Shown here: positions 1 through 64,000 of the stretch, in pieces
Layout: each line of letters opens with the position of its first letter
Position numbering within the stretch: position 1 is the stretch's first letter
Origin: Polaribacter aquimarinus
GTDB lineage: Bacteria; Bacteroidota; Bacteroidia; Flavobacteriales; Flavobacteriaceae
Assembly (NCBI RefSeq): GCF_003129485.1
Contig: NZ_QFFG01000001.1
Coordinates: 372,001 to 436,000, forward strand
DNA length: 64,000 nucleotides
Reading direction: 5' to 3'
Translations under genes and position numbers: made by a program
Notes under the pieces: generated by a model
Told to the model about the DNA's origin: nothing
The model's input: the letters and a program-made list of their open reading frames with translations, nothing else
The model's database searches: none

Positions 1-1776
1 AGTAACCATAATAACCGTTTCTGGTTTTAGTTTTACCAATTCATCTAAATTCGGAAAAGTTTCTCTACTTAAACGAACTTGAAAAACTTGATTGCTCGAA
101 TCTCTTAAATCAATAAACATTAACTCTCCATGATCACGTACACTAGAAACCCAACCTGATAATGTTACTTCATCATTTATAGAATCATCAGATAATTCAG
201 AAATTTTATGTGTTCTGTATTCATCTTTAATTACAATTGGAATTTCTGGTAATTCTTCTGTTTGTTTATTAGTTGTTGGTTGTTGGTTGTTGGCTAATGA
301 TTTTTTACTTACTACTTCCAACTTCTTACTTCCAACTTCATTAGAGGCTAATTGTTTCAGAATTTCTTCACGAATTACTTTTCCTGAAGCTCCTTTACCA
401 ATAATTTGAATTACTTTACCAACTAAGATTCCTGCTTTTCCTTGATTTCCTCCTTTAATATCTGCAGCAATAGCTTCGTTTTCTGCAATTACTTTTGCAA
501 CAGCATCTTTAATTTTATCTTCAGAAATCGTATTGTCTTCAAAGTATTTATTGTAATCGAAATCTCTATCTTTTAAGTATGATGTAATTCCGTTTTGAAC
601 TAAAACAGAAGTAATTTTATCATCTTTAAATAATTGGAAAATTTCAATTAACTGTTCTACACTATGAATATTTGCATATTCATCAGCTTTTAAATTGTTT
701 ACTAAGGTTTTTGCTACAAAAGAAGGATCTTTGATTACATTATTTATCTCAACAAATGTTTTAGAACGCAAAGAATCTGCCGTAAAAAACTTTGCATCTT
801 GTGGTAAAACACCACCTTTTATTAAAATAGATTCTACTGCAAAAGGTAAAGAACTTACATCTACATCTATACTTTCTACAACTTGTTTTATGTTTACAAA
901 TGGTAAATCTGGTTCAGAAATAAAACGATAATCTGCTTCAAATTCTTTTTTACGCATTGTTTTGGTTTGCTTTAAATCTGCATCCCATAAAACCGTAGTT
1001 TGGTCTGGTCTAAACTCTTTATTTTCTATGTAATAATTAAGTTGTTTTTCAATTTCTTCCTTTAAAGCATCTACCATAAACTTAAATGAATTTAAGTTTT
1101 TGATTTCTGTTCTTGGATTTAAATCATAACTTCTTTTCTTACGTAAAGACACAGAAACATCCGATTTAAACTCTCCTTTTTCAAGGTTTGCTTCCGATAT
1201 TTTTAAATTCTGAACAATTCTTTGAATATATTGTGCATAGATTGAAGCATCTTCTATATGACGAATACAAGGTTCTGTTACAATTTCTATTAACGGAACT
1301 CCTGCTTTGTTAAAATCTACTAAAGAAACTTTCTTTTCGTGCATTAATTTTGCAGCATCTTCTTCAATATGAACCTGCGTTAAATTCACTGTAAACTGAG
1401 AACCATCGTTTCTAAAACAAGAAACTTGTCCATCAGGAATTACAGGATTATGAAACTGTGTAATTTGAATATTCTTTGGATTGTCTGGATACTCATAATG
1501 TTTACGATCCCAAGAAATTACTTCATTTTCAAAGGTTGATTTTACTGCTTTTCCAAAATAAATAGCTTTGGTAATTGCTTCTTTATTTATGGAAGGTAAA
1601 ACGCCCATTTGCCCGGTACAAACAGAACATATATTGGTGTTTGGCTGCTCAATTTCTTGGTTTGCACAAGAGCAAAATAACTTTGTTTTTGTGTTTAATC
1701 GAACGTGTGTTTCTAAACCAATTACCAACTCTAACTCGTGCTTTTTTAGCAACTCATTTAATTGTTCCAATTCCAT
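1..1776 (-). CDS. gatB/aspS: GatB-AspRS fusion: amidotransferase subunit B joined to aspartyl-tRNA synthetase (partial)
   Basis: One uninterrupted reading frame of 592 codons runs from the ATG at 1776 off the left edge. Residues 1 to about 474 are GatB: a VIGLETHVRL start, a zinc-type CxC...CxxC cluster near residues 35-52, and a YqeY-like tail with GKAGILVGKV and GKASGKVIREE. GatB activates and amidates Asp-tRNA(Asn) or Glu-tRNA(Gln) within GatCAB. After a low-complexity linker (about 475-516), the frame continues as the N-terminal anticodon-binding OB fold of AspRS, with RTHKISEL, SGWVSSVRDHG and FIDLRD. The catalytic core must lie outside the window. The ATG overlaps the gatA stop by one base (TAATG), so the two are co-translated. 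I recall such fusions being annotated in Flavobacteriia. The order suggests one protein that charges Asp onto tRNA and helps amidate it. Confidence 0.93.
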   Translation of the reverse strand, partial: MELEQLNELLKKHELELVIGLETHVRLNTKTKLFCSCANQEIEQPNTNICSVCTGQMGVLPSINKEAITKAIYFGKAVKSTFENEVISWDRKHYEYPDNPKNIQITQFHNPVIPDGQVSCFRNDGSQFTVNLTQVHIEEDAAKLMHEKKVSLVDFNKAGVPLIEIVTEPCIRHIEDASIYAQYIQRIVQNLKISEANLEKGEFKSDVSVSLRKKRSYDLNPRTEIKNLNSFKFMVDALKEEIEKQLNYYIENKEFRPDQTTVLWDADLKQTKTMRKKEFEADYRFISEPDLPFVNIKQVVESIDVDVSSLPFAVESILIKGGVLPQDAKFFTADSLRSKTFVEINNVIKDPSFVAKTLVNNLKADEYANIHSVEQLIEIFQLFKDDKITSVLVQNGITSYLKDRDFDYNKYFEDNTISEDKIKDAVAKVIAENEAIAADIKGGNQGKAGILVGKVIQIIGKGASGKVIREEILKQLASNEVGSKKLEVVSKKSLANNQQPTTNKQTEELPEIPIVIKDEYRTHKISELSDDSINDEVTLSGWVSSVRDHGELMFIDLRDSSNQVFQVRLSRETFPNLDELVKLKPETVIMVT

Positions 1777-3176
1777 TATATCGTATCTTTTAAGAAGTGA
1801 GCAAACTTCAAAACAAGTTCGTCATTATTTTTTGCAGCAGAAATTTGTAATCCGGTTGCTGTTCCTTGAGGTACTGTCAAAGTTGGTAATTGCCCTAAAC
1901 TAAAACCAACTGTGTAAGCATCTGACAAATACATTGCCAAAGGATCTTTTAAACTGTCTCCTATTTTTGGCGGTGTGCTAGGTGTAACCGGTGATAAAAT
2001 GATATCAACTTCTTGAAAATCTTTTTCAAAATTATCAGCAATTTGGTCTCTTAAATTCAATCCTTTTAAATAGATTTCATCAGAAAAACCTTGAGATAGC
2101 ACTTGATTTCCACCAACAATTCTACGTTTTGTTTCTTCAGAAAAATTTTCTGAACGAGTAATAGAATAGGTATCTTTTAAATTATCACCTTCAATTCTTG
2201 CTCCATAATTTGTTCCATCTAATCTAGATAAATTAGAAGCAGTTTCTGCCATTGCTAATGTATAATAGGTAGAAACCAAAGTATCTGATTCAAAGAAATC
2301 TAATTCTTTAACTTTAATTCCTTTCGCTTTAATTTTTTCTAAGGATGCTAAAAAATCTGACTTAACTTGAGCATCAATTGCTTCGCTTTCAATAAAGTTT
2401 TTAAAGTATCCAATAGTTTTAATTTGATCTGCATTTAAAACAGCTTCTTCAGAAATTGCTTTTGATTGATACGTAGTTTGATCTTTTACATCTTTACCAC
2501 TCATCACATTTAAAACAATTCTAATATCTTCTATTGATTTTGCTATTGGACCAACACAATCTGTAGAAGAAGCGTAGGCCATAATTCCATATCTAGAAAT
2601 TCTTCCATAAGTTGGTTTAAAACCATACACTTTATTGTAACCTGCTGGTTGACGAATTGAACCTCCTGTATCTCCTCCAATAGAAAAAACAGTGTAATCT
2701 TTAGCTACATTAACTGCAGAACCTCCACTAGAACCTCCACCAACTAACTCAGGATTAATAGCATTTTTAACTGCTCCAAAAATGGTGTTTTCAGAAGAAG
2801 AACCGTGACCAAAAGAATCACAATTTTCTTTTACTAACGGAATTGCACCTGCATCTAACAATTTTTGAATTGCAGTTGCAGTATAAGATGATTTATAGTT
2901 TTTTAACAATTCTGAACTAGAAGTAGTTAATGTTCCTTGAACCATATACACATCTTTAATTCCGAAAGGAATTCCTTCTAACAAACCAATTTCTTGCCCG
3001 CTTTCAATTTTAGCATCAACATTTGCTGCTAATTCTAAAGCTTTTAAATCTAAAAGTGAATTGACTGTATTGTGAGTGTTTGATTTTAATAAATCTAATC
3101 TATCTTGAACTAATTGAGTACAAGTGATTTCTTTGTTCATCATTTGTTGATGAATTTGATGTATTTGCGATTCCAT
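1776..3176 (-). CDS. gatA: Asp-tRNA(Asn)/Glu-tRNA(Gln) amidotransferase subunit A
   Basis: Glutaminase subunit of GatCAB, an amidase-signature enzyme that releases ammonia from glutamine for tRNA-bound Asp or Glu. At 466 residues it is near the usual family length of about 480. The amidase triad can be placed by spacing: Lys74 in GIPFGIKD, the cis-Ser near residue 149 in GGGSSGGSA, and the nucleophile Ser173 in GGDTGGSIRQPA. It follows gatC with about 2 bases between them and overlaps gatB/aspS by one base, so gatC-gatA-gatB/aspS is a tight operon. Expression is probably set by the attenuator in front of gatC. The identification is secure. Whether Asn or Gln tRNA is the main physiological substrate is inferred from the AspRS fusion and the Asn-rich leader. 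Confidence 0.96.
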   Translation of the reverse strand: MESQIHQIHQQMMNKEITCTQLVQDRLDLLKSNTHNTVNSLLDLKALELAANVDAKIESGQEIGLLEGIPFGIKDVYMVQGTLTTSSSELLKNYKSSYTATAIQKLLDAGAIPLVKENCDSFGHGSSSENTIFGAVKNAINPELVGGGSSGGSAVNVAKDYTVFSIGGDTGGSIRQPAGYNKVYGFKPTYGRISRYGIMAYASSTDCVGPIAKSIEDIRIVLNVMSGKDVKDQTTYQSKAISEEAVLNADQIKTIGYFKNFIESEAIDAQVKSDFLASLEKIKAKGIKVKELDFFESDTLVSTYYTLAMAETASNLSRLDGTNYGARIEGDNLKDTYSITRSENFSEETKRRIVGGNQVLSQGFSDEIYLKGLNLRDQIADNFEKDFQEVDIILSPVTPSTPPKIGDSLKDPLAMYLSDAYTVGFSLGQLPTLTVPQGTATGLQISAAKNNDELVLKFAHFLKDTI

Positions 3177-3178
3177 GT

Positions 3179-3445
3179 TTATTCTTCTATCACTTTAGAC
3201 ACTACCAAATATCCGTTCTTTTCTTTTGGGAAATTTTCAATGATGATTTCTTTTTCTATTGATGAACTATCAATTACAATATCCTCTCTTAAATCATCTA
3301 AAGAGACAGCGTTATTAGAAGTATTGAAAGAAGTATTGTTTGTTGTGTTTGCATTCTTAATCACCTCAAACAACTTACTTACAGTTTCTGATTCTTTTGC
3401 TCCTTTAATACTCGACAGAACGTCGACTGTCATCATTTTACTCAT
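3179..3445 (-). CDS. gatC: Divergent GatC-like amidotransferase subunit C
   Basis: An 88-residue protein immediately upstream of gatA. The C-terminal half (about residues 48-88) has the GatC pattern of a short LRED segment followed by a 'NxPxxxxGYxxVxKVIE' ending (here NFPKEKNGYLVVSKVIEE), the part that wraps around GatA. The N-terminal half does not look like the usual GatC helices. Residues 31-45 form an Asn/Thr/Ser-rich stretch with seven Asn. So this is either a rebuilt GatC with a new N-terminus or a fusion of a different small domain to a GatC tail. Position, spacing and C-terminal pattern support a role in assembling GatCAB. The start could also be Met4 or Met5. The first ATG lies 19 bases after the attenuator T-run. 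Confidence 0.72.
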   Translation of the reverse strand: MSKMMTVDVLSSIKGAKESETVSKLFEVIKNANTTNNTSFNTSNNAVSLDDLREDIVIDSSSIEKEIIIENFPKEKNGYLVVSKVIEE

Positions 3446-3464
3446 TATTCTAAATTTTTAGTCT

Positions 3465-3490
3465 AAAAAAAAACCTTCCAAATTGGAAGG
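3465..3490 (-). terminator. Conditional terminator of the gat attenuator
   Basis: A 7-bp GC-rich stem with a 3-base loop (CCTTCCA ATT TGGAAGG on the minus strand) is followed directly by nine T and ends 19 bases before the gatC ATG. There is no other minus-strand gene between it and the leader peptide, so it is best read as the attenuator's terminator rather than the end of an upstream gene. Confidence 0.8.
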
Positions 3491-3542
3491 CTTTATTTAT
3501 ATATTTTTAAACAACAACCTTCCAATCCTATAAATTAGGATT
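3465..3542 (-). promoter_or_regulatory. Transcription attenuator with competing hairpins upstream of gatC
   Basis: Reading the minus strand: arm 1 AATCCTA (3542-3536) can pair with TAGGATT (3530-3524); arm 2 ATTGGAAGG (3526-3518) can pair with arm 3 CCTTCCAAT (3490-3482) as a 9-bp antiterminator; arm 3 CCTTCCA (3490-3484) can instead pair with arm 4 TGGAAGG (3480-3474), followed by nine T (3473-3465), an intrinsic terminator. Arms 2-3 and 3-4 are mutually exclusive. A ribosome stalled on the Asn codons would cover arm 1 and free arm 2 for antitermination. One reaching the stop codon at 3530-3528 would cover arm 2 and let the terminator form. Confidence 0.78.
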
Positions 3543-3575
3543 ATTGAAATTATTATTGTTATTATTGATTATCAT
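3528..3575 (-). CDS. Asn-rich leader peptide of the gat operon
   Basis: A 15-codon reading frame, ATG at 3575 to TAG at 3528, encodes MIINNNNNNFNNPNL: nine Asn codons (eight AAT, one AAC) of 15. It starts about 16 bases after a TATATTTG promoter box and ends inside the first arm of a set of alternative hairpins that precede gatC. This is the layout of amino-acid attenuation leaders such as those of trp and his operons, but with Asn codons, which fits an operon making Asn-tRNA(Asn). An AAT trinucleotide run could produce such a peptide by chance. The coincidence with the hairpins argues against that. Confidence 0.75.
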   Translation of the reverse strand: MIINNNNNNFNNPNL

Positions 3576-3591
3576 TTCTTAAATTCGAGGT

Positions 3592-3599
3592 CAAATATA
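3592..3599 (-). promoter_or_regulatory. -7 box of the gat operon promoter
   Basis: TATATTTG matches the Bacteroidetes -7 consensus TAnnTTTG. It lies 16 bases upstream of the leader-peptide ATG at 3575, placing the transcript start only a few bases before it. No clear -33 TTG was found at the expected spacing. Confidence 0.55.
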
Positions 3600-3722
3600 T
3601 ACCAAATAAATAGACTAAGCACTATTTTTTAGTATATCTGAGTTTATTTACGAATTTGATAAAATTATGATTCTTAATTTATTAGTTTTTAAAATTCTAT
3701 TACAATTAAAGGCTCAGACTAA

Positions 3723-3878
3723 AATTATTTCAAAGAAATTAGATATTGAAAAGTGGTCATTCTCTAGTATCCTTTTTATTGGATAGCTATTGTATCAAAA
3801 AACAAGACGCTACTGTTAACCAAAACTAAGCTTTATCTTACAGTTTATCAGTCAACAGAAAAACTACTGTAAAATCTT
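3723..3878 (-). pseudogene. Decayed 3' fragment of the porin gene at 7007-8263
   Basis: About 155 bases align to the 3' end of the intact porin gene (7004 to about 7160) over the stop codon and the last 45-50 codons. Both share AATTATTTCAAAGAAATT, then AGATATTG versus TGATATTG, then TATCCTTTTT, and a common ending around CCGTAAAATCATAA versus ACTGTAAAATCTTAA. The fragment contains stop codons and small indels, so it is not coding. It has the same orientation as the intact gene and lies on the other side of the G8-domain gene. That makes it a remnant of a second porin copy or of a duplication that came with insertion of that gene. Confidence 0.8.
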
Positions 3879-4060
3879 AACATGTTTATTAATTATTAAA
3901 AACATCTTAGTTAAAAGTTTAAATTTCAATATTATACATAACTTCAAAAGGAATTTTTAATATTTTATTCTATAAATATTAAACAGATACAACAGGATGG
4001 TTGATTTGCAAACACCTTATATTTTAGAACTGACTCATTTTGAATGAACCTATTTTTAAT

Positions 4061-6994
4061 ATGAAAAAAAAGATCCTTTATTTTTTTGTTGTTTTTACTT
4101 TAGTATTTGAACTGTCAGCTACTAAAAACCGCTCTCTAAGTTTTATTAATACTGAAGAAGCAATACTGTTTTCTGGTAATAATAATCTATTTAAACTTAT
4201 CTCAACCAATCTTCCTACCATACAAGCTGTAAAAAGTGGTAGTTGGCAAAACATAGCTACGTGGTCGACAGGAATTATACCAACGGAAAATGATGACGTT
4301 GTAATACCCGAAGGAATAACTGTAGATTTAGTTGGAACTGCAAAAGCTAAAACTATTACTGTAAGAGGAAGTTTAAAAGGGTTGAAAGCTCAAAAAAATG
4401 ACGCTTCAATAGATTTAGAAACAGAAATGATTTTGGTTATGGGCGCTAATGCTCATTTTGAAATTGGTACTAAAAACCAACCATACATAGCTGATGGTAA
4501 ATGCAAAATAACTCTAATTGGTACGAACAAAGAAAGTTTAGGTACAATGGGAGATAATTTTATTGGCGCAATGAATGGAGGTAAAATAGAATTTCACGGA
4601 AAAGAGAAAATAAGTTGGACACATTTAGGTGCAAATGCTACTGTGGGCTCAAATTCAATCACTTTGTCAGAACCTGTTGATTGGGAAATAGGAGATGAAA
4701 TTGTTATTGTTTCTAGTAGAACAGACTGGAATGAGGCAGAAAAAAGAATAATTAATTCTATTAGTGCTGATAATTTAAAAATCACCTTTAATGAAACTCT
4801 AAAATTCCCTCATTTTAGCAAAACTAAAACATATACTAGAACTACAGATGGTAAAAGTTGGACTGCAGATTTAAGAGCAGAAGTAGGACTTTTATCACAT
4901 AATATCAAAATTCAAGGAGCAGAGAATAGCGAACAAACTGGTTTTGGAGGACATATAATGGCTATGCCTAACAGTACTCTTATTGGAAGTAGTGTAGAAC
5001 TCTACAGAATGGGCCAAAAAGCAAAATTAGGAAAGTATCCTTGGCATTGGCATCTACTTCATGATTTTGGAACTGGACAATATTTTAAAAATTCTAGCAT
5101 ACATAAATCTTTTAATAGAGCTATTACCATACATGGAACGAGCTACACTACTATAGATAATAATTTTTTTTATGACCACATAGGACATGGTGTATTTCTT
5201 GAAGATGGTAGTGAGCGTTATAATGTGATAAAAAACAATGTAGCATTAGGAACAAGAAAACCAAAAAAAGGAGAAGAAGTTACACCTTCTGACAATCAAT
5301 TAAATGAAGTACAGAATAGAACTCCTGCCACATATTGGATAACCAATCCAAACAATACCTTTCAAAATAACGTAGCAGCAGGAACAGAAGGAACAGGGTA
5401 TTGGTTTGCTTTTCCTCAAAAACCAATGGGAGATTCTGCAAAAGATTCTAGATTCAATGGTATTGAACCTTATAAAGAACCTCTTGGGCTTTTTAAAGGA
5501 AATAAAGCACACAGTTGCGTAAGCGGTGTTGATGTATTCGATCAACTTACAAGTGATCATAAAATACTTAGTAACAGAGGTTGGCAAAACAAAGAAGAAC
5601 ATTTATTTGAAGACTGCACTTGGTATTCTAATAAACTCGGCTTGTATTCTGGCTTAGGGAATAGTGTAGGTAATAGATTCGAATATACTAGTAACCTCGT
5701 TTTTTTTAACAACATTGTTATTGATAATACAACTGCTATACAATTTGCTAGTTTTTCGCAAATTAAAGAATCTGTAATTGTGGCAGATTCTGAAACAGGA
5801 ATTTTACAAGGTAATACAAGATTATATAGAATGTATGATGGACCTGGTCAAATTAAAAATTGCCACTTTGTGGGATGGAACACAGGTACTAGAACATTTA
5901 TAAGTAGTGGTGGTGCTGCAACTAAAAATACAAATCATCGTCTTTCAGGCATCACTACAGATAATAATAAAATACCTCATGTAATATTACCAAATTATGA
6001 CATTCCTATTAAAAATGACGATACAAGACCTCAGAACCCATCTCATCCAAGAAATTGGATTACTGTGTTATTAGATGAAGATGGCTCTCTAACCGGTAAG
6101 GCAAATTCTTCTATTGTTAGCAATCATCCATTTATGTTAGTTGGAGATGAAACAAAACCCTCTAATTGGATAAGAGCTTATGTTAGTCCTCATAAATTTG
6201 CATCATCAGTACTACGTTTTCCGAGTTTGACTACAGCTCAAATTCCAAATTTATCTTGTAGAAGAATTAAAGATAAAACTCCAATAGCTTCTGCATACCA
6301 TATTTACGGATTTAAAACATTTATTCAATTTCCATTTATTGTTAACGAAGGCTTTCAATACACATACACTTTCGAGTCTTTACCCACAACAAAAAGCATT
6401 AACATTGCCATGGAAAATGCTAGAGTTGGTGATAACTATGTTCTAAAATTTTCAGATTTTGGTAAACTTGGTGGATTAAATTTAACTTTTTCTAGTAAAA
6501 ATTTAAACGAAAGCAACTCATTAACAGATCTAAATAGCAATGATAGCAGTTCTTTTTATAGAGAACCTAATGGTGATCTTTTTATAAAAATTGTGGCTAC
6601 TCAAATGAACCAAACAATAAATATGACTTGGACTAATAATTATTCTGTACCAATGTTAGATACAGATAATGATTTAGTAAGTGATAGAAGTGAAATTACA
6701 AATGGCACAAATCCTTTTAGTGATGATGGAACATTAAATACAGAAACTTTTATTACCACTAGTGACGAAGTAAATCTTTTTCCTAATCCTGTAAATGATC
6801 TTTTAAATTTTTCTGGAACTTTTTTTGATTCAGATACTAGTATTCAAATCTTTAATTTGTTAGGAAAAGTGGTACTTACAAAAGAGTTAAAAATTAATAA
6901 ATTTATAAATACTTCAAATTTACCATCAGGTTTTTACATCGTTGTTATGAATAATAGAAGTAAATCTATAGCAAAGAAAATACTTGTTAAATAA
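4061..6994 (+). CDS. Secreted G8-domain/beta-helix protein with type IX sorting domain
   Basis: From the ATG at 4061 this is 977 residues; an in-frame TTG 21 bases earlier is less likely because the signal peptide (MKKKILYFFVVFTLVFEL) starts at the ATG. After the signal comes a G8 domain with GSWQNIATWSTGIIP and a run of short beta strands (roughly 45-190). A long middle part has Asn- and Gly-rich strand repeats typical of right-handed beta-helices, and includes PWHWHL and GHGVFLEDGSERYN motifs. These resemble the CEMIP/TMEM2 family of hyaluronan-binding or -degrading proteins. Near the C-terminus is a calcium-type DTDNDLVSDRSE repeat, then a Por secretion (type IX) sorting domain of about 75 residues (FPNPVNDLLNFSG ... 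PSGFYIVVM). It is probably an exported polysaccharide-binding or -cleaving protein. The substrate cannot be told from the sequence. Confidence 0.82.
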   Translation: MKKKILYFFVVFTLVFELSATKNRSLSFINTEEAILFSGNNNLFKLISTNLPTIQAVKSGSWQNIATWSTGIIPTENDDVVIPEGITVDLVGTAKAKTITVRGSLKGLKAQKNDASIDLETEMILVMGANAHFEIGTKNQPYIADGKCKITLIGTNKESLGTMGDNFIGAMNGGKIEFHGKEKISWTHLGANATVGSNSITLSEPVDWEIGDEIVIVSSRTDWNEAEKRIINSISADNLKITFNETLKFPHFSKTKTYTRTTDGKSWTADLRAEVGLLSHNIKIQGAENSEQTGFGGHIMAMPNSTLIGSSVELYRMGQKAKLGKYPWHWHLLHDFGTGQYFKNSSIHKSFNRAITIHGTSYTTIDNNFFYDHIGHGVFLEDGSERYNVIKNNVALGTRKPKKGEEVTPSDNQLNEVQNRTPATYWITNPNNTFQNNVAAGTEGTGYWFAFPQKPMGDSAKDSRFNGIEPYKEPLGLFKGNKAHSCVSGVDVFDQLTSDHKILSNRGWQNKEEHLFEDCTWYSNKLGLYSGLGNSVGNRFEYTSNLVFFNNIVIDNTTAIQFASFSQIKESVIVADSETGILQGNTRLYRMYDGPGQIKNCHFVGWNTGTRTFISSGGAATKNTNHRLSGITTDNNKIPHVILPNYDIPIKNDDTRPQNPSHPRNWITVLLDEDGSLTGKANSSIVSNHPFMLVGDETKPSNWIRAYVSPHKFASSVLRFPSLTTAQIPNLSCRRIKDKTPIASAYHIYGFKTFIQFPFIVNEGFQYTYTFESLPTTKSINIAMENARVGDNYVLKFSDFGKLGGLNLTFSSKNLNESNSLTDLNSNDSSSFYREPNGDLFIKIVATQMNQTINMTWTNNYSVPMLDTDNDLVSDRSEITNGTNPFSDDGTLNTETFITTSDEVNLFPNPVNDLLNFSGTFFDSDTSIQIFNLLGKVVLTKELKINKFINTSNLPSGFYIVVMNNRSKSIAKKILVK

Positions 6995-7006
6995 AATATT
7001 TGATAA

Positions 7007-8263
7007 TTATTTCAAAGAAATTTGATATTGTAAAACTGCCATTCCTTTATATCCTTTTTGTTGAATGGTGGTTGCATCAAAAATTGGACGATGCTGGTAC
7101 CCTAAACTAAACTTAGTATTATGTTTACCATCAAGCAAAAAGTTAACCGTAAAATCATAAACTGTCATTTGATCATTTAAAGCATCCCAATTAGAAGTTT
7201 GAATGGCAATATTAGGTTGAATAACAAAATTTTGACCCATTATTTTAGATGCTTTTAAAGCATATCCAAATTGCATATACCAAGTCGTTCCTGAACCAAT
7301 CATTGGAAATGCAACTCCAGCCCCATTGAAGTCTGTTCCACCACCTGTAGTTGGATTATTTGCACCTACATTTCTTATATAGTCTTTACCAAAATCATAA
7401 TCGTAATATCCTAAATAGGCTGTTATTGCAGTTTCATTAGAAAAAGGTAAATTTAGAAAAGAATCTATTGCCCAGTGTTTCATATCATATAAATTTGTTG
7501 AAGCTAACATTGCATCTCCATCACTCATAGCATTTTCTTGATATTGATAACCTAAACCTATATTAAATACTTTCTTTGTGTTTCCATAGGTTCCTGTTTG
7601 ATAGGCAGATTTGTTTGATTCATGCTCAAAAAATTGATATTTCACATATGTAGACGTTTTAACTCTTGGCTTGTTATTAGCAAAACCTACTTTACCTTGA
7701 GGTATTGCTGTTGTAATAAATGGTCTATTAAATGCTAATCTATAATCTAACCTTCCATATTGACCTTTTATCCAAGCACCAAACAATCGCCCTAAATCAT
7801 CATTTTTTTCTACAGAATTTAAAGTAAACAAAGGTGAATCTAACCCCATCAATGTTTTAGCAGAACGGATATTCCATCTATTCAAACCCTGCCATCCAGA
7901 TTTACCAAGACCTACTTCAAAAGCCTTATCAAAAGTATACTCTACATATAAATCTAACACCTCTAATTGAAAAGTTTTGTTTTTAAAATTATAGTTATTA
8001 CCCCCAAATATGGAGTAAACAAATATTTTTGGAGTAATTTGTGAAGAAATAGGTATTCTTAAACGTCTAATAGAAATATCCATAAAACTACTAGAAAACT
8101 CATTATCAATTAAAGAACCTTCATTTAAATCTGAATAACGGAACCAAATCTGTGAAGTCATATTCCACTTGATAACTGGTTTAAACTCTTCTTTCTCTTG
8201 TCCTTTTGAAATGGTTGAAGAAAATAATATTATAACTAACAACCACTTTTGAATACTTTTCAT
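7007..8263 (-). CDS. Outer-membrane porin, phosphate-selective porin O/P-like
   Basis: A 418-residue protein with a signal peptide (MKSIQKWLLVIILFSSTISKGQ) followed by many short amphipathic strands and a strand-type C-terminus (LQYQISLK), as in a beta-barrel. Features such as SFMDISIRRLRIPISSQITP, GLGKSGWQGLNRW and ending strands with alternating hydrophobic residues are those of the OprO/OprP-type porins common in Flavobacteriia. Barrel location in the outer membrane is a firm inference; phosphate selectivity is not. It stands alone, with a TAATTTTG promoter box at 8290-8297. A degenerate copy of its 3' end is found at 3723-3878 on the far side of the G8-domain gene. Confidence 0.78.
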   Translation of the reverse strand: MKSIQKWLLVIILFSSTISKGQEKEEFKPVIKWNMTSQIWFRYSDLNEGSLIDNEFSSSFMDISIRRLRIPISSQITPKIFVYSIFGGNNYNFKNKTFQLEVLDLYVEYTFDKAFEVGLGKSGWQGLNRWNIRSAKTLMGLDSPLFTLNSVEKNDDLGRLFGAWIKGQYGRLDYRLAFNRPFITTAIPQGKVGFANNKPRVKTSTYVKYQFFEHESNKSAYQTGTYGNTKKVFNIGLGYQYQENAMSDGDAMLASTNLYDMKHWAIDSFLNLPFSNETAITAYLGYYDYDFGKDYIRNVGANNPTTGGGTDFNGAGVAFPMIGSGTTWYMQFGYALKASKIMGQNFVIQPNIAIQTSNWDALNDQMTVYDFTVNFLLDGKHNTKFSLGYQHRPIFDATTIQQKGYKGMAVLQYQISLK

Positions 8264-8289
8264 CTTATAATATATTCTGAATTACAAGA

Positions 8290-8297
8290 CAAAATTA
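8290..8297 (-). promoter_or_regulatory. -7 box of the porin gene
   Basis: TAATTTTG fits TAnnTTTG and lies 27 bases upstream of the porin ATG. No convincing -33 TTG is visible. Confidence 0.4.
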
Positions 8298-8565
8298 GCT
8301 TTAACATTTTTTCTAAAACGTGATAAACATCATATAAAAACATTTTTTTTCAACTCCTAACTAGTACTAAATCGATGTAGTTTTAGAATTTCACAAACTC
8401 AAAACAAAAGCTATAAAGCAAAAAATGAATTTGATAAATAATTGAAATACTGAAATTTTCAAAAATCAATTTTAACCCCCTTTTTAAAGTATTTAAGCCA
8501 TTTTTAGAGTTATCAACATTTTTTAATTTTATCAACAAATTACAAAAAAAAGTAAGGTGTTTTAC

Positions 8566-8573
8566 TATATTTG
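8566..8573 (+). promoter_or_regulatory. -7 box of gyrB
   Basis: TATATTTG matches TAnnTTTG and lies 55 bases upstream of the gyrB ATG, implying a 5' leader of roughly 50 bases. Confidence 0.5.
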
Positions 8574-8613
8574 ATAGGTTATATTTTACACTAAAATACA
8601 ATCAAATAAATAA

Positions 8614-10566
<1,953 letters not shown>

Positions 10567-10586
10567 TTAATATTTATTATTCCCAT

Positions 10587-10624
10587 AAAAAAAGGTGTAT
10601 GATTCTTTATCATACACCTTTTTT
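10587..10624. terminator. Bidirectional terminator between gyrB and the DUF6588-like gene
   Basis: AAAAAAGGTGTATGAT, a 5-base loop, then the complement ending in a T-run: a long stem with A and T tracts on both sides, placed between convergent genes. Confidence 0.9.
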
Positions 10625-10646
10625 ATTAACCTGATATTAATTATAA

Positions 10647-11657
10647 TTATCTGATACTAAAACCAGCTCTAACAGTAAATACATCGTATTCTTGCGAAGC
10701 GTATTCAGCAGCAATGTTTATAAATAATAATTTTATACTTAAACCTATATTAGCTCTCATAGAACTGCCGTCATAAGCCAACTGAATAGGATCTGTGTAA
10801 GTTTTATTTGTAGCTGTTGTTTTGTATGTACCCAGCATATTTACATCTGTATCGTAAGAAGTTGTACCAATACCACCATACAAAGTAAAAATTGATAATT
10901 TTTTAGAAGCTAATAATTGAAACATTGTTGTTTTAGTATTAAATTCTAATGCTTGAGTAGGCTCATTATCTGGATCTAAAAAGAATTTAGATTTTACATC
11001 ATTCCAAGCAGCTAAAATAGATACATCAAAAGGTAATCTTTTTACAAAAGGAATCCATTGTTTTAAATCATGCATAACTCCAATACCAAAAGTTGAAAAT
11101 TCATACTCATTAGTAGCTTGCTTAGGCACAAAACGTATTTTTAAGTCTGTTTTCTTAAAAAGACCAATTCCTGCTTGCACCATAGCCGAAGGTACAACAC
11201 TATAACCTATAGCTTCTTTTAAACCTGAACCCGGTAAAGCTGAAGTAGAAATAGAGTTCCCGCTATTATCCGTAAATTGTAATAATGGTCTATCTGCTAA
11301 TTTCTGAGAACCAAATAAAGTTGGTAATTCTGCAGAAGCAGAAGGATTATTTGGATCAGAATCTAACTTAATATTATTGTAGTCTGAATTCGTAAAAGTA
11401 AAAGTCTCTGCTGTTTTTGGCACAAAAGCACCATTAGCAATAACAGCAATATCAATTCCTAAAAACTTATGTGCTTTAGCAGTAGTATACCAACCTCCAT
11501 TAATACCATTTCCAAAACCTGTAGGAAAAGGTTGTACATAACCTTTTAACATTGTTTGGGCATCACCTGTACCCCCTTCTAAAATCGACTCTAAATCTAT
11601 TTGCGAATATGTTGTTACTGTACACATGGCAAATAATGCAATAAATAATTTTCTCAT
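10647..11657 (-). CDS. Outer-membrane-type protein of unknown function (DUF6588-like)
   Basis: 336 residues with a signal peptide ending near TVTTYSQ. The body is beta-rich, with a strand-like ending (YDVFTVRAGFSIR) suggestive of an outer-membrane barrel. A repeated theme is 'GGWYTTAKAHKFLGIDIAV', which is mirrored in the divergent neighbour at 12445-13479 (NGWFYSAKSHKPFGFDFSV). The two are paralogs. I recall this family being catalogued as DUF6588, but this is memory, not a search. The gene lies 44 bases downstream of a small lipoprotein gene and is probably co-transcribed with it. No function is known to me. Confidence 0.65.
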   Translation of the reverse strand: MRKLFIALFAMCTVTTYSQIDLESILEGGTGDAQTMLKGYVQPFPTGFGNGINGGWYTTAKAHKFLGIDIAVIANGAFVPKTAETFTFTNSDYNNIKLDSDPNNPSASAELPTLFGSQKLADRPLLQFTDNSGNSISTSALPGSGLKEAIGYSVVPSAMVQAGIGLFKKTDLKIRFVPKQATNEYEFSTFGIGVMHDLKQWIPFVKRLPFDVSILAAWNDVKSKFFLDPDNEPTQALEFNTKTTMFQLLASKKLSIFTLYGGIGTTSYDTDVNMLGTYKTTATNKTYTDPIQLAYDGSSMRANIGLSIKLLFINIAAEYASQEYDVFTVRAGFSIR

Positions 11658-11701
11658 AAATATTTGTTTAGTTTGGTTAATGTGTTTATGTTGGTTTACT
11701 A

Positions 11702-12205
11702 TTACTCAACAACTGCTTTAATTTTAAACTTTAAATTTAAAGTAAAGCTATTGTCAGAAATAGGTGATGCTGTTGAACCATTTAGCTTTACCTGAACATT
11801 TCCTCCAGTTATGCTAGACAAAATATCAGAAGATCCTGAAGGAATAGTAATTGCACTTGACGGCACACCTGATTTTAGAGTTAAAGATTGATTAAATAAA
11901 GGTTTTCCTCCAATTTTCAAATCAAAATTTCCAGTTATGGTACCACCTCCATCATAATCCTTAAGAGTTATAATAACACTCTCTACATCGGCAGAAACAA
12001 ACTTACTACCATTATCTAATAAGTCTGAAACATCCATACTCTTATCTATGTCAACCTGTTGCGCTCCTTTTAATCCTGTAACTGTTGCATTTGTCTCGAA
12101 TTCATCTACAACAGCAAATTGTATTGGTCCATCTTCTTCACAATTACTAAATACAAATACTGCACAAAGTAATAATACTGTTTTCATAAGTTTAATTTTT
12201 TTCAT
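11702..12205 (-). CDS. Small lipoprotein, unknown function
   Basis: A 167-residue protein with a lipoprotein signal: basic start MKKIKLMK, hydrophobic TVLLLCAVFVF, and lipobox SNC at about residues 20-22. The acidic EEDG after the Cys would be compatible with surface export signals in Bacteroidetes, though this is an inference. The rest is Ser/Gly/Ile-rich and predicted to be beta strands, with no motif I recognise. It precedes the DUF6588-like gene in an apparent two-gene unit. It may be a partner of that barrel protein. Confidence 0.6.
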   Translation of the reverse strand: MKKIKLMKTVLLLCAVFVFSNCEEDGPIQFAVVDEFETNATVTGLKGAQQVDIDKSMDVSDLLDNGSKFVSADVESVIITLKDYDGGGTITGNFDLKIGGKPLFNQSLTLKSGVPSSAITIPSGSSDILSSITGGNVQVKLNGSTASPISDNSFTLNLKFKIKAVVE

Positions 12206-12444
12206 AATGTTCGGTTTAGATTATATTTGTTTATGTTGTAAATATACAGAAAAAAATATTTGTAAATAAATAAGAGAGAGCACCTATTTTTTTTGGTTCA
12301 TAAAATATATATACTTTGTGATAACAACATGTATAAATGGTAAATGATAGCTTACACAAAAAACAATTCATTTATATTTATTACATTTACTTTTTGTTGC
12401 CATAACAAAACAGTGAATTATTAATACCTAACCCCCTAAGAACA

Positions 12445-13479
12445 ATGAAAAAACATATTTTCATTATAACTTTATTCGTTTTTTACAATTTCCACGCTCA
12501 ATCTGGTTTCGAAACAATATTTTTAGCTGACAAAAACGATTCAAAAAAAATTATTTCCAGTTATTTTGCTCCCAGAATAGAAGGTTATTTGAGTGGTTTA
12601 AATAACGGATGGTTTTATAGCGCAAAATCTCATAAACCTTTTGGTTTTGATTTTTCAGTTAATCTAGTGAATGTTATTTACACTAATGATGACGAAGTTT
12701 TTAATACCGAAAATCTTAGCTCTTTAAACTTACCAAGCGGCAGTTTAATCGGAACAACCTCTTTAGGTGAAAAAACAACAACTCCTTTTTCAGTTACCAA
12801 AACGGTTAACGGTAATAATGTTACTGCTAATGGAATCTTTAATGGTGGTACAGATGGTTCTTTTTTTAACAAGACCTCATCAATACCAATAGCGCAAATT
12901 GGAGTGGGTATTTCTAATGGTTTTGACTTAATGTTAAGACTTACTCCTGAAATAAAGCTTAATAATGGTAATGAATCACTAAGTGTTTTGGGCTTTGGAT
13001 GTAAAAAAGAAGTGACCAATTGGTTTCCAAAATCAACAAAATTACCTTTACACCTCTCTATTATAGCAGGATATACTTTAATGACAGCAAATTACGGAAT
13101 CGAAAATAAAAGCTTTCCTTCAGGAAACGAATCTGGCATTCAAGTTCAAAATGCAATATCAGAATTTAGCTTAAGAAGTTTTACCCTTCAAACGATTGGT
13201 TCTTTAGAATGGAATACATTTAGTTTTTTTGGAAGTATAGGATATTACAATGGAAACTCAAATTTTAGGACTACAGGTAATTTTAAAGCAAAATACAAAG
13301 GAGCTATAAATCCAGAAATAGAAGATTTAGACATTCCTCAAGACATTAAATTTAATGTTAGTAATTTTAGTGCAACAATTGGTTCTAGGATCAATTTAAG
13401 GTATTTTAAAATTTTTGGTAGTTTTTCTATACAAGAATTCAAAACTACTAGTTTGGGTATTGCTTTCAGCATCAAATAA
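12445..13479 (+). CDS. Paralog of the DUF6588-like outer-membrane-type protein
   Basis: 344 residues with signal peptide (MKKHIFIITLFVFYNFHAQ). It shares with the 10647-11657 protein the early SYFAPRIEGYLSGLNNGWFYSAKSHKP region, the mid-protein AQIGVGISNGFDLMLRLTPE segment, and a barrel-like end (ATSLGIAFSIK type). The two genes diverge from a 239-base region. Transcription ends at the hairpin at 13501-13534. The function is unknown. Duplication followed by divergence is inferred. Confidence 0.65.
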   Translation: MKKHIFIITLFVFYNFHAQSGFETIFLADKNDSKKIISSYFAPRIEGYLSGLNNGWFYSAKSHKPFGFDFSVNLVNVIYTNDDEVFNTENLSSLNLPSGSLIGTTSLGEKTTTPFSVTKTVNGNNVTANGIFNGGTDGSFFNKTSSIPIAQIGVGISNGFDLMLRLTPEIKLNNGNESLSVLGFGCKKEVTNWFPKSTKLPLHLSIIAGYTLMTANYGIENKSFPSGNESGIQVQNAISEFSLRSFTLQTIGSLEWNTFSFFGSIGYYNGNSNFRTTGNFKAKYKGAINPEIEDLDIPQDIKFNVSNFSATIGSRINLRYFKIFGSFSIQEFKTTSLGIAFSIK

Positions 13480-13500
13480 AAAAAAACGAAAATATTTAAC

Positions 13501-13534
13501 AAAAAAAGACAACTAGTTTAGTTGTCTTTTTTTT
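13501..13534 (+). terminator. Terminator after the 12445-13479 gene
   Basis: AAAAAAAGACAACTA, a short loop, then TAGTTGTCTTTTTTTT: a 13-14 bp stem with a T-run. Confidence 0.88.
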
Positions 13535-13569
13535 ATGATATATATCACATAAAAATATTATTTATATCG

Positions 13570-13577
13570 TATTTTTG
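13570..13577 (+). promoter_or_regulatory. -7 box of mdh
   Basis: TATTTTTG matches TAnnTTTG, 40 bases upstream of the mdh ATG and just downstream of the preceding terminator. Confidence 0.4.
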
Positions 13578-13617
13578 TGGAAGAATTTTATCATAAAAAC
13601 TTAAAAAATAAATCATT

Positions 13618-14544
13618 ATGAAAGTTACAGTAGTAGGTGCTGGAGCAGTAGGTGCAAGTTGTGCTGAGTATATTGCAATTAAAGACTTCGCTTCTGAAGT
13701 TGTGTTACTAGACATTAAAGAAGGTTATGCTGAAGGAAAAGCAATGGACTTAATGCAAACAGCTTCTTTAAATGGGTTTGACACTAAAATTACAGGAAGC
13801 ACAAATGATTATGCAAAAACAGCTGGTTCTGATGTTTGTGTAATTACTTCTGGTATTCCTCGTAAACCAGGAATGACTCGTGAAGAATTAATTGGAATCA
13901 ATGCAGGAATTGTAAAAACTGTTTCTTCTAACTTAATTGAGCATTCTCCAAACACTATTATCATTGTGGTTTCTAATCCTATGGATACGATGACGTATTT
14001 AGTTCATAAAACTACTGGATTACCTAAAAATAAAATTATTGGAATGGGTGGAGCTTTAGATTCTGCTCGTTTTAAATACAGATTAGCGGAAGCATTAAGC
14101 GCTCCTATTTCTGATGTTGATGGAATGGTAATTGGAGGTCACTCCGATGTGGGTATGGTTCCATTAACGCGTTTGGCAACTAGAAATTCTGTTCCTGTTT
14201 CTGAATTTATTTCTAAAGAAAGATTACAACAGGTTTTAGAAGACACTAAAGTTGGTGGTGCTACATTAACTAAATTGTTAGGTACTTCTGCTTGGTATGC
14301 TCCTGGTGCTGCAGTAAGCGGAATGGTTCAAGCGATTGCTTGTGATACAAAAAAAATATTTCCTTGTTCTTCTTTATTAGAAGGAGAATTTGGTTTAAAT
14401 GATTTATGTATTGGAGTTCCTGCTGTTTTAGGTAAAAATGGAATTGAAAGTATTGTAGAAATTGAATTAAGTGATGCTGAAAAAGCACATTTAGCAAAAT
14501 CTGCTGAAGGAGTTACTAAAACTAACGGATTGTTAGAATTATAA
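13618..14544 (+). CDS. mdh: Malate dehydrogenase
   Basis: NAD-dependent malate dehydrogenase of the TCA cycle, 308 residues, of the lactate dehydrogenase-like type usual in Bacteroidetes. The nucleotide-binding glycine motif is VVGAGAVGASCAEYIA at the N-terminus. The adenine-binding Asp is in LLDIKEG. The substrate Arg cluster is in GIPRKPGMTREEL, and the catalytic His is in IGGHSDVGMVPL (about residue 178). The gene is flanked by terminators on both sides and so is monocistronic. Confidence 0.96.
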   Translation: MKVTVVGAGAVGASCAEYIAIKDFASEVVLLDIKEGYAEGKAMDLMQTASLNGFDTKITGSTNDYAKTAGSDVCVITSGIPRKPGMTREELIGINAGIVKTVSSNLIEHSPNTIIIVVSNPMDTMTYLVHKTTGLPKNKIIGMGGALDSARFKYRLAEALSAPISDVDGMVIGGHSDVGMVPLTRLATRNSVPVSEFISKERLQQVLEDTKVGGATLTKLLGTSAWYAPGAAVSGMVQAIACDTKKIFPCSSLLEGEFGLNDLCIGVPAVLGKNGIESIVEIELSDAEKAHLAKSAEGVTKTNGLLEL

Positions 14545-14570
14545 AAACCTATTTTAGATTTTATAAAATA

Positions 14571-14603
14571 AAAAAAGTCCAGCTTTAAAGCTGGACTTTT
14601 TTT
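14571..14603. terminator. Bidirectional terminator between mdh and the SRPBCC gene
   Basis: AAAAAAGTCCAGCTTTAAAGCTGGACTTTTTTT, near-perfect palindrome with A and T tracts; it overlaps the stop codon of the convergent gene. Confidence 0.9.
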
Positions 14604-15030
14604 ATTGCTCTATATATTTTTTTAATCTGTTTGTAAAATAAGTCCAACCTTCAATACAACTCTCACTAGTAAGCTCAGGAATTGAAAATTGATTAAATAT
14701 TTCTACCCCTTCTACTTTAACTTTAAAGTTTTTCATACCATTTTCTAATTCTGAAATATAAAAAGTTACAACAAAAGGTTGTTTTATATAATCAGGATAT
14801 GTCCATTCTACTTTTATTCTATTAAAAACATCTACATCTACAACTTCCCATAAATGATAAAAGACACGTTCTTCATTTTTAATGACAAACCAAGTTTTAA
14901 AACCTATTTCTGCTTTAAAATCAGGGATATTATCAAAAAACCAATGTCTCATTTGACTAACATCAGTAACAGCATTCCAAATTTTTTCTTCTGATGCTTT
15001 TATACTTATATCAACAATTATTGATTTCAT
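14602..15030 (-). CDS. SRPBCC-domain protein (AHSA1-like)
   Basis: A 142-residue single-domain protein with the START/Bet v1-like layout of the activator-of-Hsp90 C-terminal (AHSA1) group: IKASEEKIWNAVTDVSQMRHWF at the start, a middle strand set ending in VEWTYPDY, and the typical GWTYFTNRLKKYIE final helix. Such proteins bind small hydrophobic ligands or act as toxin-antitoxin or stress accessory factors; no specific ligand can be inferred. It lies 9 bases downstream of fhs, so it is probably co-transcribed, but there is no obvious functional link. Confidence 0.75.
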   Translation of the reverse strand: MKSIIVDISIKASEEKIWNAVTDVSQMRHWFFDNIPDFKAEIGFKTWFVIKNEERVFYHLWEVVDVDVFNRIKVEWTYPDYIKQPFVVTFYISELENGMKNFKVKVEGVEIFNQFSIPELTSESCIEGWTYFTNRLKKYIEQ

Positions 15031-15039
15031 TTATTATTT

Positions 15040-16716
15040 TTAAGACAATCCAGAAATAACTCCATCATTATCTATAGTCATATTTTCTGATGCAGGTTGA
15101 CTTGGCAACCCAGGCATTCGCATCATTTTACCTAAAATAGGAATTACAAATTGTGCACCAGCAGCTATTTCAATTTCTCTAACAGTTACAGTAAAGCCTT
15201 CAGGCCTTCCAATTAAAGCTGCATTATCTGAAAATGATTTCTGAGTTTTTGCCATACAAACAGCAAAATCGTTAAAACCTAATCTATCTATTCTTCTCAA
15301 ATTTAATTGTGCTTGTTTGCTATATTCAATAATAGAAGCTCCATAAATTTCTTTGGCAATCTTCTCAATTTTATCTTTTATGGGAGAACTCCAATCATAC
15401 AAAGGTTTGTATTGTGTTGCTTTATTTTCAACAACATTTACAACAGCTTTTGCTAGGTTCTTAGTTCCTTCTCCTCCTTTTACCCAACCTTCAGATAAAA
15501 CTGCTTCTACCCCTAAATTAGCACACTTTTCTATCACAAAATCCACTTCTTCTTTAGAATCAGAAATAAATGAATTAATAGCAACCACTGGCTCAATATT
15601 ATATTTTCTTATATTCTCAATATGTTTTTCCAAGTTTTTAAATCCTTCAGTTACTCTTTCTAAATTTGGTCTATTGTAATCTACTTTTGCCGCACCTCCG
15701 TGATGACGTAAAGCCCTAATAGTTGCTACCAAAACCACACATTTTGGATTCAATTTTGCGAATTGAGATTTAATGTTCAAAAACTTTTCTGCGCCTAAAT
15801 CAGCACCAAAACCAGCTTCTGTAACTACATAATTAGATAAAGACAATCCCATTTTCGTTGCAATAATAGTGTTTGTTCCTTGTGCAATATTCGCAAATGG
15901 ACCTCCGTGAATTATTGCAGGATTTTCTTCTAAAGTTTGTACTAGATTCGGTTTAATGGCATCTTTTAATAAAATAGCCATCGCATTTTCAGCTTTTAAA
16001 TCACTAGCAAAAACTGGCTTTTTATCATAAGTAAATCCAATAAAGATATTCCCTAATCGTTCTTTAAGATTTTCTAAATCTGATGACATACACAAAATTG
16101 CCATTACTTCTGATGCAGGGGTAATATTAAAACCATCTTGTCTAGGAATTCCATTTGCTGTTCCTCCTAGTCCTATTGTAATATCTCTCAAAGAACGATC
16201 ATTCATATCAATAACACGTTTCCAAAGAATAGTTCTAGGATCAATATTTAAATTATTGTCTTTACTTTGAATATTATTATCAATCAAAGCCGATAATAAA
16301 TTATTAGCTTTTTCTACTGCGTTAAAATCACCTGTAAAATGCAAATTGATATCTTCCATTGGTACAACCTGAGAATACCCTCCTCCAGCTGCCCCTCCTT
16401 TAATACCAAAAACTGGGCCTAAAGATGGCTCTCTTAAAACCACTGTAGCTTGTTTCCCTATTTTATTTAACCCTTCTGTTAAACCTATAGAAACTGTAGT
16501 TTTACCTTCTCCAGCAGGAGTTGGAGTAAGAGCCGTTACTAAAACAAGGTTATTTTGATTTACCTTATTATCATTAATTAGAGATAAAGGAAGTTTTGCT
16601 TTATATTTCCCATACATTTCTAAATCATCTTCATCAACTTCTAATTTCTTTGCAATTTCTCGAATATGTTTAAGTGTTTTAGCTTGGGCAATTTCTATAT
16701 CAGATTGATGTATCAT
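15040..16716 (-). CDS. fhs: Formate-tetrahydrofolate ligase
   Basis: 558 residues, the family's usual length. It makes 10-formyl-THF from formate, THF and ATP, feeding purine synthesis and fMet-tRNA formation. The ATP-binding P-loop-like segment is TPTPAGEGKTTVSIGL near residue 60-75, followed by REPSLGPVFGIKGGAAGGG. Other diagnostic blocks are HFTGDFNAVEKANN, LWKRVIDMNDRSLR and the C-terminal MPGLPSQPASENMTID. It is the first gene of a two-gene minus-strand unit with the SRPBCC protein. Confidence 0.97.
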   Translation of the reverse strand: MIHQSDIEIAQAKTLKHIREIAKKLEVDEDDLEMYGKYKAKLPLSLINDNKVNQNNLVLVTALTPTPAGEGKTTVSIGLTEGLNKIGKQATVVLREPSLGPVFGIKGGAAGGGYSQVVPMEDINLHFTGDFNAVEKANNLLSALIDNNIQSKDNNLNIDPRTILWKRVIDMNDRSLRDITIGLGGTANGIPRQDGFNITPASEVMAILCMSSDLENLKERLGNIFIGFTYDKKPVFASDLKAENAMAILLKDAIKPNLVQTLEENPAIIHGGPFANIAQGTNTIIATKMGLSLSNYVVTEAGFGADLGAEKFLNIKSQFAKLNPKCVVLVATIRALRHHGGAAKVDYNRPNLERVTEGFKNLEKHIENIRKYNIEPVVAINSFISDSKEEVDFVIEKCANLGVEAVLSEGWVKGGEGTKNLAKAVVNVVENKATQYKPLYDWSSPIKDKIEKIAKEIYGASIIEYSKQAQLNLRRIDRLGFNDFAVCMAKTQKSFSDNAALIGRPEGFTVTVREIEIAAGAQFVIPILGKMMRMPGLPSQPASENMTIDNDGVISGLS

Positions 16717-16891
16717 ATTATCAATTTAAAAGTGTAAATTTACAAATTTCAACAATAAAAATAATCATTTTTATATAATCTATAATATTTCATCGTTTTT
16801 TTGACTATAAATTATATATTACACAATAAAACTAATAATCTTAAGGTTCTAAATAAGATTTATTTTCACTTCATTTAAAGTACTTTTTTTA

Positions 16892-16899
16892 TATATTTG
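16892..16899 (+). promoter_or_regulatory. -7 box just upstream of the 16904 gene
   Basis: TATATTTG ends 4 bases before the ATG at 16904, so the transcript would begin at or near the start codon (leaderless or nearly so), unless translation begins further in. Confidence 0.5.
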
Positions 16900-16903
16900 G
16901 CAG

Positions 16904-17506
16904 ATGAATGCAAAGTGGTACATCAGTACTTTATTTTTATTATTTAGCCTTTTCGGAACTATTCAAGAGCAAGTTACTACACCTAATCAAGAAATTGTAC
17001 TTGAATTTTTTGATGTAACCATTAATAATAAAAATATTGAAAGTACTATTGCAGATGTAAAAGAAAAGCTTCTCGATGTTGGTGTTTCTAATATTGTTAT
17101 TAACAAAACAAAAAACGGAACTTTAAAAATTTCATACTACAGCACAATTCCAATAGACAATGTTCGAAAAGCTTTAGAAAAAGAACAAAAGTTCATTTTA
17201 AATCAAGGTTCAGAAAAAAAAGACAAAAACAATACTCTTGAATACAATATTGATATTTATGAATTAACAAATGAAGCTGATACTTCCAACACTTCGGATG
17301 ACAAGTTTGTGTTAGAAATTAAATTTCAATCTGATAGGTTTATAACCTACAACTCTTTGGCTTTTCTAAAACTTGTAGATTCAGCAAAAGAAACCTTACT
17401 CTTTAGTACTAACTATAATAAATATAAAAACTTTCCTTTTGTAAAGGATAAATCTTCGTACAAAGAACCAGAAGTTAGGGCTGGACCTTTAAAATTTATC
17501 AGCTAA
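16904..17506 (+). CDS. Secreted or membrane-anchored protein of unknown function
   Basis: 200 residues with an N-terminal signal/anchor (KWYISTLFLLFSLFGTI) and a soluble remainder. After it comes a segment resembling a small alpha/beta domain (EIVLEFFDVTINNKNIESTIADVKEKLLDVGVSNI is the start, about residues 29-63), then a Lys/Asp-rich stretch. I do not recognise the family. It is 157 bases upstream of secDF in the same direction, but secDF has its own promoter, so linkage is uncertain. Confidence 0.5.
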   Translation: MNAKWYISTLFLLFSLFGTIQEQVTTPNQEIVLEFFDVTINNKNIESTIADVKEKLLDVGVSNIVINKTKNGTLKISYYSTIPIDNVRKALEKEQKFILNQGSEKKDKNNTLEYNIDIYELTNEADTSNTSDDKFVLEIKFQSDRFITYNSLAFLKLVDSAKETLLFSTNYNKYKNFPFVKDKSSYKEPEVRAGPLKFIS

Positions 17507-17592
17507 AAATGTGTTTTTCACATATTCTTTCATCATATTCATTTGATGAATATTAGACTCATAATCACAACAAAACAAACCATAAAATAAAA

Positions 17593-17623
17593 TTGTCAGG
17601 TTTTAAGATAAGCTATATATTTG
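17593..17623 (+). promoter_or_regulatory. secDF promoter
   Basis: TTG at 17593-17595 and TATATTTG at 17616-17623 are separated by 20 bases, the classic Bacteroidetes -33/-7 arrangement. The secDF ATG is 40 bases downstream. Confidence 0.65.
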
Positions 17624-17663
17624 CTCGTTTTAAAAAAAAATTTGACTGCAAAATAAATACAAA

Positions 17664-20639
17664 ATGCAAAATAAAGGACTCATAAAATTATTCGCAATCC
17701 TTTTTGGATTGGTAAGTTTATACCAATTATCTTTTACCTTTTTGGCAGGTAAAGTAGAAGACGATGCAAAAGCATACTCAGAAGTTAAAGGTGTTGATAG
17801 CAATGCTAGACAAAGAGCTAAGTTTGAAAGAACCTATTTAGATAGTGTAGCTAATAAAGACGTTATAGATTTAGGGATAGCAAAATATAGCTATAATGAT
17901 GTTAAAGACAAAGAAATGAATCTTGGTCTAGACTTAAAAGGTGGTATAAATGCTATTTTACAAGTTTCTGTAAAAGAAGTATTAAAAAGTTTATCTAACG
18001 ATTCTAAAAATGTCTTTTTTAATCAAGCCTTAGATGCAGCAGATGCAAAACAAAAGGATAGTAATGATAACTACTTAGATTTATTTTTTGAAGAATTTGA
18101 AAAAATTGCTGGTAACACAAAATTAAGCGATCCTTCTATTTTTGGCACAAAAGCTTTAAGTGAAAAAATTAAGTTTAATGAAGACAATGCAACTGTAAAA
18201 GAGACTTTGCAAGAAGAAATCAACAGTTCTATTGGTACTGCTTTTGAAGTATTAAGAAGTAGAATTGATAAATTTGGTGTTACGCAACCAAACATTCAAA
18301 GAATTGGAAACTCAGGAAGAATTCAAATAGAATTACCTGGAGCTAAAGATATCGAACGTGTTACTAAATTAATTACCAGTAAAGCGGAATTACAATTTTG
18401 GGAAGTATATACAAATGCAGAAGTACAAGGATTTTTCTTTAATGCAAACACCAAAGTTGCCGAAATATTAAAAGATGACACAGTTTTAGAAAAAGAAAAA
18501 GACTCTACTAAAAAAGATGATATTGATGATTTATTAGGAGAAGAAAAAGATTCTACTAACATCAATCAAAAAAATCTTTTTACCTATTTATATCCAAATG
18601 TAGCACAATCTCAACAACAAATGAGCTCTTTAGTGGCGCAAGCTAAAGTATTAGATACTGCTACAGTTAATAATTTATTAAATAGAAAAGAAGTAAGAGC
18701 TTTACTCCCTAAAGAATTAAGATATGTAAAGTTCTTATGGGATTACAAAACCAATAAAGGTGTAGACGGCACAGAATTAATTGGTCTATACGCCATAAAA
18801 TCAAATAGAAATGATATTGCAACCATAGAAGGTGATGTTATTTTAGATGCTGCTCAAGTATTTGACCAATTAAACAAACCAGAAGTAAGCATGACAATGA
18901 ATAGCTCTGGAACCAAGCAGTGGGCAAAAATGACTACTGATAATGTTGGTAAATTTGTTGCCGTGGTATTAGACGACTATGTATACACTGCTCCTTCGGT
19001 AAACACTCCTATTACAGGTGGTAGAACTTCTATCTCTGGAGGAAGTATGACAATTGCTGAAGCAGAAGATATTGCAACTGTATTAAAAGCTGGTAAATTA
19101 CCTGCTGCTGCTAGAATTATTCAAGCAGAAGTTGTTGGACCATCTTTAGGTCAAGAATCTATTGATGCAAGTATTTGGTCATTTGGATTAGCAATTATCC
19201 TAGTTTTAGTTTGGATGATTTTATACTATGGTAAAGCTGGTTTATATGCAGATATTGCTTTAATTGTAAATATCTTGTTCATCTTCGGAATTTTAGCATC
19301 TTTTAATGCTGTATTAACTTTACCGGGTATTGCAGGTATTATCTTAACCATTGGTATGTCTGTAGATGCCAACGTAATTATTTTCGAAAGAATTAAAGAA
19401 GGTTTATTTAAAAAGAAAGGTTTAAAACAATCTGTAGAAGAAGGGTTCTCTGTGAAAGGAGCTTTATCTGCAATTATTGATGCAAATATCACTACTTTAT
19501 TAACAGGTATTATTTTATATGTTTTTGGTACTGGACCAATTAAAGGTTTTGCCTTAACATTAATGATTGGTATAGCAACTTCTTTATTTACTGCTGTATT
19601 TATTACACGTTTGTTAATTGATGGCGCCGTTAATAAAGGTGCAAACTTAACCTTTAACACTTCTATTTCTAAAGGATGGTTCCAAAACATCAATGTAGAG
19701 TTCTTAAAGAAACGTAAAATTGCTTACATCATTTCTGGTGCTATTATTTTAGCTGGAGTTGCTTCTATTTTCTCTATCGGTTTAAAACAAGGTGTTGATT
19801 TTAAAGGAGGACGTTCGTATGTGGTTCGTTTTAACCAAGATATGAATGCAACTGAAGTTGCAAGTACTTTAAAAGGTGCTTTTGGTACAGCTCCAGAGGT
19901 AAAAACATACGGTACTGCCAACCAATTAAAAATAACTACAGTTTATAAGATTGACGAAGAAGGTCAAGAAGTAGATGAACAAGTTCAGAATACTTTATTT
20001 ACTGGTTTAGAATCTTATTTAGGAGACACAACTTACGAAAACTTTAAACCAGGTTTCGAAAAAGAAGGTGCTGGTGTTATGAGTTATATGAAAGTAGAGC
20101 CAACCATTGCAGACGATATTAAAACATCGGCTTTATATGCTGTATTTGGATCTTTATTAGTGGTTTTCTTATACATTTTATTACGTTTTAGAAAAGTATC
20201 TTACTCAATTGGAGCTGTAATTGCAGTTTTCCATGATGTTTTAATTGTATTAGGTGTTTTCTCTATTTTCTACAAATTCATGCCTTTTGATATGGAAATT
20301 GGTCAATCTTTTATTGCAGCTATCTTAACTGTAGTGGGTTATTCTCTAAATGATACCGTAGTTATTTTTGATAGAATTAGAGAATTTGCAGGAATCCATA
20401 CAAAATGGAAATATAGCGAAGTAGTTGACAAAGCCTTAAGTTCTACCTTAGGAAGAACCATCAACACTTCTTTAACAACATTATTAGTAATGTTAGCGAT
20501 TTTCTTATTTGGGGGAGATTCTATCAAAGGATTTATGTTCGCCTTAATTGTAGGTGTAGCGGTTGGTACATATTCATCTTTATTTGTGGCTACGCCAATT
20601 ATGTTTGATACCACTAAAAAAGACGAAAAGAACGTTTAG
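17664..20639 (+). CDS. secDF: Protein translocase SecDF fusion
   Basis: 991-residue fusion of SecD and SecF, the proton-driven partners of SecYEG in export. An N-terminal transmembrane helix is followed by the large periplasmic P1 domain (roughly 40-480), with LGLDLKGGINA near residue 90. SecD membrane helices are near 500-660 (PGIAGIILTIGMSVDANVIIFERIKEG). The SecF half begins around 680 with a new helix and includes GVDFKGGRSYVVRF, AFHDVLIVLGVFS-like helices and GYSLNDTVVIFDRIRE. The single-chain form is common in Bacteroidetes. It is followed by a strong terminator, so it is monocistronic. Confidence 0.97.
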   Translation: MQNKGLIKLFAILFGLVSLYQLSFTFLAGKVEDDAKAYSEVKGVDSNARQRAKFERTYLDSVANKDVIDLGIAKYSYNDVKDKEMNLGLDLKGGINAILQVSVKEVLKSLSNDSKNVFFNQALDAADAKQKDSNDNYLDLFFEEFEKIAGNTKLSDPSIFGTKALSEKIKFNEDNATVKETLQEEINSSIGTAFEVLRSRIDKFGVTQPNIQRIGNSGRIQIELPGAKDIERVTKLITSKAELQFWEVYTNAEVQGFFFNANTKVAEILKDDTVLEKEKDSTKKDDIDDLLGEEKDSTNINQKNLFTYLYPNVAQSQQQMSSLVAQAKVLDTATVNNLLNRKEVRALLPKELRYVKFLWDYKTNKGVDGTELIGLYAIKSNRNDIATIEGDVILDAAQVFDQLNKPEVSMTMNSSGTKQWAKMTTDNVGKFVAVVLDDYVYTAPSVNTPITGGRTSISGGSMTIAEAEDIATVLKAGKLPAAARIIQAEVVGPSLGQESIDASIWSFGLAIILVLVWMILYYGKAGLYADIALIVNILFIFGILASFNAVLTLPGIAGIILTIGMSVDANVIIFERIKEGLFKKKGLKQSVEEGFSVKGALSAIIDANITTLLTGIILYVFGTGPIKGFALTLMIGIATSLFTAVFITRLLIDGAVNKGANLTFNTSISKGWFQNINVEFLKKRKIAYIISGAIILAGVASIFSIGLKQGVDFKGGRSYVVRFNQDMNATEVASTLKGAFGTAPEVKTYGTANQLKITTVYKIDEEGQEVDEQVQNTLFTGLESYLGDTTYENFKPGFEKEGAGVMSYMKVEPTIADDIKTSALYAVFGSLLVVFLYILLRFRKVSYSIGAVIAVFHDVLIVLGVFSIFYKFMPFDMEIGQSFIAAILTVVGYSLNDTVVIFDRIREFAGIHTKWKYSEVVDKALSSTLGRTINTSLTTLLVMLAIFLFGGDSIKGFMFALIVGVAVGTYSSLFVATPIMFDTTKKDEKNV

Positions 20640-20660
20640 TTCTAATTCTATAAAAATTAA

Positions 20661-20703
20661 AGACCGTTTTTAAATCCTGAATATCAGGTTAAAAACGGTT
20701 TTT
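20661..20703 (+). terminator. Terminator after secDF
   Basis: ACCGTTTTTAA...TTAAAAACGGT: long stem with a T-run at the end, directly before the hpt-adk promoter. Confidence 0.85.
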
Positions 20704-20722
20704 ACATTCAGTATATTGCTAT

Positions 20723-20730
20723 TATATTTG
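20723..20730 (+). promoter_or_regulatory. -7 box of the hpt-adk gene
   Basis: TATATTTG lies only 7 bases before the ATG at 20738. The expected start point is within a few bases of the start codon, so the mRNA would be leaderless or nearly so. Confidence 0.5.
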
Positions 20731-20737
20731 CAAACTT

Positions 20738-21856
20738 ATGAGCATTACCAAACTTGGCGATTTATATTTTAAACCTTACATTAATAAGGATGAAATTACT
20801 GTAATTGTAAAACATTTAGCAAATCAAGTTAAAATAGATTTACCAAAAAATGAAGTCCCTGTTTTTGTTGGAATTTTAAATGGATGTTTTTTATTTGCAG
20901 CTGATTTTATCAGAGAATATCAAGGAAATTGTGAAGTTTCTTTTGTAAAATTAGCTTCTTACAGCGGAACATCATCCACAGAAAATGTAAAACAATTAGT
21001 AGGCATTAATGAAGATTTAACGGGTAGAACTGTTATTATACTAGAAGATATTATTGATACTGGGAACACACTCCAAGAAATTTATAATATCTTTAGAGAC
21101 AAAAACTTAAAACAACTAAAGGTTGCGACACTATTTTTTAAACCAGATGTATTTCGTAAAGAACTACCAATAGATTATATCGGAAAAAGTATAGAAGATA
21201 AATTTATTGTCGGTTATGGATTGGATTACAATGGTTTAGGAAGAAACTATCCAGCAATATATCAATTAACAACAACACCAAAAATGAAAAACATTGTATT
21301 ATTTGGCCCACCAGGAGCAGGAAAAGGAACTCAAGCAGAATTTTTAAAAGACATGTACAATTTAGTGCATATTTCTACGGGAGATGTATTTAGATTCAAT
21401 ATTAAAAACTCGACTGAATTAGGTTTATTAGCTAAAAAATATATGGATGAAGGAGATTTAGTCCCTGATGAAGTTACCATTAATATGTTAAAAGCTGAAG
21501 TAGAAAAAAATGCTGATGCCAATGGTTTTATTTTTGATGGATTTCCTAGAACACAATCTCAAGCAGAAGCATTAGATGCTTTTTTAGCCGAAAAAGGTGA
21601 ACAAATTAATGGAATGGTAGCTTTAGAAGTTTCTGAAGATGTATTGGTAGAAAGATTACTCGAAAGAGGTAAAACAAGCGGGAGAACTGATGATACAGAT
21701 GAAGGGAAAATCAGAAATCGTTTTAACGAATACAATACCAAAACTGCAATTTTAAAGGATTATTTTGAAGCGCAAAATAAATACTATGGAATTAATGGTG
21801 TTGGTTCTATTGAAGATATTACCAAAAGGATTTCAACAGTATTCAACAAACTTTAA
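20738..21856 (+). CDS. hpt-adk: Hypoxanthine phosphoribosyltransferase-adenylate kinase fusion
   Basis: 372 residues with two enzymes in one chain. Residues 1 to about 175 are a type I phosphoribosyltransferase, with the PRPP loop [15 protein letters not shown] near residue 105 and the KLASYSGT flexible loop; it salvages purine bases. From about residue 185, [16 protein letters not shown] begins a complete adenylate kinase ([27 protein letters not shown]) lacking the long zinc LID, which interconverts AMP, ADP and ATP. Such fusions occur in Flavobacteriia and are usually annotated only as adenylate kinase. The link of purine salvage with nucleotide balance is plausible. It lies 23 bases upstream of obgE, same direction. 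Confidence 0.93.
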
Positions 21857-21879
21857 CTCATAATTTACAACTCAAAAAA

Positions 21880-22869
21880 ATGACAGAGGGAAATTTCGTC
21901 GATTACATAAAAATTTATGCATCTTCAGGTAAAGGCGGTCAAGGTTCTGCTCATTTGCACAGAGAAAAGTATATTACCAAAGGTGGACCCGATGGTGGTG
22001 ATGGCGGACGTGGAGGGCATATAATTTTGCGTGGCGATAAAAATATGTGGACGTTGTTTCACTTAAAATTCAAACGTCATTTCAGAGCTACACAAGGTGG
22101 AGCAGGAAGTAAAAGTAGAAGCACTGGCGCTGATGGTGAAGATATTTATATAGATGTCCCTTTAGGCACTATTATCAGAGATGCTGATACTGATGAAATT
22201 TTATTTGAAATTACTGAAGATAAAAAAGAAATCATTTTATTACGCGGTGGAAAAGGTGGTCTTGGAAACTGGAATTTTAAATCTTCTACCAATCAAACTC
22301 CAAGATATGCCCAACCAGGTATGGATGGTTTAGAAGGTTGGTTTCGAATTGAATTAAAATTATTAGCAGATGTTGGTTTGGTAGGTTTCCCAAATGCCGG
22401 AAAATCTACTTTATTATCTGTTTTAACAGCTGCAAAACCTAAAATTGCAGACTATGCATTTACTACATTAAAACCAAATTTAGGTATTGTAGAACACAGA
22501 AATCATCAAACTTTTGTAATTGCAGATATTCCTGGAATCATTGAAGGTGCAGCAGAGGGTAAAGGTTTAGGTCATCGTTTTTTGCGTCATATAGAACGTA
22601 ATTCTGCATTGTTATTTCTAGTCCCTGCAGATGCAGATGATATCAATAAAGAATATGAGATCTTGCTGAATGAACTCAAAAAACATAATCCAGAATTGTT
22701 AGACAAAGATAGATTGTTAGCCATTTCTAAAACTGATATGTTAGATAATGAGTTAAAAGAAGAAATTAAAGCTGAATTACCAAAAGATGTTGAGGCTTTG
22801 TTTATTTCTTCTGTAGCTCAAATTGGCTTGCAGGAGTTGAAAGATAAGCTCTGGACAATGTTGAATTAA
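21880..22869 (+). CDS. obgE: GTPase Obg
   Basis: 329-residue GTPase needed for late 50S ribosome assembly and stress responses. The N-terminal Gly-rich Obg fold (about 1-160) is obvious in [14 protein letters not shown] and [21 protein letters not shown]. The G domain follows: P-loop [11 protein letters not shown], switch/Thr in [29 protein letters not shown] and SKTD. Length fits the bacterial Obg without a long C-terminal tail. It is co-directional with hpt-adk (23-base gap) and likely part of the same transcript. Confidence 0.96.
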
Positions 22870-22887
22870 GATTTTAAAGGAATAATT

Positions 22888-24093
22888 CTACGACAAAGCT
22901 TTAGCACAAATATAACCTCCTGTCCATGCATTTTGAAAGTTAAATCCTCCTGTAACTGCATCAATATTTAAAACTTCACCGACAAAAAAGAGGTTTTTAT
23001 GTTTTTTACTTTCAAAACGTTTAAAATTGATTTCTTTTAAATCAATTCCACCCGCCGTTACAAATTCGTCTTTAAAAGTAGTTCTTCCATTTGCATTGTA
23101 AATTCCTTTAGTGAGCTGATTTGCTAAATTCTGCAATTGATTATTACTTAAATCCGCCCAATTTTCTGTTTTAGAAATATTTGAAAACAACACAAATCGC
23201 TCCCAAAGTCTTTTTGAAATCTCAGTAAATGGCGATTTTAAAATTACAGTTTTACGAGGCTCTTTCTTTTTTAAATTTAATAAAACATTTAGCACTTTAT
23301 CTGTAGGTCTAGACAACCAATTAACCTCTACGTTATATTGGTAATTTTTATCAGCCAAAATTCTCGCCCCAAAAGCAGATAGTTTTAAAACTGCTGGCCC
23401 ACTCATTCCCCAATGTGTAATTAATAAAGGACCTGATGCTTCTAGTTTGGTATTTACTATTTTTATGGTTGAGTTTGGTACAGAAATACCTAACAAATCG
23501 GTAATTCTTTTATCATTAATATTAAAAGTAAATAAAGACGGCACAGGTTCAATTATAGAGTGATTTAAAGTTGTACATAATTCCCAAACTTTTTTAGAAC
23601 TTCCAGCCGCAATAACAACTTTATCTGCCTTAAAAGTTTCTCTTTTGGTGTTAATAATCCATTTATTTTCTTGTTGATAAACTTCATTTACACCAGAGTT
23701 TATTAACACCTTAATTTTTAACTTTTCAACAGCATTCTGAAAACAATTTATAATTACTTGACTTGTATTTGCTTCGGGAAAAACACGATTATCATCCTCT
23801 ATTTTTAGAGGAACTCCTCTGTTTTCAAACCATTCAAAAGTATCTCCAGTCATAAATTGATGAAAAGGCCCAAGCAACTCTTTTTTCCCTCTCGGATAAA
23901 ATTCAGTTAAATCTTTTGGAACAAAACAGGCATGTGTAACATTACACCTTCCGCCTCCAGAAATTTTTACTTTTTGTAAAACATCATTTCCTTTTTCTAG
24001 AATAGTAATGTCTAAATTTGGATTATTCTCTTTGGCATTTATTGCTGTAAAATAACCTGCTGCTCCACCTCCTACAATAATTACTTTACTCAT
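22888..24093 (-). CDS. BaiN/HI0933-type FAD-dependent oxidoreductase
   Basis: A 401-residue flavoprotein with the FAD-binding VIIVGGGAAGYFTAINA at the N-terminus, ISGGGRCNVTHA and FPEANTS in the middle, and a C-terminal FAD contact in NIDAVTGGFNFQNAWTGGYIC. This is the HI0933/YhiN/BaiN family, whose physiological substrate is unknown in most bacteria. It overlaps GYDIA-kinase by 4 bases (ATGA), so it is the last gene of the HMG-CoA reductase-GYDIA kinase-oxidoreductase unit. The link to isoprenoid synthesis is positional only. Confidence 0.85.
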   Translation of the reverse strand: MSKVIIVGGGAAGYFTAINAKENNPNLDITILEKGNDVLQKVKISGGGRCNVTHACFVPKDLTEFYPRGKKELLGPFHQFMTGDTFEWFENRGVPLKIEDDNRVFPEANTSQVIINCFQNAVEKLKIKVLINSGVNEVYQQENKWIINTKRETFKADKVVIAAGSSKKVWELCTTLNHSIIEPVPSLFTFNINDKRITDLLGISVPNSTIKIVNTKLEASGPLLITHWGMSGPAVLKLSAFGARILADKNYQYNVEVNWLSRPTDKVLNVLLNLKKKEPRKTVILKSPFTEISKRLWERFVLFSNISKTENWADLSNNQLQNLANQLTKGIYNANGRTTFKDEFVTAGGIDLKEINFKRFESKKHKNLFFVGEVLNIDAVTGGFNFQNAWTGGYICAKALS

Positions 24094-25016
24094 AACACCA
24101 TTTCTGAATATGAAAGAATCGTTTCAAACCCTTTATTTTTAAAATAATTAGGTGTAGAATCATCGCCTGTGACCAAAACAAAATCTCCTCCCCAAGCACC
24201 TAAACTTTTTATTTCTCCAAAATAATCTGGAAAGGACTTTTCTTTTACAGGTTTTAATTTAATAATAGCACTAATAATTTGCTCATGCTCTACTATTAAT
24301 TTATTAAACTTTTCTATTGTTTTAGCTTTTAGAAATTCATCAGAAATTTCCGAAATTCTTTTTATTTGAGAACTAAAATCTTCTCCGCTTTCCCTAAATT
24401 TTGAAATTCCTTCTTTAGAATCTTGTTTTTGATTTAGATACACAAAAAATAAATTATTACTAAAACTAGGATTAAACTTAACCTTATTTACTATTGGTTT
24501 TTTGTTTTCTATTTGATAAAAAACCGGCAAATCATTTTGAGCACAAGCAATATCATAACCACTTCCTTTAAAAGAGTTCCATAGTAACTGAAATGCATCG
24601 ACTTTTGCCCAGGATGCAATAGAGTTAATTAGTGTCGATGAAGTTCCTAATCCCCAATTTCTTGGAAAAGTTAGTATTGTTTTTACAACCCATCCCTCAC
24701 CTATATTTAAAAAATTAGTATTTAATCTTTTTGCTTGTTTTAAAATTTCTAATAAAGTTTCTGCAATAAACTCGGCACTTCCTTCATTTATAGAATTAAA
24801 GCTACAACTTGTTAAACGTAGTTTTGGTAAATCAAAAATAGCTTCAAACCAACACTCTCCAGTATGTGTATAACTTCCCCAAATAATTTGAGGTTCTTTT
24901 ATTTTTTCAAGTACTAAATCTTGTCCAAATTTAGTTGGTACTGCTAAAGATTTTGCACCATCTAAAACAAGATATTCTCCTGTTAGTAATAATTTTCCGT
25001 TAGAATAATAGTTCAT
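24090..25016 (-). CDS. GYDIA-family GHMP kinase (probable mevalonate-pathway kinase)
   Basis: 308 residues of the GHMP kinase fold: YYSNGKLLLTGEYLVLDGAKSLAVP at the N-terminus is the galactokinase-like substrate edge, and the ATP loop is FPRNWGLGTSSTLINSIA near residue 120. The eponymous GYDIACAQND motif is near residue 155. Family knowledge places these in the mevalonate route of Flavobacteriia, probably phosphorylating mevalonate or phosphomevalonate. The neighbouring HMG-CoA reductase supports that. The HMG-CoA reductase stop codon directly abuts the ATG, indicating coupling. The precise substrate is uncertain. Confidence 0.85.
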   Translation of the reverse strand: MNYYSNGKLLLTGEYLVLDGAKSLAVPTKFGQDLVLEKIKEPQIIWGSYTHTGECWFEAIFDLPKLRLTSCSFNSINEGSAEFIAETLLEILKQAKRLNTNFLNIGEGWVVKTILTFPRNWGLGTSSTLINSIASWAKVDAFQLLWNSFKGSGYDIACAQNDLPVFYQIENKKPIVNKVKFNPSFSNNLFFVYLNQKQDSKEGISKFRESGEDFSSQIKRISEISDEFLKAKTIEKFNKLIVEHEQIISAIIKLKPVKEKSFPDYFGEIKSLGAWGGDFVLVTGDDSTPNYFKNKGFETILSYSEMVL

Positions 25017-26750
25017 TTAGACCAATCCAAATTGTTTAAAATGATGTGTAAAGTGCTTTACTTGAAATTTTTTCCAGTATTCATAATCCAACTCTCCAAA
25101 AAATGGATGCACAACAGTTCTATTTTTATTTTCTTCAAAAACCTTCTCAAAAACTTTTACTTGATGAATTAAATCTTCTATGGCTTCACTGTAAGAACTA
25201 AACTTTAATTTATTGGGTTCTTCAGATAAAAAAGAAGCTTTAAAACCAACTTGTAATTCGTTCTCTGAATCTAAAAAAGGCTTTCTACGCGCAGTTTTTT
25301 CATCAGAAACAAAAACATCTACTTCCCAATTCCCATTTGCAATTTGAGTAACTGAACTTAAATGCTCAATCATTTGTTGCCCGTTCATTTTCCCAAAAAT
25401 GGGTTTTGAATTAGTATTAATTTTTGCTAACTTTTGACGAACTATATCTTCATTTAAAAAATCAATCCAATTTATTTTTGACTTTCTAAGTTGATTAAAT
25501 TTAGTAACAACCGCAGAATGTGAAACTGTTCTGGTATCAAAATAATCTGTAATTTCTTGTTTCTCGGCTTCACTTGCACCTAACTGATTTAAGATGTTTT
25601 GCAAGTGCATTTTCATATGCCCATGTTGAATTCCTTTTGTAGTTAAAGCTCTTAAAGCTGCAAAATTTTGCGCCAAACCCGCTGCTGCCATAATTTGCAT
25701 TAATGTTCTTGCTGATGGTTTTTGCAACATTTCTAAAGATAATTTTGCCATTGGATGTAAAGCTGTTAAACCTCCAACCGTACCTAAAGCCAGAGGAATT
25801 TCTATCCAAAATTTAAAAATCCCATCTTTTACTTCACAATGAGATAAACTAGAATACTCTCCATCTCTTGCAGCATACGCGTGCGCACCTGCTTCTACTG
25901 CTCTAAAATCGTTACCTGTTGCTAAAACTACAGCATCGATTCCGTTCATTATTCCCTTATTATGAGTAACTGCCCTGTAAGGTTCTATCTCAGCAATTTT
26001 AACAGCTTGTTCAAATTTTCTTGCAAATTTCTGTGGATTTTCACCTCCCAATTCTTCAACTTTACAACTCACTTCTGCCCTAACTAAACATTCTGGAACA
26101 TAATTAGACAAAATACTCATTACAATTTCTGTATCATCATTCCTAAATTCTTGTGCAATAGCTTCTAAACAAGAATTGATGAAATTTGCACCCATGGAAT
26201 CTTTAGTCTCAAAAGTAACATGCAACTGATAATAGTTTGCCAATTTATCAGTTTTATCAATCAATTGAATATCTAAAATTCCACCTCCACGTTTTTCCAT
26301 ATTCTTAGTAATGGAAGCAGTTGCTGCAAAAAGTTCTGTTTTATTTTGATGAAAATATGCTTCTAAATCACTTTTATTACCTGCATACATAAAGTGTACT
26401 TGACCAATTTTTACAGTAGAAATAACTTTAGTTTTAAAACCACCTCTTGTACTCCAAAATTTACCTACTAAAGAGGCAGCCGCAACAACTGAGCTTTCTT
26501 CAACTACCATAGGTATTACATATGGCCTGTCATTTATCACAAAGTTAGGCGCAACTCCAAAAGGCATATAAAAATTAGAAATTGTATTCTCTATAAAATC
26601 GTCATGTAATTGTTGTAACTCTCTATCTATGTTCCAATATTGTTTTATAATATCGAGAGTTTCTGATTGGTTATGAAAATAATTTTCGGTTAACCATTTT
26701 ATTTTTTCCTCTTTAGAAAGTTTAGAAAAACCTGAAATCAGTTTAGTCAT
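25017..26750 (-). CDS. HMG-CoA reductase (class II) with C-terminal DinB/DUF1569-like domain
   Basis: 577 residues, about 140 longer than the usual class II enzyme. Residues about 1-430 carry the reductase: GVAPNFVIND, PMVVEESSVVAAASL, HNKGIMNGIDAVVLATGND with catalytic residues, and HGHMKMHLQN near residue 385 with the active-site His. It reduces HMG-CoA to mevalonate for isoprenoids. From about 445 the chain changes to GKMNGQQMIEHLSSV and ends with HPFFGELDYEYWKKFQ and KHFTHHFKQFGLV. This looks like a DUF1569/DinB-type four-helix domain. Whether the extra domain acts in the same reaction is unknown. First gene of a three-gene minus-strand unit. Confidence 0.9.
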   Translation of the reverse strand: MTKLISGFSKLSKEEKIKWLTENYFHNQSETLDIIKQYWNIDRELQQLHDDFIENTISNFYMPFGVAPNFVINDRPYVIPMVVEESSVVAAASLVGKFWSTRGGFKTKVISTVKIGQVHFMYAGNKSDLEAYFHQNKTELFAATASITKNMEKRGGGILDIQLIDKTDKLANYYQLHVTFETKDSMGANFINSCLEAIAQEFRNDDTEIVMSILSNYVPECLVRAEVSCKVEELGGENPQKFARKFEQAVKIAEIEPYRAVTHNKGIMNGIDAVVLATGNDFRAVEAGAHAYAARDGEYSSLSHCEVKDGIFKFWIEIPLALGTVGGLTALHPMAKLSLEMLQKPSARTLMQIMAAAGLAQNFAALRALTTKGIQHGHMKMHLQNILNQLGASEAEKQEITDYFDTRTVSHSAVVTKFNQLRKSKINWIDFLNEDIVRQKLAKINTNSKPIFGKMNGQQMIEHLSSVTQIANGNWEVDVFVSDEKTARRKPFLDSENELQVGFKASFLSEEPNKLKFSSYSEAIEDLIHQVKVFEKVFEENKNRTVVHPFFGELDYEYWKKFQVKHFTHHFKQFGLV

Positions 26751-26894
26751 TTATTTAGGTATAAAAACAATAAGAAACAAAGATAAGTCAATCTCCTAAA
26801 AGATTATGACATATTCAAGATTTCTCATTTTTTAGACAATTTTTTGCTGATTTTTCCGTAAACTTGGCAAAGTTTTATCAAATATAAAGTCTAC

Positions 26895-29081
26895 ATGAAA
26901 CAAATTTTCGTTTTATCAGCAATTTTAATTTTTATAAGCTGCTCGAAAAACACCACAAAAACATCAAACCTTACTGCGGGTAACAAAGAAATCACTTTAG
27001 AAGAAATTTGGGATGGTACTTTCTCTCCAAAGAGGATGAATGCTCTCAACTCTATGAATGGTAATTTTTACTCACTTCTTAACAATAAAGATGGTAATAC
27101 TACCATAGATAAATACAGTTATGCTTCTTTAGAAAAAATTAAAACTATTGTTAGTAGTGCAAACTTAAAAGGTATTAGCACGTTTTCTTCTTATAGTTTT
27201 AATGATGATGAAACCAAACTAATTTTAGGTACCGAATTAAAAAGAATTTACAGAAGATCTAAAAAAGGAAATTATTATGCTTACGATATTGCATCTAAAA
27301 AATTATCATTAATTGGCAAAAACATTCAAGAGCCAAAATTTTCTCCAGATAATAAGAATGTTGCTTATGTAAAAGATAATAATATTTTTATTAAAAATGT
27401 TATTTCTAACACAATTACACAAGTTACGAAAGACGGAAAAAGAAACAAAATTATAAACGGAATTACAGACTGGGTTTACGAAGAAGAATTTGGATTTGTT
27501 AGAGCTTTTGAGTGGAACAAAAAGGGAAATTACCTAGCTTTTTTACGTTTTGATGAAACCGATGTACCAGAGTTTTCTATGGATATTGTTGGTAAAGAAT
27601 TGTATCCAAATCAACAAGTTTTCAAATACCCTAAAGCAGGAGAAAAAAATGCAAATGTTACGTTACACATGTACAATTTGACAACCAGAAATATTAAAAA
27701 AATTAGTCTAGGCAAGTACGAATACATTCCAAGAATAAAATGGTCTAATAATGATGCTATATTAGTTGCAACAACTTTGAATCGTCATCAAAATAAATTA
27801 AAATTATATAAAGTAAATACCTTAAGAACAAGCTCGTACAACTTGTTAAACGAAACTGATGATGCTTACGTTGATATTAATGATAATCTAACTTTTCTAA
27901 GCGATAACAGCTTTATTTGGACGAGTGAAAAAGACGGTTTCAATCACATTTATCATTATAATTTTAACGGAAAGCTTATCAATCAAATTACAAAAGGAAA
28001 CTGGGAAGTAACACGTTACTACGGGTACAACGAAAGTAAAAAAACAATTTATTACCAATCTGTAGAAAATGGATCTATTAATAGAGGTGTATATTCTATT
28101 AGTTTAGACGGAAAAAACAAAAAATTATTAAGCAATAAAAAAGGACAAAATACAGCTGCCTTTAGTAAAAACTTAAACTACTTTATTAATACCCATTCTT
28201 CTGCTAAAACCCCTCCAATTTATTCTTTGTATTCTGGCGAGGGAGAAATAATCAAAGTCATTAAAGACAATGCTGCTTTGAAAGAAAAATTATCTGGGTA
28301 CAATATGACTCCTAAAGAGTTTTCTACCATAAACATTAATGGAAATGATTTGAATATGTGGATGATTAAACCCGCCAATTTTGATGAAAACAATCAATAT
28401 CCATTGTTAATGTTTCAATATTCCGGACCAGGCTCTCAACAAGTAGGCAATAGATGGAATGGAGCTAACGATTATTGGCATAATATGCTAGCCCAAAAAG
28501 GAATTATTGTAGTTTGTGTTGATGGTCGAGGAACTGGCTTAAAAGGTCGTGATTTTAAGAAAGTAACACAAAAAGAATTAGGGAAATTTGAAGTAGAAGA
28601 TCAAATAGCAGCAGCTAAAAAATTAGCCAAACGCTCTTATATTGATGAAAATAATGTAGGAATTTGGGGTTGGTCTTATGGCGGTTTTATGAGTACAAAT
28701 TGTATTTTAAAAGGAAGCGATATATTTACTACTGCAATTGCTGTAGCGCCAGTTACTTCTTGGCGTTTTTATGACACAGTTTACACAGAACGCTACATGC
28801 AAACTCCACAAGAAAATGCTAGTGGTTATGATGACAATTCTCCAATAAATTATGCAGATAAATTAAAAGGGAACTATCTGTTAGTTCATGGTACAGGGGA
28901 TGACAATGTACATGTTCAAAATTCTTACAGAATGATTAATGCTCTAGTTGAGGCCAATAAACAATTTGACATGTTTATGGTTCCAGATAGAGCCCATGGA
29001 ATTTATAAAGGAAAAAACATGCGATTAAATTTGTACACAAAAATGACTAATTTTATCGAAGAAAATTTAAATAAAGAATAA
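26895..29081 (+). CDS. S9 family peptidase, dipeptidyl peptidase IV-like lipoprotein
   Basis: 728 residues beginning with a lipoprotein signal (MKQIFVLSAILIFISCSK; lipobox ISC), so it is probably anchored at a membrane facing the periplasm or outside. An eight-bladed propeller-type domain covers roughly 60-480, with conserved GITDWVYEEEFGF (the DPP IV dipeptide-anchoring Glu pair). The alpha/beta hydrolase domain has the nucleophile in GWSYGG near residue 594, an Asp near GTGDDNVH and the His in DRAHGI. It removes X-Pro dipeptides from peptides. Two POT peptide transporters lie directly downstream, so peptide scavenging is a coherent role. Confidence 0.93.
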   Translation: MKQIFVLSAILIFISCSKNTTKTSNLTAGNKEITLEEIWDGTFSPKRMNALNSMNGNFYSLLNNKDGNTTIDKYSYASLEKIKTIVSSANLKGISTFSSYSFNDDETKLILGTELKRIYRRSKKGNYYAYDIASKKLSLIGKNIQEPKFSPDNKNVAYVKDNNIFIKNVISNTITQVTKDGKRNKIINGITDWVYEEEFGFVRAFEWNKKGNYLAFLRFDETDVPEFSMDIVGKELYPNQQVFKYPKAGEKNANVTLHMYNLTTRNIKKISLGKYEYIPRIKWSNNDAILVATTLNRHQNKLKLYKVNTLRTSSYNLLNETDDAYVDINDNLTFLSDNSFIWTSEKDGFNHIYHYNFNGKLINQITKGNWEVTRYYGYNESKKTIYYQSVENGSINRGVYSISLDGKNKKLLSNKKGQNTAAFSKNLNYFINTHSSAKTPPIYSLYSGEGEIIKVIKDNAALKEKLSGYNMTPKEFSTININGNDLNMWMIKPANFDENNQYPLLMFQYSGPGSQQVGNRWNGANDYWHNMLAQKGIIVVCVDGRGTGLKGRDFKKVTQKELGKFEVEDQIAAAKKLAKRSYIDENNVGIWGWSYGGFMSTNCILKGSDIFTTAIAVAPVTSWRFYDTVYTERYMQTPQENASGYDDNSPINYADKLKGNYLLVHGTGDDNVHVQNSYRMINALVEANKQFDMFMVPDRAHGIYKGKNMRLNLYTKMTNFIEENLNKE

Positions 29082-29111
29082 GATAAATCAATTGAAATTA
29101 AAGGATAGATT

Positions 29112-30530
29112 ATGAGCAGTAAATCACTTGAAAGAAAAGAGTTATGGGGGCACCCAATGGGATTATATGTATTGTTTTTTGTGGAAATGTGGGAGCGTTT
29201 TTCTTATTACGGAATGAGAGCAATACTAACTCTTTTTTTAGCAGCGCCAATTTTATTAGACAACCCCCAATCTGGATACGGTTGGTCTAATGCAGAAACA
29301 CTCTCTTTTTATGGTACATATACAATGTTTGTTTATTTAACTTCAATTCCTGGTGGTTGGATTGCGGACAAATTTATTGGTCAAAAAAAAGCTGTAATGC
29401 TTGGAGGCATTCTACTTTGTTTAGGTCATGGAATATTAGCTGTTGATGCACAATGGGCTTTCTTTACAGGACTAATTCTAATTGTTATTGGAGTTGGTTT
29501 TTTAAAACCAAATATATCAACAATGGTTGGTGGGTTATATAAATCTGGAGATGACAGAAGAGATAAAGGGTTTTATATATTTTACATAGGCATTAATTTA
29601 GGAGCTTTCCTAGGAGCCTTAATTGTTGGTGCAGTAGCAGCCAAATTTGGATGGCACTATGGTTTTGGATTAGCGGGTATTGGAATGGCTTTAGGTCAAG
29701 TGATGTATATGATGGGCTTAAAACATCTTGAAGGAGTTGGTGAGTTTTTAGGTAGCAAAGAATCTCCAAATAAAGAGTTAATGAAAAAACCCTTAACTCA
29801 AGTAGAAAAAGACAGAATGCTAGTAATGTTTTTATCTTTTTTAATTATTGTAGTTTTTTGGGGAGCTTTTGAACAAGCTGGCGGATTAATGAGTTTATAT
29901 ACCGATCAGAAAACAGATAGAATTTTATCTTTTTCATTACCTTTTATTGGAAATGAAATTCCTGCAGCTGTTTTTCAATCTATCAATGCTTTTTTCATTA
30001 TAACGCTGGGTACTTTAGTTGCTAATTTCTGGTACAAATGGGGTAAAAAAGGAAAAGAATCATCTTCATTATTTAAAATGGCTCTTGGTGTAATTATAAT
30101 GGGCTTTGGGTTTTTATTTATGAGCAAAGCATCAACCGAAGTTATAATGAATGGAAATGAAGTTGTTGAAAAATCGGCAATGATATGGTTGGTTTTAGCT
30201 TACTTGTTTCACACAATTGGTGAACTTTGTGCCTCTCCAGTAGCATTATCTTTTATTACAAAATTGGCACCTTTAAAATATGCCTCTTTTATGATGGGAG
30301 CATATTTTGCAGCAACTGGATTAGGAAATAAAGTTGCTGGATTTGTTGGAGAATTATCTGAAGGAGCTGGTGAATTCCAAGTATTTACTGGTATTGCAAT
30401 TTTCTGCACTATTTTTGGATTACTAATAATTGCAATCTTAAAACCATTAAAAAGGTTAACTCATGGTGCGGAAGATTTTAAAGGTACTTTCAACGAAGAA
30501 GCTGAAGGTTTCGAAATAGCAGACCAATAA
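29112..30530 (+). CDS. POT-family proton-coupled peptide transporter
   Basis: 472-residue major-facilitator transporter of the POT/PTR family. The signature ExxERFSYYG is present as EMWERFSYYGMRA near residue 25-37, with the second diagnostic region in GFLKPNISTMVGGLY and NLGAFLGALIVG. About 12-14 membrane helices are expected. It imports di- and tripeptides with protons. It is 30 bases downstream of the DPP IV-like gene and ends at a terminator. A second, related POT gene follows. Confidence 0.92.
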   Translation: MSSKSLERKELWGHPMGLYVLFFVEMWERFSYYGMRAILTLFLAAPILLDNPQSGYGWSNAETLSFYGTYTMFVYLTSIPGGWIADKFIGQKKAVMLGGILLCLGHGILAVDAQWAFFTGLILIVIGVGFLKPNISTMVGGLYKSGDDRRDKGFYIFYIGINLGAFLGALIVGAVAAKFGWHYGFGLAGIGMALGQVMYMMGLKHLEGVGEFLGSKESPNKELMKKPLTQVEKDRMLVMFLSFLIIVVFWGAFEQAGGLMSLYTDQKTDRILSFSLPFIGNEIPAAVFQSINAFFIITLGTLVANFWYKWGKKGKESSSLFKMALGVIIMGFGFLFMSKASTEVIMNGNEVVEKSAMIWLVLAYLFHTIGELCASPVALSFITKLAPLKYASFMMGAYFAATGLGNKVAGFVGELSEGAGEFQVFTGIAIFCTIFGLLIIAILKPLKRLTHGAEDFKGTFNEEAEGFEIADQ

Positions 30531-30543
30531 ATTATTAAAAACT

Positions 30544-30576
30544 AAACCTCATAAAATTAAAATTATGAGGTTTTTT
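30544..30576 (+). terminator. Terminator between the two POT genes
   Basis: AAACCTCATAA ... TTATGAGGTTTTTT hairpin with T-run; the second POT gene starts 15 bases later, so it may act partially. Confidence 0.75.
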
Positions 30577-30590
30577 GTATAAAAAAAATT

Positions 30591-32333
30591 ATGGCAACAA
30601 ATTTAGATCATCTTTTTAAAGACAAAGTTTTAGGACATCCAACTGGATTGTTTGTTCTTTTTTTTACAGAAATGTGGGAGCGTTTTTCTTATTATGGAAT
30701 GCGAGCTCTTTTAGTAATGTTTTTTACAGCAAAAATATTTGATGGAGGTTGGGAATGGCCTTCAAGTTGGGCATATTCTATTTTTGGAACCTATGTTTCT
30801 TTAGTTTATTTATCTACTTTAATTGGAGGTTATTTTGCCGATAAAATTATTGGTTTTAGATGGGCTGTTTTAGTAGGTGCTTTACTTATGACTTTAGGGC
30901 ATGCTTGTATGGCAGTTGAAACTCCTTTCTTTATATATTCTGGTTTAACATTATTGGTTTTCGGAAGCGGCTTTTTTAAACCTAATATGACTTCAATTAT
31001 TTCGGAAATGTACGCGGAAAAACCCGAAAAAAAAGATGGCGCTTATACAATATTTTATATGGGGGTTAATGCAGGAGCTTTTGTAGGAATTCTATTATGT
31101 GGTTATTTGGGTGAACAAATAGGATGGTCTTGGGGGTTTGGAGTTGCAGGTCTTTTTATGTTATTTGGTTTGTTACAATTTTGGCTAGCGCAAAATATTT
31201 TTGGCGATATCGGTTTAAAACCAGAAAAAAATGAAGAAAAGATTCAATTAAAAGAAGGCGAAAGACTAAATCCTTTTACTAGGTTTGAATTAGCTATAAT
31301 TACTATTTCTTCTTGCTTAGGATTGGCTTGGATATTAAATGATCCTATTTCAAAAATATCAGAAGGGCAATACAATTTATTTGATTTTACAATCTTTAAT
31401 TTTCAAGGTGCTGATTTTGCAATTATATTAGCCCTTGTACTATTTGTAGTATTATTATTTATAAGAATTCCAAAATATGTAAAAATTACTCGTGATAGAA
31501 TGATAGCAGTTGTATTCTTCTGTTTTGTTACTATTTTTTTCTGGGCAATTTTTGAACAAGCTCCAGGGTCTTTAACAATTTTTGCTAGAGATTACACCAA
31601 CAGAATATTAGAAGGAAATGCAGCTATTATTTTTAAAGTTGTTGATGTCTTATTAACTATTGTTCCTTTAGGAGTTATTACATGGGTATTACTTAAACTA
31701 TTCAAAAAAACATTTGCAAAATATTCGCTTTCGAATATATTTTTAGCTACAAGTTTTATTATTATTTGGGGAATTGCAATTTTTAGATTATTCGACAAAC
31801 TAAGTGGTGATGTAGCTGAAATTGATGCTTCTTGGTTTGGTACTTTAAATTCTCTTTTTATAATTACGCTAGCACCTTTATTTTCTAAGTGGTGGGAAAG
31901 TAAGAGAAACCCAAATGCAAACATGAAATACGCTATTGGTATGGCTTTATTAGGTCTAGGTATGGCATGTGTAGCCTTAGGATCTGCTTCAATTCCCCCA
32001 GGTGCTAAAACAGCTTCTGTAAGTATGATATGGCTGGTTTTAGTATACTTCTTTCATACTATGGGAGAATTATGTATATCTCCAGTATCACTATCATATG
32101 TAAGTAAATTGGTTCCTGGAAGAATGATTGCAATGATGTTTGGTATTTATTATTTAGCAATTGCAATAGGAATGAAAATGGCAGGAATGTTTGGAGAAGC
32201 TTCTACAGAAATTGCTAAAACAGAAGGTTTAAGTTACTTCTTCTGGATATTAACTGCAATATCTATATTTTTGGCAATTCTCTCTGTTGTTATGTATCCA
32301 ATAATTAAAAAACTAATGCACGGAGTAAAATAA
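30591..32333 (+). CDS. POT-family peptide transporter, second copy
   Basis: 580 residues, about 110 longer than the previous gene but with the same signature (EMWERFSYYGMRALL) and GFFKPNMTSIISEMY. The extra length lies in the central region between the two six-helix halves, with additional helices and loops (about residues 230-420). It imports short peptides. It is a paralog of the gene just upstream and may differ in substrate size range. A terminator follows. Confidence 0.91.
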   Translation: MATNLDHLFKDKVLGHPTGLFVLFFTEMWERFSYYGMRALLVMFFTAKIFDGGWEWPSSWAYSIFGTYVSLVYLSTLIGGYFADKIIGFRWAVLVGALLMTLGHACMAVETPFFIYSGLTLLVFGSGFFKPNMTSIISEMYAEKPEKKDGAYTIFYMGVNAGAFVGILLCGYLGEQIGWSWGFGVAGLFMLFGLLQFWLAQNIFGDIGLKPEKNEEKIQLKEGERLNPFTRFELAIITISSCLGLAWILNDPISKISEGQYNLFDFTIFNFQGADFAIILALVLFVVLLFIRIPKYVKITRDRMIAVVFFCFVTIFFWAIFEQAPGSLTIFARDYTNRILEGNAAIIFKVVDVLLTIVPLGVITWVLLKLFKKTFAKYSLSNIFLATSFIIIWGIAIFRLFDKLSGDVAEIDASWFGTLNSLFIITLAPLFSKWWESKRNPNANMKYAIGMALLGLGMACVALGSASIPPGAKTASVSMIWLVLVYFFHTMGELCISPVSLSYVSKLVPGRMIAMMFGIYYLAIAIGMKMAGMFGEASTEIAKTEGLSYFFWILTAISIFLAILSVVMYPIIKKLMHGVK

Positions 32334-32355
32334 TACAACTTTAACCTCATTTTAG

Positions 32356-32385
32356 AAAAGAGCATTAAAAATGCTCTTTTTTTTT
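32356..32385 (+). terminator. Terminator after the second POT gene
   Basis: AAAAGAGCATT AAA AATGCTCTTTTTTTTT: 11-bp stem and nine T. Confidence 0.88.
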
Positions 32386-32419
32386 GTAAATTTGGTATGT
32401 ATTTTGCGACAATTAGCGT

Positions 32420-32938
32420 ATGAAAAAATTAGTTTTACTTTTTACAATATTATTTTTTAGTCTAAACACTACATCACAAGAAAGTGTAAAGTGGATTTCT
32501 TTTGAAAAAGCAATAGCACTAAACAAAAAAACACCTAAACCTATTTTAATTGATGTATATACTGATTGGTGTGGTTATTGTAAAAAAATGGATTTAAACA
32601 CGTACTCCAACAAAACCATATCTAACTATATTAATAAAAACTTTTATGCTGTTAAATTAGATGGGGAAGAAAAAAAAGACATTATTTTTAAAGATTACAC
32701 TTTTAAATATCAGAAAGAAGGAAGACGAGGTTATCACCAATTACCAGCTACTTTAATGAATGGTAAGTTATCATACCCAACTACAATTTTCTTATCTGAA
32801 AAGGAAGAATTATTAGATAGAATTCCAGGTTATTTAAATAAGGAAATCATGGAAAAAGTATTATCATATTTTTCTAACAAAGTTTACAAAACAAAAAAAT
32901 GGGAAGAATTTGACAAAGAGTTTAAAAGCAAACTCTAA
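32420..32938 (+). CDS. Thioredoxin-fold protein with CGYCK motif
   Basis: 172 residues with a signal peptide (MKKLVLLFTILFFSLNTTSQ) and a thioredoxin-type domain: ILIDVYTDWCGYCKKMD near residue 55 carries the redox pair CGYC, followed by a cis-Pro in LSYPTTIFL. It is like the DUF255/thioredoxin_7 group that reduces or isomerises disulfides in the periplasm. The gene overlaps the stop of comEC by 4 bases in a tail-to-tail arrangement. The partner protein is unknown. Confidence 0.85.
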   Translation: MKKLVLLFTILFFSLNTTSQESVKWISFEKAIALNKKTPKPILIDVYTDWCGYCKKMDLNTYSNKTISNYINKNFYAVKLDGEEKKDIIFKDYTFKYQKEGRRGYHQLPATLMNGKLSYPTTIFLSEKEELLDRIPGYLNKEIMEKVLSYFSNKVYKTKKWEEFDKEFKSKL

Positions 32939-34956
32939 AATTTTTCATCAAGTACAAAAGCACCTTTTTGTCCAGTATAATGAAAAGGTATTTGATATTT
33001 TAAACAAGTTTTTTCCCAAAACAAGACATTACTTTTATAATTAGAACCATCGGCAATAATTTGTGATGGTTTTATATTTACAATCATTCTTTCTAAATTA
33101 ATTTTAGGTGAATATTGTAAAACAACAATTGGTTTCTTAAGGTTATTTAAATGAAAGACTCCTAAACTATCTATTAATAAAATATCTTTATCTGCAAACT
33201 GAATAAAGTTTTTAAAGTTAGTTTTTCGAATCTTTTTTATATTTTCTGCTATTCTATAACTTTTAATAGCGTAATCATTTTTTACTATTAAGCTATCCAA
33301 ATCATCCTGTAAATAAAGGTCACCTCTTACTCTTTTTCCAATTATAGAAAATCGACTTTTATGAAAAACAATAAATTCTTTCTTGGTAGTAGATTTTTTC
33401 TTTTCAAAAAGAAAAAGTACCTGAATACAAATGATTGACATAAAGAAGTACAATAGGGTTTTAGCCGATTTTCTAATCAAAAAGTAAATTCCAGAAAAAA
33501 TAAAAATATACCAAAACAACATCATTAAAAAAGAAATGGAAATTTCTTTAAACAAAAAATCTTCTTGATGAGAAACCCACCTTACAAAAGCGTTCATCCA
33601 AGAAATTATACTTCCATAGAAATCGCCAAGAATTTGAGGTAAAACATCTAATAATGATAGCCCCATAATTACAATCCCTCCAACTAAAATAGCTCCTAAA
33701 AAAGGAATAATTACCAAATTAGACATTAAAAACAACCCTGGAAACTGTTGAAAATAATAAATACTTAATGGCAAAATACCAACTTGAGCAGCTATAGAAA
33801 CCGTAAATAACTTCCAGAAAAAATCAACAATTTTATTTTTAGGGTTATAAATAGCATAAATTTTAGGTTGTGTCCAAAGAATTCCTAAAACTGCCAAATA
33901 ACTCAACTGAAAACCAACATCAAAAAGAAACATGGGGTTTATCAACAACAAGAAAAACATAGATGAGATAAACGAAAACGCAACAACATTTTTTTGTCTA
34001 AAAGACATACCTATAGCAACAAAAGAAAACATGGTTACTGCTCTAACCACCGAAGCCGATAACCCAGCAACAAAGGCAAACATCCAAAGTAATAAAATAA
34101 TGATGAATGTTTTTAGAAATTTACCATTTTTAACCCTTTCTAAGGGTTTAAAAACAAACGCTAAAATTAAAAGGATAACCCCAACATGTAACCCTGAAAC
34201 TGCCAAAATATGAATAGCTCCTGCATTTTGATAATTAGTAATTAATTCTTTAGAAATATCTTGTCTTTGACCCAATAACAATGCATTAATTACAGCTAAT
34301 TCTTCATCTTTAAAATAATATCTTTTGAGTGATTTTTGAATTTTGAATCTCAGTTTTGAAGAAAATCCAAACAATGAGGATCTAGAAGATGAAAGTTTTA
34401 AAAAAAAATTATTTTTAGTAAATATTTGATGATAAATTCCTTGCTTAGCTAAATACGATTTATAATTAAATTGATTTGGATTTAATGGTGGAATTAGTTT
34501 TTTAAAAGTTGACTTTAATGTTATTCTATCATCTACTTTTAAAGGCTCAGAAATACTATCATTTAAAATATTTAATAAAACATTACCTCTTGTGCGATTA
34601 TTGTCGACCAAAACTACTTTAGCTTCGTATTTTTTATAAAAATTACCCGGTTTTAAAACTTTATAAATTTGCAAAACAACGGATGAATTTTCATTAAGAT
34701 ATTGCTCGTAAAAATCAGTGTAATTTCTACTTTCGTTTATAAGAACCGATGAAACTCCAATAAAAAAAAAGAGTAAAAAACAAATTGCAGTAGATAAAAA
34801 TTTACTTCTAAAAAATAAAAATAAAGATAAAAAAGCTAAGAGAGTAAATAGCTTTATAAATCCAAATACCCAAAATTGAGTAAAAAATTGGAAACATATT
34901 CCAAGAATTAAAAGCACAACAAAATGCAGAGGCAAATAAGTAAGTAACCTTTTCAT
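32935..34956 (-). CDS. comEC: ComEC/Rec2-family DNA-uptake channel protein
   Basis: 673-residue polytopic inner-membrane protein. N-terminal helices are followed by an OB-like soluble segment (about 80-220). The competence core starts with GAIHILAVSGLHVGVI near residue 250, and a second set of helices ends near 510. The C-terminal part is a reduced version of the metallo-beta-lactamase-like domain. Members transport single-stranded DNA in natural transformation. Short-domain versions are common in Bacteroidetes. It is the last gene of the surE-lpxB-C40-comEC direction, 38 bases after the C40 lipoprotein. Confidence 0.88.
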   Translation of the reverse strand: MKRLLTYLPLHFVVLLILGICFQFFTQFWVFGFIKLFTLLAFLSLFLFFRSKFLSTAICFLLFFFIGVSSVLINESRNYTDFYEQYLNENSSVVLQIYKVLKPGNFYKKYEAKVVLVDNNRTRGNVLLNILNDSISEPLKVDDRITLKSTFKKLIPPLNPNQFNYKSYLAKQGIYHQIFTKNNFFLKLSSSRSSLFGFSSKLRFKIQKSLKRYYFKDEELAVINALLLGQRQDISKELITNYQNAGAIHILAVSGLHVGVILLILAFVFKPLERVKNGKFLKTFIIILLLWMFAFVAGLSASVVRAVTMFSFVAIGMSFRQKNVVAFSFISSMFFLLLINPMFLFDVGFQLSYLAVLGILWTQPKIYAIYNPKNKIVDFFWKLFTVSIAAQVGILPLSIYYFQQFPGLFLMSNLVIIPFLGAILVGGIVIMGLSLLDVLPQILGDFYGSIISWMNAFVRWVSHQEDFLFKEISISFLMMLFWYIFIFSGIYFLIRKSAKTLLYFFMSIICIQVLFLFEKKKSTTKKEFIVFHKSRFSIIGKRVRGDLYLQDDLDSLIVKNDYAIKSYRIAENIKKIRKTNFKNFIQFADKDILLIDSLGVFHLNNLKKPIVVLQYSPKINLERMIVNIKPSQIIADGSNYKSNVLFWEKTCLKYQIPFHYTGQKGAFVLDEKF

Positions 34957-34994
34957 AGCAAGCTAAAGTTACTAAAAAAACTTTAACTTAAAAA

Positions 34995-35474
34995 TTATAA
35001 AACTGTTGTTGCTTTTACAAAAGCATTTTTCCAATATTTTTCTGAAATCAAGGAAATAATTACACCTCTAGAAGAAGTAGCATGAATAAACCGAATTTGA
35101 CCTTTCTTGTTAGAAACTACCAAACCAACATGATTAATTCTTCTTCGCCTTTTACTGGTCCTAAAAAAAACTAAATCTCCCTTTTTCACTTTATTTAAAG
35201 AGATTTTTCTACCTTTTTTTGCCATATCTCTGGAAATTCTTGGCAACTGAATATTTTGACTGCCATATGCCACATAAACTACTCCAGAACAATCCATTCC
35301 TCTTTTTGTAGTTCCTCCAAATTTGTAACGAACACCTTTATATTGCATTGCGTTTGCAATAATTTTATCGGCTTTAGTGACAGGTTTTTTATTGTTCTTA
35401 CTAACATTTTTAGATGATGAGCAAGAACTCAATACTAAAGTTAAAACCATCATTAAAAACATTATTTTTTTCAT
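34995..35474 (-). CDS. NlpC/P60 (C40) peptidase lipoprotein
   Basis: 159 residues: lipoprotein signal with lipobox SSCSS near residue 18, then an NlpC/P60 domain. The Cys nucleophile is in GMDCSGVVYVAY (about residue 62), the His is in RINHVGLVV, and the third polar residue is in FIHATSSRGV. These enzymes cut cell-wall stem peptides (D-Glu-gamma-diaminopimelate bonds). The position next to lpxB, with a 3-base gap to it, suggests a cell-envelope unit. Confidence 0.92.
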   Translation of the reverse strand: MKKIMFLMMVLTLVLSSCSSSKNVSKNNKKPVTKADKIIANAMQYKGVRYKFGGTTKRGMDCSGVVYVAYGSQNIQLPRISRDMAKKGRKISLNKVKKGDLVFFRTSKRRRRINHVGLVVSNKKGQIRFIHATSSRGVIISLISEKYWKNAFVKATTVL

Positions 35475-35477
35475 ATC

Positions 35478-36587
35478 TTATTTTAAATCTGTAACAATTT
35501 GTTGAGCGACTTTTTCAGAAGCTCCTTTTCCTCCTAATTTTTTTTCTAACTCATAATAGTCTAAAAATAACTGCTCTCGGTGGTTAGTATCTAATATTCT
35601 TGTCAATTCTTTTTTTAGATTTCTCTTGTTAAAATCATCCTGAATCAACTCTTTTACCACTTCTTTATCCATAATTAAATTAACTAAAGAAATGTATTTT
35701 AAGGTAATAATTCTTTTGGCTATTTGATAAGAAATATTTCCTCCTTTATAACAAACCACTTGTGGAACTTTAAACAAAGCTGCCTCTAAAGTTGCTGTTC
35801 CAGAAGCTACAATCGCTGCATAAGCAACACTTAATAAATCGTAAGTTTTATTATTGATGAATTTTACCTCTTTCTGACCAATAATTTTCTGATAAAATAC
35901 AAAATCTTGACTTGGAGCACCAGCTACTATAAATTGATATTCAGTAAAATCATCAATTAAAGACAACATTACAAAAAGCATTTTTGTAATTTCTTGCTTT
36001 CTACTTCCTGGCAATAATGCAATTATAGGTTTGTCATTTAAATTGTGTTCTTTTTTAAATTGTTGTAAATCTGTTTGTTTTCTGCCCGCGATTCCATCAA
36101 TTAAAGGATGTCCTACAAAAGAAACATTATAATCATACTTCTTATAAAACTCTTTTTCAAAAGGGAGGATTACAAACATCTTATCTATATCTCTTTTTAT
36201 TCCTTTTACTCTGCTTGCTCTACTGGCCCAAACTTGAGGAGATATATAATAATTGGTTCTAAAACCTTTCTGTTTTGCCCATTTTGCAATTCTTAAATTA
36301 AAACCAGAATTATCAATAAAAACAATTACATCAGGATTAAACTCTTCTATATCTTTTTTACAAAATTTAATAAATACCATTACTTTTCTAAGATTCATGA
36401 TTACCTCAAAAAAACCCATAAAAGCCCTTTCTTTGTAATGGCTTACTAAAGTTCCTCCAACAGAATTCATTAAATCTCCTCCCCAAAATCTAATATCTGC
36501 ATTAGCATCTTCTTTATACAAGGCTTTCATTAAATTAGAACCATGTAAATCTCCTGAAGCTTCACCTGCAACAATGTAATATTTCAT
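35478..36587 (-). CDS. lpxB: Lipid-A-disaccharide synthase
   Basis: 369 residues of the GT19 family, which joins UDP-2,3-diacylglucosamine with lipid X on the cytoplasmic side of the inner membrane during lipid A synthesis. The N-terminal YYIVAGEASGDLHGSNLM is the family hallmark. YISPQVWASRASRV and ALLPGSRKQEI are typical nucleotide-binding regions. The end is SVAYAAIVASGTATLEAAL, the UDP-binding segment. It is flanked by a small membrane protein and the C40 lipoprotein, all on the minus strand. Confidence 0.96.
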   Translation of the reverse strand: MKYYIVAGEASGDLHGSNLMKALYKEDANADIRFWGGDLMNSVGGTLVSHYKERAFMGFFEVIMNLRKVMVFIKFCKKDIEEFNPDVIVFIDNSGFNLRIAKWAKQKGFRTNYYISPQVWASRASRVKGIKRDIDKMFVILPFEKEFYKKYDYNVSFVGHPLIDGIAGRKQTDLQQFKKEHNLNDKPIIALLPGSRKQEITKMLFVMLSLIDDFTEYQFIVAGAPSQDFVFYQKIIGQKEVKFINNKTYDLLSVAYAAIVASGTATLEAALFKVPQVVCYKGGNISYQIAKRIITLKYISLVNLIMDKEVVKELIQDDFNKRNLKKELTRILDTNHREQLFLDYYELEKKLGGKGASEKVAQQIVTDLK

Positions 36588-36596
36588 ATTTTTAAG

Positions 36597-36884
36597 TTAG
36601 AAAAGCTTTAAAATTAAAGTTGTTAATGCTATTAAAATAGTAGTTAATAAAACTCCTTTTGCTTTGTAATCTTGTTTCTTTTTTATAAATATAAAGAAAA
36701 CGAATAAATTAGGAATTGCAGCTAGTGACAATACCTTTCCGTAAAGTTTTCCATTTTGAATTAATTCTATGGTTTCATAAAAACCGTATTTAGAAAAATA
36801 TTCTAAGTACAAGAAAATGCCTCCAAAAGTCGCAAATAAAGAAACTAAAATTCCAATTAAAATATCTTTTTTTAAAGTTCCCAA
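36597..36884 (-). CDS. Small membrane protein, unknown function
   Basis: A 95-residue protein with three likely membrane segments: IGILVSLFATFGGIFLYL, VLSLAAIPNLFVFFIFI and VLLTTILIALTTLILKL. No family recognised. Its ATG lies inside the surE 3' end (13-base overlap) and it is 10 bases upstream of lpxB. The overlap and the operon position support it being real. Confidence 0.6.
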   Translation of the reverse strand: MGTLKKDILIGILVSLFATFGGIFLYLEYFSKYGFYETIELIQNGKLYGKVLSLAAIPNLFVFFIFIKKKQDYKAKGVLLTTILIALTTLILKLF

Positions 36885-37648
36885 GAATTTAATTTTTGAA
36901 TCATATGATGTGCGGTCATATCAAATTGAACTGGCACAACAGAAACATATCCATTTTCTAAAGCATATACATCTGTATCTTGCCCTTTATCTTTATTCAC
37001 AAACTCTCCAGAAAGCCAATAATATTCTTTTCCAAAAGGGCTTTTTCGTTTATCAAAATCTTCTTTCCAATATCCATTTGCTTGTCGACAAACCTTTACT
37101 CCTTTTATTTCTTCTTTTTTCAAGTCAGGAATGTTTACATTTAAAACAACTCCTTCAGGAATCCCGTTTAATAATGCATTTAAAGTGATATTTTTTACAA
37201 ATTCTTCTGATGGTCTAAAATCTGCATGCCATTTAAAATCTAACAAAGAAAATCCAATTGCAGGAATGCCCTCTATACCAGCTTCTATAGCAGCACTCAT
37301 TGTTCCTGAATAAATTACATTTATAGATGAATTAGAACCATGGTTAATTCCAGAAACACACAAATCTGGTTTTCTGTTCAAAATTTCATTAATTGCCATT
37401 TTTACACAATCTGCAGGTGTTCCCGAACAAGTGTATTCTAATTGCGGACCTTCATCTATTGTGATAGGGTTACAAGTTAATACATTGTCAACTGTAATTG
37501 CATGTCCCATTCCACTTTGCGGACTATCTGGAGCAACCACAACAACTTCTCCAATTTTATTCATTATTCTAATTAGAGCTCTTAAACCTGGAGCTGTAAT
37601 TCCATCATCATTTGTAACTAAAATCAATGGTTTATCTTGCATATTCAA
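36872..37648 (-). CDS. surE: 5'/3'-nucleotidase SurE
   Basis: 258-residue metal-dependent nucleotidase that removes phosphate from nucleoside monophosphates. The metal-binding DD pair is in ILVTNDDGITAPGLRAL at the N-terminus. The second region is SGINHGSNSSINVIYSGTMSAA near residues 100-120. It is the first gene of the minus-strand set leading to lpxB and comEC. It diverges from the lipocalin-like gene at 37757. Confidence 0.96.
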   Translation of the reverse strand: MNMQDKPLILVTNDDGITAPGLRALIRIMNKIGEVVVVAPDSPQSGMGHAITVDNVLTCNPITIDEGPQLEYTCSGTPADCVKMAINEILNRKPDLCVSGINHGSNSSINVIYSGTMSAAIEAGIEGIPAIGFSLLDFKWHADFRPSEEFVKNITLNALLNGIPEGVVLNVNIPDLKKEEIKGVKVCRQANGYWKEDFDKRKSPFGKEYYWLSGEFVNKDKGQDTDVYALENGYVSVVPVQFDMTAHHMIQKLNSWEL

Positions 37649-37756
37649 TATTTTAAATACAAATGTAAATGATTTTAAGTGATTTTCTTTTTAACATTTT
37701 CTAAAGAGTAAAATTTATGTTTTTTGTGTAACATTGTACAAGCAAATTTACTTCCT

Positions 37757-38278
37757 ATGATTCGCCTTATTTCTTTATTTAACTTGCTTTTAATGATAAA
37801 TATTTCGAATACAATAAACGCTCAAAACTCAAAAAAAACACCTTGTTCTGGTGAAAAATATAATCAGTTTGATTTTTGGGAAGGAAATTGGAATGTTTAT
37901 GATACTTCAGATAAACTAATTGGCACTAACAAACTTATTAAAATGCAAAGTAATTGCGTAATGCAAGAAAATTGGGTATCTAATACAAGTTCAAGCAAAG
38001 GTACAAGTTATAGCTATTACAATAAGGCAGATGATAGTTGGAATCAGGTTTGGGTAGACAATTCAGGTTTTTCTTTAGTTTTAAAAGGAAAATTAATAGA
38101 TGGAAAAATGGTTTTAAAAAGCGATTTAATCAAAAGTAAAACAGGAAATTATTACAATAGAGTTACTTGGTCTAAAAATAAAGACAATTCTGTTACTCAA
38201 CTATGGGAATACTTAAATTCTGATGGAAAAATAATCTCTGAAGCTTTTAAGGGGATATACAAAATGAAAACAAGATAA
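37757..38278 (+). CDS. Secreted lipocalin-like protein of unknown function
   Basis: 173 residues from ATG 37757; an in-frame ATG 33 bases earlier would add a poor leader (MCNIVQANLLP) before the natural signal MIRLISLFNLLLMINISNTINAQ. The mature part begins with NQFDFWEGNWNVYDTSDKLIG, the DUF1579/lipocalin-like opening, and then alternates strands around Trp and Tyr. This suggests a small beta-barrel with a ligand pocket. The ligand is unknown. Confidence 0.6.
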   Translation: MIRLISLFNLLLMINISNTINAQNSKKTPCSGEKYNQFDFWEGNWNVYDTSDKLIGTNKLIKMQSNCVMQENWVSNTSSSKGTSYSYYNKADDSWNQVWVDNSGFSLVLKGKLIDGKMVLKSDLIKSKTGNYYNRVTWSKNKDNSVTQLWEYLNSDGKIISEAFKGIYKMKTR

Positions 38279-38362
38279 ACTGTTTAAAAAATTTGGCATT
38301 ATTTTAGTAGTTTAGCAAAGTACAATTAAGAATTAAAAAAATAGAATCACGACAAAAGATAT

Positions 38363-40492
38363 ATGAAAACGAAATTTAAATCTACCACTCTTTTAATAGC
38401 AGTTGCATTGTTATTAAATAGTTTTATTATTAGAGCATCAGAAAAAACAACTGCTCCAGATCCAGAAAAAGATAGGATTTTAGTATATGTTTTAAAAAAT
38501 ATTTTAACACGTGGTCATTTTGTGGTAAAAGATATGAATGATGATTTTTCTGAACACGTATTTAATGGCTTTATTGAAGGTTTAGATCCTAGCAAACGTT
38601 ATTTTACTCAAAGAGATATTAAGGAGTTTTCAAGATATAAATATCAAATAGATAATCAATTATTAAATGATGATGTATCTTTCTATAACTTAGTATACAA
38701 TCGTTTTTTAGAAAAAATTAAAAACGCAAAATCTTATTATGGAGATTTGCTAGCACAACCTTTTAATTTTAATAAAAAAGAAACTATAGATATTGATTAT
38801 GAAAAAATAAAGTTTGCTAAAAATGAAAACCAACTCATCGATTATTGGCGCAAACAATTAAAATTAAATACATTAAGTAGAATTCAAGAAAAAATAGAAA
38901 AACAAGAAGAAAAGATAAAAAAAGATAAAAAATACAAGAAAAAATCTTTCAAAATCTTTGAAAAAGAAGCTCGAGCTGAAGTTTTAAAAAACATGGACGA
39001 ATTGTACATGAGGATTGAAGAATTAGAACATGAAGACTGGTTTTCTACCTTTTTGAATAGTGTTGTTAGCGCTTTTGACCCGCATACAACATATATGGCT
39101 CCAAGAATTAAAGAACGTTTCGACCAAGACATGTCTGGAAAATTAGAAGGAATTGGAGCTCGTTTGCAAATGAAAGGAATACATACACACGTTTTTGAAT
39201 TAGTTTCTGGTGGTCCTGCATGGAAACAAGGAGAATTAGAAGCTGGTGATATCATTTTAGAAGTTGCACAAGGTGATGGAGAACCTTTAGATATTGTTGG
39301 TATGCGTTTAGACGATGCTATTAAATTTATAAAAGGTAAAAAAGGAACTGAAGTAAGATTAAATGTTAAGAAAAAAGATGGTTCTACTAAAATCATTTCA
39401 ATTATCAGGGATGTTGTAGAACTAGAAGAAACTTTTGTAAAATCAAGTATTGTTGAAAAAGACGGTAGAAAATTTGCAATTATAGATTTGCCTAAGTTTT
39501 ACATCAATTTTGATGACCAAAATTATAGAGATTCTGCCAAAGATATGGAGCTAGAAATTGAAAGATTGAAAAAAGAAGGTGTTACTGGTTTAATTATAGA
39601 TTTAAGAAATAACGGAGGGGGTTCACTTAAAACAGCTATCGAAATATCTGGTTTGTTTATCGATAAAGGACCAATTGTACAAGTAAAATATAGAGGTGAT
39701 AGTCCAATAGTAAAAAACGATATTGACCCAAAAGTGCAATGGGATGGAGCTGTTGTTGTTTTAGTAAATGAATTTTCTGCATCTGCTTCAGAAATATTTG
39801 CAGCTGCAATGCAAGATTATAAAAGAGCTGTAATTATTGGAGGTAAACAAACTTATGGCAAGGGAACAGTTCAAAACATATTGCCAATTAATCAATTTTA
39901 TCCAAAATACAACAAAGATTTAGGATATTTAAAAATGACCATTCAAAAATTCTACAGAGTAAATGGGGGCTCAACACAAGTAGAAGGTGTGTATTCTGAT
40001 ATAGCAATTCCAACCCGATACAGCTATATGAAGTTTGGTGAACGTAATCTAGATGGTGCACTAGCTTGGGATAAAGTCCCAGTTGCAAAATATAATCAAA
40101 CCAATTCGTATTCTAATTTTAGAGATGTAGTTTACAATAGTAAAGAAAGGATTGCTAAAAATGCTAAGTTCCAAATGATTAATGAATATGCTAAGTGGCT
40201 AAAAGAAAATCAAGATGATACTTCTTACTATTTGAGTTACAAGAATTTTGTTAAAGAAAATAAAGAAAAAGAAAAGTCTTCAAAAAAATTTAAAAACCTC
40301 TTTGATTTCAAATCGAATTTAACCTTTGCTTCACCTAAATATGAACTTTCCCTTTTAAAAAAGGACGAAACATTAAATGATAAAAGAGTTGCATGGCATA
40401 AAAATTTAACCAAAGACATTTATGTATTTGAAGCATTAAACGTTTTAAGCGAATTAAAACTAAGAAGCAAGAATGAGATTGTAAAAAATTAA
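38363..40492 (+). CDS. prc: C-terminal processing (tail-specific) protease, S41 family
   Basis: 709 residues with an N-terminal signal. A helical N-domain (about 40-230) is followed by a PDZ domain near 250-330 (SGGPAWKQGELEAGDIIL). The S41 protease core starts at FAIIDLPKFY. The catalytic Ser-Lys dyad is in EFSASASEIFAAAMQ (about residue 470) and GGKQTYGKGTVQ. It degrades or trims proteins in the periplasm. The architecture matches the long Prc form rather than the short CtpA form. It ends at a terminator. Confidence 0.92.
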   Translation: MKTKFKSTTLLIAVALLLNSFIIRASEKTTAPDPEKDRILVYVLKNILTRGHFVVKDMNDDFSEHVFNGFIEGLDPSKRYFTQRDIKEFSRYKYQIDNQLLNDDVSFYNLVYNRFLEKIKNAKSYYGDLLAQPFNFNKKETIDIDYEKIKFAKNENQLIDYWRKQLKLNTLSRIQEKIEKQEEKIKKDKKYKKKSFKIFEKEARAEVLKNMDELYMRIEELEHEDWFSTFLNSVVSAFDPHTTYMAPRIKERFDQDMSGKLEGIGARLQMKGIHTHVFELVSGGPAWKQGELEAGDIILEVAQGDGEPLDIVGMRLDDAIKFIKGKKGTEVRLNVKKKDGSTKIISIIRDVVELEETFVKSSIVEKDGRKFAIIDLPKFYINFDDQNYRDSAKDMELEIERLKKEGVTGLIIDLRNNGGGSLKTAIEISGLFIDKGPIVQVKYRGDSPIVKNDIDPKVQWDGAVVVLVNEFSASASEIFAAAMQDYKRAVIIGGKQTYGKGTVQNILPINQFYPKYNKDLGYLKMTIQKFYRVNGGSTQVEGVYSDIAIPTRYSYMKFGERNLDGALAWDKVPVAKYNQTNSYSNFRDVVYNSKERIAKNAKFQMINEYAKWLKENQDDTSYYLSYKNFVKENKEKEKSSKKFKNLFDFKSNLTFASPKYELSLLKKDETLNDKRVAWHKNLTKDIYVFEALNVLSELKLRSKNEIVKN

Positions 40493-40512
40493 ATACAAAT
40501 AATAAAAACTTT

Positions 40513-40550
40513 AAACCTGATAGTTTTCTATAGAAAACTATCAGGTTTTT
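40513..40550 (+). terminator. Terminator after prc
   Basis: AAACCTGATAGTTTTC TATA GAAAACTATCAGGTTTTT: long stem with T-run. Confidence 0.88.
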
Positions 40551-40563
40551 AAATGAAATATAA

Positions 40564-41010
40564 ATGAATTTTAGAGTATCTTTTAATACAAAATGGTCAG
40601 ATTTTGACCCTAATCGACATATGCGTCACACCGCATATAACGATTATGCAGCAGAAGTAAGAGTTCGTTATTTTAGAGACCAAAACTTTTCTATAGAAAA
40701 ATTCACAGCTCACAATATCGGTCCAATTTTATTTACTGAAGAAACTTCGTTTAGAAAAGAGATTCATCTAGGAGAAACAATTACAGTTGATTTTAAATTA
40801 TCTGGCTTATCTGCAAATAACGAACGTTGGAAAATTACACATTGTGTTTTTAATGAGAATGGAAAATTATCTGCAACTGTAAAAGTATATGGAGCTTGGT
40901 TAGATTTAACCTCTAGAAAACTGGCAATACCTCCAAAAGAAGCACAGCACCTTTTTGAGATTGCAGAAAAAAGTGATGATTTTGAAGAAATTATATTTAG
41001 TAAAAAATAG
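40564..41010 (+). CDS. Acyl-CoA thioesterase-like hotdog protein
   Basis: 148-residue hotdog-fold protein of the 4-hydroxybenzoyl-CoA/YbgC group, with the WSDFDPNRHMRHTAYNDYA opening (about residues 11-29) in which the Asp and His belong to the family catalytic area. LRLG-type acidic stretches (EEIHLGETITVDF type) follow. It probably hydrolyses acyl-CoA thioesters. The specific acyl chain is not predictable. It is a single gene after the prc terminator, convergent with the sugar symporter gene. Confidence 0.8.
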   Translation: MNFRVSFNTKWSDFDPNRHMRHTAYNDYAAEVRVRYFRDQNFSIEKFTAHNIGPILFTEETSFRKEIHLGETITVDFKLSGLSANNERWKITHCVFNENGKLSATVKVYGAWLDLTSRKLAIPPKEAQHLFEIAEKSDDFEEIIFSKK

Positions 41011-41036
41011 CCCAATTAAGTTGAGCTATTTTTTTT
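41002..41036. terminator. Bidirectional terminator between the thioesterase and the symporter gene
   Basis: AAAAAATAGC...GCTATTTTTTTT with a short imperfect inner stem and A/T tracts at both ends. Confidence 0.75.
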
Positions 41037-41058
41037 ATGAGAATCATTTATTTATTTA

Positions 41059-42687
41059 TTACCAAAACAAAGAATACAACACAGCCAATAAAATACACAC
41101 TACAATAGATCCTATATTAAAAAGCGGAGTGGTTTTGAATAAATTTTTTGTAATTTCTATTCCTTTTGCATCATCTGCTCCTTTATTTTGAATATTACTC
41201 AAAACTATAATGATGATTAATGTAAGTAGAGTTGTTATTCCCATTTGATGCATCCAAGGCTCAAAAACTGAAATCGGAATAAACTTTAATGCAAACGCAA
41301 TTGGTATCGATAACACTGCTCCCCAAATTGCAGCATTGTTTGTAGTTTTTTTCCAAAATAATCCTAATAAGAAAACTGCTAATATACCCGGACTTACAAT
41401 ACCGGTATATTCTTGAATAAATTGAAATGCTTGATCAATTCCGCCTAATAATGGAGCTACAATAACAGCTATTATTAAAGAAATTGCTGCAGATAATCTA
41501 CCAACATTTACAGTTTTTTTATCACTTGCATTCTTATTGATATACTGTTTATAAATATCCATAGTAAAAATAGTTGATGTCGAATTTAGCATAGAAGCTA
41601 AAGAGGATACTACTGCCGCTGCCAATGCAGCAAAAGCCACACCCTTTAGTCCTGTTGGTAGAAACTGTAATAACCAAGGATAAGCTTTATCGGCTTGTTC
41701 TGCAGATGGTGTATTTAACATTCCTATTTCTCCTAAATTCGCCATAATTGTTGGGTCATTAACCATCACATAAGCTGCAATACCTGGTACAACTACAATT
41801 AATGGAATTAATAATTTTAAAAATGCGGCTAACAAGATACCTTTTTGAGATTCTTTTAACGATTTCGCAGCTAAAGTTCTTTGAATGATATATTGATTGA
41901 ATCCCCAGTAATACAAATTAGCCACCCATAAACCACCAACTAACACCCAAATACCAGGTAAATTCACGTAATTACTGTTGGTCTCTTCTAGAATCATATG
42001 AAATTTTTCTGGAGCTGCTTCCCAAACTTTAGAAAACCCAGCTATCATTCCTTCTCCACCAGACACAGTATTTAACGCCAAATAAGTGGTTATCAATCCT
42101 CCTAAAATAAGAAACACTACCTGAATAACATCTGTCCAAGCTACAGCAGATAACCCTCCATAAAGCGAATAAGCTGCGGCAAAAAGTGCTAAACCAATAA
42201 TGGCATATATCATATCTATACCCATTATGGTTTCTATAGCCAAACCTCCTAAATATAATACAGATGCTAGGTTTACAAAAATGTACAAGGCTAACCAAAA
42301 AACTGCTAAAATAGTTTTTAAGTTTGTAGAAAAACGTTTTTCTACAAATTCAGGAATTGTATATAGCCCTTTTTCAATAAAAATAGGCAAAAAATACTTA
42401 CCTACAATGATTAAAGTTAAAGCAGCCATCCACTCATAAGATGCAATTGCGATTCCTAAAGCAAAGCCAGAACCAGACATCCCAATGAATTGTTCTGCAG
42501 AAATATTTGCTGCTATTAATGATGTACCAATTGCCCACCAAGGTAAAGATTTACTTGCTAAAAAGTAATCTTCTGCATTTTTTTGGTGTCCTTTTTTGTC
42601 TCGAGAAACCCATAAACCTACTCCCAAAATTAAAATAGCATAAGCTATAAAGACTACATAGTCCCAAAAATCAAAACCTGCTGACAT
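41059..42687 (-). CDS. Sodium/sugar symporter (SSS family)
   Basis: 542 residues with about 14 membrane helices, beginning DFWDYVVFIAYAILILGVG. Family markers include the EDYFLASKSLPWW region and the GxSGxx segment EQFIGMSGSGFALGIA near residue 65-80. SSS proteins of this type (SGLT-like) take up sugars with Na+. The surrounding xylose genes suggest xylose or a related pentose as substrate; this is an inference. A -7 box (TATATTTG) sits 36 bases upstream. It diverges from the GntR-type regulator gene at 42852. Confidence 0.88.
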   Translation of the reverse strand: MSAGFDFWDYVVFIAYAILILGVGLWVSRDKKGHQKNAEDYFLASKSLPWWAIGTSLIAANISAEQFIGMSGSGFALGIAIASYEWMAALTLIIVGKYFLPIFIEKGLYTIPEFVEKRFSTNLKTILAVFWLALYIFVNLASVLYLGGLAIETIMGIDMIYAIIGLALFAAAYSLYGGLSAVAWTDVIQVVFLILGGLITTYLALNTVSGGEGMIAGFSKVWEAAPEKFHMILEETNSNYVNLPGIWVLVGGLWVANLYYWGFNQYIIQRTLAAKSLKESQKGILLAAFLKLLIPLIVVVPGIAAYVMVNDPTIMANLGEIGMLNTPSAEQADKAYPWLLQFLPTGLKGVAFAALAAAVVSSLASMLNSTSTIFTMDIYKQYINKNASDKKTVNVGRLSAAISLIIAVIVAPLLGGIDQAFQFIQEYTGIVSPGILAVFLLGLFWKKTTNNAAIWGAVLSIPIAFALKFIPISVFEPWMHQMGITTLLTLIIIIVLSNIQNKGADDAKGIEITKNLFKTTPLFNIGSIVVCILLAVLYSLFW

Positions 42688-42722
42688 AATTATTTATTGT
42701 TGTTTAGTTAATTGTTATGTTT

Positions 42723-42730
42723 CAAATATA
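42723..42730 (-). promoter_or_regulatory. -7 box of the sugar symporter gene
   Basis: TATATTTG on the minus strand, 36 bases before the ATG at 42687, in the 164-base divergent region with the regulator gene. Confidence 0.5.
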
Positions 42731-42811
42731 TGTATATAAATTTAAGTATCACAGCTGATATTATAGATATATGTACTTCTAAACAGAATATATTCAACTG
42801 GTAGGGTCTAG

Positions 42812-42843
42812 TTGTTTTTTTTATTGAATTTTATATACCTTTG
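42812..42843 (+). promoter_or_regulatory. Promoter of the 42852 regulator gene
   Basis: TTG at 42812-42814 and TACCTTTG at 42836-42843, separated by 21 bases, match the -33/-7 arrangement. The ATG at 42852 is only 9 bases from the box, so the 5' leader is very short. Confidence 0.55.
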
Positions 42844-42851
42844 TTAGAGAT

Positions 42852-43844
42852 ATGATTGAAGTTAGGGAAAAAATCGGAGTACCAAAATACAAGCAAATTA
42901 TTGCTAGTGTAGAGCATTATATTTCTAATGGTATATTAAAGAAAGGAGATAAACTACCTTCTATAAACACTATAAAAAATAGCAATAACTTATCTCGAGA
43001 TACAGTTTTAATGGCCTTTAATGAATTGAAAAACAGAGGTATCATTCAATCTGTCGTTGGTAAAGGATATTATGTCGCTAGTGACAACATTAAAATCGAA
43101 CAAAAAGTTTTTTTGCTTTTTGATGAATTAAATTCGTTTAAAGAAGATCTTTACAGTTCTTTTTTACATCATTTAGGCGATAATATACAAGTAGATATTT
43201 TCTTTCATCATTTTAATAAAAATATCTTTCAAAAATTAATTAATGACAATATTGGTGATTATAATTACTACGTAATTATGCCAGCCAACTTTACAAACAC
43301 AAACGAAATAATTCAATTTTTACCTAAAGACAAAGTATATATATTAGATCAAATACATGATGATTTAGAAAATTATAATTCTGTATATCAAAACTTTGAA
43401 AACACAATATTAGAAAATTTAAATAAAATTTCTAATTCTATTAAAAAGTATGATAAAATAATATTAGTATTCCAAGAAAAAAAGCAACCTTTAGGTTTAT
43501 TAAAAGGGTTTAAATCTTTTTGTAAGAACAAATCAATTCAGCACGAAATTATTTCTGAAATAAATGATGAAAATATTGAGAAAGGTATTCTATATATCAT
43601 TCTTGATGATAAAAGTTTATTAAAGGTTATCAAAAAAATGAAAACTCAAAATCTAATTTTATCTAAAGATATAGGAGTAATTTCATATAATGACACCTTA
43701 CTTAAAGAAATTGTAGAAGGAGGAATTACTACAATTTCTACTGATTTTAATCAAATGGGAAAAAAGTTGGCTGAAATGATTTTAAACAAAGAAAGTGCTA
43801 AAATTGAAAATCCAAATAAATTAATTATTAGAAACTCTATATAA
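42852..43844 (+). CDS. GntR-type regulator with periplasmic-binding-like effector domain
   Basis: 330 residues. An N-terminal winged helix of the GntR type (KYKQIIASVEHYISNGILKKGDKLP ... LSRDTVLMAF) covers about 10-75. The rest is a LacI/periplasmic-binding-type sugar-sensing domain, which ends with VISYNDTLLKEIVEGGITTIST and a C-terminal dimerisation part. This combined architecture is a common Bacteroidetes sugar repressor type. Neighbours (symporter, aldose epimerase, MFS transporter) point to a pentose or hexose signal. It is a paralog of the regulator at 49195-50196, at modest similarity. Confidence 0.82.
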   Translation: MIEVREKIGVPKYKQIIASVEHYISNGILKKGDKLPSINTIKNSNNLSRDTVLMAFNELKNRGIIQSVVGKGYYVASDNIKIEQKVFLLFDELNSFKEDLYSSFLHHLGDNIQVDIFFHHFNKNIFQKLINDNIGDYNYYVIMPANFTNTNEIIQFLPKDKVYILDQIHDDLENYNSVYQNFENTILENLNKISNSIKKYDKIILVFQEKKQPLGLLKGFKSFCKNKSIQHEIISEINDENIEKGILYIILDDKSLLKVIKKMKTQNLILSKDIGVISYNDTLLKEIVEGGITTISTDFNQMGKKLAEMILNKESAKIENPNKLIIRNSI

Positions 43845-43845
43845 A

Positions 43846-44736
43846 GTGTACAAAATTAACAATAATAAGAAAAAAAACACCTTAGAAATATCGAATTCAG
43901 ATAAAACTGTATTCGGAAAAATCTGCTTAAACCAAGGAGCTAGTTTACAAGAATTAATCTTAAAAGGAACTGAAATCATTCAAGATTTAAGTCCTTTACC
44001 ATATAAAACTACTTATGCTTCTTCCATTTTATTTCCATTTGCAAACAGAATTAAAGATGGGAAATATTCTTTTGATGGAAATGATTATCTATTAGAGACC
44101 AATCAACAAGAAGAACAAAATGCCCTACACGGTTTTATTTTTGATAAAGAATTTGAGGTTTTATCAACTGAAATGAAAGATGATTATGCAGCAATAATAT
44201 TGAGTTACGCAGAAACCAATAAAAATACAGGTTTCCCCTTTACTTATAAAGTTCAAGCTACTTACATTTTTACTCAAAGTTCAGTTAGCTTATCTCTAAA
44301 TATTAAAAATACAGATAATAAAACCTTTCCATTTACCTTAGGTTGGCATCCATATTTTATTAGTGAAGACTTATCAAAAAGTACTTTAAAGTTTGATTGC
44401 AAACAAAAACTAATTATTGGCGATAGAAATATTACAACTGGAGTAACAGATATAAACGATACAGTTATTTTTAATATAGAAAATAAAGAATTAGATGATT
44501 GTTGGACTTTAAATTCTGATAAGATTATTTTTGTAACTCCATCCTACAATTTAAGTTTTTCTTCTGATGAAGAAGATAATTTTATGCAAGCTTATACACC
44601 TCCTAGAAAAAATACAATTGCCATTGAACCTACAACTGGGGTTTCTGATAGTTTTAACAATAAAATAGGCTTAAAACAATTACACCCTAAACAAGACTAT
44701 AAAATTACTTGGAATATTGAGATTGATATTAATTAA
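43846..44736 (+). CDS. Aldose 1-epimerase (galactose mutarotase-like)
   Basis: 296 residues of the mutarotase fold, interconverting alpha and beta anomers of aldoses. It starts at GTG 43846, one base after the regulator's stop. Its motifs are SILFPFANRIKDGKYSFDGND near residue 60-80, ALHGFIFDKEFEV (first His) and FPFTLGWHPYF (second His). The Glu is likely in NTIAIEPTTGVSD. Coupled to the regulator gene and ending at a terminator. Its likely role is speeding xylose or galactose entry into the isomerase reaction. Confidence 0.85.
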   Translation: MYKINNNKKKNTLEISNSDKTVFGKICLNQGASLQELILKGTEIIQDLSPLPYKTTYASSILFPFANRIKDGKYSFDGNDYLLETNQQEEQNALHGFIFDKEFEVLSTEMKDDYAAIILSYAETNKNTGFPFTYKVQATYIFTQSSVSLSLNIKNTDNKTFPFTLGWHPYFISEDLSKSTLKFDCKQKLIIGDRNITTGVTDINDTVIFNIENKELDDCWTLNSDKIIFVTPSYNLSFSSDEEDNFMQAYTPPRKNTIAIEPTTGVSDSFNNKIGLKQLHPKQDYKITWNIEIDIN

Positions 44737-44757
44737 AAATAATACTTTCTAATAAAT

Positions 44758-44785
44758 AAAAAGCTTCTCAAATGAGAAGCTTTTT
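44758..44785. terminator. Terminator between the epimerase and MFS genes
   Basis: AAAAGCTTCTCA AA TGAGAAGCTTTTT between convergent genes. Confidence 0.85.
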
Positions 44786-44824
44786 ATTTATTATTTGATT
44801 AGTTTATTATTTAAACTAAAATAA

Positions 44825-46249
44825 TTATTTCTTTTTCCAAAGACCTTCCATTTCTTCAAGTGTTTTACCTTTAGTTTCTGGTACAAACTTCATAATAAAT
44901 AACATTGCCAAAATACTCATAATACCATATACCCAGTAAGCGAAACCATGATTAAATTGCTCAGTTAAATAAGAATTATCGTTCATCATCGGGAAAGTTA
45001 GTGATACTAAATAATTAGAAATCCATTGAGCCGCAACAGCAATAGCTAAAGCTCTACCTCTAATTTTATTTGGGAATATTTCTGAAAGCAATACCCAAGT
45101 AACTGGCCCCCAACTCATGGCAAAACTTGCTACATAAAGCATCATACAGAATAATGCTAAATAACCTGTTGCTCCAGAAAAGAATACAAAACCAAGAGAT
45201 AGCATTGCCACAGCCATACCTAAAGCTCCAATAATCATTAATGGCTTTCTACCGTATTTATCTACAGTTTTAATAGCTATAATGGTAAATAAGAAATTAA
45301 CTACCCCCACTATAATTGTCATTAAGAGTGCTGTATCTGTACCCGAAGATATTGTTTTAAAAATTTCTGGTGCATAATACAATACAACATTAATACCAAC
45401 AAATTGTTGAAAAATTGATAATAAAACTCCAATGATAATAACCAACCATCCAAAAGATAAAAGGTTTCCAGATATTTTTTCATCCATAGAATCTTTTATC
45501 TCTTCTAGAATAACTGTTCCTCTTTCTTCTCCATTAACTTTTATTAAAACACTTAACGCTTCTTCTGGTTTGTTTCGTAAAACCAAAGAACGTGGTGTAT
45601 CTGGTACTAAAAATAATAATCCTAAAAATAAACCAGCAGGAATTACTTCTGATGCAAACATCCATCTCCAACCCACTTCATTTAACCATTCATCAGAACC
45701 ACCAGCTTTTGAAATGAAGTAGTTTACAAAATAAACCACCATAAATCCACCAACAATTGCTAATTGATTAAAAGAAACCAATTTACCTCTACTGTCTGCA
45801 GGTGCAATTTCAGCAATATAAAGTGGCGATAACATTGATGCTAAACCAACACCAATACCTCCAAGAATTCTATAAAAAATAAAAACTGTTGAAAAAGTGT
45901 GATCTAATTCTCCAATAGGGGCTAATAACATCTCTGGCATTGCTGAACCTAAAGCAGATATTAAAAATAATATCGCTGCTAAAATTAATCCGTTTTTTCG
46001 ACCTAATTTTTTACTAATTAATCCACCAAAAATTCCACCAATAACACAACCAATTAATGCACTAGAAACCAAAAAACCTTTAAAGGCACTAGCTGCAGTT
46101 TCCGATAATCCTTTGGGGGTTACAAAAAAACTATCTAAAGAACCTACTGTTCCTGAAATTACTCCTGTGTCATACCCAAAAAGTAACCCACCTAATGTGG
46201 CTACTAGTGTTAACTTTAATAGGTATCCTGAATTTGCTGCTTTTCCCAT
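44825..46249 (-). CDS. Sugar porter family MFS transporter (XylE-like)
   Basis: 474 residues with 12 helices. The sugar-porter signatures are LGGLLFGYDTGVISGT at the start, GRKNGL after helix 2, and PLYIAEIAPADSRGKLVSFNQLAIVGG (residues about 140-165). PETKGKTLEEM ends the protein. It imports a monosaccharide by proton symport or facilitated diffusion. D-xylose is favoured by the adjacent xylA/xylB. A separate promoter and an 18-bp palindrome lie upstream, so it can be regulated independently of xylAB. Confidence 0.9.
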   Translation of the reverse strand: MGKAANSGYLLKLTLVATLGGLLFGYDTGVISGTVGSLDSFFVTPKGLSETAASAFKGFLVSSALIGCVIGGIFGGLISKKLGRKNGLILAAILFLISALGSAMPEMLLAPIGELDHTFSTVFIFYRILGGIGVGLASMLSPLYIAEIAPADSRGKLVSFNQLAIVGGFMVVYFVNYFISKAGGSDEWLNEVGWRWMFASEVIPAGLFLGLLFLVPDTPRSLVLRNKPEEALSVLIKVNGEERGTVILEEIKDSMDEKISGNLLSFGWLVIIIGVLLSIFQQFVGINVVLYYAPEIFKTISSGTDTALLMTIIVGVVNFLFTIIAIKTVDKYGRKPLMIIGALGMAVAMLSLGFVFFSGATGYLALFCMMLYVASFAMSWGPVTWVLLSEIFPNKIRGRALAIAVAAQWISNYLVSLTFPMMNDNSYLTEQFNHGFAYWVYGIMSILAMLFIMKFVPETKGKTLEEMEGLWKKK

Positions 46250-46288
46250 ATTGTGTTATTTAGTTAATTATTATTTGGTTAATTAAAA

Positions 46289-46306
46289 ACTTACTAGATA
46301 GTAAGT
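46289..46306. promoter_or_regulatory. 18-bp palindrome, candidate operator of the MFS gene
   Basis: ACTTACTAGATAGTAAGT is a perfect palindrome (8-bp arms, 2-base centre). It lies just downstream of a TATATTTA promoter-like box (46306-46313, minus strand), i.e. over the expected transcription start, 40-57 bases before the MFS ATG. Confidence 0.5.
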
Positions 46307-46313
46307 AAATATA
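46306..46313 (-). promoter_or_regulatory. Probable -7 box of the MFS gene
   Basis: TATATTTA, one mismatch from TAnnTTTG, immediately upstream of the palindrome. Confidence 0.35.
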
Positions 46314-46315
46314 AT

Positions 46316-46351
46316 AAAGACCATTTAGATTAAATAATCTAAATGGTCTTT
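46316..46351 (-). terminator. Terminator-like hairpin after xylA
   Basis: AAAGACCATTTAGATT AAAT AATCTAAATGGTCTTT, 16-bp stem. The U-tract is weak on the minus strand, so termination may be partial; it separates xylA from the MFS gene. Confidence 0.65.
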
Positions 46352-46355
46352 ATTT

Positions 46356-47672
46356 TTATATGTATTGGTTGATAATGTTTTCGAACAATTCTTGTTTACC
46401 ACTCTGTAAGCTTAATTCTCCGTTTTCTTGTGCAATCTTATACAAGTCTGTTAATTCTAGTTTACCAGCTTCAAAATCTTTACCTTTTCCTGCATCAAAA
46501 GAACTGTATCTTTTTTCTCTTAAAGCATTGTAAGATGAAGAAGTCATAATTTTATCTGCTGTAATTAATGCTCTTGCAAAAGTATCTGCACCACCTATGT
46601 GTGCTAAAAATACATCTTCCATATCTGTTGAGTTTCTTCTAATTTTTGCGTCAAAATTAACTCCACCTCCTTGTAAACCACCAGCTTCTATGAAAACTAA
46701 CATTGCTTCTGTAGTTTCTTGAATGTTGTTTGGAAATTGATCTGTATCCCAACCATTTTGGTAATCTCCTCTATTTGCATCTATACTACCTAACATTCCT
46801 GCTTTAGCAGCAACTGCTAATTCGTGTTGCATTGTGTGTTGTGCTAAAGTTGCATGATTTACTTCGATATTCATTTTGAAGTCTTTATCCAAACCATATT
46901 CTTTTAAAAATCCTATTGCTGTAGCTGAATCAAAATCGTATTGATGTTTCATTGGCTCCATTGGTTTTGGCTCTATAAAGAACGTTCCTTTAAAACCTTG
47001 TGCTCTTGCATAATCTCTAGCCATTGTTAAGAACTGACCCATATGATCTAACTCACGACCCATATCTGTATTTAGTAAAGACATATAACCTTCTCTACCT
47101 CCCCAAAATACGTAGTTTTCTCCTCCTAATTTAATAGTAGCATCTAAAGCCAATTTTACTTGACCTCCTGCTCTTGCAACTACATCAAAATCTGGATTGG
47201 TAGAAGCTCCATTCATATAACGTGGATTTGAAAAACAGTTGGCTGTTCCCCATAATAATTTTACACCACTTTCGGCTTGTTTTCCTTTGATGTAATCTGT
47301 AATGGTATTTAATCTTGATTCAGATTCTGCAAAGGTTGCACCTTCTTGAATTAGATCGTAATCGTGAAAACAGAAATAATCAAACCCCATTTTATTGATG
47401 AATTCAAAAGCGGCATCTGCTTTGTCTTTTGCTGCTTCAACTGGGTCTGCTGCTTGATCCCAAGGAAAGTTTTGTGTTCCTGGACCAAATGGATCTGAAC
47501 CTTGACCGCAGAATGTATGCCAATATGCAATTGAAAATTTAAACCAATCTTTCATTTTTTTACCTGCAACCACTTGCTCTGGGTTGTAGTATTTAAATGC
47601 CAATGGATTGTCTGACTCTTTTCCTTCGAATTGTATTTTTTCGATTCCTTTAAAAAATTCTTTATTTGCCAT
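46356..47672 (-). CDS. xylA: Xylose isomerase
   Basis: 438 residues of the class II xylose isomerase type (TIM barrel), converting D-xylose to D-xylulose. Typical regions are [14 protein letters not shown] near residue 50-60, [12 protein letters not shown] (active-site His), [15 protein letters not shown], and the metal ligands in [11 protein letters not shown] and [20 protein letters not shown]. It is 35 bases downstream of xylB and in the same direction, consistent with a regulator-xylB-xylA operon. Confidence 0.97.
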
Positions 47673-47707
47673 TTTTATAATGTTTAATTGTGTATTTATA
47701 TTATCGT

Positions 47708-49195
47708 TTATTTATTTAAAATTAATTCTAGTTCTTTTTTCCAATTATTGTAAGCTTCTAAATAAGGTTTTTTGTCTTTAAATGGCATAAATGTCATTAC
47801 ATGATCGTTATCCATGATGGTTTTACTGAAAGATTCAAAATCACCTTTATGCAAATTTGCTGCTCTTGCTGCACCGATTGCCCCTGTGGTGTTATAAATT
47901 TCTATTTCTTGCTCAATTAAAGTAGCTACTGTATTTGCAAATATTTCTGAACGAAATAAATTATCGTTTCCTGCTCTGATTACACTTGGTTTAATTCCGT
48001 CTGATTTTAAAATCTCCATTCCGTACACAAAAGAGAACGCAATACCTTCTAATGCGGCTCTACACATATGACCTTTATGATGATTGTTAAGGTTAAGGTT
48101 TACGATTCGAGTGCCAATTTCTTTGTTGTTTAACATACGTTCTGCTCCATTACCAAAAGGAATTAAGCAAACACCATCAGAACCTATAGCAATATCTGAG
48201 GCTAGATTATTCATTTCTTCATAAGAAGAAACTGCCAAGTTATTTAGCAACCAACGATATTGGATTCCTGCTCCATTAATACAAAGCAATTTACCAATTC
48301 TTGCTGCTGCTCCTTTTGTATAATTTACGTGTGCAAAATTGTTAACTCTTGAACTTTCTTTGGCAGACAAACTTTCTGTAACTGCATAAACCACTCCGGA
48401 TGTACCACCAGTTGCAGCAACTTCTCCAGGATTAAATACGTTTAAAGACAATGCATTATTTGGCTGATCTCCTGCTCTGTAAAAAATTGGAGTTCCTACT
48501 TCTAGTCCGCTTTCTGCTGCTCCTTTTTCATCTACTGAAGATTGCTTACCAAATGTATCCACAATATCTGGTACCAAATTTTTATCTATTCCATAATGTT
48601 CTAGTAGAAAATCAGCTATAGTATCGTTTTTAAAATCCCAAAAAATCCCTTCTGAAAGTCCTGAAATAGTCGTATTAATGGTGTTTGAAAACTTATAAGC
48701 CACAAAATCTCCAGGTAACATAAACTTGTATATCTGCTTATAAATATCTGGCTCGTTTTCTTTGACCCATTTTAATTTTGATGCTGTAAAGTTAGCTGGA
48801 GAATTTAATAATTGTGACGAACATTTATCTTCGCCAATTTCTGAAAAAGCCTGGTTTCCTATAGCTACTGCTCTACTATCGCACCAAATAATACTTCTCC
48901 TTAGTGGGTTTCCATCTTTATCAATCAAAACCAAACCATGCATTTGATAAGAAATACCAATACCTTTTATTTGAGTTTTGTTAACATTATACTGTTTTTT
49001 CAAGCTTTTTATTGCATTGCAAATATGCAACCACCAATCTAAAGGTTCTTGTTCTGCCCACCCATTTTTTTGTGCGAACATTCCCATTTCTTCTTTTGGC
49101 TCTTGAATTACACCTATGCTTTTGCCAGAATCTACTTCTACTAAAGCTGCTTTTATGGAAGAACTTCCAATGTCTAATCCTAAATAATAATTCAT
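47708..49195 (-). CDS. xylB: Xylulokinase
   Basis: 495-residue FGGY-family kinase that phosphorylates D-xylulose. It begins with the phosphate-binding [35 protein letters not shown] and the Asp in WCDSRA are near residue 80-110. The second phosphate-binding area is [14 protein letters not shown], and [17 protein letters not shown] is the FGGY-type C-terminal region. Start and end overlap or abut the neighbours: its ATG shares a base with the regulator's stop region. It works with xylA on the same transcript. Confidence 0.94.
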
Positions 49196-50196
49196 TATAA
49201 TGATTCTCTTAATATTAATTTGGTTGGCACATAATGTTGCATTATACCATCTTGATTTACAAATTCTGCTGCTTTTGCACCTAATGCAGCAAAATCTGTT
49301 GAAATAACAGAAATACCTTTGTAAATAAATTTTTTCATTGGTGTTTCATTATAAGATAGAAAACCAACATTTACGCCTGGTTCTAATTTTTTGGCTCTAC
49401 ATTGTTCTAAAAACACGCCCAACATTCTGTCACTTGTGCTTAAATAGGCAACATTTTTTTCTAAGGAAAATGTAGATGGGTTAGTTTCAATTTTATATTC
49501 TAGATTAAATTCTTTGCAATATTTTTTAAAAAAAGTTAATGTCTCTTTTGGGTGATATGTATATGTTGGGTACAAAAAAACTAACTTTTCATATTTATGA
49601 AATGCATCTAAAGCCCCCTTTAAAGCATTGTAAAAGGCATTTCCAAAATCTTGAAAAATATAATTATTATCATTTTTTGAATTTACACTCCAATCTATTA
49701 ATAAAAGTTTGTTGTTATCGATATCTGACAAAGTGGTTGCTATTTCTTTATTATCGAAAGGCATTACAATGTACTTATAATACTTACCTCTACTATTATT
49801 TAAAATCGTTTTAAAATTATCTATATTATAATGATGAAACTGTAAATCTACAATGGTATTATGAGAAATATTATTGATAAAAGAATGATAAACTACTTCT
49901 TTATACGCTTTAAATGTATCCAATAAAAGTAACACTTTTTTGGTTTGATTTGCAATATAATACCCTTTATTCGGTACAGATTCTATAATACCATTATCTT
50001 TTAAAATAGTATAGGCTTTAAAAACTGTATCTCTAGAAAGTTTAGTAGAACTACAGATTTTATTTACAGAAGGTAAAGCATCTCCTTTTTGTAGAAGGTT
50101 TTCTGAAATTGCATTATTTACTGCATTTACTACCTGTTGATATTTAGGAATATCACTGTTATGATTAATAGTAAAAGTAAATAATTCTTTAATCAT
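49195..50196 (-). CDS. xylR: GntR-type regulator with periplasmic-binding-like domain (probable XylR)
   Basis: 333 residues from ATG 50196. The in-frame TTG at 50235 is rejected because a TATATTTG box lies at 50221-50228, i.e. inside that extension. The N-terminal winged helix (PKYQQVVNAVNNAISENLLQKG ... LSRDTVFKAY) is followed by a sugar-sensing domain with a VGFLSYNETPMKKFIYKGISVIST segment. It has the same plan as the 42852 regulator, and the two appear to be paralogs. Its stop overlaps the xylB start, so it is probably co-transcribed with xylB and xylA and regulates them. The xyl role is inferred from position. Confidence 0.8.
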   Translation of the reverse strand: MIKELFTFTINHNSDIPKYQQVVNAVNNAISENLLQKGDALPSVNKICSSTKLSRDTVFKAYTILKDNGIIESVPNKGYYIANQTKKVLLLLDTFKAYKEVVYHSFINNISHNTIVDLQFHHYNIDNFKTILNNSRGKYYKYIVMPFDNKEIATTLSDIDNNKLLLIDWSVNSKNDNNYIFQDFGNAFYNALKGALDAFHKYEKLVFLYPTYTYHPKETLTFFKKYCKEFNLEYKIETNPSTFSLEKNVAYLSTSDRMLGVFLEQCRAKKLEPGVNVGFLSYNETPMKKFIYKGISVISTDFAALGAKAAEFVNQDGIMQHYVPTKLILRESL

Positions 50197-50220
50197 TCTG
50201 TTCTGTTCTGTATGGTTATA

Positions 50221-50228
50221 CAAATATA
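50221..50228 (-). promoter_or_regulatory. -7 box of the xylR-xylBA operon
   Basis: TATATTTG, 24 bases upstream of ATG 50196; decides the start codon of the regulator gene. Confidence 0.55.
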
Positions 50229-50271
50229 GATACAAGTCTTATTGCATCTATACTGCACTATCCTGAAATAA

Positions 50272-51843
50272 TTATAATTGTTTTCTAAATTTTCTTGGTA
50301 ACTTTTTTATGGATTTTATCTTAATGTTTTTGTAAAATACTTCTGCTGCTTCAGATTGAATTTGAATTCTACCTCTTGTTAATGGTACTATTTTACCATC
50401 AGCATTTTTATGTTTTGAATTATACAAAGACATCACAACTTTACCATTTACAACATGATAACTTGTCCCTTTAAAACAAATTAATTCTAAAGTATTCCAT
50501 TCTCCGTGTGGTTTTTCATTATTAAAACCTTTGTTTGCATGACTTGGTAATTTTCTGTCTACACTGGAAAACTGTTGTAAAACACCATTTTTTGCAAAAT
50601 TAAATTCTTTTTCTTCTGCTTTTTTTTCTGATGGAATTTCTATGGAGGTACCACTCAACCCATAGTAATCGCCTAAATCTCCTTCTTGTACTTGAAATTC
50701 TTGCGATGACATCCAAACATTCCAAAATGTAGTATAACTTCCATAACAATGATATAAAATACCGCTATCTCGTTTTCTTTTTAACCTTGGCTCCCAAACT
50801 TTTTCTCCCCATTTAAACTGCAATTTTAAATGGTAATTTTCATACTCTTTTTTGCTAGTTAAAGCACCATATATTTCTCCGGTGACATAAAGTATCTTCT
50901 CGCCATTTTCTTCCTTAAAAGTAAATACCTTTTTAGGATCGTTATTTAAACCCAGAGGTATTCCTTTTTTACCATCACTTTTAGGATCTACATTCTCTAA
51001 TTTTTTAACAGTTGCGTGTGGTACACCGATAAAAACATCCCAATTTTTAGAGTAATCGCTTTCAAAAAGGTTAGTCCATTTTTTAGTTGTTGGTTTCTTT
51101 ACTTGTTTTATACTTGCAGCCCAAAGAATTCCACCTTTTATCATTTTTTTAAATCGAGAATCAGAATATGATTCATTGGTATGACCTAATCCGGTGTAAA
51201 AAATTCTACCTCCATCATAATGATGATACCAGGTAATTGGATGATTCTTAGTGTTCATCTTTTTACCTGTATATGAAGATTCATCTACAGACGCTAAAAC
51301 GTTAACATGTTTTGCAACAGGTTTTATAAAATTATACCATTCATCTTTAAAGATTTCTTCTTTTTTAAGATGAATTATAGCTGGGTGTGCGTCAATATGA
51401 TTGATGTGTAGCTTTGCATTTTGTACTTTTGGATGGTTTTTAAAAGTAGCTCCAACCATATCTGTAAACCAAGGCCATTCCTCTTCAGTATTTGAAGCTG
51501 AATGAATTCCCACAAAACCGTTTCCATTTCTAATATATTCTTGAAATGCTTTCTTCTGATTTTTATCAAAAATATTACCTGTTGTATTCAAAAAAACGAC
51601 AACATTATATTTTAATAAGTTATCTTGAGAAAAATCTTTAGCATCTTCTGAGAATTCTATTTCCCAATTGGTATCATTTTTTAAGGTTTTAAAAAAACTA
51701 ATCCCTGAAGGTATAGATTTATGTCTAAAACCTGTAGTTTTAGAGAACACCAAAACTGTTGGTTTTTTTTGTTGAGAAAAATTATCTAGAAAAGAGAGTA
51801 AACTAAAAATTACTATTAGTAGTTTCTTTATTTTCATAATCAA
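50272..51843 (-). CDS. ThuA-DUF1080 (3-keto-disaccharide hydrolase-like) fusion protein
   Basis: 523 residues with a signal peptide (KIKKLLIVIFSLLSFLDNFSQ). Residues about 28-245 are a ThuA-like glutamine-amidotransferase-fold domain (TVLVFSKTTGFRHKSIPSGI, GFVGIHSASN, HHYDGGRIFYTGLGHTNESY). Residues about 255-520 are a DUF1080 jelly-roll (SDYSKNWDVF, YHLKLQFKWGE, DSGILYHCYGSYTTFW). ThuA-type proteins are linked to trehalose and 3-keto sugar use. DUF1080 proteins have been shown to hydrolyse 3-keto-glycosides. The substrate here is unknown. It follows the xylose cluster but has no strong link to it. Confidence 0.85.
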   Translation of the reverse strand: MIMKIKKLLIVIFSLLSFLDNFSQQKKPTVLVFSKTTGFRHKSIPSGISFFKTLKNDTNWEIEFSEDAKDFSQDNLLKYNVVVFLNTTGNIFDKNQKKAFQEYIRNGNGFVGIHSASNTEEEWPWFTDMVGATFKNHPKVQNAKLHINHIDAHPAIIHLKKEEIFKDEWYNFIKPVAKHVNVLASVDESSYTGKKMNTKNHPITWYHHYDGGRIFYTGLGHTNESYSDSRFKKMIKGGILWAASIKQVKKPTTKKWTNLFESDYSKNWDVFIGVPHATVKKLENVDPKSDGKKGIPLGLNNDPKKVFTFKEENGEKILYVTGEIYGALTSKKEYENYHLKLQFKWGEKVWEPRLKRKRDSGILYHCYGSYTTFWNVWMSSQEFQVQEGDLGDYYGLSGTSIEIPSEKKAEEKEFNFAKNGVLQQFSSVDRKLPSHANKGFNNEKPHGEWNTLELICFKGTSYHVVNGKVVMSLYNSKHKNADGKIVPLTRGRIQIQSEAAEVFYKNIKIKSIKKLPRKFRKQL

Positions 51844-52182
51844 TATTTTTTAATGTTTAAACTACAAAAAATAACTTCTAATCTGTTTTTTAATCTTTCT
51901 TTTCTTTCCATTAGATATCTCAAAAGGAAGCGTTATTATTAAAAACACAATTGTAAAAAATTCTTTTATTTTTTGTAGTAAAAACACTTTTAATTCTATT
52001 TTTTTAAAATTTACTAAAGAGATAACTACCAATCTTGATGTACTACAAATGATAAAAAAGTATTAGATAGTTTAGATTCTTCTTCTAGAAACTAAAACAA
52101 CTATTTATATTATATACCCGAAAGACTTACTTAATCATCAACTATGTTTATTCGTTACAAAATTGATAATATTCTTTAATTA
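51844..52182. other. 339-base region without a recognisable gene
   Basis: AT-rich with several T- and A-runs. A short stretch around 52010-52080 reads TNLDVLQMIKKY in one plus-strand frame before a stop, which may be gene debris, but I could not match it to anything. No RNA structure, promoter or repeat I can support. Confidence 0.3.
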
Positions 52183-52350
52183 TTATTCTTCCTTCATCCA
52201 AAAAGGTGTGGCAATAAACCATAATAACGTTCCAATTAACATAAATATTTTCATACTCGAAACTCCAATTGTACCCAAGAATGAAAGTATACTTACTAAC
52301 AGAATCAAAACACTTATAGATAAAATACTAATTATTTTTAAGATTTTCAT
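52183..52350 (-). CDS. 55-residue membrane protein next to the permease
   Basis: A small frame from ATG 52350 to TAA 52183 encodes 55 residues: two hydrophobic segments (ILSISVLILLVSILSFLG and MLIGTLLWFIATPFW) with short polar ends. It starts 4 bases downstream of the permease stop, in the same direction. Tight spacing and membrane character support a real small partner or accessory protein of the permease. No homology is recognised. Confidence 0.6.
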   Translation of the reverse strand: MKILKIISILSISVLILLVSILSFLGTIGVSSMKIFMLIGTLLWFIATPFWMKEE

Positions 52351-52353
52351 AAT

Positions 52354-53748
52354 TTAAGATTTTTGAAGTTTCATAATAAGTACATACAATACACTCGAAG
52401 CTATCCAACAAGGTATTACTGCATAAGCAGGAAATATGCCTTTCGCAAAGATAAAATATAACCCTAATGACACAGGGATGACCCAAGCCAATAAAACAGC
52501 TATGTTGAAACCAGAGCCTTTTACATCAGCATAGTCTTGAGTAAAATTCATTTTTTTTGCCAAATAATGATTCACAAAAATCACACCTCCCATAGGTCCT
52601 AAGATGGTTCCATAAAGACCTACAAAATCTAGCAATTTACTTGATAATGTTGGAAAAATACCAGCTACTGTTGCTACAACACCAGCTAAAATTACACCTG
52701 AATAGGTTTTTGCCTTACTAGAAAACAAACTTTGAAATGCCAAACCTGCTCTATAAATAGTAGGATTAGCTGTTGTCCAACCAGCTATAATAACACAGAT
52801 GATTCCTGTCCATCCTACAACACTCCATGCTAAAGCTCCTGGATTAGCTGAAATATCTCCTGTCAATTTAATTTGAGCAGCTAACATTAACGAAGCACAA
52901 ATCCAAGCCATATAATGTCCTAAAAACATTCCTATAGAAGGGCCCCATCCAGCACGACTATCTTTAGCAAAACGCATGATACTTAAATCAGACATTCCAA
53001 AATGCATTGCCGCATTACATAACCAAGCAAAAATCACAATTTTCCAAAAACCAAAATCTACCGTACCATTAACAGATTGTACTACACTAATTCCTTTATC
53101 CCATTCAGTAATTAAGCTTTTCCATGAATTAACATCCATCTGAGATAAAGCAGAAATACCACAAGCAGCAAAAACAAGGATCATCCAAGGTGCTGCAATA
53201 TTGGCAAATTTAGAAACTGTATTGTAACCTGCTGCAGCTACAATAGTCATTACTATACCAACAATGATAACAATTGTCGAAAAAGCAGTACTACTTAAAC
53301 CAAAGATACTTTCAGGAACCGAGAAACTTATATCAAACGGAATACCAACAGCACTAGCAGAAACTGTAATCATAGCACCAGCTAAAAAGCAAAAAAGTAC
53401 TCCATTAACTACATTGTATATTTTTACCAAATGCTTTCCAGCAATTTTTTCTAATTGATAATATAAAGTTAGTTTGTTAGATACAGCAATTGGTGCTACA
53501 ATGTATCTCCAAGTAAGAATAGCTAAAACATTACCTATAAATAATCCAAAAATTAAATCTTTCAAACTAGCTCCTGCTGCTAAGAATAATGGACCAATCA
53601 TAAATTCGGTTCCTGCTGCATGTTCTCCTGCATACATCCCTAAAAATGATTTCCACCCTTTAAGTCTGGAATTTGGTACCGGAGTTCTCTCAAATTCTCC
53701 TCCAGAATTATCTTCAAGAGCTAATCCTTCTACTTGATTTTCTGCCAT
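52354..53748 (-). CDS. NCS1-like purine/cytosine permease family transporter
   Basis: 464 residues with about 12 helices in the cytosine/purine permease fold (GTEFMIGPLFLAAGASLKDLIFG near residue 50, the first substrate-facing segment). The neighbourhood is sugar and lactate catabolism, so uptake of a sugar, sugar acid or lactate instead of a nucleobase is possible. I could not assign the substrate. It diverges from lutA, with several inverted repeats in the shared region. Confidence 0.72.
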   Translation of the reverse strand: MAENQVEGLALEDNSGGEFERTPVPNSRLKGWKSFLGMYAGEHAAGTEFMIGPLFLAAGASLKDLIFGLFIGNVLAILTWRYIVAPIAVSNKLTLYYQLEKIAGKHLVKIYNVVNGVLFCFLAGAMITVSASAVGIPFDISFSVPESIFGLSSTAFSTIVIIVGIVMTIVAAAGYNTVSKFANIAAPWMILVFAACGISALSQMDVNSWKSLITEWDKGISVVQSVNGTVDFGFWKIVIFAWLCNAAMHFGMSDLSIMRFAKDSRAGWGPSIGMFLGHYMAWICASLMLAAQIKLTGDISANPGALAWSVVGWTGIICVIIAGWTTANPTIYRAGLAFQSLFSSKAKTYSGVILAGVVATVAGIFPTLSSKLLDFVGLYGTILGPMGGVIFVNHYLAKKMNFTQDYADVKGSGFNIAVLLAWVIPVSLGLYFIFAKGIFPAYAVIPCWIASSVLYVLIMKLQKS

Positions 53749-53824
53749 AATTATTTATATTGTTTATTGGTTAGTGATAGTTTACACATATATAGTGTAT
53801 AAATCTACATCTTTTTTGACAAGA

Positions 53825-53838
53825 TTCGTATTTACGAA
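53825..53838. promoter_or_regulatory. 14-bp palindrome in the permease-lutA divergent region
   Basis: TTCGTATTTACGAA (6-bp arms, 2-base centre). Candidate operator; no matching regulator is in the window. Confidence 0.35.
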
Positions 53839-53878
53839 AATATGTCATCAATAAAGATTCTGTATCCTGCACTATATG

Positions 53879-53901
53879 GTTTTGATATTTTTAATCAAAA
53901 C
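53879..53901. promoter_or_regulatory. Inverted repeat GTTTTGAT-7-ATCAAAAC upstream of lutA
   Basis: Two 8-base arms with a 7-base spacer, about 126 bases before the lutA ATG. No T-run follows, so an operator is more likely than a terminator. Confidence 0.35.
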
Positions 53902-54026
53902 ACTACTTATAATCTATATAATATTTAATTATTCTTTTAAAAAATGACCTAATCATCAGGTTAGAACAGGACACTAATAGCTTTAGTTTAGCCTACCTTT
54001 ATTTAACTTAATTGACCTATTAACAA

Positions 54027-54776
54027 ATGAAAGAAAAATTAAAAGTAGGGTTATTTATACCTTGCTATATCAATCAACTATATCCCCAAATTGGAATAGC
54101 AACCTTAGAGCTATTAGAAAAACTTGAACTTGATGTTTATTATCCTCAAAATCAAACTTGTTGTGGGCAACCTTTAGGGAATTCTGGTTACGAAGAAGAT
54201 TCTAAAGGTATATGTAATTTATTTGTAGAAAATTTTAAGGAGTATGACTACATTGTTGGACCTTCGGGGAGTTGTATTTATCACGTTAAACATCATTTTG
54301 ATATTCTAGAACAAACTCCAGAAGTTCAAAGAGTGAGAAATAATGCTTATGAGCTTTGCGAATTTATTGTAAAAGTTCTTGGTAAAACTGATTTTGGAGC
54401 TTCATTCCCTTATAAAGTCGGACTTCATAAAAGTTGTCACGGTTTAAGAGGACTTAAATTGGGATCTTGCTCTGAAGTACAAGGTGAGCATTTTTCTACC
54501 GAAGAAGATTTACTAAAAAAAGTAAAAGGGTTAGAACTAATGTCGTTAAACAGAAAAGATGAATGTTGTGGATTTGGAGGTACTTTTGCTGTATTTGAGG
54601 AAGCTATTTCTGCAAAAATGGGTAAAGACAGAGTACAAGATCACTTAGATAGCGATGTAGAAGTGCTTACCGGGGCAGATCATTCTTGTTTAATGCATCT
54701 TGAAGGAATCATCAATAGAAATAAAAAACCCATTAAAGTAATGCATATAGCTGAAATATTAAATAGTAGTTTATAA
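54027..54776 (+). CDS. lutA: L-lactate oxidation protein LutA (Fe-S)
   Basis: 249 residues with two CCG domains: CCGQPLGNSGY near residue 46 and ECCGFGGTFAVF near residue 190, with HKSCHG between them. CCG proteins carry an Fe-S cluster and take part in electron transfer. LutABC oxidises L-lactate to pyruvate. It is the first gene of lutABC, with 3 bases between it and lutB. Association with the rhamnose genes implies that lactate made from lactaldehyde is the substrate. Confidence 0.93.
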   Translation: MKEKLKVGLFIPCYINQLYPQIGIATLELLEKLELDVYYPQNQTCCGQPLGNSGYEEDSKGICNLFVENFKEYDYIVGPSGSCIYHVKHHFDILEQTPEVQRVRNNAYELCEFIVKVLGKTDFGASFPYKVGLHKSCHGLRGLKLGSCSEVQGEHFSTEEDLLKKVKGLELMSLNRKDECCGFGGTFAVFEEAISAKMGKDRVQDHLDSDVEVLTGADHSCLMHLEGIINRNKKPIKVMHIAEILNSSL

Positions 54777-54779
54777 ATT

Positions 54780-56147
54780 ATGGGACACGCACAAAAAGCT
54801 TCTGAATTTAACAAAAATGAAGAAAAAGTAAATTGGCACGATAAAGCCTTGTGGTATGTTAGGGAAAAAAGAGATAAATCTGCCCATAATGTTAAAGGTT
54901 GGGAATATTTAAGGGAATTAGGCTCTGGTATTAAAGCAAATGTATTATCTAATTTAGATGACTATTTGATTCAATTTGAATCTAATGCAAAAAAGAATGG
55001 AATACATGTACATTGGGCTGCTAATGCACAAGAACACAATGAAATTGTAAATAGCATTTTGGAGAAACATCATGCTAAAAAAGTAGTTAAAAGTAAATCA
55101 ATGTTAACTGAAGAGTGCCATTTAAATCCATTTTTGGAAACTAAAGGCATTGAGGTTATTGATACTGATTTAGGTGAGCGTATTGTGCAATTAGCTGAAG
55201 AACCTCCTAGTCATATTGTTTTACCAGCTATTCATAAAACAAAAGAAGAAGTTGATGTTTTATTTCAAGAGCATTTAAACACAAAACCAAGTCAAGGAAA
55301 CCCAGATTATTTAGTTTCCGAAGCTAGAAAACACCTTCGAGATAAATTTTTAAAAGCTGATGTCGCAATTACTGGTGTAAACTTTGCTGTTGCTGAAACC
55401 GGTGGCGTAGTAGTTTGTACAAACGAAGGAAACGCTGATATGGGTGTGCATCTTGCAAAAGCTCATATTGCTTGTATGGGAATTGAAAAAATTATCCCTC
55501 AAGAAAAACACTTAGGAATATTTTTAAGACTTTTAGCTAGAAGTGCTACTGGGCAACCAATAACAACATATTCATCACATTTTAACAAACCGGAAGACGG
55601 TAAAGAAATGCACATTGTTATTGTTGATAATGGTAGAACAGAACAATTAAGTAGAGAAGATTTTAGAGCTTCTTTACATTGTATTCGTTGTGGTGCTTGT
55701 ATGAACACTTGCCCAATTTATAGAAGAAGTGGAGGACATAGTTATGATTATACTATTCCAGGTCCGATAGGCTCTATCCTATCACCAGGAAAAGATTTGA
55801 AAAAACATAGTTCTTTACCATTTGCATCGACACTTTGTGGTTCTTGTTCTAATGTTTGTCCTGTCAAAATAAATATTCACGAACAGTTATATAAATGGCG
55901 ACAAGTCATTGTAAAAGAAGAAAAACAACCTGTTATTAAAAAATCTATTTTAAAAACTGCTGGTCTAGTTTTGTCTAAACCTAATTTGTATAAAATGGCC
56001 GGTAAATCTGCAAGGTTTGCACTTAAATATGCCCCTAAATTTATGATATATAATAAACTAAATGCTTGGGGAAAAGCAAGAGATCTACCAAAAGTAAAGA
56101 GTGGTAGCTTTGATGAATGGTATAAAAAAAGAAAGAAAAATGAGTAG
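54780..56147 (+). CDS. lutB: L-lactate oxidation iron-sulfur protein LutB
   Basis: 455 residues of the LutB/LldF family. An LUD domain occupies about 60-300 (with EVDVLFQ, ETGGVVVCTNEGNADMG). A 4Fe-4S dicluster follows: CIRCGACMNTCPIYRR near residue 301-316, and CGSCSNVCPVKINIHE near 352-367. The last region (EKQPVIKKSIL...) is typical of the family. It overlaps lutC by 8 bases. Confidence 0.94.
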   Translation: MGHAQKASEFNKNEEKVNWHDKALWYVREKRDKSAHNVKGWEYLRELGSGIKANVLSNLDDYLIQFESNAKKNGIHVHWAANAQEHNEIVNSILEKHHAKKVVKSKSMLTEECHLNPFLETKGIEVIDTDLGERIVQLAEEPPSHIVLPAIHKTKEEVDVLFQEHLNTKPSQGNPDYLVSEARKHLRDKFLKADVAITGVNFAVAETGGVVVCTNEGNADMGVHLAKAHIACMGIEKIIPQEKHLGIFLRLLARSATGQPITTYSSHFNKPEDGKEMHIVIVDNGRTEQLSREDFRASLHCIRCGACMNTCPIYRRSGGHSYDYTIPGPIGSILSPGKDLKKHSSLPFASTLCGSCSNVCPVKINIHEQLYKWRQVIVKEEKQPVIKKSILKTAGLVLSKPNLYKMAGKSARFALKYAPKFMIYNKLNAWGKARDLPKVKSGSFDEWYKKRKKNE

Positions 56148-56718
56148 AGAAACAATATTAAGTTCAGTTAAAAAGAACAAACCAGAAATTTTACCATTAC
56201 CAGAAATTGATGAAACAGCCTTTAGAGAAGATATAGATTTAATAGCTGTATTTAAAAATAATGTCACTTTAGTTGGTGGTAATCTTATAGAAACAAATAA
56301 CAAAAAGGTTGATGAAGAAATCAAAAATCTGTATCCAAATAAAAAACATATTATTTCTATTACAAAAGCATCTAAATTAGGTACTGTTAATGTTGAAAAA
56401 AACACAGATCCTCATCAACTTGAAAATATAGACTTAGCCATTATTGAAGGTGAACTTGGAGTATCTGAAAATGGTGCAGTTTGGGTAACAGCAGAAAACA
56501 GTTTTATTCGGGTTCTTCCTTTTATTACAAATGATTTAGTAATTATTTTAAAGAAAGAATCTGTCTGTTTGCATATGCTAGAAGCTTATGATATTATTGC
56601 TGAAAGGGATAGAAATTTTGGAGTTTTTATTTCTGGACCATCTAAAACCGCTGATATTGAGCAATGTTTGGTAATAGGTGCTCATGGAGCAATGAGCTTA
56701 ACCATCTTTTTAGTTTAA
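56140..56718 (+). CDS. lutC: L-lactate oxidation protein LutC (LUD domain)
   Basis: 192 residues from ATG 56140 (MSRETILSSVKKNKPE). An upstream in-frame ATG at 56101 would start inside lutB and give an unnatural leader. The LUD domain is seen in VTLVGGNLIETNN, LGVSENGAVWVTAEN and the end FISGPSKTADIEQCLVIGAHG. It completes the LutABC complex. Ends before a bidirectional terminator. Confidence 0.92.
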   Translation: MSRETILSSVKKNKPEILPLPEIDETAFREDIDLIAVFKNNVTLVGGNLIETNNKKVDEEIKNLYPNKKHIISITKASKLGTVNVEKNTDPHQLENIDLAIIEGELGVSENGAVWVTAENSFIRVLPFITNDLVIILKKESVCLHMLEAYDIIAERDRNFGVFISGPSKTADIEQCLVIGAHGAMSLTIFLV

Positions 56719-56741
56719 TTACTTTTAATTTTTTCACATAA

Positions 56742-56775
56742 AAAACTCCGTTGAAAATTCAACGGAGTTTTTTTC
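56742..56775. terminator. Bidirectional terminator between lutC and the aldehyde dehydrogenase gene
   Basis: AAAAAACTCCGTTGA AAAT TCAACGGAGTTTTTTTC hairpin with A and T tracts. Confidence 0.9.
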
Positions 56776-56788
56776 TTCATTATTATTT

Positions 56789-58228
56789 CTAGTAGTATTT
56801 CGCGTAAACTACTTTTGTATGTAAGTATTCCTCCATACCATGTTTACCATCTGCACCACCTACACCAGATTTTTTCCAACCTGCATGAAAACCTTGAATC
56901 GCCTCAAAATGCTCTCTATTTACATAAGTTTCACCAAAATGAAGACCATTTGTAGCTTTCATAATGTTATTGAAATTCTCAGAAAAAATAGAAGAAGTCA
57001 ATCCAAATTCAGTATCGTTAGACATTGCAATAGCCTCATCTAAAGTATTGAATTTCATCACTGGTAAAACTGGACCAAAAACCTCTTCTTGAATAATTTG
57101 CATATCCTGCTTAACATTAGCTAAAAGAGTAGGATTGTAAAAGTATCCTTTATCAAATTTATCTGGTCTATCACCTCCAACTAAAACTTCTGCTCCTTCT
57201 TTTTTAGCAAACTCAACCATTTCAGTAATTTTGTCTAATTGGTCTTTAGATACCAAACTACTCATATCTGCATTTACACCTGTAAGTGCATCTTCTATGG
57301 TAACTTCGCTCATTTTTTTAGTAAGCTTATCTACAAACTCGTCATAAATACTATCTTCTACATAAACTCTTTCTGCGCAATTACAAACTTGTCCACTAAA
57401 AATAACTTTAGATGATACAACAGAATTGATTGCTAAATCTAAATTAGCATCAGCACAGACAATTGCAGGAGCTTTCCCTCCTAATTCTAAAGATACTTTA
57501 GTAATGTTTTCTGCAGCAGCAGTAATTACTTTTTGTCCAGCACCTACACTACCTGTTAAACTAATGATACCTGTAATAGGGCTTTTAGATAAAGCGTTTC
57601 CTACTGTTCTACCTGCACCACATACAAAATTTAATACTCCTCTAGGTAAATCAATTTTTTGGATAAAATCTACAAACTCCATTATCGTATTCGGAGCTTC
57701 AGAACTTGGTTTAATAACACACGTATTTCCTGTAATTAATGATGCCGCAACTTTACGCGCCATTACAAAAAACGGGAAATTCCATGGACAAATTCCAACT
57801 GCTACTCCAATTGGAACCTTGTGTAAATATATGTGTTCTTTTTCCCTATCACTCTGAATGATTTCTCCTTCAATTCTTCTAGCCCAACCAGCATTATAAT
57901 CAAAATAATCTGCAGTAACATCAATTTCTACTTGAGCTAAACCAATTACTTTTGCTTGTTCTCTAGACAATGTTTCTGCAAGAAAAACTCTGTTTTCTCT
58001 AATAACATCGGCCATTTTGTGTAAAAAAGCGGCTCTTTGTATAGCAGGTAATGCTTCCCAAGCAGGTTGAGCTGCTTGTGCGGCTTCTAATGCGTTATTT
58101 GCATCTTCTACCGTACCTGTAGATATTGTACTAATTACTTCTTCTGTACATGGATTTAAAATCTCAATGACAGATGTTGCTTTTGAATCTATAAACTCAC
58201 CGTTTATATATTGTTTGTAATGTTTCAT
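56789..58228 (-). CDS. aldA: NAD-dependent aldehyde dehydrogenase (probable lactaldehyde dehydrogenase)
   Basis: 479 residues, full-length ALDH. NFPFFVMARKVAASLITGNT is the cofactor-binding entry. The catalytic Glu is in VSLELGGKAPAIV, and the nucleophilic Cys is in SGQVCNCAERVYV near residue 280. EEVFGPVLPVMKF is the typical C-terminal. Closest functional type is AldA, which oxidises L-lactaldehyde to L-lactate. Its presence with rhamnose genes and lutABC supports that substrate. It is in line with the 2-hydroxyacid oxidase gene upstream, 106 bases away. Confidence 0.88.
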   Translation of the reverse strand: MKHYKQYINGEFIDSKATSVIEILNPCTEEVISTISTGTVEDANNALEAAQAAQPAWEALPAIQRAAFLHKMADVIRENRVFLAETLSREQAKVIGLAQVEIDVTADYFDYNAGWARRIEGEIIQSDREKEHIYLHKVPIGVAVGICPWNFPFFVMARKVAASLITGNTCVIKPSSEAPNTIMEFVDFIQKIDLPRGVLNFVCGAGRTVGNALSKSPITGIISLTGSVGAGQKVITAAAENITKVSLELGGKAPAIVCADANLDLAINSVVSSKVIFSGQVCNCAERVYVEDSIYDEFVDKLTKKMSEVTIEDALTGVNADMSSLVSKDQLDKITEMVEFAKKEGAEVLVGGDRPDKFDKGYFYNPTLLANVKQDMQIIQEEVFGPVLPVMKFNTLDEAIAMSNDTEFGLTSSIFSENFNNIMKATNGLHFGETYVNREHFEAIQGFHAGWKKSGVGGADGKHGMEEYLHTKVVYAKYY

Positions 58229-58268
58229 ATAGTTATGTTTGTTTGATTGTTCTACTTTAAGATATACA

Positions 58269-58300
58269 AAATTACACGCTCAAAAAAAGCGTTGTAATTT
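58269..58300 (-). other. Intergenic hairpin between the oxidase and aldehyde dehydrogenase genes
   Basis: AAATTAC-A-ACGCT, 7-base loop, AGCGT-GTAATTT on the minus strand, 12-bp stem with one bulge and no T-run. More likely an mRNA-stability or processing hairpin than a terminator. Confidence 0.45.
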
Positions 58301-58334
58301 ATTTACATAAAATATTATTTACCTTTTACTGAAT

Positions 58335-59483
58335 TTATTTTATCAAATGATCCGGGAAATCTGAAGTTTTCTCACAACACAATTGCTCCATAACTTGCTG
58401 TAATTCAGTTTTTAAAAGAGAAATTGTATGATTTCCTCCTTTATTACCAAGTGCTGATACTCCGTACATAAATGACCTTCCCATAAATGTAAACTTAGCG
58501 CCACTAGCCATAGCTCTTGCCACATCAGGTCCTGATCGAATACCACTATCCATCATTACTTCAATTTGGTCTCCATATTTTTCAGCAATAGTCGAAAGTG
58601 GTTTTATTGTAGATTCTCCTGCATCTAACTGACGTCCTCCATGATTTGATACAATAATTCCATCTAAACCTAATTTAATGGCTTGTTCAGCATCATATTC
58701 AGAAGCTACACCTTTTAAAACTAATTTACCCTTCCACATTTCTCTAATAGGTTTAATCTTATCTTCATTTAACCTACCAGAAAAAGTCTGATCCATAAAC
58801 TTACCTAATTGTTTCAAATCTAAATTCTTTGGCATATAAGGCAAAAGATTTGCAAAGTTAGGAATACCGTGTTTAAGGGTTTGTAAACTCCAATGTGGTC
58901 TTCCAAAAGCTTGTAATATGTTAGTTAAATTCATTTTTGGTGGCATTGCCAAACCATTTCTAATATCTCTAGGTCTGAAACCAAAACTAGGCACATCACA
59001 TAAAATAACTAAAACAGGACATTCAGCTGCAGCAGCTCTATTTATGATATCGTCTCTTAATTTATCTTCTGTAGGATGATATAACTGAAACCAAGCTTTA
59101 CCCTCTGTTAATTCCGCAGCTCTTTCTATACTTGTAGTGGTTACAGTACTTAGTATGAAAGGAATATTATGATTAAATGCAGCTTTTGCTAATATTTCTG
59201 GCGAATTTGGCCACATTAACCCTTGTAAACCTACAGGTGCTATACCAAAAGGAGCATCGTACTCAATACCAAATAAATTCGTTTTTAAAGAAGAACCATG
59301 ATGCTTTCTTAAGTAATTTGGTTTCAACTGAACTTCTCGTAGTTCTGATGTATTTCTAATTAAGTTAACATCTTCATTACATCCACCATCAAGATACTCA
59401 AATGCAAATTTTGGTATTTTTTTTTGAGCACGTTTTCTTAAATCATCTACTGAAGGGTATCTTGTATCAAAAGATAAAGCCAT
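58335..59483 (-). CDS. lldD: FMN-dependent alpha-hydroxy-acid oxidase/L-lactate dehydrogenase
   Basis: 382 residues of the LldD/glycolate oxidase TIM-barrel family. APVGLQGLMWPNSPEILAKAA and ILSTVTTTSIERAAEL are FMN-binding parts, and the catalytic His is in IVSNHGGRQLDAGEST near residue 272. LDSGIRSGPDVARA-type (MMDSGIRSGPDVARAMASG) completes the flavin site. It oxidises L-lactate to pyruvate, electrons going to quinone or O2. This duplicates the LutABC function. 15 bases from the class II aldolase gene in the same direction. Confidence 0.9.
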   Translation of the reverse strand: MALSFDTRYPSVDDLRKRAQKKIPKFAFEYLDGGCNEDVNLIRNTSELREVQLKPNYLRKHHGSSLKTNLFGIEYDAPFGIAPVGLQGLMWPNSPEILAKAAFNHNIPFILSTVTTTSIERAAELTEGKAWFQLYHPTEDKLRDDIINRAAAAECPVLVILCDVPSFGFRPRDIRNGLAMPPKMNLTNILQAFGRPHWSLQTLKHGIPNFANLLPYMPKNLDLKQLGKFMDQTFSGRLNEDKIKPIREMWKGKLVLKGVASEYDAEQAIKLGLDGIIVSNHGGRQLDAGESTIKPLSTIAEKYGDQIEVMMDSGIRSGPDVARAMASGAKFTFMGRSFMYGVSALGNKGGNHTISLLKTELQQVMEQLCCEKTSDFPDHLIK

Positions 59484-59498
59484 ATTATATATTTTTTT

Positions 59499-60788
59499 TT
59501 AAGATAAGAATTTCTTTCTCAAATCTTCTACTTGTTCATCATTAATTGGCACCATATTACCTAGTGAGTGACCTAAAACAATTGACTTTGCACTAAATTC
59601 TGCAACTTCTAAATAATCAAAAGTTTGCAATAATTTGTCTCCTGTAATAATTATCGAATCATTTTCAATAATCAAAGCTGTTGGACAATTATCTACAATT
59701 TCTGTATTATTATTTTTTCTAAAATGATTACCATATTTAACAAAGTTAATATCTTGTAAAAAGATCCAACTTTCTGGTATAGTTCTCACATCTAAATATT
59801 CACCTGTCACTCCAAATGCCATTAAATATGGCGATTGGGTCATTATAATAGAATTTACATCTGGATTTCTATTGTAGATTTCTTGATGAATCCAAGCTGC
59901 TCTACTTGGTGTTTTACCAGCTTCTCTATGTCCATCTTTAATTTGTACTATGTCATCTAACTGAATATCCCAACGATTTTTATTGGTTGGAGTAATTAAG
60001 AAATCATTTTCATTCCAACGCATTGAAACTGTTCCATACGAACTTATCATTAAACCTTGTTCACAAGAACGTTTCACTATTTCGCAAATTTCTAAACGTT
60101 TTTCAACTTCATCAGCAGGGTAAGTTGCAGTTTCCATTTCTGGTAATACTCCTGTAGCTTGAGCTTCAAACTGATCAATTTGACTATCTGTTAAATACTT
60201 AGGTTTCCCTATTTGAGAACCATATAATATTGTACTTGCACAGAATTCTAAAGCTTCAAATCTTTCGTAAGCATCGGTTAAATCACTTCCACCTAAAACG
60301 GTTCCATGATTTTCCATAATAATCGCTTTAAATCCTTTTTTAAATTCGTCTGCAATTACCTCTCCTAAATCTTCACTGCCAGGTATTTCATATTTAGCAT
60401 ATCCTATAGGACCACAAATATGTTTAGCTTGCGAAATGATATTGGTATTTGGTATTTGTCTAACAATACTAAAAGAAACTAACGCAGGTGGGTGTGCGTG
60501 AATTACAGATTTAATATCTGGTCTTGCTTCATATATAGCTTTATGGAATGGAAATTCTGATGATGGTTTATGCTTACCTATAATTGTTCCGTCTTTCTTA
60601 ACACAGATAATATCTGATGCTCTTAAAGAACCTTTATCGATAGCTGATGGTGTTACCCATATATCTCCGTCATCATCAATAATTGAAACATTACCACCAG
60701 AAGTTGTGGTCATACCTCTTTTATAAATTCTACTAATTACTTCTGTAATTTGATCTCTTGGATGAATTAATTTAATATCCTTTGACAT
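59499..60788 (-). CDS. Tandem class II aldolase/adducin-family protein
   Basis: 429 residues made of two class II aldolase domains. Domain 1 (about 1-205) has KPSSEFPFHKAIYEARPD and the zinc pair in IHAHPPALVSF (about 103-107), then MENHGTVLGG with the third His. Domain 2 (about 215-429) aligns with it but has MTQSPY where HAHPP should be and SRAAWIHQ where SSEFPFHK should be, so it cannot bind zinc in the usual way. It probably cleaves a deoxy-sugar phosphate to DHAP plus lactaldehyde. It sits between the lactate oxidase and the kinase genes. Confidence 0.85.
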   Translation of the reverse strand: MSKDIKLIHPRDQITEVISRIYKRGMTTTSGGNVSIIDDDGDIWVTPSAIDKGSLRASDIICVKKDGTIIGKHKPSSEFPFHKAIYEARPDIKSVIHAHPPALVSFSIVRQIPNTNIISQAKHICGPIGYAKYEIPGSEDLGEVIADEFKKGFKAIIMENHGTVLGGSDLTDAYERFEALEFCASTILYGSQIGKPKYLTDSQIDQFEAQATGVLPEMETATYPADEVEKRLEICEIVKRSCEQGLMISSYGTVSMRWNENDFLITPTNKNRWDIQLDDIVQIKDGHREAGKTPSRAAWIHQEIYNRNPDVNSIIMTQSPYLMAFGVTGEYLDVRTIPESWIFLQDINFVKYGNHFRKNNNTEIVDNCPTALIIENDSIIITGDKLLQTFDYLEVAEFSAKSIVLGHSLGNMVPINDEQVEDLRKKFLS

Positions 60789-60835
60789 TTTATTTTGTTT
60801 ATATGTTTAATTTTATTTTTATCTTTTTATGAAAA

Positions 60836-62215
60836 TTAACCATTAACTATAAAAGGTACGTGTTTTTTAAGCGCGTAATTCTTTTTCAAAAATTTAGAAT
60901 TTAATTTAGTGTCAGAAATTGCAATTGCAGCTCCTAAGGCAGAACCTAGAGATGCTTTTGTGGTTCTTAACTTCATTCCTCTTAAATAATGAGATAATAA
61001 TTTTATATAAATATCATTATCAGAAAATCCTCCATCTATATATAGTCTATCAATTTTTTGGGTGTCAGCAATTCTCTTTACACTTTCTACTTGTAACTTA
61101 ACCAATTCTATCATCAAATGATGATATGCATGTTCGAAATTATTATACATGTAGTTTGTCTTTTCTGGCATCTGTTTATGTTCAAATGATTCCCATTTAA
61201 ATGAATATTTAAAATCTTTTAAGATTTCGAAATATACATCATAGTTAAACTCTACAGTTTTGTGGTAATCTTTATCTACACCAAATTTTTCGGTTAATTT
61301 ATTTACTTGAATTTTATATTCATTTCCTAAAAAAAGTCTTGAGGATTTAACTGGCTTTCCGTTAATTCGCATATAATTAATGCAATCTGCTTTTACATCT
61401 TCATCTGTTAGTGGTGTATCTATAAACGGATTTAATGCAATACTCCATGTTCCTGTTGAAACTAAAACAAATGGTTTTTTCACACTTCTCACGTAAGGTA
61501 AGAGTGCTGATGAACTATCATGAATACCAACTCCAATTTTAACTCTTTTACCATTATAGTTCATATTTATACTTGTTTCAGTAGAAACTATAGGTGGTAA
61601 AATTTTATGAATTTCTTCTTTATAAACCCAGTCTTGATAATCTTTTGTTTCATAATTCCATAAGATTGTATGACAACCAATGCTTGTAAATTCGCTTAAT
61701 GGAACTCCAGAAAAGATATAACTCAGATACTGAGGTAAGTGTAATGAATACTTTATTTTCTTAAAAATCTCTGGTTTTTTATGCTTTAACCAGTACAGTT
61801 GCAACCCTGAATTTAGTAATCCTGGAGATTTTGATGAACCACTTGTTCTAATTAATTCTAAATCATTACCATACTCACTATAAAATTGCTCCACTGTTTC
61901 TGAATCAATTTCTTTTGTATAGTTGTATAGTGGAGTTAAAATTTCTCCGTTTTCATCCAAATGAACAAAACTTGCTCCATAAGTTGAAAAATTAATAGCT
62001 TTTACACTAAACTCATCAGATTTTAAAATCTTATGAAAAACTTTTTTTAACCAATTTTGAAGTGCATGAATATCTTCTGTAGGATGACCATCTTCATCTT
62101 CGATTTCATCAAAAGAAGCGTATTCTTTATGAACCTCTTTAAACTTTCTATCAAATAGAAAAAACTTTTTATTAGTTTTTCCTATATCAAAAACTGCAGT
62201 CACTTTTTGTTTCAT
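60836..62215 (-). CDS. rhaB: FGGY-type carbohydrate kinase, probable rhamnulokinase
   Basis: 459 residues: TAVFDIGKTNKKFFLFD at the N-terminus is the phosphate loop, and VLVSTGTWSIALNP (about 250) is the second one. IDGGFSDNDIYIKLLSHYL is the FGGY C-terminal segment. The GKTN-type loop (Asn in place of the more common Ser/Gly) and the size are typical of the rhamnulokinase/L-fuculokinase-like branch of Bacteroidetes. It follows the isomerase gene with 11 bases between them and would make rhamnulose-1-phosphate. Confidence 0.85.
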   Translation of the reverse strand: MKQKVTAVFDIGKTNKKFFLFDRKFKEVHKEYASFDEIEDEDGHPTEDIHALQNWLKKVFHKILKSDEFSVKAINFSTYGASFVHLDENGEILTPLYNYTKEIDSETVEQFYSEYGNDLELIRTSGSSKSPGLLNSGLQLYWLKHKKPEIFKKIKYSLHLPQYLSYIFSGVPLSEFTSIGCHTILWNYETKDYQDWVYKEEIHKILPPIVSTETSINMNYNGKRVKIGVGIHDSSSALLPYVRSVKKPFVLVSTGTWSIALNPFIDTPLTDEDVKADCINYMRINGKPVKSSRLFLGNEYKIQVNKLTEKFGVDKDYHKTVEFNYDVYFEILKDFKYSFKWESFEHKQMPEKTNYMYNNFEHAYHHLMIELVKLQVESVKRIADTQKIDRLYIDGGFSDNDIYIKLLSHYLRGMKLRTTKASLGSALGAAIAISDTKLNSKFLKKNYALKKHVPFIVNG

Positions 62216-62226
62216 AAGATTTTTTT

Positions 62227-63507
62227 TTAAAGTCCTGTTGCTACAGTATTTCTTCCTCTTTCTTTAATTAGTTGTTCTCTTATCCCTAAAGATCTATAAG
62301 CGCCTATTGGATTAATTACACCGCCTACATTGATACGTGCTTTTTCTAAGAGAGGTCTTACATCTGTTCTATAAGCTCCTTGAAGAATCTCTTGACATTT
62401 TACAACATCATTATCTAACTGTGCAGCTTTTAAGGCATCTTGATCAATTAACAATGCTTTTGCATATGCCTCTTGAATTGCTTCTAAAGATTGGATTAAA
62501 TCTTCTAAAGGATCTTTTACATTGTGACTCGCGTCAATCATCCACGCTAAATCTGGGTTTTGTGGATTGTTTTGCATTCCATATACCAATTCATTAAAGA
62601 TTAAGAATAAAGCATAAGGTTTAATACTACCCACTGTTACATCATCATCACCATATTTACTATCGTTAAAATGGAAACCTCCTAATTTACCTTTTAATTG
62701 TAAAATAGATACAATTTGCTCGATGTTTGAATTTGGTAAGTGGTGTCCTAAATCTACTAATGTGTAGGCTTTATCTCCACATCCATTAGCTAACATTAAA
62801 GAAGCTCCCCAGTCTTGAATTACTGTACTGTAGAAATTTGGCTCATAAGGTTTATATTCTACTAATAACTTCCAGTCATCAGGTAATCCTTTATAAATAT
62901 CAATTAAACTATCTTGTGTGTTTTGAAAAGCAGTTTGGAAGTTATTCTGACCAGGAAAACAAGAACCATCTGCTAACCAAACTGTTAATGCTTTAGACCC
63001 TAACTTATCTCCAATTTTTATTACATCTAAGTTATGTTGAATCGCTTGTTCTCTTACGGCTTTACTAACATTACTTAAAGAACCATATTTATAACTCTCC
63101 TTCGCATCACTTTGATCTTGAAAAGTATTAGAGTTTACTGCATCAAACTTTATATTTAAAGCATCTGCTTTTTCTTTGATGGCAGCATAATCTGATGGAA
63201 TATCCCAAGGTATGTGCAAAGACACAGCACCGGCGGTCTGTGTTAAACTGTGTAAAATACCAATATCATCTATTTTTTGCTCTAAATTTGATGGTTCTCC
63301 ATAAAAAGAAAAACGACCAAAGCGTGTTCCTCCAGCACCTAAAGCCCAACTTGGTATTGCTACTTGAAACTCTGCTAATTTAGCTACAATGCTATTAACA
63401 TCTTTTCCTTGTTTTGTTAATTTACTTGATAAAAAATCGAAGTTTTCTGCGTGTTCTGATACAACTTTCTTATTGTAATCTGAGATTTCTGATTGTTGAA
63501 TTTTCAT
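62227..63507 (-). CDS. rhaI: L-rhamnose isomerase-type TIM-barrel sugar isomerase
   Basis: 426 residues of the RhaI type. Conserved blocks include WALGAGGTRFGRFSFYGEP near residue 55-73, LLVEYKPYEP, TLVDLGHHLPN, GGFHFNDSKYGDDD and WMIDASHNVKDP, which carry the metal-binding Glu, Asp and His residues. The end is LGIREQLIKERGRNTVATG. It interconverts L-rhamnose and L-rhamnulose. Unlike the E. coli RhaA enzyme it matches the catabolic RhaI family. It is downstream of the partial RhaD-SDR gene, separated by a hairpin. Confidence 0.88.
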   Translation of the reverse strand: MKIQQSEISDYNKKVVSEHAENFDFLSSKLTKQGKDVNSIVAKLAEFQVAIPSWALGAGGTRFGRFSFYGEPSNLEQKIDDIGILHSLTQTAGAVSLHIPWDIPSDYAAIKEKADALNIKFDAVNSNTFQDQSDAKESYKYGSLSNVSKAVREQAIQHNLDVIKIGDKLGSKALTVWLADGSCFPGQNNFQTAFQNTQDSLIDIYKGLPDDWKLLVEYKPYEPNFYSTVIQDWGASLMLANGCGDKAYTLVDLGHHLPNSNIEQIVSILQLKGKLGGFHFNDSKYGDDDVTVGSIKPYALFLIFNELVYGMQNNPQNPDLAWMIDASHNVKDPLEDLIQSLEAIQEAYAKALLIDQDALKAAQLDNDVVKCQEILQGAYRTDVRPLLEKARINVGGVINPIGAYRSLGIREQLIKERGRNTVATGL

Positions 63508-63532
63508 ACTTATCTTAAGTTCTTAATTAAGT

Positions 63533-63571
63533 AAGACTTCTATAAATCATAATAAAATCTATAGAAGTCTT
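63533..63571 (-). other. Hairpin between the SDR fusion and rhaI
   Basis: AAGACTTCTATA, 15-base loop, TATAGAAGTCTT: perfect 12-bp arms. The following bases are TACTTAATT, not a T-run, so partial termination or mRNA processing are both possible. Confidence 0.45.
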
Positions 63572-63601
63572 GGTCTTAATTCAAATTAAATTACTTTATT
63601 G

Positions 63602-64000
63602 TTATCTGACAAATGCGTTTGCCATCCCTCCATCAACATTTATTATGTTTCCTGTTGATTTATCTAGTATCCCTACTAGCGAGAAGACTCCATTCGCAAT
63701 ATCGTCTGGTGTTATAATTTCGTTGAGTAGGTTTCTTTTTGCATAAAAAGCTGGTAATTCTTCTACAGTTATTCCATTTGCTTTAGCTCTACCTTCTGCC
63801 CAAGCTCCTTCCCAAATTTTACTTCCTACAATAACTCCATCAGGATTTACTGTATTTACTCTTACTTTATCTTTTGCTAATTCTGCTGCTAATAAACGTA
63901 CCATATGTTGTTGAGCTGCTTTTGCTGTTCCGTAAGCAACATTATTAGGACCTGCAACCAAACCATTTTTACTTGCAATAGCAATATAGTCTCCTCCTAA
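63602..64000 (-). CDS. C-terminal part of a RhaD-SDR type aldolase/short-chain dehydrogenase fusion (partial)
   Basis: The frame continues off the right edge: 132 codons plus stop are visible, reading GGDYIAIASKNGLVAGPNNVAYGTAKAAQQ before the first internal Met. It has the SDR active-site YxxxK in YGTAK and the C-terminal GNIINVDGGMANAFVR. The long insertion near SKIWEGAWAEGRAKANG is characteristic of the SDR half of bifunctional rhamnulose-1-phosphate aldolase/lactaldehyde dehydrogenase proteins. The aldolase half would be outside the window. Context (rhaI, kinase) supports this. It could alternatively be a stand-alone SDR. Confidence 0.72.
   Translation of the reverse strand, partial: LGGDYIAIASKNGLVAGPNNVAYGTAKAAQQHMVRLLAAELAKDKVRVNTVNPDGVIVGSKIWEGAWAEGRAKANGITVEELPAFYAKRNLLNEIITPDDIANGVFSLVGILDKSTGNIINVDGGMANAFVR

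Follow-up and report, generated by a model that had tools for sequence, protein, structure and literature searches.

Upstream of a gatC-gatA-gatB::aspS operon on the minus strand of the DNA analyzed here (the window, a stretch of 64,000 nucleotides from Polaribacter aquimarinus) lies a short leader rich in Asn codons which very probably belongs to a ribosome-mediated transcription attenuator that is specific for asparagine and controls the cell's own asparagine-making operon. We observed the anatomy of the element, its conservation, its mutually exclusive computed folds and the gene content of the operon. The first-pass annotation of this DNA had read it as a case of classical attenuation by an Asn leader, and this reading is supported by the conserved codons, stop, arms and terminator and by an operon that is the sole recognizable route by which its owners synthesize asparagine; the regulation is inferred from sequence, without expression data.

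Anatomy and conservation of the leader

The features of the locus are given in Table 1. The consensus TAnnTTTG and its placement at -12 to -5 were taken from PMC9723704; from the box a transcript start near 3587 is expected. A promoter box of this type on the minus strand, a 15-codon leader with nine Asn codons, a 9-bp antiterminator option (complementarity of ATTGGAAGG with CCTTCCAAT), a competing terminator stem with T9 and gatC 19 nt further on had all been claimed in the first-pass annotation and are present, the terminator being recovered independently by a simple scan of the sequence. Among the 781 short ATG ORFs (8-30 codons) in the window the leader is the only one with more than six Asn codons.

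Table 1. Features of the leader and of the operon at the window locus.
Feature	Positions	Strand	Basis or remark
Promoter box TATATTTG, match to the flavobacterial sigma-A -7 box TAnnTTTG	3592..3599	-	sequence; kept in 12 aligned leaders
Leader ORF MIINNNNNNFNNPNL with TAG stop; 9 of 15 codons Asn	3528..3575	-	sequence; kept in 63 distinct leaders
Leader ATG	3575-3573	-	
Leader stop TAG	3530-3528	-	
Arm 1 (Asn codons, Phe codon and CCTA); partner arm 2	3536..3560	-	fold, arm alignment
Arm 2 TAGGATTGGAAGGTTGTTGTT; includes leader stop and antiterminator core GGAAGG (3523-3518)	3510..3530	-	
Arm 3 AAGCCTTCCAAT, core CCTTCC (3490-3485); common to antiterminator (2:3) and terminator (3:4)	3482..3493	-	
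Arm 4 TGGAAGG (GGAAGG 3479-3474) with T9 (3473-3465); intrinsic terminator half and tail	3465..3480	-	
gatC, 88 aa, divergent, Asn-rich linker; ATG at 3445	3179..3445	-	Pfam GatC 23.6 bits (cut-off 23), TIGR00135 2e-05
gatA, 466 aa	1776..3176	-	TIGR00132 1e-130
gatB::aspS fusion, first 592 of 1112 codons	1..1776	-	remainder beyond window edge, L003 3438-6776

The leader RNA folds more stably than its shuffled versions (z = -3.2). In this fold the Asn codons AAC-AAU-AAU pair with GUUGUUGUU 3' of GGAAGG, and the Phe codon pairs with GGAAG. The 1:2 hairpin is therefore longer than in the first-pass annotation, which did not describe this pairing of the Asn codons; since the Asn and Phe codons lie inside the 1:2 pairing, arm 1 is the sensing stretch itself.

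In a sample of 120 genomes of the family, one per genus, the GatB::AspRS fusion was found in 18 genera, that of the window and 17 others (79-88% identity); the remaining genera had a separate AspRS alone at about 40% or no match. The leader is present in 12 of the 18 fusion-bearing genera, and a covariance model built from those 12 leaders finds it in 41 of 398 genomes of the family (E<1e-11, one per genome, 26 genera), with gatC downstream in every case (39 newly fetched loci and the remaining two). It also precedes the operon in 33 of the best 80 named GatA relatives, the bearers including Polaribacter, Tenacibaculum aquimarinum, Algibacter, Hyunsoonleella, Flavivirga, Flaviramulus, Seonamhaeicola and Tamlana fucoidanivorans. 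The nearest relative of the window is Polaribacter sp. Z022 (GatA 96%). A lack of conservation of the Asn codons and the pairing arms in relatives would have spoken against the reading; both are kept, and so are the stop position, the terminator and the linkage to gatC, in 63 distinct sequences.

The operon stands without the leader in 6 of the 18 genera and in all Flavobacterium and Lutibacter operons sampled, which indicates that the leader is not essential to the pathway. On the GatA tree its presence is clustered, yet requires 12 changes, at least three of them on firm branches, so that the leader must have been lost or gained repeatedly.

The six leaderless operons are L022, L025, L027, L032, L037 and L038; the Flavobacterium and Lutibacter loci are among L092-L171. 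Most of the six, when viewed by eye, show a promoter-like AAACTTTCGTAATTTT near gatC in place of the leader, and inspection by eye, the only search made, revealed no other sensor in leaderless relatives. An Asn leader was likewise not seen upstream of asnS, the asnB-like gene or the standalone aspS of the window genome, nor before the housekeeping asnB of two congeners lacking the operon.

The 63 distinct leaders comprise 14-17 codons, 6-10 of them for Asn, and all end in TAG. One codon is an invariant Phe codon (TTC or TTT, 63/63). At codons -6 to -4 before it, Asn occurs 180 times out of 189, as 88 AAT and 92 AAC, and Lys, only one third-base change away, not once; at the final codon before the stop 16 different codons are found across the leaders. 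Synonymous swaps of AAT and AAC without Lys indicate that the coding for Asn, not the nucleotides alone, is under selection. Judged by these alignments, Asn at the leader codons is under purifying selection.

Compensatory changes in arms 1-4, which the first-pass annotation had proposed to look for, were found in 1:2 and 3:4. These arms have standard pairs in 98.1% of the aligned cells (39-59% for slid partners) and show four doubly changed pairs. The 1:2 protector hairpin, regulatory codons included, is paired in 97-100% of the cells, with compensatory change from C-G to U-A, and in three Polaribacter-type leaders a change of the Pro codon CCT to TCT is coupled with one of TAGG to TAGA. An A-U pair closes the terminator in 29 leaders, a G-C pair in 22. 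The 2:3 helix is paired in 89% of the cells; its core is too invariant to covary, and covariation therefore neither supports nor opposes the antiterminator.

Could the leader act on translation, or respond to general ribosome stress or to another amino acid, rather than to Asn-tRNA? The invariant Phe codon would fit such a role, as would the gatC start only about 20 nt past the T tract in most leaders; however, the lone Phe codon is explained by the pairing of UUC with GGAAG, the U-tract terminator and its competing stem are conserved, Asn makes up 6-10 of the 14-17 codons, and the product of the operon is Asn-tRNA, not Phe-tRNA. We consider this very improbable. Even less credible is an ordinary terminator or processing hairpin before gatC, with an AAT repeat that reads as Asn by chance: although AAT runs arise easily in a genome of 30.5% GC, Asn has been retained through synonymous changes, the TAG stop is constant, the arms covary and no other ORF of this kind exists among the 781 in the window; and although some relatives lack the element altogether, it lies between promoter and gatC in every case.

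The operon and asparagine synthesis

GatC, GatA, GatB and an AspRS are all encoded by the operon, with gatC barely above the Pfam cut-off. The gene content is as described in the first-pass annotation, except that what is written there as gatB/aspS is one fused gene of 1112 codons. The fusion protein consists of a complete GatB (residues 13-477) and a complete bacterial AspRS (residues 519-1110); no description of a GatB-AspRS fusion was found in the searchable literature. The GatC linker of about 23 residues, about 35% of them Asn, occurs in operons with and without leader (window 3179-3445, L092-L171).

Among solved structures the fused AspRS is nearest to the Pseudomonas tRNA(Asp/Asn) enzyme (4wj3/4wj4). 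Both have the motif RDHG, at a position which we take to matter for the acceptance of tRNA(Asn) by AspRS; RDLG is found in its place in the D-type enzymes of E. coli and Thermus, and RDKG in the genome's standalone AspRS. From this one motif, and without activity data, the fused AspRS is probably non-discriminating.

None of the 48 operon genomes (sets of 18 and 30) has housekeeping AsnB (called from a TIGR01536 match ending near position 385, the class being checked directly on one example per kind), and none of the 18 of them tested for AsnA has that enzyme. All 35 genomes without the operon, three congeners of the window genome included, have AsnB (33) or AsnA (2). The exchange of operon and asparagine synthetase is thus without exception in 83 genomes, which are related and not 83 independent cases; that the exchange with AsnB is also seen within one genus is telling. 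In one congener (G134) the AsnB match contains one in-frame stop, and this AsnB may be damaged.

AsnB-like proteins of another subtype (classed by match range, one checked directly) occur in 21 of the 48 operon genomes, and in 27 no AsnB homologue was found at E=1e-60. The window genome, which also encodes AsnRS and a separate AspRS, has one such protein; its score on the AsnB equivalog is 248 bits (cut-off 499), compared with 934 bits for the AsnB of an operon-less congener. Its gene lies downstream of apparent sugar-nucleotide cytidylyltransferase and 2-hydroxyacid dehydrogenase genes, a neighborhood that by inference resembles a surface-polysaccharide cluster.

No other route of asparagine synthesis can be recognized in the genomes that carry the operon. 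tRNA-dependent asparagine synthesis, with the AspRS specificity inferred, is the best reading of its function, and the claim that the operon makes Asn-tRNA(Asn) by transamidation gains support from the gene content and from the exchange with asparagine synthetase. Such synthesis has been shown biochemically in other bacteria with a dual route, and U1-A72 in tRNA(Asn) is reported for most bacteria that employ it (PMC4206432). That the operon serves Gln-tRNA formation or is vestigial, its product unmatched to the Asn codons, is barely tenable, for although GatCAB enzymes can serve both tRNAs (PMC4206432) and amidation by the operon is inferred, GlnRS, like AsnRS, is encoded in 26/26 genomes tested, so that GatCAB is not needed for Gln-tRNA, the fusion partner of GatB is AspRS rather than GluRS, and the operon exchanges with asparagine synthetase without exception. 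Because the operon stands in for asparagine synthetase, the Asn-specific leader would be an attenuator of asparagine biosynthesis whose product is made on the very tRNA that is sensed.

Folds and proposed mechanism

Of the features that define a ribosome-mediated attenuator, the locus has an intrinsic terminator between leader and first gene, the 1:2 protector hairpin and a short ORF with codons matching the operon product, the ORF being evident in the sequence and its translation inferred. Folds were calculated with simulated ribosome footprints for 62 leaders, one with a shifted stop being excluded. With the ribosome stalled on Asn before arm 4 is made, 2:3 formed in 62/62; with the ribosome at the stop, 3:4 formed in 62/62. 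The mean hairpin energies are -11.6 kcal/mol for 2:3 and -14.3 kcal/mol for 3:4, and at equilibrium 3:4 prevails despite the stalled ribosome in 61 of the 62 leaders, from which it follows that the choice must be kinetic.

Stalling, control of readthrough and the transcript start are inferred in what follows. RNA polymerase would initiate at the TAnnTTTG promoter and a ribosome would start on the 15-codon leader. When Asn-tRNA(Asn) is plentiful, the ribosome would reach the TAG and cover GGAAGG of arm 2, leaving the 3:4 terminator to form. When it is scarce, a stall on the Asn codons would place the ribosome over arm 1; arm 2 could then capture arm 3 before arm 4 emerges, with readthrough into gatC-gatA-gatB::aspS. 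Without translation of the leader, both 1:2 and 3:4 should form, ending transcription. The probably non-discriminating AspRS would make Asp-tRNA(Asn), which GatCAB would amidate to Asn-tRNA(Asn), and alongside the operon AsnRS would use ready-made asparagine.

Whether the leader senses amidation rather than charging of tRNA(Asn) is evenly balanced in our estimation. EF-Tu keeps Asp-tRNA(Asn) off the ribosome, so that full aminoacylation of tRNA(Asn) without amidation would still leave the ribosome stalled at the Asn codons. If so, the switch would read the last step of the pathway, and with it how much glutamine is available as amide donor; imported asparagine would also turn it off, via AsnRS. 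This distinction would escape a T-box, which senses uncharged tRNA.

Known attenuators and the meaning of the finding

Like the classical trp, his, leu, ilv, thr, phe and pheST leaders, the element has a short leader rich in codons for the amino acid of the pathway, a stop near arm 2, an antiterminator and a terminator that exclude each other in the computed folds, and then a biosynthetic operon; in pheST, too, a synthetase operon is sensed through its own product. It differs in that the codons are those of Asn and the target is an amidotransferase-synthetase operon. No Rfam leader family matches the gat leader region above threshold, the best match to Phe_leader being 27.8 bits (gathering 55) and on the opposite strand. 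A T-box riboswitch was rejected, as no T-box match was found in 3000-4000 at E up to 5.

The nearest functional precedent, as far as the available part of the literature goes, is the T-box on the tRNA-dependent amidation operon (gatCAB/aspS) of Clostridium acetobutylicum (Saad et al., 2012, 2013, cited in PMC4206432). There, too, the state of tRNA(Asn) feeds back on an Asn-making gat operon by transcription attenuation, but the T-box RNA binds uncharged tRNA directly, whereas in the gat leader a translating ribosome would read codons. In gene content and inferred Asn synthesis the owners of the operon resemble Deinococcus, Thermus and Bdellovibrio, which have AsnRS, GlnRS and GatCAB with a second or non-discriminating AspRS, lack asparagine synthetase and form Asn on the tRNA (PMC4206432). 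They differ from the dual-route bacteria of that survey, in which an extra AspRS is listed for Deinococcus-Thermus, Actinobacteria and Clostridiaceae, in having an AspRS fused to GatB besides a standalone AspRS, and an operon preceded by a leader.

A survey of 2010 presented a Firmicutes case and stated that, until then, leader peptides had been demonstrated in no groups other than Proteobacteria and Actinobacteria (PMC2965389). The 2021 transcriptome of Flavobacterium psychrophilum, a member of the same family, gave strong clues that operons for amino-acid biosynthesis are preceded by leader peptide attenuators; in the part of that study available, neither an Asn leader nor a gat operon is named among the candidates (PMC9723704). 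An Asn-specific leader or a leader-peptide attenuator on a gat operon was not found in the searchable literature or Rfam. A comparative survey of attenuation, reportedly published by Lopatovskaya et al. in 2010, could hold related predictions. The mechanism is classical; its specificity for Asn and its target appear to be new.

Weak hits of the covariance model point to similar leaders elsewhere in the Bacteroidia. An Ile-rich leader MNRNVLHIISIIIIAIISRR with terminator precedes ilvD (L079 1768-1900), and in other families of the class tandem Phe/Tyr-rich leaders, each with its own terminator, precede pheA (L174 and L177, about 1440-1850). A further locus from another family (L173 1530-3144, genome G659) has two tandem leader-terminator units, the Asn/Phe/Tyr-rich MKTNFNNNFYFNPKN and MMNFYFNNNFNYATPPGGD, before asnA and then pheA; this may be a single operon that responds to several amino acids. 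In these cases the leader residues agree with the operon products, which provides an independent test of how we read the gat leader. The weak hits L175, L176, L178 and L179 were rejected as plain terminators, and L078 as a terminator without leader.

If the proposal is correct, asparagine joins the amino acids sensed by leader-peptide attenuation, and tRNA-dependent asparagine synthesis gains a feedback loop read by the ribosome. With the leader one could also ask in vivo whether the ribosome treats mischarged Asp-tRNA(Asn) as a charged tRNA. The fusion operon explains how about 15% of the sampled genera of the family (18/120) do without a housekeeping asparagine synthetase, which it replaces while AsnRS is kept, and ribosome-mediated attenuators would be varied in the Bacteroidia, where they have been little studied.
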